NCBI GenBank assembly: GCA_026418905.1
Contig: JAOAAK010000040.1
Coordinates: forward strand, 1 to 38,268
Reading direction: 5' to 3'
Source of the DNA: Bacteroidales bacterium
GTDB taxonomy: Bacteria; Bacteroidota; Bacteroidia; Bacteroidales; DTU049
Length of the DNA: 38,268 nt
Shown: positions 1-38,268 of the stretch, piece after piece
How the letters are laid out: each line of letters opens with the position of its first letter
Numbering within the stretch: position 1 is the first letter of the stretch
Position numbers and translations under genes: made by a program
Notes under the pieces: model-generated
What the model was told of the DNA's origin: nothing
The model's database searches: none
What the model saw: the letters and a program-made list of their open reading frames with translations, nothing else

Positions 1-18
1 GATGTGTATAAGAGACAG
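1..18. other. Nextera/Tn5 mosaic-end adapter remnant
   Basis: The first 18 bases, GATGTGTATAAGAGACAG, equal the 19-base Tn5 mosaic end used in Nextera library adapters, minus its first A. This is almost certainly untrimmed adapter at a contig edge rather than genomic sequence. An open frame runs through it by chance into the receptor gene, so residues translated from it are not real. Confidence 0.95.
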
Positions 19-19
19 C

Positions 20-265
20 CCTAATACACCTAAGTATTTGCATACTCTTCGCATGCCTCCATACAGACGTGTAGACATTGGATTTTCTCGTTCGCTTCCA
101 TTTAAAAAAATTCAAGCATGGGCAACCTTGGAAGTTTTTAACCTTCTTAATATCAGTAACACCATCTCTCATCTCTGGGTTATGGATGTTAACGGACGTC
201 GATATGCTGTGCCCAATTACCTTACACCTCGACTCATTAATTTGCGTTTCATAGCAAATATGTAA
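20..265 (+). CDS. TonB-dependent receptor, C-terminal fragment
   Basis: This is the 3' end of a gene cut by the contig edge; about 81 residues remain. They look like the last strands of a TonB-dependent outer-membrane beta-barrel: alternating hydrophobic strands (VDIGFSRSLPF, AWATLEVFNLLN) and the phrase EVFNLLN, common near the C-terminus of Bacteroidota receptors, ending in a strand LINLRFIANM. Full-length members carry a plug domain and import substrates across the outer membrane using TonB energy; neither plug nor N-terminus is present, so the substrate is unknown. The stop is 2 bases from the next start, so the two genes are probably co-transcribed. Confidence 0.8.
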   Translation, partial: PNTPKYLHTLRMPPYRRVDIGFSRSLPFKKIQAWATLEVFNLLNISNTISHLWVMDVNGRRYAVPNYLTPRLINLRFIANM

Positions 266-267
266 TC

Positions 268-1566
268 ATGAAGCACCTATTAAGCATTTTTTTTTCCAGC
301 TTAAGTTTATGTGTTATATCCCAAAATCAGGTACTGAGGCCACCCATTGGGACATATTCACAACCTGAAGATGCTGAAATTAAGCTTACTCTTATTGCTC
401 GTTTTCAGAGCTATGAAAAATCTACAAAAGACAACATGGATTTCTATGATCCTGATATCGTTTCACCTAAATCGGTTGCTTTCTTAGAAGAAAAAGGGAA
501 AATTTACATCAACAGCTTAGAAGGCTTTTGTACGGTAGTTTATGATACTAAAACGTTTAAGAAGCTAAAAACTATTCGTCATGAATTTACATTAAAAGAT
601 CAAAATTTGTTTATTGAAAAGAATTGTTGGAACTATGTTTTTAGAAATGCACCTGGTGATATAAATGTTTTTCAAGGAAAACCTGTTGAGATGTGTTTTT
701 CTCATAATAAGAAATACCTATGGGTTACTTATTATCGTCGTAGTTACGATACATATAGTATTAATCCTTCAGCCGTAGCTATCATTGACACAGATAAAGA
801 CAGTATAATACGAGTCATGATGACTGGCCCGATCCCGAAGATGATAACAGCCTCGCCCGATAATAAATACATTGCCGTTACTCATTGGGGTGATAATACA
901 GTAGGAATTATTAATATTTCCTCTAGCGAAGTAAAAGATTTTTTTCATGAAAGATTACTCGTAGTTGATTACCAGTCTCATTACACCCCAACGATGGGAC
1001 AAGAAGTTGATCGAGACAAAAATTGCGGCCTCTGTCTACGTGGAACTGCCTTTACTACCGATGGTAAATATTTGCTAGTGGGCAGGATGGGTGGTGGTGG
1101 AATTGCTGTTTTTGAGACTCGTCACTGGAAATATCTTGGGACTATTTTTGGAACCCGACCTAACGTAAGACATTTGATTGTTACCTCAAAATGGCTTTAC
1201 CTGACTTCCTCACGAACAGGTTTCGTTCAGAAAACCTCCATCGAAAATTTTCTAAAATTTGCACTTGATAGTAATCAAAAAAATAAAACATATCATCAAT
1301 GGCAAGAAGTGTATGCTGGAGCAGATCCTCGAACTATGGTACTTTCCCATGATGAAAAATATATTTTCGTCGCTTGTAATGGCAGTAGTAGTATTGCAGT
1401 CATTCGAAACAAAGATATGAAAAAAATAGCCGAGATTCGAACTAATTCTTTTCCCGTAGGTCTAGCTATTAGAAAAGGTGACTTTACACTCATTTCTACT
1501 TCTCAAGCACATCCTGGTGTTGGTGGTGGTAATTCTGTCAATGTTTTTTTTGTAAAATATAGATAA
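268..1566 (+). CDS. Secreted YncE-like beta-propeller protein
   Basis: The protein has 432 residues with an N-terminal signal peptide (about residues 1-19, MKHLLSIFFSSLSLCVISQ). The mature part has the repeating pattern of YncE/lactonase-type propellers: short strands followed by phrases such as SPDNKYIAVTHWGDNTVGIINI, TTDGKYLLVGRMGGGGIAVFE and SHDEKYIFVACNGSSSIAVI, then a rising value phrase (KKIAEIRTNSFPVGLAI). A C-x2-C pair (C253, C256, in NCGLCLRGT) sits in a loop between blades. No catalytic motif is visible; such propellers often bind proteins or ligands in the periplasm or on the cell surface. It follows a TonB-dependent receptor by 2 bases, which suggests a shared uptake or surface role, but that is inference. 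The fold call is firm, the function is not. Confidence 0.75.
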   Translation: MKHLLSIFFSSLSLCVISQNQVLRPPIGTYSQPEDAEIKLTLIARFQSYEKSTKDNMDFYDPDIVSPKSVAFLEEKGKIYINSLEGFCTVVYDTKTFKKLKTIRHEFTLKDQNLFIEKNCWNYVFRNAPGDINVFQGKPVEMCFSHNKKYLWVTYYRRSYDTYSINPSAVAIIDTDKDSIIRVMMTGPIPKMITASPDNKYIAVTHWGDNTVGIINISSSEVKDFFHERLLVVDYQSHYTPTMGQEVDRDKNCGLCLRGTAFTTDGKYLLVGRMGGGGIAVFETRHWKYLGTIFGTRPNVRHLIVTSKWLYLTSSRTGFVQKTSIENFLKFALDSNQKNKTYHQWQEVYAGADPRTMVLSHDEKYIFVACNGSSSIAVIRNKDMKKIAEIRTNSFPVGLAIRKGDFTLISTSQAHPGVGGGNSVNVFFVKYR

Positions 1567-1593
1567 TTTTTCTTTTTTGTTGAAAGAAATTTT

Positions 1594-1601
1594 TATTTTT
1601 G
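1594..1601 (+). promoter_or_regulatory. -7 box TATTTTTG upstream of the orphan sensor gene
   Basis: TATTTTTG matches the Bacteroidota primary-sigma -7 consensus TAnnTTTG. It ends only 4 bases before the ATG at 1606, so the transcript would be almost leaderless. A TTTG lies at 1576-1579 but the spacing is shorter than the usual 19-21 bases, so the -33 element is uncertain. Confidence 0.45.
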
Positions 1602-1605
1602 TGTC

Positions 1606-2283
1606 ATGAAAATCAAATTAGATTATAATTTCATCATTTATTTCATCCTTTTCTTATTTCATGGTATTATTATCGCCCTTATTCTCTTGTTTTTACTTAA
1701 TCAAACCAAAAAACAATACGAATATCGTCTCTACAGTGCTGCTCAATCTGTCGGATGTATTGTTCATCAGAAACTAATCAATGATGCATATCAAAATATT
1801 GAACAAGACATTATCGAATATGATTCTCTTCTTCAAAAGGCCAATCGAATAGCTGCCATTCATGAGGTGACTTACGTCTACGTTCTAATCATGAGAAATG
1901 ATTCAATTTTTTTTGTTATTTCAAGTTATCTCCCTGAGGATATTCATAATGATCTCGTTACTTATTTTATGGATTACTATGTCGAAGCCCCACCTATTTT
2001 TAAAGAAGTATTTTTAAATAAAAAACCTGTTACATACACCAATATCATTGATTCTTGGGGTTCCTTCTATACTATCATTCTTTACCGCGAAACTCATACT
2101 GGTCATCCTTATCTTCTTTGTGCAGACATAGATAACACAGAAATAAAAAATAAGCAATTCACCATTATAATTCTAATTCTTCTATTCTTCGGAATAGTCA
2201 TGATACTGATTTTCCTTTTTATTATCCATCGGGAAAAGATTAGGATAAAAAAACAAATAATTCAAAACGAGGAAAACCTTTAA
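1606..2283 (+). CDS. Orphan two-TM sensor protein, no output domain
   Basis: The protein has 225 residues and classic sensor topology: TM1 at about residues 7-29, an extracytoplasmic domain of about 150 residues, TM2 at about 185-207, then a short basic cytoplasmic tail (HREKIRIKKQIIQNEENL) that ends. The outer domain alternates helices and strands (VTYVYVLIMRNDSIFFVIS, GSFYTIILYRETHTGHPYLLCADID) in the manner of Cache/PDC sensor domains of histidine kinases and cyclases. In those proteins the tail after TM2 leads to a PAS, HisKA or GGDEF domain; here a stop comes first, and the downstream sequence encodes an unrelated lipoprotein. It could be a truncated kinase or a genuine sensor that works with another protein. 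The Cache assignment is by pattern only. Confidence 0.6.
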   Translation: MKIKLDYNFIIYFILFLFHGIIIALILLFLLNQTKKQYEYRLYSAAQSVGCIVHQKLINDAYQNIEQDIIEYDSLLQKANRIAAIHEVTYVYVLIMRNDSIFFVISSYLPEDIHNDLVTYFMDYYVEAPPIFKEVFLNKKPVTYTNIIDSWGSFYTIILYRETHTGHPYLLCADIDNTEIKNKQFTIIILILLFFGIVMILIFLFIIHREKIRIKKQIIQNEENL

Positions 2284-2288
2284 CTTTG
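2281..2288 (+). promoter_or_regulatory. -7 box TAACTTTG overlapping the sensor stop codon
   Basis: TAACTTTG matches TAnnTTTG, and its first three bases are the TAA stop of the sensor gene. It lies 24 bases before the ATG at 2313. No good -33 TTTG is seen at the expected spacing, so this is a tentative promoter for the beta-helix lipoprotein. Confidence 0.35.
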
Positions 2289-2312
2289 TTTTACACAAAC
2301 TTTTATGAAAGC

Positions 2313-3743
2313 ATGCATTTGAAGAAATTGATTTTGCTGGTATATTTTCTAATAGCCCTTTTTTTTTCTTGCCAGAAAGAAAAGATTCACGGTGATATCA
2401 GTCAAATGAAATTTTCCAATGATACTATCGTTTTCGATACTGTTTTTTCCACTGTTGGCAGTACAACACGATGGATTAAAATTTTTAATTTAAGTCAGCA
2501 GACACTCCGGATTGAACGTATTTATTTGAGTCATGGAACAAGCAGTCAGTTTAGAATTAATTTGAACGGACTTAAAGGTGTTTACTTTGAAAATTTTGAA
2601 ATACTACCTCGAGACAGCGTGTATTTATTTGCTGAAGTTACAGTTGATCCTACCAATGATAAAAGTCCATTTATTGTTGAAGATTCAATCATTTTTGAAA
2701 CCGCCGAAGGAATCAAAAAGCTTTTTCTAGTAGCTTTTGGTAAAAATGCTTATTTTCACTACCCTACCCATCCGCAAACTAATTATCTACCAGCATACTC
2801 ATTAGTTTCCGGCACATGGAAAAATGATAAACCTCATGTCATTTATGGTTATGCCGTAGTAGATGAGGATTGCACTCTTGTTATTCCGGCAGGGACTAAG
2901 ATCTATATGCATCACAATGCTGTATTATGGGTTTACAAAGGTGGTACATTAAAAATTCTCGGAACTCCCACTCAACCTGTGATCATTCGAGGCGATCGTT
3001 TGGATCAATACTATCGTGATTTGCCTGGGATGTGGGGAAAAATATGGCTTTCAGCTGGAAGCATAAACAACGAAATTCATTATGCAGACATCCGCAACGG
3101 ACGAATTGGTATACAAGTCGATACTATCGGGAACTCACCCAATCCAACACTGACCATGAGCAACACCATATTAACCAATTTTAGCACGGCAGCTTTCGTA
3201 GCACAAGGTTCCAAAGTATATGCCTATAACTGTGTCTTTGGAAACGCTGGTTACTTTTCCATTTTGCTCAATATTGGTGGAGACTATATATTTAAACATT
3301 GCACTGTGGGAAACTTCTGGACCACTTCAACTCGAACAACACCCGCTGTTTTGTTAAACAATTATTACAAAGACATCAATGGTAATTGGCAAATACGAGA
3401 CTTACATCAAGCTTATTTTGGTAACTGTATCATTTATGGAAATCTGGAAAATGAAATCGGTCTTGACAAGTTCCCATCCCAAGGAGCTTTCAATTATACC
3501 TTTGATCATTGCCTTGTGAAGACCAAACTTACTCCTGCCGGATACAACTTTAATCAATGTCTATTCAATCAAGATCCTTTGTTTTACAGAACTGATAGTA
3601 CGAAATTATGGTTAAAAGATTTATCACCTGCCATCGACAAGGGAGATCCTCTTATTACGGGTCCCATCGGATCAGATATCCTAAATAACCCACGTTGGGT
3701 GGGAAGTTTTCCCGATCTTGGAGCCTACGAAAAAACACCTTAA
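2313..3743 (+). CDS. Right-handed beta-helix lipoprotein
   Basis: I start at the ATG at 2313, which gives MHLKKLILLVYFLIALFFSC, a lipoprotein signal peptide with the lipidated Cys at residue 20. The frame stays open further upstream only to a TTG that would spoil the signal peptide. The mature protein (476 residues in total) has an N-terminal Ig-like region (SNDTIVFDTVFSTVGSTTRW, common in Bacteroidota surface lipoproteins) and then many short strand repeats with Asn and Gly turns, as in parallel beta-helix/pectate-lyase-like folds (GTLKILGTPTQPVIIRGD, MWGKIWLSAGSINNEIHYAD). The end, DLSPAIDKGDP followed by GAYE, is a common close for these proteins. No lyase active site can be assigned. It is probably displayed on the outer membrane, binding or processing polysaccharide or protein. 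Confidence 0.75.
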   Translation: MHLKKLILLVYFLIALFFSCQKEKIHGDISQMKFSNDTIVFDTVFSTVGSTTRWIKIFNLSQQTLRIERIYLSHGTSSQFRINLNGLKGVYFENFEILPRDSVYLFAEVTVDPTNDKSPFIVEDSIIFETAEGIKKLFLVAFGKNAYFHYPTHPQTNYLPAYSLVSGTWKNDKPHVIYGYAVVDEDCTLVIPAGTKIYMHHNAVLWVYKGGTLKILGTPTQPVIIRGDRLDQYYRDLPGMWGKIWLSAGSINNEIHYADIRNGRIGIQVDTIGNSPNPTLTMSNTILTNFSTAAFVAQGSKVYAYNCVFGNAGYFSILLNIGGDYIFKHCTVGNFWTTSTRTTPAVLLNNYYKDINGNWQIRDLHQAYFGNCIIYGNLENEIGLDKFPSQGAFNYTFDHCLVKTKLTPAGYNFNQCLFNQDPLFYRTDSTKLWLKDLSPAIDKGDPLITGPIGSDILNNPRWVGSFPDLGAYEKTP

Positions 3744-3755
3744 GGTTTTCTCTTC

Positions 3756-3783
3756 AATAAAACAATAACTTTTTAGTTTTATT
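3756..3783. terminator. AT-rich hairpin between convergent genes
   Basis: AATAAAAC (3756-3763) is the exact reverse complement of GTTTTATT (3776-3783), with a 12-base loop. It sits between the ends of two convergent genes (3743 and 3801) and is flanked by T-rich sequence on both strands, so it may serve both as a terminator. The 8-bp stem has one G-C pair, so it is weak. Confidence 0.35.
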
Positions 3784-3800
3784 AAGATCTTTGGTGGTGA

Positions 3801-5360
3801 TTATTTTTTTCTCGATGTTTTTCTATTAGATTTCGAAGTTTTAGCTTGTTTTCTAGCAGAAGTTTTGGAAGTTTTTCTCTTCTTAGAAGAAGGTTCAGAT
3901 GCCTTTAATTGCTTTTCTTCTTCTTCTTGAAATTTTTCTTTGGTATCCTCTTTCTTTGCGGATGAAGAAAGTGTTTTACCTCTTGTTGTTTTCTTTACTG
4001 AAGTTTTTGAAGTTTTTCTTGTTGATGGTTTATCCGTACTTGTTTCATGTTCAGATTCTTCTTCTGAAGATAATTGATCAATTGCTTTAGTGGTTTCAAT
4101 ATGTTTGATAAACTCAAATTTTGCAATACGCAAAGCAAAGTCGCTGAGAACATTCATATAATTGATATAGGCTTCATACGGTGATCCGTAAGGATTAAAG
4201 TACTTATGCACGTCACCGTCTGCAAACCATTTTGTGCACATATAATAAAAATGATCAGAAGTTTGAAGTCTTAGCCAATCCCGCTGAAGCTGCTCCAGCT
4301 CATCTTTAGCCAACACTGTCGAATCAGGACCAAGATAGGAAGAGTATTCTTCGAAAGTTTTACGGATTTTTTTCATTTCAAGAGTAAAACTATACAAAGA
4401 ATTAAAGGCATCTTCTTGAAGATCGTTACCAAGCCATGCCGTAAGATCTCGTTCTTCATCAGCCCATGAGATTGGATATGGAACATGGATAGGCGAAATG
4501 GGTTGCAGATGGTTAGCAACTTCAGTTGGAGTAGCAAAAACGAAATCGGAATGTGCGAAAACAAAATGTGGTAAGGCACGCATAAAATCAAAAATACCAG
4601 TTTCAGGCCACTGATGTTCCCCAAATGTTTCGTAATCCATAAATAGATTGACAACTTCTTCTCTTTTATCAATTTGATTGAGCCAAGCTACGTACTTTTC
4701 TGCTGTCAATGGCCACTGATCCCAATCTCTATTAGAAAATCTGAAAGCAATATCGTCACTTAAACGGAAATTCTTCAAAAGCAACTTAAGCTTAGGATTT
4801 CGAACGTTGTAGTAAAGATAGTTGGGACTGCGCCAACCTAAAATATGTTTTGCTCCTTCCGTTAGCATAATATCATAACCAAGGTTGTAAACAGTTTCAC
4901 CAATGTAATCAGAATAGATAAGTTCAGTATTTCGAAAAGCAGTACTTTTATAACCAATCAATTCTTGAAGTATTTGTTGCTGCTTGTGAACTTGAGAAGC
5001 AAATTCTTCTTCATCTTTAAGCACTACAAGAGAATGACTATATGTTTCTGCCAAAAACTCAACACAACCAGTTTCTGCAAGTTGCCGAAAGCTTTCAATC
5101 ACTTCGGGAACATAGTCTCTAAATTGTTCCAAGGCTACACCTGATATAGAAAAACTTACTTTAAAACGTTCCCCATATCGTTGAATTAGTTCAAACAGAA
5201 GTTGGTTCATAGGAAGATAACATTTCTTCGAAACTCTCTGTAAAATGTATTTATTCTGAAAATCATCGTAATAATCATGACGATGCCCAATATCAAAAAA
5301 ACGATATTTTCGTAGTCTGTATGGTTGATGAACCTGGAAATAAAAGCAAATATATCTCAT
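3801..5360 (-). CDS. GH57 family alpha-amylase/4-alpha-glucanotransferase-like enzyme with basic tail
   Basis: The 519-residue protein opens MRYICFYFQVHQPYR, containing the GH57 HQP motif (residues 11-13). Other family motifs are AETYSHS (104-110), FRNTELIYSD with the likely nucleophile E146, and MDYETFGEHQW with the likely acid D242. The enzyme acts on alpha-glucan, probably glycogen, in the cytoplasm; there is no signal peptide. From about residue 431 the protein becomes a low-complexity tail rich in Lys, Arg, Ser and Thr (RKTSKTSVKK and RKTSKTSARK are near-repeats), split by a short acidic stretch (FQEEEEK), which is not part of the GH57 catalytic unit. It is the last gene of a three-gene operon; its ATG overlaps the end of the upstream glycosyltransferase by 4 bases. 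Exact activity (hydrolysis or transfer) is not decidable here. Confidence 0.88.
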   Translation of the reverse strand: MRYICFYFQVHQPYRLRKYRFFDIGHRHDYYDDFQNKYILQRVSKKCYLPMNQLLFELIQRYGERFKVSFSISGVALEQFRDYVPEVIESFRQLAETGCVEFLAETYSHSLVVLKDEEEFASQVHKQQQILQELIGYKSTAFRNTELIYSDYIGETVYNLGYDIMLTEGAKHILGWRSPNYLYYNVRNPKLKLLLKNFRLSDDIAFRFSNRDWDQWPLTAEKYVAWLNQIDKREEVVNLFMDYETFGEHQWPETGIFDFMRALPHFVFAHSDFVFATPTEVANHLQPISPIHVPYPISWADEERDLTAWLGNDLQEDAFNSLYSFTLEMKKIRKTFEEYSSYLGPDSTVLAKDELEQLQRDWLRLQTSDHFYYMCTKWFADGDVHKYFNPYGSPYEAYINYMNVLSDFALRIAKFEFIKHIETTKAIDQLSSEEESEHETSTDKPSTRKTSKTSVKKTTRGKTLSSSAKKEDTKEKFQEEEEKQLKASEPSSKKRKTSKTSARKQAKTSKSNRKTSRKK

Positions 5361-6646
5361 GGTTGTTTATTTTTTAAAGTTTGATATATTTCAATAATCC
5401 GGGATGCAGCATTGTCCCACCGAAGTTGTTCCACTTCTTCTTTTCCAAATCTTTCAAACATAATAGGGATAGCTTTGTAGTTGAGAACACCATGTATGGC
5501 GTCGGCTATTGCATCTATATCCCAAAAGTCGACTTTGATAGCATGGTTCAAAACTTCAGCCACACCAGATTGTTTCGAAATGATGACAGGAACACCTATT
5601 CGCAAAGCTTCTAGAGGAGAAATCCCAAAAGGCTCTGAAACACTAGGCATTACGTATACATCCGAAAAAGCATACATCAAATCCACATCCTCACCACGTA
5701 AAAAGCCAGTAAAATGAAATTTATGACCAATCCTGTAACGAGCAACCATTTGCACGATGCGATTAAACATGTCGCCGCTACCAGCCATTACAAACCTTAC
5801 ATTTTCATCCTTTTGCAATACTTTTCTAGCAGCTTCTACAAAATAATCTGGACCCTTCTGAAAAGTGATACGTCCTAAAAAGGTAACAACTTTCTCAGGA
5901 AATGGCTTTTGGAGGCGACCTGCTAATTTTTTCTGAAAAGCATCTGCCCCATTATGTACGGTGGTTATTTTAGCAGGATCTATATGGTAACGTTCAACTA
6001 CAATTTTCTTGGTCCAATTTGAAACGGTAATTATATGATCAGCTTTTAACATTCCTTCTCGTTCAACGTCATAAACAGCTTGGTTGATGTTTTCACCAGA
6101 ACGGTCAAATTCAGTAGCATGCACATGGATAACAAGTGGTTTACCAGAAACTTCTTTGGCAGCAATACCTGCAGGATATGTTAGCCAATCGTGGGCATGA
6201 ATAACATCGAAATCCTCTTTACTTGCAAGAGCACTTCCTATCAAGGCATAACGAGATATTTCAAAAAACAGATTAGGTCCGTATGAACCAGAAAAAGTAT
6301 ATTTGAAAGAAAAAATACTATTTGTCTGAAATTCTTCTTTCAGTTGCTTAAAATCAAGCATAGAATAGTTTTCGGGAGAAACATAAGGAATCACATGCGA
6401 AGCAATTTGCATGAATTTAACGTTTTTCCAGTATTCTTTGAGTTCTCCTTGTTCAATATCGATCACAATGTCCGAGGCATTAATTAACCTCCATCCCGAT
6501 TGATCTTCATCCCCATACAAACGAGGTACAACAAAAATAACTTGACATTGTTTTTTTGCTAAAGCTTTAATTAAACCATAACATGCTGTTCCTAAGCCAC
6601 CAGCAATGTGAGGAGGAAATTCCCAACCAAACATGAGTATTCTCAT
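5357..6646 (-). CDS. GT4-type glycosyltransferase, glycogen synthase-like
   Basis: The 429-residue protein starts MRILMFGWEFPPHIAGGLGTA, with the GG-L-G nucleotide-sugar loop of GT-B enzymes near the N-terminus. The C-terminal half has VTFLGRITFQKGPDYFVEAA (the GT4 linker strand), then SEPFGISPLEALRIGVPVI, where the Glu of EPFG and the Glu of PLEA form the retaining-GT E-x7-E motif (about residues 338 and 346). It probably transfers glucose from a nucleotide sugar to a growing alpha-glucan in the cytoplasm. It overlaps its upstream and downstream neighbours (debranching enzyme and GH57 amylase) by 4 bases each, a cluster common in Bacteroidota and consistent with a glycogen role. A role on another glycan cannot be excluded from sequence alone. 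Confidence 0.85.
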   Translation of the reverse strand: MRILMFGWEFPPHIAGGLGTACYGLIKALAKKQCQVIFVVPRLYGDEDQSGWRLINASDIVIDIEQGELKEYWKNVKFMQIASHVIPYVSPENYSMLDFKQLKEEFQTNSIFSFKYTFSGSYGPNLFFEISRYALIGSALASKEDFDVIHAHDWLTYPAGIAAKEVSGKPLVIHVHATEFDRSGENINQAVYDVEREGMLKADHIITVSNWTKKIVVERYHIDPAKITTVHNGADAFQKKLAGRLQKPFPEKVVTFLGRITFQKGPDYFVEAARKVLQKDENVRFVMAGSGDMFNRIVQMVARYRIGHKFHFTGFLRGEDVDLMYAFSDVYVMPSVSEPFGISPLEALRIGVPVIISKQSGVAEVLNHAIKVDFWDIDAIADAIHGVLNYKAIPIMFERFGKEEVEQLRWDNAASRIIEIYQTLKNKQP

Positions 6647-8595
6647 GGTAACGATTTTAATTGATCAATGATGTATTTTATTCGCATGACTTCGGCAACA
6701 CTCCATGCTTGTGAAATGGCACCACCAGGTTTATGAGGTGGATCACCTGAAAAAACTTCCCCAATGGTTCCTACACCGTGTTCAAAAAGAGTGGGTTCCA
6801 TGCCATAATATATCCGCTCTAGTTCTGTGATTGCATTTTTCTTATAAATTTTAGCATATGCATCAGCATAAGCACCTAACAACCATGGCCAAACCGTTCC
6901 CTGATGATAAGCTAAATCTCGTTGTTTGATGGGACCTTCATAAGTTCCCTTATAACCTTCATCGTTCGGACTTAAAGACCTAATCCCATAGGGGGTTAAT
7001 AACTCGTTTTTTACTTTTTCAATAATCAATTGTTGAATTTTTTCACTAAGAGGTGAATATGGCAGGGAAGCAGCAAAAAGCATATTGGGACGTACTTTCC
7101 AATCTTTATAATCATAAAAAACATAATCGGCAAGATAGCCACGAGATTTATCCCAAAAAGTTTCCTTAAAGGAAATGGGAATTTTTTTATAAATATCGTT
7201 CCATTGGGAAATGGTTTCTTGATCTTGTACTTCCTCAGCTAACTCAAGTAAAAAGCCAATGGCATTATACCATAGAGCATTGATTTCTACTACTAACCCC
7301 GGTCGTTGTGTTACTGGAACACCATCCACAATAGCATCCATCCATGTCAGTGCTTTTCCAGGCTGGTAGGCAAAGAGCAAACCGTTTTCTAACATATAAA
7401 TGCCTTCAGCTTTTCCACTACCCAGTCCATTTAGTATGTTTCTCAGGATGACACTATAATCTTTCCAGATTTGTTTCTTGGGAATATTGCCCATCAAATG
7501 CAATTGTTGAAGAGACCAGAAGAACCATAGTGGTGCATCTACACTGTTGTATACAGCTTTTCCACCCTTACCAACGTTAGGAAATAAAGGTCCTTCCAAA
7601 TCGTCGAGCATAGTTTTTATCACATCCTGAAAAATTTTAGTTTTTCCCCGAGTTAATGTAAGACCAGGCAAGGAGATGAACGTGTCCCTACCCCATCGCC
7701 CAAACCATGGATAACCCGCAATAATCTCTGTTTTTCCATCTCGAGACACTATGAATTGATCAGCTGCATTAATTAAACAGTTTTCGTAACTATTCCTTGG
7801 CGTACGTTTCCTCAGTTCCATGGAGTATGCTACCGATATTTTGTTGGGATCAATGGGAGTAATACCAACGGATAAATAAAGTGGACTTTTTTTCACGAGG
7901 TTAACTTCAAAATATCCTGGCGTGTAAAGGTCTTCATGACCTTCATATCCTCGCTGTAATTCTTTGATGTACTCGAAATTATACCACCAATCAGGAGCAT
8001 GAATGTATTCTACTTCACGAGAAAATTGAAAATGAAGGTAACTATAACCTACATACATCCGTAGTTTAATACCACCCGGTATTTTAGTGTATTTTTTTTC
8101 TACATATGTATTAGCTTTTGATAAATGATGTCTTTGGCGATATGCAAGAAAAGGACGTATACGTATCTTTGTAGGGCTATGTGCATCCAATAATGTGTAA
8201 CGAATGATCAACCTATCATCAGATGCAAGCATCATTTCCTTCTTAAGTTGAACCCCGCCTACTCTATAATACAAAGCTGGTATGGGATCCGACTCAAAAT
8301 CAACCAAATACTTATGACCCCTTGGATACCATGTATCTCCGGCAAATTTATGCAAAGCAAGATTGAATTCTGCTTCATGCTGAATAATGGTTTCATCTAG
8401 AGTAGAAAGCAACACATGTAGTTCATCGTCGATGGCAGGTTGAGGACATATTAGTAAACCATGATATTTTCTTGTATGACACCCTATGATGGTGGTACAA
8501 GCAAACGAACCTGAACGATTAGTGCGTATAAGTTCTCGATTTAGAGCATATTCGAGATTGGTTAACTGAGATTTTTCGAATCGTAGATAGCTCAT
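6643..8595 (-). CDS. Glycogen debranching enzyme (amylo-alpha-1,6-glucosidase, GH133)
   Basis: I chose the ATG at 8595 (MSYLRFEKSQL, 650 residues); a TTG three codons upstream is less likely. The N-terminal part (about 1-230) resembles the bacterial debranching-enzyme N domain (RTNRSGSFACTTIIGCHTRKYHGLLI). The C-terminal (alpha/alpha)6 barrel has WFGRWGRDTFISLPGL (around residue 295), GLVVEINALWYNAI and YHQGTVWPWLLGAYADA, all typical of GH133. The enzyme removes alpha-1,6 branches from limit dextrin in glycogen breakdown. It is cytoplasmic and is the first gene of the operon with the GT4 and GH57 genes, so degradation and synthesis are transcribed together. There is a divergent intergenic region upstream of its start. 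Confidence 0.9.
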   Translation of the reverse strand: MSYLRFEKSQLTNLEYALNRELIRTNRSGSFACTTIIGCHTRKYHGLLICPQPAIDDELHVLLSTLDETIIQHEAEFNLALHKFAGDTWYPRGHKYLVDFESDPIPALYYRVGGVQLKKEMMLASDDRLIIRYTLLDAHSPTKIRIRPFLAYRQRHHLSKANTYVEKKYTKIPGGIKLRMYVGYSYLHFQFSREVEYIHAPDWWYNFEYIKELQRGYEGHEDLYTPGYFEVNLVKKSPLYLSVGITPIDPNKISVAYSMELRKRTPRNSYENCLINAADQFIVSRDGKTEIIAGYPWFGRWGRDTFISLPGLTLTRGKTKIFQDVIKTMLDDLEGPLFPNVGKGGKAVYNSVDAPLWFFWSLQQLHLMGNIPKKQIWKDYSVILRNILNGLGSGKAEGIYMLENGLLFAYQPGKALTWMDAIVDGVPVTQRPGLVVEINALWYNAIGFLLELAEEVQDQETISQWNDIYKKIPISFKETFWDKSRGYLADYVFYDYKDWKVRPNMLFAASLPYSPLSEKIQQLIIEKVKNELLTPYGIRSLSPNDEGYKGTYEGPIKQRDLAYHQGTVWPWLLGAYADAYAKIYKKNAITELERIYYGMEPTLFEHGVGTIGEVFSGDPPHKPGGAISQAWSVAEVMRIKYIIDQLKSLP

Positions 8596-8767
8596 AATCT
8601 GCAAGAATTTATTTACAAAATTACGAATTTAAATCATTTCCGAACCTATAAATTAAGTTGAATTAATAAAAAAATTAAACGATTTTTTTGTTAATGATTT
8701 TTTAAACGTTTTTGAATTAAAATTCGCATTAAAATAAAAATTTAACTTTGCCAAACATTTGAAAAGC
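8596..8767. other. Divergent intergenic region between glycogen and efflux operons
   Basis: This 172-base AT-rich gap separates the start of the debranching-enzyme gene (- strand) from the TolC-like gene (+ strand) and must carry promoters for both. Runs of A and T dominate. The only clear signal is the TAnnTTTG box at 8743-8750 on the + strand. I see no strong hairpin or RNA gene. Confidence 0.6.
8743..8750 (+). promoter_or_regulatory. -7 box TAACTTTG upstream of the TolC-like gene
   Basis: TAACTTTG fits TAnnTTTG and ends 17 bases before the ATG at 8768. A TTTG at 8711-8714 is too far (28 bases) to be a standard -33 element. Confidence 0.5.
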
Positions 8768-10195
8768 ATGAAAAATGTACTTCAATTCATACATGCGATC
8801 ATTTTTACGAGTTACATCTCTTGCCAACCAACTAATTGGACTCTTTCTCAATGCATAGAGTACGCTTACAATCACAGCTTAGATTTACAGCTACAACAAA
8901 TTAATACCCAAATCTTACTTGCTCAAAAAAAACAAGCTTTATATTCATTTCTACCTACCCTTTCAGGAAATTTTTCCCATGCTTATCAATATGGAAGAAC
9001 CATCGACCCATTTACCAACGAATTTGCTCTCGAAAATGTTCAAACCGACAACGTATACCTTTCTGCTGATCTTTTACTTTTTCAAGGATTTAGACTGATC
9101 AATCAATGGAAAAAAAGCAAGTTGGAATATGAAAACGCACAAATATCAACCGAGATAAGAAAACAGGACATTGCCCTTGCCATAGCTACAGCATATCTTC
9201 AAATACTTTTCTATACGGAGGAATATCGAAGATCTCTCAAATCATTAGAAATTACTCTTCAACAGTTGCAAAAAGTTCGCATAGCTTTCGAAGCCGGACA
9301 AGTACCTCGAGATAATTTGGTTCAAATGGAAGCTCAACTTGCCACGGAAGAAGCTCAGCTACTAAACTTTCAAAATCAACTCCAGCTAGCCAAACTTACA
9401 TTGCGACAACTGATGAATTTACAAGACACAACAGGATTTACCATTGTAATTCCCGATGCTATTTCGCTTCAAGACACTAACCTACTTTTAAATTACACAG
9501 CTGAAAGCATATATCAACTGGCATTACAACATCATCCCCTCATTTTACTGGCAAAAAATAACATTCAACTTGCCATTTATGATCTTAAAATTGCTCGTTC
9601 TTCACTTTATCCCGTACTTCGCATATACAGTTCTTACGGAACAGGGTATTCATCTGCCCGAAAACAGCTCAGTGATATCACCGTATCAGGATTAGACACG
9701 GTTGGAATCACCACTGAGTCACCGTCTGAATATGTTCTTATGCCATCGTTCAGCTATTCCTATGAAGTTATACCTTTCCGTAATCAATGGGAAGACAATC
9801 TCAACAGAAGTATTGGACTGACTCTCTCAATACCACTATTTCATCAATTTTCAGCCAGAACAAACATTTCCATAGCCAAACTCAACCAACAAAATAGAAT
9901 TGTTCAACTCGAACAACAGCAGTGGGAATTGAAAAAAAATATTGAAAAAGCTTTTTATGATGCTCTTGCCGCTAAAGCTAATTATAAAGCAGTATTAAAA
10001 CAATCAATGGCTCTTGAACAGGTTTTTAATTCAACACAAATTCGCTTTGAGACGGGTAAAGCTACTCCTTTCGAATACAATGATGCAAAAATGAAATTTC
10101 AACAATCTCTTTCAGATCTCAATAAAGCTAAATTTGAATTAATCTTTCGCATTAAAATCCTTGAATTTTACATGGGGAAAGAATTAAATATATGA
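8768..10195 (+). CDS. TolC-family outer-membrane efflux protein
   Basis: The start is the ATG at 8768 (475 residues), giving MKNVLQFIHAIIFTSYISC as signal peptide; the Cys might be lipidated, but the lipobox is poor. The mature part begins WTLSQCIEYAYNHSLDLQLQQ, the hallmark opening of the outer-membrane efflux protein fold, and contains two long coiled-coil halves (for example IATAYLQILFYTEEYRRSLKSLEITLQQL and LEQQQWELKKNIEKAFYDALAAKANY) with strand segments between (IGLTLSIPLFHQFSARTNI). It forms the outer-membrane channel of a tripartite exporter. Its end overlaps the HlyD-type adaptor gene by 4 bases, so the two are translationally coupled. The substrate is unknown. Confidence 0.9.
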   Translation: MKNVLQFIHAIIFTSYISCQPTNWTLSQCIEYAYNHSLDLQLQQINTQILLAQKKQALYSFLPTLSGNFSHAYQYGRTIDPFTNEFALENVQTDNVYLSADLLLFQGFRLINQWKKSKLEYENAQISTEIRKQDIALAIATAYLQILFYTEEYRRSLKSLEITLQQLQKVRIAFEAGQVPRDNLVQMEAQLATEEAQLLNFQNQLQLAKLTLRQLMNLQDTTGFTIVIPDAISLQDTNLLLNYTAESIYQLALQHHPLILLAKNNIQLAIYDLKIARSSLYPVLRIYSSYGTGYSSARKQLSDITVSGLDTVGITTESPSEYVLMPSFSYSYEVIPFRNQWEDNLNRSIGLTLSIPLFHQFSARTNISIAKLNQQNRIVQLEQQQWELKKNIEKAFYDALAAKANYKAVLKQSMALEQVFNSTQIRFETGKATPFEYNDAKMKFQQSLSDLNKAKFELIFRIKILEFYMGKELNI

Positions 10196-11469
10196 AAATA
10201 AAAAGAAAATGGTTCATATGGGGGGGAATCACATTGTTAATCCTTTTGATAGTTTTAAGACGTTTTCAAGTCATTGGTTCCCCACCTGGTATTAAAGTTG
10301 CCGTTGAGGAAGCTACATTACGTAATATTTATGAAACCGTTTCCGCTTCGGGCAAAATACAACCTGTCAAAGAAGTAAAAGTGAGCCCCGACGTATCTGG
10401 TGAAATCGTAGAAATTTACGTCAAAGAAGGGCAAACCGTAAAAAAAGGTGACCCCTTAGTTCGAATCAAACCAGACCTATACAAAGCTAATTTCGATCAG
10501 GTTTCTGCCAACGTGCAAGTTCAAAAAGCTAATTATCTTAATAGTGAAGCAAGGCTAAATCAAGCAAAATCACGTCTGATCACTTTGGAACAGGCATATC
10601 TCCGAAGTAAAACTCTTTTCGAAAAAGGTGTCATCAGTCAGGCCGAATATGATGAGGCATACATGCAATATTTGGTAGCAAAGGCTGAAGTTGAAGCAGC
10701 TAATCAGGCATTAGAAGGCGCAAAGTTTGCCTATAGAGGAGCACTAGCATCTTTGAACGAAGCTTCTAACAACCTAAGCAGGACCATTGTGTATGCTCCT
10801 CTTGATGGTGTAATAAGCAGATTGTCGGTTCAAGTTGGTGAACGAGTTGCTGGAGCTTCTCAATTTAGTCCTGGAACAGAAATTCTTCGCATTGCTGATC
10901 TGAGTATCATGGAAGTTCAAGTTCAAGTTAACGAAAATGAAGTTGTTCGAATTCATGTAGATGATACTGCCCATATTTACGTTGATGCTTATCCCCGACA
11001 AATTTTCAAAGGTAAAGTTACCGACGTAAGCCTTTCAGCTATTAATTCCACTCAAATTACTACCGCTGAACAGGTTCCCAATTTTCAAGTTAAAATTCGT
11101 ATTCAAACGAGCGATACTACCGATCAAAAATTGTTATTCAGACCTGGCATGAGTGCCACGGTAGATATTTTTACCCACGTGGAAAAAAATGCGCTGACTG
11201 TACCTATTCAAGCTGTCACCAGCCGAAGCGATCTCGAAAAGGATTCTAACAATTCTCATATACCCAACGAATATGTATTTGTTGCTGAAAATAATAGAGC
11301 CATTTTACGAAAGGTAAAAACAGGAATTCAAGATCAAAAGTATATTGTCATTCAGGAAGGGATCAAGCAAGGTGAAAAAGTGATTGTTTCTCCTTATTCC
11401 GCTATTTCTAAAATCTTAAAAGACGGATCTCGTATAAGAATTGTAGATAAAAGCAAACTTTTCGAATAA
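10192..11469 (+). CDS. HlyD/MacA-family periplasmic adaptor protein
   Basis: The 425-residue protein has an N-terminal membrane anchor (about residues 7-23, WFIWGGITLLILLIVL), then a lipoyl-like half motif (VSGEIVEIYVKEGQTVKKGDPLVRI, about 66-90), a helical hairpin rich in Ala, Gln and Glu (about 95-190), the returning lipoyl half (YAPLDGVISRLSVQVGERVAG) and a beta-barrel domain ending GEKVIVSPYSAIS. This order is that of MacA/HlyD adaptors, which join an inner-membrane transporter to a TolC channel. The gene lies between the TolC-like gene (4-base overlap) and tsaB (1-base gap). A MacB-type ATPase is encoded 2.4 kb downstream, but no permease subunit is in the window. Confidence 0.9.
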   Translation: MKIKRKWFIWGGITLLILLIVLRRFQVIGSPPGIKVAVEEATLRNIYETVSASGKIQPVKEVKVSPDVSGEIVEIYVKEGQTVKKGDPLVRIKPDLYKANFDQVSANVQVQKANYLNSEARLNQAKSRLITLEQAYLRSKTLFEKGVISQAEYDEAYMQYLVAKAEVEAANQALEGAKFAYRGALASLNEASNNLSRTIVYAPLDGVISRLSVQVGERVAGASQFSPGTEILRIADLSIMEVQVQVNENEVVRIHVDDTAHIYVDAYPRQIFKGKVTDVSLSAINSTQITTAEQVPNFQVKIRIQTSDTTDQKLLFRPGMSATVDIFTHVEKNALTVPIQAVTSRSDLEKDSNNSHIPNEYVFVAENNRAILRKVKTGIQDQKYIVIQEGIKQGEKVIVSPYSAISKILKDGSRIRIVDKSKLFE

Positions 11470-11470
11470 C

Positions 11471-12163
11471 ATGAGAAAGTTTATTCTTCACTTCGAGACA
11501 TCAGGTATTCCATCCAGCTTCGCTATAGGCGAAAAAAATGGTCAGGTATGGCAATGGGAATTACCTTCAGAATCATCTAATTCTTCTGTCTTATTACCCT
11601 TCCTCGATGCTGCTTTCAAACAACTAGAGATTAATCGGGATTATCTTCTTGCCATCTCTTTGTCCAAAGGCCCCGGTTCATATACGGGACTACGAATTGG
11701 AACAAGTACTGCCAAAGCACTTTGTTATGCTTGGGATATCCCACTCATCACTATACCCACACTTTTTATTATGGCAAAAGGGATGCAACAACTTGCATGT
11801 TCCGAAAAAGATTTGTTGATTCCCATGATAGATTTTCGCAGGATGGAGGTTGTTTATGCAGTTTTCGATAAGAACTTAAACCTTATCAAGCCTCAGACCA
11901 ACATCATACTTGATGAACATAGCTTTGAAGAATTCAAAAATTATAATCTCATTTTAGGTGGTAGCGGTTCTCGCAAAGCACGCCTAAATTTCAAACACTC
12001 ACAAATACAATTTGCCGATCTTATCGTACCTCAAGCAAAAGATGCTATTTCTCAAGCATTCATTTTGTTTGAAGAAAAAACATTTGCCGATGTGGCATAT
12101 TTTGAACCGGATTACGGAAAAGAATATCTTGCTAAAAAAAGTAAAGTCAAAGGTTTATTTTAA
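11471..12163 (+). CDS. tsaB: tRNA threonylcarbamoyladenosine biosynthesis protein TsaB
   Basis: The 230-residue protein starts with FILHFETSG (the equivalent of the ILxIDTS opening of TsaB) and has the family signature LSKGPGSYTGLRIGTSTAKAL (about residues 67-87), followed by IPLITIPTLFIMA. TsaB is an ASKHA-fold partner of TsaD and TsaE in adding the threonylcarbamoyl group to A37 of ANN-decoding tRNAs in the cytoplasm. Length matches the family. The gene follows the adaptor gene by one base, so it is probably read from the efflux transcript, as housekeeping genes often are in this phylum; this does not imply a role in export. About 78 bases separate it from the next gene. Confidence 0.92.
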   Translation: MRKFILHFETSGIPSSFAIGEKNGQVWQWELPSESSNSSVLLPFLDAAFKQLEINRDYLLAISLSKGPGSYTGLRIGTSTAKALCYAWDIPLITIPTLFIMAKGMQQLACSEKDLLIPMIDFRRMEVVYAVFDKNLNLIKPQTNIILDEHSFEEFKNYNLILGGSGSRKARLNFKHSQIQFADLIVPQAKDAISQAFILFEEKTFADVAYFEPDYGKEYLAKKSKVKGLF

Positions 12164-12241
12164 TTTCTAGTATTTTCTCTAAGTTTATGTATGGTATAAC
12201 ATTGTTTTTTTCACAAATTTGTAAAAATAAAATATAAGCTC

Positions 12242-13510
12242 ATGCAAAAAAGCATCATGTTGATTTTGTTAGGGGTGTTACTTTCAGTTTCATGCCAACA
12301 CTCTCGACACAAATTAATGAACTGCGGCAAACTCAACACAGATACCTTTCTATTGGATGAAGACACCATCCTCACGCCCTACTACCTTCCATCCACATGT
12401 GGTCAAAAAAAACAATTTCCTACCTTGATCCTCATTGATCCTCAAGGCAAACCTGAAAATCAAATGCTTTCTTACATTTCTCTTGCTGAAAAACACCAAT
12501 TCCACCTGATAGGCTTTAAATCCTATCAGAATGGAAAAAATACGATTGAACTCATAAATATCTTCACCCATTGGTGGAAAAGGGCACAAGAAATTTTTCC
12601 CATAGATACTTCACGAATCTATATGGCTGGTTTTTCAGGCGGAGCCAGGTTTGTTACTTTACTGGTGCAAAAAAATCTCATTAAGCCTAGAGGAATTCTT
12701 CTTGCTGGATGGGTAACTCCAGAAATTTTGAACTTACCCATGACTATGGTAATGACTTGCGGAATACGAGATTTTAATTATGAGCATTTCTTAAATATTT
12801 TTACCCATTCCCTTCCACTTCATGTTCACTTTATTTTCTTTGATGGCAAACATCAGTGGCCCGATACACTTGTTTTAGAACAAAGTTTTTCTTTACTTAA
12901 CTCAAACCCTACAATTTTATCTGTCGAAAACATCACACAACAACTCAAAACATGGATGAATGAAAAAAAATGGGAACTTGTTTATCTCAATTTACCATAC
13001 CTATCATCTATTCTTAGCAAGAAATTTCTCGATTCAGTACAACTTATTCTCAATCAAGAATTTTCATTTGATATATACTTAAAGAATTTTCAGTTTGAGC
13101 AACAGATTCGACAAAATTTGCTCACTCATATTTCGAATGGAGATACCAATTTTTTCAAAACATGGCTTGATTCTATCAGTCAATTAGAAAGAAAGAATAT
13201 CCAATTTACCGATTACAATAAATTAGAAAGACTTAAATCGTTTGCTGGAATAGCACTTTATTCAATCACTAAGAATGCTCTTGATAAAAAACAATCATCG
13301 ATATGGTCATACCTTCGAATGTACGAAATACTTGAGCCCAACAATACAGAAATGATGATATTACATGCTGCATTTTTCTCCGAGCAAAAAAAATGCAATC
13401 AAGCAAAAATTTGGTTAGAAAAAGCTTATCAAAACGGTTTCGATGATCAAAAACGATTAAGACAAATGCCTGAATTTATGTTTTGCAAATCGGAATTATT
13501 CAATCGGTAA
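12242..13510 (+). CDS. Exported esterase-like alpha/beta hydrolase with TPR-like C-terminus
   Basis: The 422-residue protein has a lipoprotein-type signal peptide (MQKSIMLILLGVLLSVSC, Cys18). Residues about 55-215 look like an alpha/beta hydrolase of the PHB-depolymerase/feruloyl-esterase kind: FPTLILIDPQG, then the nucleophile elbow AGFSGGAR (Ser132), a possible acid in CGIRDFNY (Asp177) and a His in DGKHQWP (His204). The second half (about 225-422) is helical, and its end (NNTEMMILHAAFFSEQKKCNQAKIWLEKAYQNGFDD) resembles TPR repeats. It probably acts in the periplasm or on the cell surface; the substrate is unknown. Its stop codon overlaps the next gene's ATG (TAATG). Confidence 0.65.
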   Translation: MQKSIMLILLGVLLSVSCQHSRHKLMNCGKLNTDTFLLDEDTILTPYYLPSTCGQKKQFPTLILIDPQGKPENQMLSYISLAEKHQFHLIGFKSYQNGKNTIELINIFTHWWKRAQEIFPIDTSRIYMAGFSGGARFVTLLVQKNLIKPRGILLAGWVTPEILNLPMTMVMTCGIRDFNYEHFLNIFTHSLPLHVHFIFFDGKHQWPDTLVLEQSFSLLNSNPTILSVENITQQLKTWMNEKKWELVYLNLPYLSSILSKKFLDSVQLILNQEFSFDIYLKNFQFEQQIRQNLLTHISNGDTNFFKTWLDSISQLERKNIQFTDYNKLERLKSFAGIALYSITKNALDKKQSSIWSYLRMYEILEPNNTEMMILHAAFFSEQKKCNQAKIWLEKAYQNGFDDQKRLRQMPEFMFCKSELFNR

Positions 13511-13890
13511 TGAAAAAAAGTAAAAAACTTTTTTATTCTATCCAAGAATTGTGCGAACGCTATCAAATTAAGCCATCCACTCTCCATTACTGGGAAAAAG
13601 TATTTCCTATGTTGAAACCAAAGCGCACTCAGAAAGGAAATCGCATCTACACCGAAGAAGACATTTTATTGCTTGATATGATATATTTCTTAGTTAAAGT
13701 AAAAGGTTACACTCTTAAAGGTGCACGAGAAAAACTCGAAGAAGAAAAAGATAAGATCAAACAAAAAGCTTTCGTTTTCCACACATTATTAAAAATCAAA
13801 GTATTTTTGATCAAACTTTTACATGCCATAGAAAATCAGAGTAAACCGAATGAAAAATCAATCCCTCATCATTCTCAAGGAAATAACTAA
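13510..13890 (+). CDS. Small MerR-family transcriptional regulator
   Basis: I start at the ATG at 13510, overlapping the previous stop as TAATG (126 residues); the in-frame codons upstream lie inside the previous gene. Residues about 7-75 form a MerR-type winged helix: [52 protein letters not shown]. The rest is a helix ([23 protein letters not shown]) and a short tail; there is no effector-binding domain or metal-binding Cys cluster. It is like the short MerR-type regulators common in Bacteroidota. Its 3' end overlaps the ABC ATPase gene by 41 bases, so the two are translationally linked. It might control the surrounding operon, but no operator is evident. Confidence 0.85.
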
Positions 13891-14563
13891 AATCTATCGA
13901 CTTGATAAAGTTGAAGTCCCCGCCTTAAATGGCATCGATCTTGAAATCCAACAAGGTGAATTTGTAGCTATCATGGGACCTTCCGGATCAGGTAAGTCGA
14001 CTTTAATGAACATTATCGGATGCCTCGACAGCCCTACCAGTGGAGAATATTATCTTCATCATAAGCTCGTTAGCAATATGGATGACCGTGAATTAGCTCG
14101 AATTCGTAATGCTGAAATAGGTTTTGTTTTTCAAACTTTTAATTTACTTCCTCGCTACACGGCTTTGGAAAATGTGGCCTTGCCTCTTGTTTATGCTGGA
14201 ATCCCAAATGCTCAACGAGAAAAACGTGCCCTCCAATTGCTTGAGATGGTGGGATTGTTAGAATGGAAAAATCACAAACCCAACGAATTGTCTGGTGGTC
14301 AAAAACAAAGGGTTGCAATTGCTCGTGCCCTTATCAATAATCCATCCATCATCATCGCCGATGAGCCTACAGGAAATCTTGACTCTAAAAGTTCAGCTGA
14401 AATCATGCAACTTTTCCAACAAATTCATGCTCGAGGTAATACCATCATTTTAGTAACCCACGATGAAAAAATTGCTCTTTATGCTCAACGACTTGTGCAA
14501 CTTATGGATGGAAAAATTATTAACGATAAACCAATCAATCAAAGTTCATCCATTTCTATATGA
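13850..14563 (+). CDS. MacB/LolD-type ABC transporter ATP-binding protein
   Basis: The 237-residue protein has all ABC ATPase motifs: Walker [10 protein letters not shown] (43-51), Q-loop FQTFN (Gln95), signature LSGGQ (147-151), Walker B IIIADE (167-172) and switch His204 in VTHDE. The sequence [22 protein letters not shown] is typical of the MacB/LolD/FtsE branch, whose permeases work mechanically on periplasmic substrates rather than by a classic transport channel. With TolC and a MacA-like adaptor upstream, a MacAB-TolC type exporter is plausible, but the permease gene is absent here. A LolD role would also fit. It overlaps both neighbours, by 41 bases upstream and 4 bases downstream. Confidence 0.92.
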
Positions 14564-15117
14564 AAAAATTCAAGATCTACACCAAAAAAGGTGATTTCGG
14601 CAAAACAAGTCTCATCGGTATGACCGATTGTAATAAATCACATCCTCGTGTAGAAGCTTATGGAACTCTCGACGAACTTGCATCTTTTGTTGGTTTACTA
14701 CATGACTCCATTCACTTCGATGATATAAAGCAAAAACTTCTAGATATTTTAGATGATATTTTTACACTTGAATCACATATTGCAACATACCCCACCGCCA
14801 ATCCTCAACATTTACCTTCATTTGAGTCTTCTCGGACTCAAAAGCTCGAAGAATGGATAGATAAAATAGAAGAAGAACTTCCCGAATTGAATTCTTTCAT
14901 TTTGCCCATAGGTCATATGGTGGTTTCTCTTTCTCATGTTTGTCGAGCCATAAGTCGGCGTGCAGAAAGAAAGTTGGTGGCCATACACGAACTAGAAGGA
15001 ATCAACCCGATTTACCTTTCTTATATGAATCGACTGAGTGATTTCTTTTTTGTGTTAGCTCGTTACCTAAGCATACGTACTCATTCTCCGGAAATTCCAT
15101 GGGCGCCCAATTCATAG
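14560..15117 (+). CDS. Cob(I)yrinic acid a,c-diamide adenosyltransferase (PduO/MMAB type)
   Basis: The 185-residue protein starts with [15 protein letters not shown], the PduO-type ATP-binding N-terminal motif, followed by [19 protein letters not shown]. The helical remainder has [16 protein letters not shown], which matches the conserved C-terminal R-x3-RRAER motif, and ends in [13 protein letters not shown]. It transfers the 5'-deoxyadenosyl group of ATP to cob(I)alamin to give adenosylcobalamin. Length and motifs fit the family closely. It overlaps the ABC ATPase gene by 4 bases and runs tail-to-tail into the PorP/SprF gene, overlapping it by 6 bases. No other cobalamin gene is nearby apart from a BtuB-like receptor 15 kb away. 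Confidence 0.93.
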
Positions 15118-16086
15118 CATCGCACAAGGTGATATATTCCAACATTTTTCGTGTGGAATAATATAAAATCCTATTTCCCAAGCATGTTTGTAAGGGTATT
15201 TGAAGTCCATGAAACTCATTGGTAAATCGTAAGAACCTGTTATTTCTAAGGATAATGATTTTCGTGCTTTTCCATATATTCTAATACCACTTGATAAAAC
15301 GAGATGATTAGAAAGCCTGTAATGTATTCCCACTTTTAGACGATCCCAATAAAAGTAATGAATTTCAGGGAAAAGTATAGCATAACTTCCAATGACAAGC
15401 TCGGTTTGATTTGAATAACTGACTAACCCATTCAATACGAGATGAATATTTTTGTTGTATTTTACTAAAGCTCCTCCGTGTAAATGCACGGTTCTTCCTG
15501 GAAAAATCTCATTTTTTTTTCTAAAAGGAAAGAGTAAATGATACCCAGCAATTCCAATCTGATATGCAAGATATTGATCTTCTTGCCAGCAAAGAATAGA
15601 ATTCCATCCAAACAACACACCTGCATTGACGTCAAATAAAGCTTTCATTCCATCACGTAGAAAACCTAATTGTAAACCAAAAGAAATGACGCTGTCTTGA
15701 TATCCACTTTTATTGAATTTTTGCAAAGAAAGACTAAGGTAATCAGCAATGAAATATGCTCCATTCATATTTCCACGACGTCGGTCGTCTAGAAATCCAA
15801 AACCAAGCACCCACCCACTAGGTTGTTTGTCTTTGGCATACTTACCCACCTCTTTATAAAATATTTTTTTTCCCACAAAATAAGTTGTTGACCAGTTTGT
15901 TCGGTCAGTATCGTTACGATAAAGACGAATATCATAACCAAGCTTCCATTTGGCTGGAATGACCCCTGTCAATGCCGGATTTAGTCGCATATCACGCATC
16001 CAAAAATGACTAAATGTATATTGTGAAAAACATACTAAAGCCGTAAACTGATAAAAAAACAAAAATTTAAGCACCTTTGAATGCAT
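15112..16086 (-). CDS. PorP/SprF-family type IX secretion membrane protein
   Basis: I start at the ATG at 16086 (324 residues), which gives a signal peptide MHSKVLKFLFFYQFTALVCFSQ; translation from further upstream would bury it. The mature N-terminus, FSHFWMRDMRLNPALTGVIP, is the PorP/SprF hallmark in which an aromatic stretch precedes LNPAxxG. The rest alternates strands with aromatic girdles, consistent with a 14-strand outer-membrane barrel. In this family PorP and SprF bind type IX secretion cargo at the cell surface; which cargo this copy serves is unknown. Its start lies 20 bases inside the preceding AddB-like gene, an unusual partner. The 3' end overlaps the convergent cobalamin gene by 6 bases, leaving no room for a separate terminator. 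Confidence 0.82.
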   Translation of the reverse strand: MHSKVLKFLFFYQFTALVCFSQYTFSHFWMRDMRLNPALTGVIPAKWKLGYDIRLYRNDTDRTNWSTTYFVGKKIFYKEVGKYAKDKQPSGWVLGFGFLDDRRRGNMNGAYFIADYLSLSLQKFNKSGYQDSVISFGLQLGFLRDGMKALFDVNAGVLFGWNSILCWQEDQYLAYQIGIAGYHLLFPFRKKNEIFPGRTVHLHGGALVKYNKNIHLVLNGLVSYSNQTELVIGSYAILFPEIHYFYWDRLKVGIHYRLSNHLVLSSGIRIYGKARKSLSLEITGSYDLPMSFMDFKYPYKHAWEIGFYIIPHEKCWNISPCAML

Positions 16087-18961
16087 AGCAAATGTTTTGA
16101 TATTCACAGTAATAACATTTTCCAGGAGAAGGAGTTGCATCCCAAAGATTCTCTGATACATACTTTTTAAGAATCTTTTCCGTGAATAAATTGTGAAATT
16201 GAGCATAAAATGCTTCATCATATCCATCTAATTGATTTGAACCCACTCCACGATCTTTAAGAAATTTTATTTTTTTGAACATACCTCCTTTTCGGTTAGC
16301 AAGTAAAACTACCAACTCACATTTAATGGGATATGTATTACCTTTTGCAAAAGCCTTACGTTGTTGAAGATCCATGTGCAACAACATTGCATAATACAGC
16401 AATTGAGAACGATATCGATGATTAACAAATTCTGTCAAAAATTTGTTTTCATTAATTTTTCCTAAATTAAAATTTTCTTTTAATTGCGAAATTAGCTTAA
16501 AATCACGTATTATCCATACATCATCTTTTTCTTCTACCAAATCGACTATCCCTTTTAATTCGATTACGACATTTTCTATATCTATGGTAGCCTTCAGTCG
16601 CTTTTCTGCTTCCAGCATCAAGAAATTACCTCCTTGATCTTTCATATTCCTAAGAAAGTTTTCGACCGCCTCTTTTACTTTTTGTCTCATCAGAACATTA
16701 AAAGAATGTTCGTATCGCGATAAATTTTCTTCTTTTTTAAGAAAACTTTCATCTATTATTGCAATAACATCAGCCAATTTATCTTGAAAATTAGTCCAAA
16801 TTTTCTCCCAAGTTTGAAAATTTTTCGACTCATCAATGATTTTTTCAAGAATTTTATGAGCGTAATTACCGAGTTCATTTGGCGCATATTCTAGCGACAC
16901 CTCTTCTTGGGGTTGAATTTTCTCCACATACTTCAAAGCAAATTTATATGGGCAAACGACGTAATCGTACAATTCACTAAATGAAAGTTGGAGTGGTTTT
17001 TCGTTATTTATCGGTATCTTGTCATGATCATTCAATTTTTCAATATATATGCTTGTTGAAGCAAGAGATGAATGTTCATATGAGTACTCACTTCCATGTT
17101 TTTTTAACCACGGGATTAATTCATACTCCAATTGCTTGATAAAATGAGATGGTTCCTTTCCGTAACGCTCATCTACAATATTGTTGTAAAGTATTTCTAC
17201 GGTTTTAGCATGCTGTAGTAGTCGATAAAATAGATATGCATACTCCCACTTTAAAAAAAGAGAGATATTCATATCATATTTTTCCCTTATCTCATAAGGG
17301 ATATATGATTCTTCCACCATATTGATAGGCCATGAACCTTCATTGAAACCCAAAATAAAAACATGATCAAAATCGAGAACAGCGGTTTCCATAGGACCGA
17401 GAACTTGCAAACCTTTCAATGGATCACCTTTTAATGTTACGTGAATATCTTTCAATTCTTGCAATACGATAGACCAAATTGAAACTTTGTCAATATTAAA
17501 CTCTTTTAGCTTATTCTTAATAGTTTCAATCACTTGTACTACTTCTTCGATGGCCATTCTTTCTAGCTCATTTTCTTCACCAAATAACCCATGTAAGATA
17601 CTTAATATGTTTGTTAACCAACCATATTCATCCTCACATGTTGCGGGACTTTCCTCATCCCCAAAAATTAAAATAATGTCTTGAATTAACGTCCGACTGG
17701 CAAATTTTTGGATGATACTTTTTATCTCATTGTAAGGATATTTGCTTATAAAAGGACGATCTTTCAGAAAAGATTGAATAGTATTCTTTTGCTCGCCCAA
17801 CATTTCCAGTACAATAGGATGAAGTAATACGCTTTCCAGTTGTTCTCTAGATATGGTTCTTTTTTCGAGTACGAGTTTCTTTAATTTAATAAGTTCTTTA
17901 ATAAATGAAAACACCATAGTAAACCTTAAAGGAAAACCCATGGAGAAATTGGTTATGCAAGCAATTTCGGAAGGCAAAGCTTTTAATAAGGGTAGCAAAA
18001 GATGAATATCGGAAAGTATTACTGCTGTTCTAAATAATTTATCTTTATTATGATGAAAAATGTCTTGTAATTTATTGACCAAAAAACTTACTTGGTTGTA
18101 GCCTAAAGGTATCCCGTAAACCTGAATTGTAATTGCTTTTTCCTGAAAACTACTGGTTGTTTTATGAAAAAAATTTTTTTCTGGAGAATTTAAAATAACC
18201 TTATATGCCTTACCAGCTTCATGTTCAGGTAATTCTTCTGAAATATAGTACGGGTCATGATCCACGAAGAGTTTTACTTCAGCCTGGCAACTGCGAAAAT
18301 ATTCAAGTGCAGCATGGAAAATTTTTCCATGACTAATTACATTAACCAAAAAAATGTTTCTATAAGGAAAAACTGGATAACGCTGATTTTCTATGAAATC
18401 TCTTAATGCTAATTCGAGATATGCCAAATTGTTTTCAAGCAATACTTTTTTAAATTTGGTATGTATGTTATTTAGTTTTTCAAAAAATTCGAGAAAATTT
18501 TTTTCACCTTCTTTCATTTCTTCACCCAACTTCCAAAAAAACAATTTCCAATGTTCTAAAGCTGTTAAAAAAAACTTATGTTCATCCAACATAGCAAGAT
18601 CAACTCTACGAAAATCTCCGTAAACTTTTTTCAAGACAAACCATGTTTCATCCAACGTCTTATCTTTAAAATACGTTATGTTTTCTTTTAGCGATAATTC
18701 GTAAAGCATCATGATAGCAGTGGTCGTTGAAACACTTACTCGTCCGGTGATGTGAAAAACAAAATCATCCCAAGCTAGAACTGTAGGGAAAAGATATGTT
18801 TTACCGTCAGTATTGACTTTTTCAGCAAAATATTTTAGAAAGAATAAGCAACCACGCTGGTTAGGAAAAACAATACAAGACTTGATGTTGAATTCAATGG
18901 GATTGACTTGGTATTCTTTTTGGTCGAGATAAAAGTCTATAAACTCGCTGATAAATTTCAT
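16067..18961 (-). CDS. AddB-like PD-(D/E)XK exonuclease/helicase-fold protein
   Basis: The start is the ATG at 18961, one base after the preceding gene's stop (964 residues). The N-terminal half resembles the inactivated helicase fold of AddB, with a degenerate ATP loop (IVFPNQRGCLFFLKYF, about 29-44) in place of a true Walker A. The C-terminal quarter is a RecB-type nuclease: LSFSELYDYVVCPYKFALKY (first Cys near residue 670), GNYAHKILEKI, then GIVDLVEEKDDVWIIRDFKL with the catalytic Asp and DxK (about 805-821), and a C-x2-C-x5-C set near the end (KCYYCEYQNIC) that would complete a four-Cys Fe-S cluster. Such proteins act with an AddA helicase in double-strand break repair. No AddA gene is in this window. 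Confidence 0.85.
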   Translation of the reverse strand: MKFISEFIDFYLDQKEYQVNPIEFNIKSCIVFPNQRGCLFFLKYFAEKVNTDGKTYLFPTVLAWDDFVFHITGRVSVSTTTAIMMLYELSLKENITYFKDKTLDETWFVLKKVYGDFRRVDLAMLDEHKFFLTALEHWKLFFWKLGEEMKEGEKNFLEFFEKLNNIHTKFKKVLLENNLAYLELALRDFIENQRYPVFPYRNIFLVNVISHGKIFHAALEYFRSCQAEVKLFVDHDPYYISEELPEHEAGKAYKVILNSPEKNFFHKTTSSFQEKAITIQVYGIPLGYNQVSFLVNKLQDIFHHNKDKLFRTAVILSDIHLLLPLLKALPSEIACITNFSMGFPLRFTMVFSFIKELIKLKKLVLEKRTISREQLESVLLHPIVLEMLGEQKNTIQSFLKDRPFISKYPYNEIKSIIQKFASRTLIQDIILIFGDEESPATCEDEYGWLTNILSILHGLFGEENELERMAIEEVVQVIETIKNKLKEFNIDKVSIWSIVLQELKDIHVTLKGDPLKGLQVLGPMETAVLDFDHVFILGFNEGSWPINMVEESYIPYEIREKYDMNISLFLKWEYAYLFYRLLQHAKTVEILYNNIVDERYGKEPSHFIKQLEYELIPWLKKHGSEYSYEHSSLASTSIYIEKLNDHDKIPINNEKPLQLSFSELYDYVVCPYKFALKYVEKIQPQEEVSLEYAPNELGNYAHKILEKIIDESKNFQTWEKIWTNFQDKLADVIAIIDESFLKKEENLSRYEHSFNVLMRQKVKEAVENFLRNMKDQGGNFLMLEAEKRLKATIDIENVVIELKGIVDLVEEKDDVWIIRDFKLISQLKENFNLGKINENKFLTEFVNHRYRSQLLYYAMLLHMDLQQRKAFAKGNTYPIKCELVVLLANRKGGMFKKIKFLKDRGVGSNQLDGYDEAFYAQFHNLFTEKILKKYVSENLWDATPSPGKCYYCEYQNICYAFKGA

Positions 18962-18962
18962 T

Positions 18963-19679
18963 TTAAAACGTTTTACTGATGGAACACGCCAACTTGATGT
19001 TATCCAAGCTTCCCACATCCACCCACCAATCATTTATTAGATGGGCTTTGATTAAATAGCCTTTGTGATGTACCATTTGAAGTAACTTGATAAAACTATA
19101 ATTTTTTCCAGTTTCACATTCTTGCAAAATGCTTGTTTTGAAAATACTTATACCACAAAAACCATATGCTAGAAAATGAGTAGATTCTTCAACTTTAAGC
19201 TCTTTTCCATTGCCACGCCAACCAATCCATCGCAATGTTTGTGCATCAAATAAAAGCTCTCGAGAACTGTGTCGTTCCTTAACCACAAGTAAGACATCAC
19301 ATCTAGCTCCATGCCATATCTCAATTAAAGTTTCCAACGATAATCCACTAAGGACGTCCACATTGTGAATGAGAACATCATCGCTTCCCTTCAAAAAACT
19401 TGCAGCCTGGACAATACCTCCACCCGTTCCCAGTATTTCGAAGCGTTCATCAGAAAATATGATTGGTATTTCAGGGTAGTTATACAACACATGACGTTTT
19501 ACCATCATGGGAAAATAAAATAGATTAATTACGAGTGGTGAAATTCTACTTGCGATCATCTTTTGCAATACAAAGTCAAGAAGTGCCTTTTGTCCTAACC
19601 GAAAAAGTGGCTTAGGTCCTACGTAAGTATACGGTGCCAATCTAGTTCCTAAACCAGCAGCTAGTATAATACCCTGCAT
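18963..19679 (-). CDS. Sugar-1-phosphate nucleotidyltransferase (MurU/RmlA-like)
   Basis: The start is the ATG at 19679 (238 residues), because MQGIILAAGLGTRLAPYT is the standard opening of nucleotidyltransferases of the RmlA type. KPLFRLGQKALLDFVLQ (substrate-binding loop), ILGTGGGIVQAASFL and LIHNVDVLSG, with the metal-binding Asp, follow. The product is a nucleotide-sugar synthase, closest in length and pattern to MurU-type enzymes that make UDP-MurNAc in cell-wall recycling, or to mannose-1-phosphate guanylyltransferases. In many Bacteroidota a MurU-like gene lies beside an AmgK-like kinase; none is visible here, so the sugar is uncertain. It is the first gene of an operon with the AddB-like gene (1-base gap) and the PorP/SprF gene. 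Confidence 0.85.
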   Translation of the reverse strand: MQGIILAAGLGTRLAPYTYVGPKPLFRLGQKALLDFVLQKMIASRISPLVINLFYFPMMVKRHVLYNYPEIPIIFSDERFEILGTGGGIVQAASFLKGSDDVLIHNVDVLSGLSLETLIEIWHGARCDVLLVVKERHSSRELLFDAQTLRWIGWRGNGKELKVEESTHFLAYGFCGISIFKTSILQECETGKNYSFIKLLQMVHHKGYLIKAHLINDWWVDVGSLDNIKLACSISKTF

Positions 19680-19844
19680 TTTTGCAGTAAACTTACAAAA
19701 AAAATACCTACATAAAAAATAAAATATGTAGACTCGCTCAATCCATAACCGGAACATTGCGAAAAATTTTCTGCATATATAAACGTCTGATCTAGCTTTA
19801 TTTTATTTCACTTTCAGGATTTTTTTCTTTAGTGAATAGGTACA

Positions 19845-19881
19845 TTCCATGTGAAAAGAGTAAAAATATTCTTTCATGGAA
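19845..19881. repeat. Imperfect inverted repeat upstream of aminopeptidase P
   Basis: TTCCATG then AAAGA on the left (19845-19859, with a 3-base bulge TGA) pairs with TCTTT then CATGGAA on the right (19870-19881), leaving a 10-base AT-rich loop. That is 12 base pairs, with a 7-bp perfect outer arm. It could be a regulator operator or an RNA hairpin; there is no T-run characteristic of a terminator. Confidence 0.5.
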
Positions 19882-19947
19882 AATCTTTTTAATGGATAAA
19901 TTATAAAACTATCATCCACAAAACCTTTTCGGATATTTAAAAAAAAC

Positions 19948-19955
19948 TAATTTTG
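19948..19955 (+). promoter_or_regulatory. -7 box TAATTTTG upstream of aminopeptidase P
   Basis: TAATTTTG fits TAnnTTTG and ends 17 bases before the ATG at 19973. It probably drives the five-gene run up to rfaE2, whose members are tightly spaced. Confidence 0.5.
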
Positions 19956-19972
19956 AAAACAAATCAACTCTT

Positions 19973-21361
19973 ATGTTGACATTTTCAGAAAACGTTTATA
20001 CATCGAGAAGAGAAAAGTTATTCACTTTAATTCATACTGGCATAGGGATATTTTTTTCGAATGAAATGCTCCCTATGAACTATCCCTCCAATACTTTTCC
20101 TTTTCGTCCGAATAGTAGCTTTCTATATTTTTTTGGAATTCCACTGCCTTCTATCATAGGTATGATAGATTTTGACGAAAAAAAAGTCATGCTTTTTGGT
20201 GATGATGTTGATATAGAAGATATCATTTGGATGGGTAAGCTTCCTACGCTGAAAGAACTAGGTTCTTTATCTGGGGTCGAACAGGTTTATCCTTTAGATA
20301 AGGCCGAAGAATTTTTGAAAAAAGTAATTTCACAGAAGCGTTTTGTTCATTTTTTACCACCGTATCAGTACCCACAACAATCATATCTTTCATCGTTGCT
20401 TAACATACCTATTAATGAAGTAAAAAAACTTGCTAGCTCTGAACTTATTAAGGCTGTCGTAGCTTGTCGTTCTGTTAAATCTAATGAAGAAATTCAAGAA
20501 TTGAAAAAAGCAGCCGACATTGGTTATCGGATGCATCTAGAAGCATTCCGAAGAGCCGTAACAGGAACCAGTGAACAAGAAATTGCTGGTATTCTTGAAG
20601 GTATAGCATGGGCTTACGGAAAGGGTCCTTCTTTTCCCATCATATTGACCCAACGAGGGGAAATACTTCACAATCATCATCACGATCAATTACTTCAGGA
20701 TGGTCGACTACTACTTATTGATGCTGGAGCCCAAGCAAATTCGTATTATGCGTCGGACTATACTCGAGTTATTCCTGTCAACGGTAGGTTTTCCGATCGA
20801 CAAAAAGAGATATATCAAATCGTTTTAAATGCATTAAATCATGCCATCAGTCTTATTCGTCCAGGTAAGTATTACAGAGATATTCACTTAGAAGCTTGTA
20901 AAATCATAGCTAAGGGTTTAAAAGACCTCCATTTACTCAAAGGAGACGTAGATGAAATCGTTGAGGCAGGAGCCCATGCTCTGTTCTTCCCGCATGGCTT
21001 GGGACACATGATAGGTTTGGATGTTCATGACATGGAAGATCTAGGGGAAAATTTCGTTGGTTATGACGAAACCATTCAAAGAAGCCATCAGTTTGGCTTA
21101 GCTTACCTCCGACTTGCTCGTCAATTGCAAGAAGGTTTTACCTTAACAGTGGAACCAGGCATTTACTTTATTCCACCCCTAATTGAAAAATGGGAACAAG
21201 AAAAAAAATTCAAAGATTTTATTGTATACGATGAAGTAAAAAAGTGGATCGGATTTGGAGGTATTAGACTCGAAGATGATGTGGTTGTTACTCCAAATGG
21301 CTGTGAACATATTGGAAAGCGCCTTCCCATTATTATCGAAGAAATTGAAAACATATTATAA
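19973..21361 (+). CDS. Xaa-Pro aminopeptidase (aminopeptidase P, M24B)
   Basis: The 462-residue cytoplasmic enzyme removes the N-terminal residue ahead of a proline. The N-terminal non-catalytic domain (FPFRPNSSFLYFFGI) is followed by the pita-bread catalytic domain. Metal ligands can be assigned: D250 in LLIDAGAQ, D262 in YASDYTR, H345 in HGLGHMIGLDVHD, E394 in TVEPGIYF and E434 in RLEDDVVV; H352 matches the proton-shuttle His. The spacing between the two Asp ligands is 12 rather than the usual 11 residues, from one extra loop residue. No signal peptide is seen. It is the first gene of a run with ribE (13-base gap) and panD. Confidence 0.92.
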   Translation: MLTFSENVYTSRREKLFTLIHTGIGIFFSNEMLPMNYPSNTFPFRPNSSFLYFFGIPLPSIIGMIDFDEKKVMLFGDDVDIEDIIWMGKLPTLKELGSLSGVEQVYPLDKAEEFLKKVISQKRFVHFLPPYQYPQQSYLSSLLNIPINEVKKLASSELIKAVVACRSVKSNEEIQELKKAADIGYRMHLEAFRRAVTGTSEQEIAGILEGIAWAYGKGPSFPIILTQRGEILHNHHHDQLLQDGRLLLIDAGAQANSYYASDYTRVIPVNGRFSDRQKEIYQIVLNALNHAISLIRPGKYYRDIHLEACKIIAKGLKDLHLLKGDVDEIVEAGAHALFFPHGLGHMIGLDVHDMEDLGENFVGYDETIQRSHQFGLAYLRLARQLQEGFTLTVEPGIYFIPPLIEKWEQEKKFKDFIVYDEVKKWIGFGGIRLEDDVVVTPNGCEHIGKRLPIIIEEIENIL

Positions 21362-21374
21362 AAAATATATATCT

Positions 21375-21995
21375 ATGTTTAGTGGAATTGTCGAAACAAC
21401 GGGCGAAGTTGTTAAAATTAAACAAGAAGGGACCAACATCCATTTTTATATTAAGACTCCTCTCGCTAAAAAATTAAAAGTCGATCAGAGTCTTTCTCAT
21501 GACGGTGTATGTTTGACTGTTGTCAAAGTCCAAAAAAAGAAAGAAACTTATAAAGTTACTGCCATCCAAGAAACATTGGAAAGAAGCAATCTCAAATTTT
21601 GGGAAGTTGGTTATCAGGTAAACCTTGAAAGAAGCTTAAAAGCTAATGGTAGATTCGACGGACACATTGTTCAAGGTCACGTTGATCAGACTGCAATATG
21701 CACTAAAGTGGAAGAACTAGACGGCAGTTGGAAATATTATTTTGAATATGATCCTTCTACTGGTCATTTTACTGTTCCCAAAGGCTCTATTTGTGTAAAC
21801 GGTGTGAGTCTGACTGTGGTGGATAGCGAACCTGGTAAATTTTCTGTAGCCATCATTCCTTATACTTTCGAGGTAACCAATTTCAAAAATATCCAAGTAG
21901 GGACGGTCGTTAACCTCGAATTCGATATCTTAGGTAAATACATGCAACAATTATTTAAGCAATATTACGCATCACAACTGCCTCAAAAAGAATAA
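21375..21995 (+). CDS. ribE: Riboflavin synthase alpha chain
   Basis: I start at the ATG at 21375 (206 residues), giving MFSGIVETTGEVV, the near-invariant start of riboflavin synthase; an upstream in-frame extension would run inside the aminopeptidase gene. The two lumazine-binding halves are visible: the first to about residue 97, the second from GRFDGHIVQGHVDQTA on, and each carries a strand such as LSHDGVCLTVV or ICVNGVSLTVV with the substrate-contacting Ser/Thr. It dismutates two 6,7-dimethyl-8-ribityllumazines to riboflavin. Length and motifs are normal. It sits 2 bases before panD; no FMN riboswitch is seen upstream, so it is not obviously flavin-regulated. Confidence 0.95.
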   Translation: MFSGIVETTGEVVKIKQEGTNIHFYIKTPLAKKLKVDQSLSHDGVCLTVVKVQKKKETYKVTAIQETLERSNLKFWEVGYQVNLERSLKANGRFDGHIVQGHVDQTAICTKVEELDGSWKYYFEYDPSTGHFTVPKGSICVNGVSLTVVDSEPGKFSVAIIPYTFEVTNFKNIQVGTVVNLEFDILGKYMQQLFKQYYASQLPQKE

Positions 21996-21997
21996 GA

Positions 21998-22345
21998 ATG
22001 AAAATTCAAATCCTTAAGAGTAAGATTCATGGTGCTACTGTTACAGAAGCCCGTATTGATTACATAGGCAGCATTACCATCGATGAAAATATCATGAAGG
22101 CCGCTCAACTCCATGAATACGAATGGGTTCATGTTTTTAATCTCAATAATGGCGAACGTATTGAAACGTACGTGATCAAAGGTCAATCCGGCAGTGGTAC
22201 CATATGCCTGAACGGTCCAGCAGCTCGAAAATTTTTGCCAGGTGATCGTATCATCATCATTTCAACTTGCTATTTGGATGAAAAAGAATTGGAACATCAC
22301 GTACCTATACTTGTTTTTCCTAATGAAAAAAACCAAATCATTTAA
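21998..22345 (+). CDS. panD: Aspartate 1-decarboxylase
   Basis: The 115-residue protein is a full-length PanD proenzyme. The self-cleavage site is YIGSITID: Gly24-Ser25, where Ser25 becomes the pyruvoyl cofactor. Other family features are the opening KIQILKSKIHGATVTEA (contains K9), and NGPAARKFLPGDRIIIIS near the middle. It makes beta-alanine from aspartate for pantothenate and CoA synthesis. The two processed chains assemble as a tetramer in the cytoplasm. It is packed 2 bases after ribE and 5 bases before the next gene, suggesting a shared transcript for vitamin synthesis. Confidence 0.96.
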   Translation: MKIQILKSKIHGATVTEARIDYIGSITIDENIMKAAQLHEYEWVHVFNLNNGERIETYVIKGQSGSGTICLNGPAARKFLPGDRIIIISTCYLDEKELEHHVPILVFPNEKNQII

Positions 22346-22350
22346 TATCT

Positions 22351-23367
22351 GTGATCAAGAGAAAAACTTTTTTACAGTTATTGCAGGCTATTTTTTTTCT
22401 ATCCATAGGCTTTTTTCTCATTTTTCTTTTTTGGAACAGACTTACTATTGCTGAACAAGAAAAGGTGATTGAGAATTTTTTTTCAGCTAATCTTTGGTGG
22501 ATTTTCCTTGCCATGATTTTAGGTATTCTTAGTCATTTGCTACGAGCGATGCGATGGAACCTTCTTATGGAAACACTCGAATATAGGGTTCGCCTACATG
22601 AAAGTTTTTGGGCAGTGATGGCGGGTTATTTTTTCAATCTTGCTATTCCTCGACTTGGCGAACTGATGCGTTGTGTTTTTCTTGCTCGCAAAAAACGACA
22701 ACCCCTTGATGGAATCCTCGGAACCATGATTTCGGAACGTGCCTTTGATTTAATATGGTATGCTCTGCTCTTTCTAATATCCCTATTATTCTTTATTCAT
22801 ATTATTTCTAATTATCTTGTTTTTTATGGATCAAAATTTATCATTTCTTTACAGAAAAACTGGAAATTATGGTTGATTGGCTCCTTGGTTCTAATGATAT
22901 TGGTAGGGTTATTTGTTTCTTATTTACGAAAGAAAAAGCCTCAACTTTGGCAAAAAGTCAAAAATTTTCTGAATAATACTTGGAAAGGTATTGTTTCAAT
23001 TTTTAAAATTAAAAAATGGTATTTGTTTTTCTTTTATTCCCTTGCTATATGGATTTTGTATTGGCTGATGATCTATGTGGTATATTTCTCGTTACCTTCT
23101 ACGAGTCAATTGCCTCCTGATTCGGCATTAGTTGTACTTATGTTTGCTACCATTGGGATCATGGTAGTTCAGGGAGGAATTGGCATCTATCCTTTGATTG
23201 TAGCTGAAATTCTAGCTCTTTACGGACTTCCCCTCTCTGAAGGTTACGCTCTTGGTTGGCTCACATGGTCAGCTCAGACACTCGTAGTAATTATCACAGG
23301 TATTATTTCAATGATTTATTTTTCATTTTCGTCTCGCTATGAATTCAAAAGCTCACATACTGCATAA
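22351..23367 (+). CDS. YbhN/AglD-family (LPG synthase TM-like) integral membrane protein
   Basis: The 338-residue protein starts at a GTG at 22351, 5 bases after panD, and is strongly hydrophobic with about eight membrane segments (for example LWWIFLAMILGILSHLLRAM, LIGSLVLMILVGLFVSYL and YLFFFYSLAIWILYWLMIY). The pattern AGYFFNLAIPRLGELMRCVFLARK is typical of the UPF0104/lysylphosphatidylglycerol-synthase transmembrane family, which includes flippase-like proteins. It lacks the soluble synthase domain of MprF, so it would not itself make aminoacylated lipid; lipid transport is only suggested by the family. The start codon is a weaker choice because it is GTG. It overlaps rfaE2 by 29 bases. 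Confidence 0.8.
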   Translation: MIKRKTFLQLLQAIFFLSIGFFLIFLFWNRLTIAEQEKVIENFFSANLWWIFLAMILGILSHLLRAMRWNLLMETLEYRVRLHESFWAVMAGYFFNLAIPRLGELMRCVFLARKKRQPLDGILGTMISERAFDLIWYALLFLISLLFFIHIISNYLVFYGSKFIISLQKNWKLWLIGSLVLMILVGLFVSYLRKKKPQLWQKVKNFLNNTWKGIVSIFKIKKWYLFFFYSLAIWILYWLMIYVVYFSLPSTSQLPPDSALVVLMFATIGIMVVQGGIGIYPLIVAEILALYGLPLSEGYALGWLTWSAQTLVVIITGIISMIYFSFSSRYEFKSSHTA

Positions 23368-23833
23368 AATTATTCATCGTCATAATGTGCAACATATCTT
23401 TCAACAATTAAAAAAGAACGGAAAGAAAATCGTTTTTACCAACGGATGTTTCGATATCGTGCATCCAGGGCATATACATTATCTCATGGAAGCGTCTGAA
23501 CTAGGAGATATTCTTGTTGTTGCGATTAATAGTGATGACTCAGTCCGACGACTCAAGGGTCCTACTCGCCCCATCATTCCCGAAAAAGAACGTTGCCTGC
23601 ACATGGCAAGTTTTGAATTCGTCGATTATGTATTGATTTTCGATGAAGATACACCCGAAAATATCATCAAACTTATTCAACCAGACGTCCTGGTAAAAGG
23701 AAGTGATTATCGTATAGATGAAATTGCAGGTGCAAGTTACGTCTTACAGCAAGGAGGGAAAGTCATTACTATACCTCTTATCGAGGGCTATAGTACCACA
23801 TCCTTACTTCGAAAACTTGATAAAAAATCTTAA
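23339..23833 (+). CDS. rfaE2: Heptose-1-phosphate adenylyltransferase-type nucleotidyltransferase (RfaE2/HldE C-domain)
   Basis: The 164-residue protein has the cytidylyltransferase fold: TNGCFDIVHPGHIHYL (HxGH-type nucleotide-binding motif), VAINSDDSVRRLKGPTRPIIP, and a C-terminal EGYSTTSLLRKL that matches the family ISTT-type motif. In the family it adenylylates D-glycero-D-manno-heptose 1-phosphate for the LPS inner core. Here it is a standalone protein rather than fused to the RfaE1 kinase. It overlaps the upstream membrane-protein gene by 29 bases. The convergent apbE stop lies 2 bases away, so there is no room for a separate terminator. Confidence 0.9.
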   Translation: MNSKAHILHKIIHRHNVQHIFQQLKKNGKKIVFTNGCFDIVHPGHIHYLMEASELGDILVVAINSDDSVRRLKGPTRPIIPEKERCLHMASFEFVDYVLIFDEDTPENIIKLIQPDVLVKGSDYRIDEIAGASYVLQQGGKVITIPLIEGYSTTSLLRKLDKKS

Positions 23834-23835
23834 AA

Positions 23836-24843
23836 TTATTCTATCAGATACTTTTTGAAACCGTCGGTCATGTCGGTTAGAAGATTTCCGTCTTTATCAC
23901 TATAAATGAAGAAAGCATCTACAAAGGGGAATTTCTCTTGAATCAATTTTTTTGCTCTTTCTCGCCCCATCACTAAAAAAGCCGTAGCTAGAGCATCAGC
24001 TTCGGTACAAGTGGGTGCAATAACAGTTACCATAAGCAAAGAATGTGAGACAGGGTACCCTGTATGAGGATTGATAGCATGACTATATTTTATACCATCC
24101 TTGACATAAAACTTTCTGGTAGTTCCTGACGTAGCAAGGGACTTATTAATTAGTTTTACCTTTCTATATACTTCTTGTGGATCGTTCGGTTCGTTGGTTG
24201 GTCTTTCTATCCCTACAATCCATGGCTTACCATCCGGTTTGGTACCAGCTGCTCGTACTTCACCTCCTATTTCAATGAGATAATCCCGAATACCCTTCTT
24301 TTCAAAAAATTGTGCGAGTAAATCGACACTATATCCTTGCGCAATAGCATTAAGATCTATATGTACACAAGAATCATCAAACTTTATGTAATGATCAACG
24401 AGGCGGAATTTTCTAAAACCTATGCAACGTCTTATACTATTGATGGTTTGAGAATCTGGCAAAATATCGTTTTTTCGGTAGAACCCCCACGCTTTAACCA
24501 ACGGAGCCACAGTTGGATCAAAATAACCTTCTGTTGCATTAGCATATTTTAAGGATTGCTCAAGTAGATCCTTCATCATATTACTCAAACTATCAGTTGA
24601 TCGTTGGTTAATCCTTACAAGTTCAGAAGAATCTACATAGAGCGAAGCTATAAGTTCAAACTGACTCAAAAGACTATCGATTTCTCTTTCTCCAACCATA
24701 GAATCTGCGGCAAACCAAGTAATGTGATAAAAAGTTCCTTGAGTTTCGCCTGAAATAAAATACTTTTTTGTCTTATCTGAACAAGCTTGTGTAACTGACA
24801 ATAATATACCACAGAAGAAATAAATGTATATGCAATTTTTCAT
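23836..24843 (-). CDS. apbE: FAD:protein FMN transferase, lipoprotein (ApbE family)
   Basis: The 335-residue protein has a signal peptide with a plausible lipobox (LLSVTQAC, Cys21). Family motifs are clear: DPTVAPLVKAWGF (residues around 100), HIDLNAIAQGYSVD, EIGGEVRAAGTKPDG, ATSGTTRKFYVKDG with SHAINPHTGYPV, and APTCTEADALATAFLVMG. ApbE enzymes attach FMN covalently to Thr or Ser residues of subunits such as NqrB, NqrC or RnfG in the periplasm. No such target is in the window. It stands alone on the - strand with a -7 box 5 bases upstream of the ATG. Confidence 0.93.
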   Translation of the reverse strand: MKNCIYIYFFCGILLSVTQACSDKTKKYFISGETQGTFYHITWFAADSMVGEREIDSLLSQFELIASLYVDSSELVRINQRSTDSLSNMMKDLLEQSLKYANATEGYFDPTVAPLVKAWGFYRKNDILPDSQTINSIRRCIGFRKFRLVDHYIKFDDSCVHIDLNAIAQGYSVDLLAQFFEKKGIRDYLIEIGGEVRAAGTKPDGKPWIVGIERPTNEPNDPQEVYRKVKLINKSLATSGTTRKFYVKDGIKYSHAINPHTGYPVSHSLLMVTVIAPTCTEADALATAFLVMGRERAKKLIQEKFPFVDAFFIYSDKDGNLLTDMTDGFKKYLIE

Positions 24844-24848
24844 ACCAA

Positions 24849-24856
24849 CAAAGGTA
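24849..24856 (-). promoter_or_regulatory. -7 box TACCTTTG upstream of apbE
   Basis: On the - strand TACCTTTG fits TAnnTTTG, ending 5 bases before the ATG at 24843, which implies a very short leader. The inverted repeat at 24863-24894 lies at the expected -33 position. Confidence 0.5.
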
Positions 24857-24862
24857 GGAGAA

Positions 24863-24894
24863 ATATAAACATAATTAGAGCTCTATGTTTATAT
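24863..24894. repeat. 11-bp inverted repeat at the apbE promoter
   Basis: ATATAAACATA (24863-24873) is the exact reverse complement of TATGTTTATAT (24884-24894), with a 10-base loop that carries the palindrome AGAGCTCT. The repeat lies 7-38 bases upstream of the apbE -7 box on the - strand, where the -33 element would be, so it may be a repressor operator. It could also be an AT-rich hairpin. Confidence 0.55.
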
Positions 24895-25474
24895 CTTTTA
24901 TAAACAACTTAAGCAAATTACACATAATGAAAAAATCAATAAGATGATGTTAAGGAAGTTCAAAAAATAGTCCATTTGATGATCACGTGCAAAATACAAC
25001 CGTGCATGATTAATGTATATGGGCTGTTAGAAGATCCCAATTCTTGTTAATGATGCTAAGAAATATTGACTAATTTTATGAAATTATTCCTATGCAAAAA
25101 AATGAAAACATTGGATTAAAGATATCTTATTTTTACTATTTCTAACTGCTGAAAGTAAAAATGAAATATCAAAAATTTGAACTATTAAAAAATAGGAAAA
25201 GTTTTTGTACATGGTGATAGTAAAATCCTTACAATAATAAACTTTAAAATAGAAATTATGGGATTTTTAATAATAAACTGAAAAGTTAAATTTGATGTTT
25301 CTAAATAAACTAGCATATCATAAGCAATTCAATTTTTATATATGATTGATTTTATGTAATTCAAATAAACAAACAAAGAAATGAAAAGATTGGAACATGA
25401 ATGAAACAAGTTTGTAATTATAATAAAAATGTAACTGTATGTAAAGTTATTTTAAAATAATAATAAAAAAATTT

Positions 25475-25503
25475 ATGATTATTTCAATCATGTAATTGTT
25501 ACA
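25475..25503. repeat. Two adjacent inverted repeats upstream of the secreted unknown gene
   Basis: ATGATT then ATTTC then AATCAT (25475-25491) is a 6-bp-arm palindrome, and TGTAA-TTG-TTACA (25491-25503) is a 5-bp-arm palindrome sharing one T with it. They end 3 bases before the -7 box at 25507, covering the -33 region, so they are operator candidates. In such AT-rich DNA short palindromes arise by chance. Confidence 0.35.
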
Positions 25504-25506
25504 TAA

Positions 25507-25514
25507 TATATTTG
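25507..25514 (+). promoter_or_regulatory. -7 box TATATTTG upstream of the secreted unknown gene
   Basis: TATATTTG fits TAnnTTTG and ends 7 bases before the ATG at 25522. No TTTG is found at the standard -33 spacing. Confidence 0.45.
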
Positions 25515-25521
25515 TAAAAAA

Positions 25522-26136
25522 ATGAAAAAATTATTGTTTTTATCATGTGTTATTTTTTGCTTGCAACTGAATTTATGGGCGGATTCCCCTTTAACTTCCA
25601 CTGATTTTTGGGAAGCATATAAGGACGTTTACATAATCCAATTAGCTCAATCTTCTGGTGGACAACTCAACAATGAGCTTTGTTCATATTTAATCAATGA
25701 AAAGAATCCCATTGATGTGAAAATGGCCTTAATCAACTGCTTAGGGTGGTCAATACAGGGTAAAACCAATTCGATAATTTTTTTAAAATATCTCTCTGCA
25801 CACACTAATTTAAAAAATGAAAAAAAACTAAAAACAAAAGGAAGTGATTACCTATTATTATGTTATGCATATTTAAAAGCCATGGATAATTACTTTAACG
25901 TCCAAGAGGCTTTTGAATGGGCAAAACTTGCATGCATTAAGAATAAGAATACAAGTTTTACATTTGCAATGATAAGAAGCTTAATTGAAGCTCAAATACA
26001 ACTTGATATTAACTGGTGTAATGTTTACAAAGTAGTTAACGAAGTCATGAATGATCATAATCTCCTAATGGATATGAGGGAAGAAGCTATTGAGATCATT
26101 TGGGCATACATTTCTCTTTACGAGGATACTTGTTAA
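25522..26136 (+). CDS. Secreted helical protein of unknown function
   Basis: The 204-residue protein begins with a signal peptide (MKKLLFLSCVIFCLQLNLWA, about residues 1-20). The mature part is largely alpha-helical, with phrases such as DVKMALINCLGWSIQGKTNSIIFLKYLSAH and SDYLLLCYAYLKAMDNYFNVQEAFEWAKLACI that look like HEAT- or TPR-type helix pairs. I do not recognise the family and no catalytic motif is visible. It has four Cys in the mature part. It stands between the AT-rich 678-base gap and the tmRNA gene and has its own promoter box. A solenoid-fold periplasmic protein is the best guess. Confidence 0.55.
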   Translation: MKKLLFLSCVIFCLQLNLWADSPLTSTDFWEAYKDVYIIQLAQSSGGQLNNELCSYLINEKNPIDVKMALINCLGWSIQGKTNSIIFLKYLSAHTNLKNEKKLKTKGSDYLLLCYAYLKAMDNYFNVQEAFEWAKLACIKNKNTSFTFAMIRSLIEAQIQLDINWCNVYKVVNEVMNDHNLLMDMREEAIEIIWAYISLYEDTC

Positions 26137-26143
26137 CAAAAAC

Positions 26144-26174
26144 TTGATCCAAAAAAATAAATGATGTAAATTTG
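26144..26174 (+). promoter_or_regulatory. tmRNA promoter (TTG, N20, TAAATTTG)
   Basis: TTG at 26144-26146 and TAAATTTG at 26167-26174 are spaced by 20 bases, the expected spacing for the Bacteroidota primary sigma factor. The expected start is a few bases downstream, about 30 bases before the mature tmRNA 5' end, which RNase P would cut. It is the best formed promoter in the window. Confidence 0.65.
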
Positions 26175-26212
26175 CATAGGTAAAGAATAAAGAGATAGTT
26201 CTTTGAATTCAA

Positions 26213-26584
26213 GGGGCTGTATTGGTTTTGACAGCAGTAAGCAGGTAAGGTAAGCATGCCGGAGGCTGCACGCACACTCCGTAAAAATGGCGTGCGAAGA
26301 AAAATAAATGGCAACGACTACAATGTTGCATTGGCAGCTTAAGCGATAGCTTAAGGGCCAATAGTCTCCCGGAGAGGGTCGCCTGCTCTCGCTCCGATCG
26401 AGGCTTCGAAAAAAGTGGGCTCATCATGGCTTTCTCCCTGGGGTCATGATTAGAATCTACAGGGATAAGGTAGTCATAGGAAAGCTCTTTGCCAGTGACT
26501 ACCCGACAATCAAAGAAAGAGCTAAGCATGTAGAAAGCCTTATCGGCTTCTGTTTGGACGAGGGTTCGACTCCCTCCAGCTCCA
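26213..26584 (+). ncRNA. ssrA: tmRNA (transfer-messenger RNA)
   Basis: The 5' end GGGGCTG pairs with CAGCTCC at 26577-26583 as the acceptor stem (with one G-U), followed by discriminator A26584. The T-arm is GAGGG, loop TTCGACT, CCCTC (26560-26576). The tag reading frame begins at GGC 26310 and reads G-N-D-Y-N-V-A-L-A-A, ending in TAA at 26340-26342; the stop sits at the edge of the hairpin CTTAAG-CGATAG-CTTAAG, as is usual. The encoded CCA is missing: bases 26585-26587 are CAA, so CCA would be added by an enzyme. The tag releases ribosomes stalled on broken mRNAs, with SmpB, and targets peptides for proteolysis. The lipoprotein gene starts 18 bases downstream without a visible terminator. 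Confidence 0.97.
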
Positions 26585-26602
26585 CAAATCAAAATTCCAT
26601 TT

Positions 26603-26980
26603 ATGAAAAATTCATTTATTTTTTCGATTGGTTTTGTGTTATTTACAACTGTTTTTTTGACTTCATGCACTGAAGAAGAGCTAGCCATAACCAATGACAA
26701 TTGGGGAAAGTTAACCCTTTTTATCTATCCTAATAGTGGTCCTTCTGAAGAATGGTATTTCTCTACTGTAGGAAGCTCTGGCTTTGCTTCTCTTAAGGGT
26801 GTGGATGATTATCCTTTTGTCTACCAATACATTGATGCAGATGAATCTATTTTAACCTTCAACATCGGGACTTCTATTAAATACGAAATGACATGGACCG
26901 CCAATCTTAAAGGCAATTTCGTAAAATATGAAAACAATGTGAACAAAGGAAGCGGTACCTTTTCCATTGATAAAGATTGA
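26603..26980 (+). CDS. Small lipoprotein of unknown function
   Basis: The 125-residue protein has a lipoprotein signal peptide, MKNSFIFSIGFVLFTTVFLTSC, with the lipidated Cys at residue 22. The mature part (about 100 residues) is strand-rich (KLTLFIYPN, EEWYFSTVG, TSIKYEMTW, GSGTFSID) and might be a small beta-sandwich, but I do not recognise the family. It starts only 18 bases after the tmRNA 3' end, without promoter or terminator signals between, so it is likely part of the same primary transcript. A TTG 31 bases after its stop is not the start of the next gene; I prefer the ATG at 27012. Confidence 0.65.
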   Translation: MKNSFIFSIGFVLFTTVFLTSCTEEELAITNDNWGKLTLFIYPNSGPSEEWYFSTVGSSGFASLKGVDDYPFVYQYIDADESILTFNIGTSIKYEMTWTANLKGNFVKYENNVNKGSGTFSIDKD

Positions 26981-27011
26981 TTAAAGAATATTGACATTTT
27001 TAATTAGTTAC

Positions 27012-28625
27012 ATGAATTCTTTGAAGAAGAATTATTATTTTATTCCTTTAAATAAATACGACACAGTGCAAGAATTGCCAGATGGTAGCATCGTTGTACC
27101 TCCTCATGTTAAACAAAGATATCTTTTTGCCTGCGAAGATGATGGAAAAGTTTACATCCTTAATAACATGAATGGCTCTCTTTTTACTTATCTTTTTAAT
27201 TCACAAGAGGTTCACTATATTTTTACTTTCGCACCAGAATTTTTAAAAAACCAAATTTATTTTACAAAACGTAACCATCTGTACTATTTTTTTGATATTA
27301 ATAACATTTTTCGAATTTTCGACGATAAAGGGCAACTTTTTTCTGAACTTCCTTATGCAACGCCATGGCAAGCGTTTTGCTTCGATGAAAAAGGAAACTT
27401 TATTGTTCTTGAAAACTGGAATGTTAAAGTTTGGATAATGAATAAGGGTGAATTCCAATTATATAAAACCTTTTCCATTGATGGAATCGGGCATACATCA
27501 TTATTGGCAAAAGATGGGAGTATATTTATTACTGATAGTGAAGAAAATATTCTTCGAGCATACTCATATGACGGTGTTCTAAAACTAGAAGCTATTACTC
27601 CACACATCGATCCTATCGGACAGGTCATTTTAGAAGACAAACATTATATCTTATATGGAGGTCTTTGGAATGAAGTCAGTTACGAAAATCGTTGTTGGCA
27701 AGAACAAAAACCTTTTTTTCATCGCATCTATATTCATGAAGAAACCGTTCAATCGTATAAACTTGTTTCAACCAACTCATTTTTGATAGATTTTTACTAC
27801 GAAGAACACATTAAATATCCAGAAAACGTCGATCATTTTCCATGGGTAATTAGGATGAAACTACCTCAAGACGATCATCATCAAAAGATTCTCGATGTCA
27901 AACCTCTTGGTTTACCTTATCGGATAGTCAATGATCACTTTGCAGAATTTATTATAAATTCAAAAGAAGAACTACCACCAGCATTCGGATTTAAGGCTAC
28001 CATCGAACTTAAAAGTGTAAAATTTATACCATGTGTGCCCGTCAAATTGTCGCAAGAAATAAAACTATCACTTCATGAAATTGAAGAATTGGATGCAGAC
28101 TGCGAGTATTTTAATTTTTTCAAAGTAAATGAAGATGAGCATTTGGAAAAAGTAAATTTGATTAGAGAAAAAATCTTTAAAAAAATTTCATACAAAATAA
28201 ATCGCAACGCGTGTAATTTCAAAGAAGTATGGGAACAGGGGTATGGAACATGTGGTGATTATACATCGTTGTTATTAATAGGGCTGTATAAAAACAATAT
28301 TTCAGCACAGTCTGCTACTGGATATAAAGTCCATCGATTTTATTTTGGACATCAAATAACGCAAAGTGTTTATTATAATCACACTTGGATTGAAACTTTT
28401 GATCAGAATAATTTTCATCTACCCATAGAAACCAGTTCTGATGATAAAGAGGTTAATCATCGTTTCTCAAAAGGTCAGTTTTTAGGATTGGACTGGACAC
28501 ATGTGAAATTATATTCTGGTAAAGTTTATCCAAATTTTATTTGGTTTCCTTCTCATCCAACCCTTCATCCTTTTGATGTTTTTGGTCATCCATTGGTATT
28601 CATTACCATACTTGATGAAGAATGA
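27012..28625 (+). CDS. Beta-propeller-like protein with C-terminal transglutaminase-like domain
   Basis: The start is the ATG at 27012 (537 residues) and there is no signal peptide, so the protein is probably cytoplasmic. Residues about 20-260 have propeller-like repeats (GSIVVPPHVKQRYLFACEDD, KVYILNNMNGSLFTYLFN, GSIFITDSEENILRAYSYDG). Residues about 400-490 match the transglutaminase core: C414 in YGTCGDYTSLL, H457 in YYNHTWIETF, and then FHLPIETSSDD, where the third catalytic residue is usually an Asp in VDP; here the aligned residue is Glu473, or the role may be taken by D477 or D478. The family performs amide or peptide bond chemistry through a Cys-His pair; target unknown. It is downstream of the small lipoprotein by 31 bases. 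Confidence 0.6.
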   Translation: MNSLKKNYYFIPLNKYDTVQELPDGSIVVPPHVKQRYLFACEDDGKVYILNNMNGSLFTYLFNSQEVHYIFTFAPEFLKNQIYFTKRNHLYYFFDINNIFRIFDDKGQLFSELPYATPWQAFCFDEKGNFIVLENWNVKVWIMNKGEFQLYKTFSIDGIGHTSLLAKDGSIFITDSEENILRAYSYDGVLKLEAITPHIDPIGQVILEDKHYILYGGLWNEVSYENRCWQEQKPFFHRIYIHEETVQSYKLVSTNSFLIDFYYEEHIKYPENVDHFPWVIRMKLPQDDHHQKILDVKPLGLPYRIVNDHFAEFIINSKEELPPAFGFKATIELKSVKFIPCVPVKLSQEIKLSLHEIEELDADCEYFNFFKVNEDEHLEKVNLIREKIFKKISYKINRNACNFKEVWEQGYGTCGDYTSLLLIGLYKNNISAQSATGYKVHRFYFGHQITQSVYYNHTWIETFDQNNFHLPIETSSDDKEVNHRFSKGQFLGLDWTHVKLYSGKVYPNFIWFPSHPTLHPFDVFGHPLVFITILDEE

Positions 28626-28634
28626 GAAAAATTA

Positions 28635-28642
28635 TATTTTTG
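28635..28642 (+). promoter_or_regulatory. -7 box TATTTTTG upstream of the TlpA-like gene
   Basis: TATTTTTG fits TAnnTTTG, 17 bases before the ATG at 28660 and 9 bases after the preceding stop. Confidence 0.45.
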
Positions 28643-28659
28643 TACGTTAAAGCAATTTT

Positions 28660-29757
28660 ATGAAACTTTATTACTTGCTAGTTATAATTTTTTCTTTTTA
28701 TATTTTAACATATTCTCAAAAGCTCACAAGTGTTCAAGGGAAATTTGTAGATGGAACTACCGAAAAGACAATTTTTCTTGAAAATTTTTCCGACCCCAAA
28801 ATTTTTTCACTTCAAAGTCCAATCACAAATAACTCATTTAGTTTTCAATTTAATCTTGACAAAGAAAACATCTTTAAACTTAAGCTTAACAATGGCAATT
28901 TTTTTGCTCTCATTATTAAACCTGGAGAAAAGGTACAAATAAACATTTATAAATCGGATCGAAATTTTTTCCCAGAAATTTACGGATCAGAGCAGAGCCA
29001 AAAAATTTATACCATCGAATCTCAATTAGCTCGGTACAAGTACCAACAAGATAGCATTAATATGATTTTTTCTCAAAACAATCCAACGCAAAATCCTGGA
29101 AAAGAACAACTGGTTCAACTCTATTATCAGATCGAATACGAGAAGAATAATTACCTTGCTAATGCCATTGGTCAGCAACCAGCTGATCTTGCCAATATTT
29201 TCTTTATCGAACGCCTTAATATTGATCAATATTTTCCTCTCTATAATCTTGTCGATTCCATGCTTTATCATAAATACAAATACATTCCTGCAGTAGAATT
29301 TTTTCATCAAAAAGTTGCTTCCAGTAAAAAGACCGCTATTGGAAGTAAAGCTCCAGACATCGAACTACCAACACCCGAAGGGAAAAAACTTAGCTTGTAC
29401 TCTTTAACCGGGAAAATATTTATCATCGACTTCTGGGCATCATGGTGCGGGCCATGCCGTAAAGAAAATCCAAACATGGTAAAACTTTACGAAGAATTTA
29501 AAGATAAAGGACTAGTCATTTTCGGTGTTTCTTTGGACAGCGACAGTCTTTCATGGGTTAGAGCCATTCAAGTGGACAAGCTAAACTGGTATCATGTTAG
29601 CGATTTGAAAAAATGGAATAGCAGTGCTGCTAAACTCTATGGTGTTAACTCAATCCCATCAACTTTCATCCTAGATGAAAACAAAATTATAATTGCAAAA
29701 AACCTTCGTGGAGAACAACTCCGACAATTTATTGCTCAAAAATTAAAATCACAATAA
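28660..29757 (+). CDS. TlpA-family thiol:disulfide oxidoreductase with DUF4369-like N-terminal domain
   Basis: The 365-residue protein has a signal peptide (about residues 1-19, ending LTYSQ). Residues about 25-130 form an N-terminal beta domain of the DUF4369 type common in Bacteroidota: SVQGKFVDGTTEKTIFLEN then FALIIKPGEKVQINIY. A helical linker with Gln/Asn-rich stretches follows. The C-terminal thioredoxin fold (about 225-365) has FWASWCGPCRKENP with C263 and C266, and a cis-Pro in NSIPSTFIL (near residue 334). It probably reduces periplasmic disulfides, for example in cytochrome c maturation. The partner is not in the window. It is followed by the BtuB-like receptor after a 98-base gap. 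Confidence 0.9.
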   Translation: MKLYYLLVIIFSFYILTYSQKLTSVQGKFVDGTTEKTIFLENFSDPKIFSLQSPITNNSFSFQFNLDKENIFKLKLNNGNFFALIIKPGEKVQINIYKSDRNFFPEIYGSEQSQKIYTIESQLARYKYQQDSINMIFSQNNPTQNPGKEQLVQLYYQIEYEKNNYLANAIGQQPADLANIFFIERLNIDQYFPLYNLVDSMLYHKYKYIPAVEFFHQKVASSKKTAIGSKAPDIELPTPEGKKLSLYSLTGKIFIIDFWASWCGPCRKENPNMVKLYEEFKDKGLVIFGVSLDSDSLSWVRAIQVDKLNWYHVSDLKKWNSSAAKLYGVNSIPSTFILDENKIIIAKNLRGEQLRQFIAQKLKSQ

Positions 29758-29839
29758 CTCGTTTTATTTGCATTCGTCTACCTTAACAAGTTTCAGTTAA
29801 TGTTAATGAGGGTTCTAATCTTCTATATATTTTTTTACA

Positions 29840-29847
29840 TAATTTTG
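29840..29847 (+). promoter_or_regulatory. -7 box TAATTTTG upstream of the BtuB-like receptor
   Basis: TAATTTTG fits TAnnTTTG and ends 8 bases before the ATG at 29856, implying an mRNA leader of only a few bases. No riboswitch-like fold is evident in the 98-base gap. Confidence 0.45.
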
Positions 29848-29855
29848 TCTCAAAA

Positions 29856-31775
29856 ATGAAATGCTCCTCTCTAATCGCTTTCGTAGTGATATTCTTTTCT
29901 GCTTTTGGACAAATTGATACCAATAAGTTATTAAAAGAAGTGATTGTCGACGCTGAAAGAGTCAAAGTTTCTCAATACACAGCTACACGATATATTCAGA
30001 TCATTACAGCAGATGAAATCAAGAAAATACCTAGTCTTTCAGTAACTGACATACTTGATTATGCTAATAACGTAGATATTAGAGAAAGAGGAATTTGGGG
30101 TGTCCAAGCGGACATTCAAATTCGGACGGGAAATTTTGAGCAAACTCTCGTATTACTCAACGGAATACCTCTTAACGATCCACAGACTGGCCATCATACA
30201 GGACATATTCCTGTTGATCCACAAATCATTGAAAGAATAGAAATTCTTACTGGTGCAGGAACTCGTATTTTTGGAATGAATGCTTATTCTGGAGTTATTA
30301 ACATCGTAACCAAAAAAGAAACCCAAGAAAAATTACTTTTACAGGTGCTAGGTGGAGACTTTAAAACTTTTCAGACAACTTTAACTTACTCTCCATATCA
30401 AAAAATCAAAGGTTTCCTTGCTAATTTTCATCATCGCCAGAGTAATGGATTCAAAGCAAATACGGATTACCGCATATCTCAAATATACTTTCAGTATCAT
30501 CAAAAAATAAGTAATGCTGGGGAGATTACTGGTTTTCTGATGAATGGTAACAAAAACTTTGGAGCATATAATTTTTACACTCCAAAATTCCCTCACCAAT
30601 TCGAGAACAACTGGCTTACGATGGCGGGTTTGACATACAAGAAACGTTTTCTTCACAGTGCATTGGTAAGTCAAGCTTATATACGCCGACATCAAGATAG
30701 ATTTGAACTTTTTCGTCATGACCTACCAGAACACATGATTCCTTCGTGGTATGTTACCCATAATTACCATCTTACGTATTCTTCCGGTCTTCAGAATTCC
30801 TATATTTATGTAAGATCTTTTGGAAAATTTTTTACCGGTCTTGATCTAAAGTACGAAACCATTTACAGTAATAAGTTGGGAACCATATCAGTTGATTCTA
30901 TCCCAACCATTTTTGATAATGGTTTCTATACTCGAAAAGGTGAACGCTGGTATATCTCTGTACCTTTTGATTTATTTGTTCAAATCAATAAACTTTCATT
31001 TTCAGCAGGAACCATAGTGACATACTATACTAACCAAGAAAAAGTATTCATTTTGCCTGGCTTCGATGTAAGTTATCAAATTGGGGAAAAACATCAATTT
31101 TTTGTATCCGCTAATATTAACGCACGGGTACCAAGTTTTACTGAAATGTACTACACGGATCCTGCACACACAGGAAATCCTGATTTATTACCAGAAAAAG
31201 GATATCAATTAGAATCAGGTTGGCATTGGTTTAGCAATCCGATTAAATTGCACTTAAATGCGTACTACCGAAACTGTTCTAACGCTATTGATTGGGTTCG
31301 CTCATCGGTTCAAGAAAAATGGCAAACTCAAAACATTACTAATATGCAAACTTATGGTCTGGAAGCAGATTTGATTTGGCTTGCAAATTTTAAATGGATT
31401 AAAAAAATCCAACTTTTTTATGCTTACAACGAATTGCTTCACTTTAAATCAGAATTTTTTTCAAAATATGCACTGGACTTTCTAAAACATAAAACAAAAA
31501 TTTCGATCGAACTCGATAATCAAAAAAAATGGAATGGCTCATTTTCCTTCATTTATCAGTATAGACAAAGCACATATCAAGATTATCCATCCGGAGAGTT
31601 AAAAAAATTCAAACCCGTATATCTTTTAAATGCAAAAGTTTCGTACAACTTAAGAAAAAACATTCTTTTGTTTACCTCAATTTATAATCTATTGAATCAA
31701 CATTCATTCGATTTTGGTCTTATTCCCCTACCCCCACGGTGGGCTATGCTAGGAATTAATGTAAGTATCCGATAA
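29856..31775 (+). CDS. TonB-dependent receptor, BtuB-like
   Basis: The 639-residue protein has a signal peptide (about 1-19, FFSAFGQ). A TonB-box-like LKEVIVDAERV follows (about 26-36), and then the plug domain: ITADEIKKIPSLSVTDILDYANNVDIRERG, LNGIPLNDPQTGHHTGHIPVD and IERIEILTGAGTRIFGMNAYSGVINIVTKK, the typical BtuB/CirA plug pattern. The barrel ends in WAMLGINVSIR, so the last residue is Arg instead of the usual aromatic residue. Barrel repeats with VNARVPSFTEMYYTDPAHTG-like loops (NPDLLPEKGYQLESG) match outer-membrane receptors for siderophores or cobalamin. It lacks the carboxypeptidase-like N-terminal extension of SusC-type receptors. The substrate cannot be named; cobalamin is possible but no B12 riboswitch is seen. 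Confidence 0.88.
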   Translation: MKCSSLIAFVVIFFSAFGQIDTNKLLKEVIVDAERVKVSQYTATRYIQIITADEIKKIPSLSVTDILDYANNVDIRERGIWGVQADIQIRTGNFEQTLVLLNGIPLNDPQTGHHTGHIPVDPQIIERIEILTGAGTRIFGMNAYSGVINIVTKKETQEKLLLQVLGGDFKTFQTTLTYSPYQKIKGFLANFHHRQSNGFKANTDYRISQIYFQYHQKISNAGEITGFLMNGNKNFGAYNFYTPKFPHQFENNWLTMAGLTYKKRFLHSALVSQAYIRRHQDRFELFRHDLPEHMIPSWYVTHNYHLTYSSGLQNSYIYVRSFGKFFTGLDLKYETIYSNKLGTISVDSIPTIFDNGFYTRKGERWYISVPFDLFVQINKLSFSAGTIVTYYTNQEKVFILPGFDVSYQIGEKHQFFVSANINARVPSFTEMYYTDPAHTGNPDLLPEKGYQLESGWHWFSNPIKLHLNAYYRNCSNAIDWVRSSVQEKWQTQNITNMQTYGLEADLIWLANFKWIKKIQLFYAYNELLHFKSEFFSKYALDFLKHKTKISIELDNQKKWNGSFSFIYQYRQSTYQDYPSGELKKFKPVYLLNAKVSYNLRKNILLFTSIYNLLNQHSFDFGLIPLPPRWAMLGINVSIR

Positions 31776-31781
31776 AATTAT

Positions 31782-31789
31782 TATTTTCG
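31782..31789 (+). promoter_or_regulatory. Imperfect -7 box TATTTTCG upstream of lpxD
   Basis: TATTTTCG differs from TAnnTTTG at one base and lies 6 bases before the ATG at 31796. It is a weaker promoter candidate for the lpxD-lpxC-fabZ block. Confidence 0.3.
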
Positions 31790-31795
31790 CAAAAA

Positions 31796-32806
31796 ATGTT
31801 AACAGTTGCAGAAATTGCCAAGATCATACAAGGTGAAATTTTTGGAGACGAAAACGTAGAAATAAAATCCATAGCCAAAATTGAAGAAGCAAAGCCAGGT
31901 GATATAACATTTCTAGGAAATAAACATTATGAAAAATATCTTTACACAACTCGTGCTTCAGCTATTATAGTCCCTAAAAGTTTTAAGCCAGATAAAGAGA
32001 TAGAAAATGTTTTAATTTTTGTTGATAACCCTTATCTTGCTTTTACTCAACTGCTCATATATCTACAACCTGCTAGTCAAGTTACGCCATACATATCACC
32101 AACTGCATTTATCCACGATAAAGCACATGTAGATCCCAGTTCTTATGTGGGGCATTTTACCATCATTGAGGAGGGAGCAAGGGTTGGTAAACATTGCATG
32201 ATTTATCCTCAAGTGTATATTGGTAAGAACGTCACGATTGGTGACCATGTTATATTGTATCCGGGCGTAAAGATATATAGTGAATGTCAGATTGGTAACA
32301 ATTGCATTATACATGCTGGTGCCGTGATTGGTGCTGATGGATTTGGTTTTTTACCTAACGAAAATGGAGAATACATAAAGATTCCTCAATTAGGCAATGT
32401 CATCATTGAAGACGATGTTGAAATCGGAGCAAATACGACTATCGATAGATCAACTCTTGGTTCAACCAAAATAGGCAAAGGAACAAAACTCGATAACCTT
32501 ATTCAGATTGGTCACAATGTGGAAATTGGTCAACACAATGTAATGGCAGCACAAGTTGGTATTGCTGGATCTACCAAAATTGGTAGCCATAATCAAATTG
32601 GGGGCCAAGTGGGAATAGCTGGTCACCTCAAAATAGGAAACAAATGTCAGATTGGTGCTCAAAGCGGAGTTATTAGAAATATAGAAGATGGCGAAATTGT
32701 AGTCGGAGCTCCCGCTATGCCTGCTAAAAAATTTTTCAAACTTCATGTGTTGTATTTGAAACTTGAAGAAATTTTTAAAAAGATTGAAGAGCTCGAAAAA
32801 AAATAA
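31796..32806 (+). CDS. lpxD: UDP-3-O-acylglucosamine N-acyltransferase
   Basis: The 336-residue protein has the LpxD N-terminal domain (MLTVAEIAKIIQGEIFGDENVEIKSI, then GDITFLGNKHYEKYLY) and a left-handed beta-helix built from hexapeptide repeats (VGKHCMIYPQVYIGKNVTIGD, IGAQSGVIRNIEDGEIVVG). The catalytic His is H240 in IQIGHNVEIG. The C-terminal helix ends EEIFKKIEELEKK. It adds the second acyl chain to UDP-acyl-glucosamine in lipid A synthesis. It is the first of three lipid A genes, 24 bases before lpxC. Length and motifs are normal for the family. Confidence 0.96.
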   Translation: MLTVAEIAKIIQGEIFGDENVEIKSIAKIEEAKPGDITFLGNKHYEKYLYTTRASAIIVPKSFKPDKEIENVLIFVDNPYLAFTQLLIYLQPASQVTPYISPTAFIHDKAHVDPSSYVGHFTIIEEGARVGKHCMIYPQVYIGKNVTIGDHVILYPGVKIYSECQIGNNCIIHAGAVIGADGFGFLPNENGEYIKIPQLGNVIIEDDVEIGANTTIDRSTLGSTKIGKGTKLDNLIQIGHNVEIGQHNVMAAQVGIAGSTKIGSHNQIGGQVGIAGHLKIGNKCQIGAQSGVIRNIEDGEIVVGAPAMPAKKFFKLHVLYLKLEEIFKKIEELEKK

Positions 32807-32811
32807 ATTTT

Positions 32812-32819
32812 TACTTTTG
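32812..32819 (+). promoter_or_regulatory. -7 box TACTTTTG upstream of lpxC
   Basis: TACTTTTG fits TAnnTTTG and lies 11 bases before the GTG at 32831 in the lpxD-lpxC gap. It may give lpxC-fabZ an internal promoter. Confidence 0.45.
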
Positions 32820-32830
32820 CAAAAAAATAG

Positions 32831-33760
32831 GTGAATCAACATACTTTAAGAAATTCTTTCTCAGTAGAAGGAAAGGGAATCCACACGGGGAAAAAAGCTT
32901 CGTTAACTGTTAATCCCGCACCTGAAAATACAGGTATTCTTTTTCAAAGAATGGATTTACCGTATCAACCTTTTCTTAAAGCAAATGTAAAATACGTAAA
33001 GGATACCAGCCGAGGAACCACCATCGGTAACGAAAATTTTGTAATTAGAACAGTAGAACATCTCCTTGCAGCACTAAAAGGTTGCCGAGTAGATAACGCT
33101 ATTATTCAGATCGACAATGAGGAAGTTCCAATCCTCGATGGAAGTTCAAGGCAATATGTCGAACTGATTCAAAAAGTGGGTCTATTGGAACAGCAATTCC
33201 CAAAGACCATTTATCATCTTAAAGAACCCATAGAATTTCATTTAGAAGAACAAAATGTTCATTACCTTTTAAAGCCATCTCAAAATTTTAGCATAGAAAC
33301 CACTATTTCTTACAATCATGGTAAGTTTTTATCTCAACAAATCACGATGCATTCCCTGGAAGATTTTTGTAAAACGTTTTATAATGCTAGAACATTTGCT
33401 TTTCTTTCCGAGATCAGACCCTTACTAGAAAAAAACCTAATTCGGGGAGGAGATCTTCAAAGTGCTATTGTTTTTGTGGACAAAAAGCTGAGTGAAGATG
33501 ATCTGAATTTTTTAAGACAAGTATTTCGTCAATACGATATCAATGTTTTATCCAATGGTGTACTTAACAATGTTAAACTTCTTTACGAAGACGAGCCTGT
33601 CAGACATAAAACTCTTGATATACTTGGTGATTTAGCACTTGTTGGTGTGGATTTTTGGGCAAGCATAAAAGCCATTCGTCCCAGTCATAAGCACAACGTT
33701 TATTTAGCAGGTTTAATCCAAAAACAAATTGAGAATTATTATGGAATTGAAATTGCCTGA
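32831..33760 (+). CDS. lpxC: UDP-3-O-acyl-N-acetylglucosamine deacetylase
   Basis: The 309-residue zinc enzyme begins at a GTG and has the LpxC opening QHTLRNSFSVEGKGIHTGKKAS. Zinc-site motifs are TVEHLLAAL (H77), ARTFAF and RHKTLDILGD (H259, D263); the catalytic His is H286 in SHKHN. It performs the first committed step of lipid A synthesis. In most Bacteroidota this gene is fused to fabZ, giving about 460 residues. Here the frame ends in IENYYGIEIA followed by TGA at 33758, and fabZ starts 20 bases upstream in the +1 frame. The frame in which fabZ is read has a stop at 33714, so any read-through shift must happen between 33717 and 33757. Confidence 0.95.
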   Translation: MNQHTLRNSFSVEGKGIHTGKKASLTVNPAPENTGILFQRMDLPYQPFLKANVKYVKDTSRGTTIGNENFVIRTVEHLLAALKGCRVDNAIIQIDNEEVPILDGSSRQYVELIQKVGLLEQQFPKTIYHLKEPIEFHLEEQNVHYLLKPSQNFSIETTISYNHGKFLSQQITMHSLEDFCKTFYNARTFAFLSEIRPLLEKNLIRGGDLQSAIVFVDKKLSEDDLNFLRQVFRQYDINVLSNGVLNNVKLLYEDEPVRHKTLDILGDLALVGVDFWASIKAIRPSHKHNVYLAGLIQKQIENYYGIEIA

Positions 33761-34223
33761 ATTTGATTTGTTTGCTAAGCCATTGTATACGGTGGAAGAT
33801 ATTCAAAAGTTTTTACCTCATCGACCTCCATTTCTCTTTGTTGACAAAATTCTTCAGATGAACGAAGAAGAAATTATCGGGGTCAAGAATGTTACGATGA
33901 ATGAATATTATTTCCAAGGTCATTTTCCAGGTGAACCTATCATGCCTGGTGTCGTTCAAATAGAAGCCATGGCTCAGGTAGGTGGGGTATTTATTCTTAG
34001 TCGTTATCCTGACCCCCAAAATTATACTCCATTTTTTATAAAAATTTTTGAAGTAAAATTCCGTCATAAAGTTGTTCCTGGAGATACATTGATTTTTTAC
34101 TTAAAATTAGCTTCACCCGTGCGAAGAGGTATTATTCACATGTATGGTAATTCATTCGTTGCTGGAAAATTGGTGACAGAAGCAGAAATGATGGCTCAGA
34201 TTGTGCGAAAACCCAATACTTAG
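33741..34223 (+). CDS. fabZ: 3-hydroxyacyl-ACP dehydratase FabZ
   Basis: I start at the ATG at 33741 (160 residues): MELKLPEFDLFAKPLYTVED. A TTG 12 bases upstream is also in frame. The hot-dog fold motifs are clear: LPHRPPFLFVDKI and the active-site helix FQGHFPGEPIMPGVVQIEAMAQ, with H61 and E75. It dehydrates 3-hydroxyacyl-ACP in fatty acid synthesis and influences the supply of acyl chains for lipid A. The first 15 residues resemble the linker between the LpxC and FabZ domains in fused proteins of the phylum. It overlaps lpxC by 20 bases and the convergent photolyase gene by 4 bases. lpxA, which usually follows in this phylum, is not in the window. Confidence 0.94.
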   Translation: MELKLPEFDLFAKPLYTVEDIQKFLPHRPPFLFVDKILQMNEEEIIGVKNVTMNEYYFQGHFPGEPIMPGVVQIEAMAQVGGVFILSRYPDPQNYTPFFIKIFEVKFRHKVVPGDTLIFYLKLASPVRRGIIHMYGNSFVAGKLVTEAEMMAQIVRKPNT

Positions 34224-35575
34224 AGTAAATTTATTTTGCGAACATAACTGTTCATGTCAAATTTTCTAGCTAAAGACTTTTCGCTCATGTATCTAATTTT
34301 CCCAAAAATGGCCCTTTCAGGCCACGGTTTATCAAATGCCCCAAAACACCACGCTATTGATGCATAGCCATTAGGGTCTCTTCCGTCAAGCTCATATTTA
34401 TCATTTAAATAACAACAAATATCAAATGCTATTTGGGGGGAAGTTGTCCATTCAATTATCTTTTTTGCCCAATACATACGCATGTAATTATGCATTTTAC
34501 CGGTTTTTAAAAGTTCCAATTGAGCAGCATTCCAGAAATTATCATGGGTTTTGGCATGTTCTAGTTCATCTAAGCTATAATTATAAGGTCTCTTATCGTT
34601 CATATGTAAAAGTAAAGTATCTTTTGACCAATTAGGTAAACCATTAAAATCATGATAATTTGAATTATACCAAACATAATTTCTTGCCAATTCACGCCAA
34701 ATGACAACTTCGTTGAAAAAACTTTTCCAGTTGGGATCATCTTCACCTGCCAAGTCTCGAAGTTGTTGTAAAATATCGAGTGGAGAAATGTTTCCAAAAT
34801 GCAAATACGGACTTAAGTTAGATTGCATTTCAAGAGATGGATCAGACCTTTTATCGTGATAATGATGGAAAGAAGACTCTTTAAAAATTTTTAATAATTT
34901 TTGGGCTACAGTTTCACCACCTACGAAGAATTGCTCTACGGTACTAATGGTTTTGTCAATTTTTAGCTCACGAAGATAATCTGCCGGCGTATCTAAATCC
35001 CACGAAGGAATATCAACAGAAGTTTTAATTGCTAAATCATAATAATCAAAGGCAATTCTATATAATGGTGGAAGTTTAGCTACCTTTTGTCTATACAAAT
35101 AAGCGTATGGAACTTTTTTGTTTGCCACCAATTCGATAGGATACACAACATCACTTTCAATCTCAACTACTGGTTGTTCGGCCATGCTTGCTATTTGTTT
35201 TCGCCAGTTTCGCTGTGCCTTTAGATAATTTCTATCTAAAACAACCATGCAAGCATGAGGAAGCAGTTTCGAGACAACGTCGGTATACTTTCCACGTATA
35301 ATATAAAAAGAGATTCCTCTTTGTCGTAATTTGTTTCTTACATCCAGTAACGACTCAATCAAAAAACGGTAATATCGTTGATTGCTGAAAGGATATACAT
35401 CGGTTAGTGAAAAAGCAACAACCAATGGTTTAGAGAGTAAATTAGCTTCTTTGATTGCATATTCCAATGCAAAATTAAAGGAGGCCCTAATTGAGGCCTC
35501 CATCATGTATAAAACATATTTTCCTTCTTTTGACGGTAGTCCTTTTTTTAAAAGATGAACTCTCCCTTCAAACAT
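34220..35575 (-). CDS. Class II CPD photolyase (deoxyribodipyrimidine photolyase)
   Basis: The 451-residue protein has class II photolyase features: an N-terminal Rossmann-like domain with RASFNFALEYAIKEA, then YLHFGNISPLDILQQL, LLKTGKMHNYMRMYWAKKIIEW, and near the end DGRDPNGYASIAWCFGAFDKPW followed by FGKIRYMS, which is the class II signature. It repairs cyclobutane pyrimidine dimers using FADH- and light in the cytoplasm. The ATG at 35575 overlaps the stop of the preceding lipoprotein gene by one base (TAATG on the - strand). Length and motifs fit the family. It is the last gene of a - strand run and its stop overlaps fabZ by 4 bases. Confidence 0.93.
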   Translation of the reverse strand: MFEGRVHLLKKGLPSKEGKYVLYMMEASIRASFNFALEYAIKEANLLSKPLVVAFSLTDVYPFSNQRYYRFLIESLLDVRNKLRQRGISFYIIRGKYTDVVSKLLPHACMVVLDRNYLKAQRNWRKQIASMAEQPVVEIESDVVYPIELVANKKVPYAYLYRQKVAKLPPLYRIAFDYYDLAIKTSVDIPSWDLDTPADYLRELKIDKTISTVEQFFVGGETVAQKLLKIFKESSFHHYHDKRSDPSLEMQSNLSPYLHFGNISPLDILQQLRDLAGEDDPNWKSFFNEVVIWRELARNYVWYNSNYHDFNGLPNWSKDTLLLHMNDKRPYNYSLDELEHAKTHDNFWNAAQLELLKTGKMHNYMRMYWAKKIIEWTTSPQIAFDICCYLNDKYELDGRDPNGYASIAWCFGAFDKPWPERAIFGKIRYMSEKSLARKFDMNSYVRKINLL

Positions 35576-36393
35576 TAGGGAATTACATAATTGTAATTGT
35601 TTCCATTAATCGTTATTACGACTGTTCCATCACATGTGCCGTTTCCATAATCCACGTCAATGGTATAGTCAGCAGTAATCAATCTTAATACACCTGATTT
35701 TATCCATCTGCAATTTGCGGCAACTTTAAGAGGCGATGTGATATATACATCAAAATTTTCTCCATGAATATTTGTTCCATGTCCTTCTCCTCTAATGAGA
35801 AAAACATCGTCCCATCTATTAAATACAGTTGGCTCACCTTCGATCCATTCATGATTACGCTGTGAAGTCCAATGAATTGTCCCATCAGAAGAAGTTACAG
35901 TTCCAGTAACACTTACATCAAAATTCATATTACCACTTGAATTCCTGCCCTTATTAATAATAACTTTTTGACCTGTTACTAACCAATCATTAACATAGTA
36001 CTGATCTGGTGTGATAGTGATAACAGTTCCACTATCTCTCAGCCATCCAGTTGTAACAATGTTGATTTTACCTCTTCGATAAACTCCATCGTTGCACAAA
36101 CAGTTGATTGTTCCAAAATCAATGATAATGGTTTTTGGGAAAGTAGTTAAGTCAAAAGGGGTAATGGTAATTGTAGCACATGTTGCCATTGTTTCATGAC
36201 AGGATTTTTTACCAGAAGCTGAGTCTTGTGCTTTGATAACAGCATCCGAACTCTGTTTGAAAACATCACCAAAAAGATTTTCAGCCACAGCAAAGTCTTG
36301 AGTAGAACGTAGTTGTTCTTCGTTTTTGTCATCCTTTTTACATGCAGCTACCAAAATCATAGCTGCAAAAATTAAAATTAAATACTTTTTCAT
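35575..36393 (-). CDS. Lipoprotein of unknown function, Cys-containing
   Basis: I start at the ATG at 36393 (272 residues), which gives MKKYLILIFAAMILVAAC, a clear lipoprotein signal peptide (Cys18, followed by KKDDK). The mature protein is strand-rich and has repeated phrases of the type TIIIDFGTINCLCNDGVYRRGKI, TITPDQYYVND and TADYTIDVDYGNGTCDGTVVI, resembling the Bacteroidota lipoproteins with recurring GTINC or GTCDG motifs. There are several Cys residues in pairs that could form disulfides. Function is unknown. Its gene is preceded by 36407-36862 with a 13-base gap and followed by the photolyase gene with a 1-base overlap. Confidence 0.65.
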   Translation of the reverse strand: MKKYLILIFAAMILVAACKKDDKNEEQLRSTQDFAVAENLFGDVFKQSSDAVIKAQDSASGKKSCHETMATCATITITPFDLTTFPKTIIIDFGTINCLCNDGVYRRGKINIVTTGWLRDSGTVITITPDQYYVNDWLVTGQKVIINKGRNSSGNMNFDVSVTGTVTSSDGTIHWTSQRNHEWIEGEPTVFNRWDDVFLIRGEGHGTNIHGENFDVYITSPLKVAANCRWIKSGVLRLITADYTIDVDYGNGTCDGTVVITINGNNYNYVIP

Positions 36394-36406
36394 AACTATA
36401 TTTTTT

Positions 36407-36862
36407 TTAACCAACGGGTCCACCAATTCGGTAAATGAACTTTTTCTTTCCACCTGAAAAATATCTAACAAGCATTAAATTCACTTCAAAAGTTATACCA
36501 TTTTTAGTCTTTACGTAAAATACCACGGGTGCCATTGCATAGTCTAGATTCGAAGCAGTAAATTTCCCGACCCTTTTAAAAGTACATTTACTTATTTCAT
36601 CAAATTTAACACAAGTTCCGCCCTGATTTTTATCACAAAAAAGCTTATTCAAAAAAGCAAGAGTATCATTATTTAGCAATCCGATGAGCTGAACCTGTTT
36701 GAAGGAAGCATCTAATAATGACATCGTTTTTTTTATGTTTTTTTCTGTTACTTGCATGGCAAATTTTTTAGCAATTTTTTTCCCATCGCGGGGAACTTTT
36801 TGCTGACCGTAAATTATGCCATATGTAACAAAAAGCAATAACGAAATAAAATGTTTAGCCAT
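36407..36862 (-). CDS. Small secreted protein, NTF2-like by pattern
   Basis: The 151-residue protein has a signal peptide (about residues 1-20, MAKHFISLLLFVTYGIIYGQ). The mature part has an N-terminal helix (GKKIAKKFAMQVTEKNIKKTMSLLDASF) followed by strands (KTKNGITFEVNLMLVRYF, KKKFIYRIGG), an order reminiscent of NTF2-like/SnoaL folds. That match is by pattern only. One Cys pair (C76, C83 area, within LFCDKNQGGTC) could be a disulfide. It starts a three-gene run that continues into the lipoprotein and photolyase genes, and its start follows a -7 box by 7 bases. Confidence 0.5.
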   Translation of the reverse strand: MAKHFISLLLFVTYGIIYGQQKVPRDGKKIAKKFAMQVTEKNIKKTMSLLDASFKQVQLIGLLNNDTLAFLNKLFCDKNQGGTCVKFDEISKCTFKRVGKFTASNLDYAMAPVVFYVKTKNGITFEVNLMLVRYFSGGKKKFIYRIGGPVG

Positions 36863-36869
36863 TTTTTTT

Positions 36870-36877
36870 CAAATTTA
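36870..36877 (-). promoter_or_regulatory. -7 box TAAATTTG upstream of the small secreted gene
   Basis: On the - strand TAAATTTG fits TAnnTTTG and ends 7 bases before the ATG at 36862. It lies in the 30-base gap after the lysine-ketoglutarate reductase-like gene, so the run 36862 to 34220 may have its own promoter. Confidence 0.45.
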
Positions 36878-36892
36878 ATTTTTTCGAAAAAA

Positions 36893-38194
36893 CTATAAGT
36901 ACTTTTCCAAATATTTATATGGTGGTGTTAATTCACCTGCATGAACAATTAGAGCTTTCTTCAGAGAAGGTATTAGATCGAGTTCATGAAAAGATTTTGA
37001 AAAATTACAAGAAACAACATAAGGAATAAATGGTTTTAGCATATGCGAAAAAGCTACGCTAGCATCGTATGGAAGTTCACTAGGTAAAATATCTACTGCC
37101 ATAATAGGTATGCCATGAGGGTGTATCCCCATTTCGTATTCACCGGATAAGGGATCATATGTAAGCACAGGATTTTCAATCGGTGTTCCCATCGGTGTTG
37201 CTTCAACCCCACCATGTGGATCACAAGATATATCGCCTATGGCAATTAATTTTCTTTGATTGCTTTCAAAAAGATGTTTAAGTTCCGACTTTGATACTAC
37301 GCGAGGATATCTATTATCCCAATAAGAACCGTGAATTAAAACAGTGAGTTTTTCTAAATATTGATAAAATTTGCTTTCATACTCTTCAGGATATTGATAG
37401 TAATGAGTTAAATCAAACTGATCAGATGGGGTTTTCCGACGAACCATATCTTCTTCCTTAAAAACAACGAAATAAATAAGTCTACCACCTGATTCATCCT
37501 TAAAAGATGGATCGAGCAAAGTTTCTGGCAAAATTTCCTGACAAGGCAAAAGATGTAAAAGTTCCTGAACACCTTGCGAGACATTTCCATACCCTGTAAT
37601 ACCTATTACAAAGGGTTGTAACTCTCTTGGTAAGCCTTTTTTAACTAACTCAAATGCAATGTGAGATAGAGCTTTTCTAGCCAAAGCTAAACTGGGATAA
37701 TGATGTGTTTGCTTAATTTCAGTTAAAGGAGTTTCGATTCCTTTTAATTGTAAGACTTGACCTACTGTCCAAAGAGTATTTATAAAACCAGCATAACCGG
37801 CATACTTTCCAAAAAATATTAACCTCTTTCCAAGATCATCAGTAATTTTTTCGTAGTCAATAAGGTTAGATTTGGATTCAAGAATTTTTCTTAGCATAGG
37901 CATGTTGTGTGGTTGCCCTTTTATGACATGAGAAAAAAACATATATGTCTTATCATGTAATATGTTTTCAACAGGTATTTCTTTGATACCTATAATTATT
38001 TCCGCATCAGACAAATCGGTGGTTACGTTCGCTCCTACTCTTGCGTATTCTTCGTCAGAAAAAATTCTTTTTTTTGAAGATTCCACAAGAAAACGATATC
38101 CTTCCTGAATTAGGTGACTTACGTGGATGGGCACCAAAGGTGCTCGACGTTCTGCAGGGTATCTGTTTTCTTCACGAATAGCTAATGTTTTCAT
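36893..38194 (-). CDS. Lysine-ketoglutarate reductase/saccharopine dehydrogenase-like protein
   Basis: The 433-residue protein has an AlaDH/PNT-like N-terminal domain (IREENRYPAERRAPLVPIHV, then AEIIIGIKEIPVENI and TYMFFSHVIKGQPHNM) and a Rossmann-like domain (FVIGITGYGNVSQGVQELL, with GYGNVSQG as the nucleotide loop). GDISCDPHGGVEATPMGTPIENP near the end is the pattern seen in LKR (saccharopine dehydrogenase, lysine-forming) enzymes of the AASS family. It would join lysine and 2-oxoglutarate to saccharopine, or run the reverse reaction. No saccharopine dehydrogenase (glutamate-forming) domain or gene is in the window. Conserved residues of the ALADH/LKR fold are present, so it is probably active; the direction is unknown. 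Confidence 0.82.
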   Translation of the reverse strand: MKTLAIREENRYPAERRAPLVPIHVSHLIQEGYRFLVESSKKRIFSDEEYARVGANVTTDLSDAEIIIGIKEIPVENILHDKTYMFFSHVIKGQPHNMPMLRKILESKSNLIDYEKITDDLGKRLIFFGKYAGYAGFINTLWTVGQVLQLKGIETPLTEIKQTHHYPSLALARKALSHIAFELVKKGLPRELQPFVIGITGYGNVSQGVQELLHLLPCQEILPETLLDPSFKDESGGRLIYFVVFKEEDMVRRKTPSDQFDLTHYYQYPEEYESKFYQYLEKLTVLIHGSYWDNRYPRVVSKSELKHLFESNQRKLIAIGDISCDPHGGVEATPMGTPIENPVLTYDPLSGEYEMGIHPHGIPIMAVDILPSELPYDASVAFSHMLKPFIPYVVSCNFSKSFHELDLIPSLKKALIVHAGELTPPYKYLEKYL

Positions 38195-38243
38195 ACTTAG
38201 TTGTTTAATATTTTCAAACTTGGAAATTCATTATGCTATAGTA

Positions 38244-38268
38244 CAAAAAAAGCTGCAAAAGCAGCTTC
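38244..38268 (-). terminator. Rho-independent terminator for a gene beyond the right edge
   Basis: On the - strand, AAGCTGC, loop TTTT, GCAGCTT is a perfect 7-bp hairpin followed by a T-run (38250 down to 38244). It would stop leftward transcription coming from beyond the window, upstream of the LKR-like gene. Its last base may be cut by the window edge. Confidence 0.75.

Follow-up and report, generated by a model that had tools for sequence, protein, structure and literature searches.

In the window, the stretch of 38,268 nucleotides from a Bacteroidales genome analyzed here, lpxC and fabZ are two overlapping genes in different frames. We consider it very likely that this arrangement results from an old fission of a fused gene and that it yields two ordinary enzymes, perhaps coupled in their translation. 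Judging by the sequences of relatives, the split is real, conserved and old, not recent. The fusion itself is already known; the split in three genera of one family, here denoted g1, g2 and g3, is a natural experiment of modest interest, accompanied by a slight and puzzling constraint on the overlap sequence.

The lpxC/fabZ pair

The original prediction, according to which lpxC ends in TGA and fabZ starts in the +1 frame 20 nucleotides upstream, is correct in both coordinates and frame (Table 1). The interval that it proposed for any joining shift agrees with the fabZ frame being open back to 33717 (position 2387 of locus L002); in addition to the ATG, this frame contains a TTG further upstream, at 33729.

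Table 1. Coordinates of the lpxC/fabZ pair and of other features of the window
Feature	Position	Strand	Details
lpxD, directly 5' of lpxC	31796..32806	+	TIGR01853, 378.6 bits (cut-off 242.5)
lpxC, UDP-3-O-acyl-GlcNAc deacetylase, free-standing	32831..33760	+	309 aa; GTG start; TGA stop at 33758-33760
lpxC and fabZ frames both open	33717..33757	+	sole place for a joining +1 shift
lpxC/fabZ overlap, two frames	33741..33760	+	20 nt; fabZ frame +1 relative to lpxC
fabZ, 3-hydroxyacyl-ACP dehydratase	33741..34223	+	160 aa; ATG start at 33741
tmRNA	26213-26587	+	Rfam RF00023, 179.6 bits

Profile searches identified the two products as LpxC (PF03331, E=6e-82) and as a member of the FabA-like family (PF07977, E=1.8e-30). 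In the 464-position model of the fused protein, NF009667, residues 1-302 of LpxC align with positions 3-304 and residues 4-157 of FabZ with positions 309-462, whereas two generic FabZ models begin only at FabZ residue 17-18. The suggestion that the FabZ N-terminus resembles the linker of the fused proteins is thus supported, given that NF009667 covers FabZ from residue 4 and that the N-terminus of the g2 FabZ, PVSHINLSDKPLF, is similar to the fused linker PVSHLDLNKEPIY of locus L009 from g4, a fourth genus of the same family. The window proteins share the domains, their order and the linker with the fused LpxC-FabZ of Bacteroidota (NF009667 / PRK13188) but are encoded in two frames, with a stop after LpxC and a separate ATG for FabZ; taken alone, the two pieces fall short of the NF009667 cut-off of 465 bits (340.8 bits for LpxC and 234.1 bits for FabZ).

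The source assembly spans 2.1 Mb in 47 contigs and is 97% complete; it contains one lpxC and one fabZ in total (E <= 0.001 with these queries). The order of the open reading frames on the plus strand is lpxD, lpxC, fabZ, and LpxD-like frames (named by eye) are also found 5' of the pair in the relatives displayed. A passage of PMC3087551 describes a lpxD-lpxC-fabZ-lpxA-lpxB cluster of separate genes in Cyanobacteria and Dictyoglomi, with which the window shares the lpxD-lpxC-fabZ order and the separate proteins. In contrast to the cluster described there, the separation in the window is most likely secondary, the fusion linker is attached to FabZ, the genes overlap by 20 nucleotides and lpxA is not found downstream.

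Split and fused genes among the relatives

The family is represented by 12 genomes, including the source genome, among the 59 that were searched. The pair is split in all six genomes of g1 (one genome), g2 (one) and g3 (four), the source genome included, and fused in all six genomes of g4. The +1 frame and the position of the ATG are common to all six split pairs; the overlap comprises 20 nucleotides in five of them and 26 in the g2 genome (locus L004). Compared with the window proteins, those of the five split relatives are only 46-49% (LpxC) and 66-72% (FabZ) identical, which indicates that the split is old. Thus, of the "recent fission" in the original prediction, the fission is upheld by the linker kept on FabZ and by the junction lengths (see below), whereas its recency is contradicted by the presence of the split in three genera and by the divergence of LpxC. 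The comparison of close relatives that was then proposed as a check also goes against that prediction, in that separate genes with a stop are common to all six g1-g3 genomes.

The assertion that fusion is the rule in Bacteroidota is borne out by the wider sample. Among the 110 loci L002-L111, we found 102 fused genes, seven adjacent splits and one lpxC (L021) without fabZ in the fetched stretch; this sample is neither a census nor random, since resemblance to the split FabZ determined the choice of L032-L111 and kinship that of the other loci. PMC3087551, in the passage concerned, likewise gives the LpxC-FabZ fusion for Bacteroidetes, along with Chlorobi and Verrucomicrobia, and part of PMC516016 describes it in Chlorobium. 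Among titles in the open-licence literature, we found none on a split lpxC/fabZ in Bacteroidota. When the genome collection was queried with the alignment of split FabZ sequences, 80 loci were retained, 79 fused and one (L034) with a separate split; members of the g1-g3 clade were not found among these 80, from which records very near the window were possibly left out.

Two further adjacent splits within the phylum are built differently. In L034 (Bacteroidales MAG RS341_metabat.bin.19), lpxC and fabZ are separated by a TAA, a 5-nucleotide gap and an ATG (L034:2990-3001), and in L140 (G056:C233:17502-18879) by a TAA, a 7-nucleotide gap and an ATG, in both cases without overlap. The nearest row to L034, L044 (75% identical), is fused.

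Several other arrangements were observed in the course of the survey. Twelve genomes of families f2, f101, f43, f9 and f4 encode a free-standing lpxC, and the stretch that was fetched holds no fabZ (L021, L131-L135, L137, L138, L141 and L143-L145); their best FabZ match is only 33-39% identical in seven of these genomes, and none was found in the other five. Genome G030 has two lpxC genes, in L146 (G030:C55) and L142 (G030:C92), one fused to fabZ and the other without fabZ in the fetched stretch. Two MAG records titled Klebsiella pneumoniae (L091) and Sphingobacterium thalpophilum (L107) contain fused genes with linkers like those of the Flavobacterium rows, and these titles look wrong.

Origin of the split

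The length of the junction was measured between two anchors, the conserved His in the [GS]HxxN motif of LpxC and the Pro in the PHR motif of FabZ, excluding loci that lack either gene and L083, in which an anchor was not found. The junction comprises 130 nucleotides (43 codons plus one nucleotide) in all six split copies. In the 104 fused copies measured, the linker ranges from 39 to 45 codons, with 129 nucleotides (43 codons) in 61 copies and 132 nucleotides (44 codons) in 28; in g4, it consists of 44 codons in five genomes and 45 in one. Because all six split junctions are one nucleotide longer than the commonest fused length, the split is most simply traced to the insertion of a single nucleotide into an ancestral fused gene.

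We propose that the fused gene split once, in the common ancestor of g1, g2 and g3, most simply when a 43-codon linker gained a nucleotide or, equally well, when a 44-codon linker, the length seen in g4, lost two. The LpxC stop now lies just beyond the LpxC domain, and FabZ would start at an ATG within what used to be linker, in the +1 frame, with the remainder of that linker forming its N-terminus. Both proteins would then be made separately from one mRNA, with fabZ translated either through coupling, by ribosomes that have just completed lpxC, or by newly recruited ribosomes. LpxC, which catalyzes the committed step in lipid A synthesis, and FabZ, which carries out the dehydration step of fatty-acid elongation, would keep their usual functions but act apart.

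In the more careful of two trees, with 29 rows and no outgroup, the six split pairs form one branch (support 96/93) and the 12 family rows form one set (100/98). L034 and L140 stand apart from the split six, implying at least three state changes, with three also in a quick tree of 59 rows; the placement of L140 is poorly supported in both trees. A topology in which g1 and g3 group apart from g2, as hinted by the overlap motif, is not the best tree, yet is not rejected (p-AU 0.255). The LpxC-FabZ row of the window has a very long end branch, 1.23 changes per column where the median is 0.30, and this lineage seems to be fast-evolving.

The same trees could be read to mean that the split was inherited from an ancestor in which the genes were never fused, g4 having fused them separately or gained the gene from elsewhere. 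This would accord with the midpoint root of the 29-row tree, which, without an outgroup, sets the split six opposite all other rows. However, the split FabZ bears a linker of the fused type, the split six belong with the fused g4 in the well-supported family set, and the fusion reports for Bacteroidetes, Chlorobi, Verrucomicrobia and Chlorobium cited above point the same way, so that we regard inheritance from a never-fused ancestor as very improbable. If the root lies outside the family, as the genome taxonomy implies, one fission suffices. The fused gene is therefore probably the older state, as suggested by parsimony, the linker, the place of the family within a mostly fused order, the genome taxonomy and the fusion reports, with trees that lack an outgroup. 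Under a fission, the LpxC-FabZ fusion described as typical for the phylum can be undone with the genes staying adjacent, and the fused g4 and the split g1-g3 within one family offer a natural comparison on the purpose of the fusion.

Conservation of the overlap and the possibility of a +1 frameshift

The stretch that begins one base ahead of the ATG and ends with the overlap has 21 sites, of which 20 are invariant in the five split genomes other than the g2 genome (L004), compared with 11 of 29 sites immediately preceding it and 13 of 30 immediately following it. Among FabZ codons 2-6, four of five are invariant, whereas other conserved residues have invariant codons in 12 of 80 cases (post hoc comparison, P about 0.002). 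This near-invariance is odd and exceeds what an idle overlap would need. None of the 60 possible single substitutions in the overlap leaves both proteins unchanged (38 alter both, 13 FabZ only and 9 LpxC only), so that dual coding alone could hold the overlap, provided that both protein tails matter.

One way to account for this constraint is that the overlap in g1 and g3 serves as a recoding site, at which a low-rate +1 shift would produce a minor LpxC-FabZ fusion with the common linker length beside the separate enzymes; in a milder form, the overlap would be held because the freed LpxC tail, YGIEI, has acquired another function, perhaps in turnover. We give this idea little credence; if it were true, the cell could tune fused against free LpxC. 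A programmed +1 frameshift in the overlap, as already raised in the original prediction, would go further, with the fusion accounting for part or all of the protein made. In its favor, a +1 shift across a junction of 43 codons plus one nucleotide would restore the commonest fused linker length, the overlap sites and FabZ codons are conserved in the five genomes, and five of the six split genomes use TGA as the stop. The g2 genome speaks against a recoding signal because it has the same split without the YGIEI tail and without the overlap motif, its overlap sequence differing past the first bases and its stop being TAA. Moreover, the FabZ ATG is at an identical place in all six split genomes, and the absence of doubly silent substitutions offers another source of constraint. 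In the common stretch, no codons slippery for +1 re-pairing were seen by eye, and the predicted RNA folding of two 100-nucleotide stretches of the window is ordinary (z 0.70 and 0.19 versus shuffles). Stimulatory RNA structure is not required in every known case of +1 frameshifting. On balance, we consider a programmed frameshift very improbable, a weak rival sustained by the near-invariant overlap.

A sequencing or assembly indel in a gene that is truly fused in the organism, which would fit a junction only one nucleotide of frame off a common fused length, is in practice excluded, because the identical frame change recurs at the same junction length in six genomes spanning three genera, every one of which has an ATG and a stop that match. 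For annotators, the frame change at lpxC/fabZ is accordingly real and not to be handled as an error.

Start and translation of fabZ

The six split FabZ sequences align without gaps from the ATG, whereas the in-frame stretch 5' of it varies from 9 to 72 nucleotides, and FabZ therefore most likely starts at this ATG. The closeness of the two genes is weakly suggestive of coupling of fabZ to lpxC. The overlap is kept in all six split genomes but is longer than the overlaps of -8, -4 or -1 nucleotides at which, according to the portion of PMC10666635 on this subject, coupling is efficient, long overlaps being typically uncoupled. The same portion states that long overlaps of the phase -8, -11, -14 and so on cannot shrink to -4 or -1; the lpxC/fabZ overlaps (-20 and -26) are in that phase, which would explain their persistence.

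The pair resembles the frame transitions that part of the GeneTack survey (PMC3711429) classes as coupling or fission, in that adjacent overlapping genes have fused homologues elsewhere. It differs from the sign of coupling given there, a start and stop within 10 nucleotides, in that the two are about 17 nucleotides apart; LpxC and FabZ have no occurrences in the main text of that survey. An internal promoter of the sigma-70 type for fabZ was also considered and rejected, with eight promoter-like sites on both strands of 31700-34400 versus 10.1 expected in shuffles.

Lipid A genes and other features of the window

Among the other lipid A genes, lpxB and lpxK are present in the source genome; of seven family genomes tested, lpxK is over the cut-off in all and lpxB in six, with a fragment in G005. 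A canonical lpxA above the TIGR01852 cut-off was not found in any of the family's 12 genomes, whether their lpxC/fabZ pair is split or fused (best about 94 bits, cut-off 231); 43 of the 59 genomes pass this cut-off, and the misses beyond the family are G012, G014, G021 and G029. The nearest LpxA-like match in the source genome (L153:1195-2133) is a second LpxD-type protein (TIGR01853, 261 bits), encoded beside an open reading frame that we take to be efp. The family may synthesize lipid A with no LpxA that can be recognized, or a stand-in may take its place.

Elsewhere in the window, fabZ overlaps tail to tail, by 4 nucleotides (34220-34223), with a photolyase-like gene on the minus strand (34220-35575) that scores 446 bits against TIGR00591, under the cut-off of 550. 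An open reading frame on the minus strand (26209-26700), with a putative product of 163 aa, overlies the tmRNA and is probably spurious.
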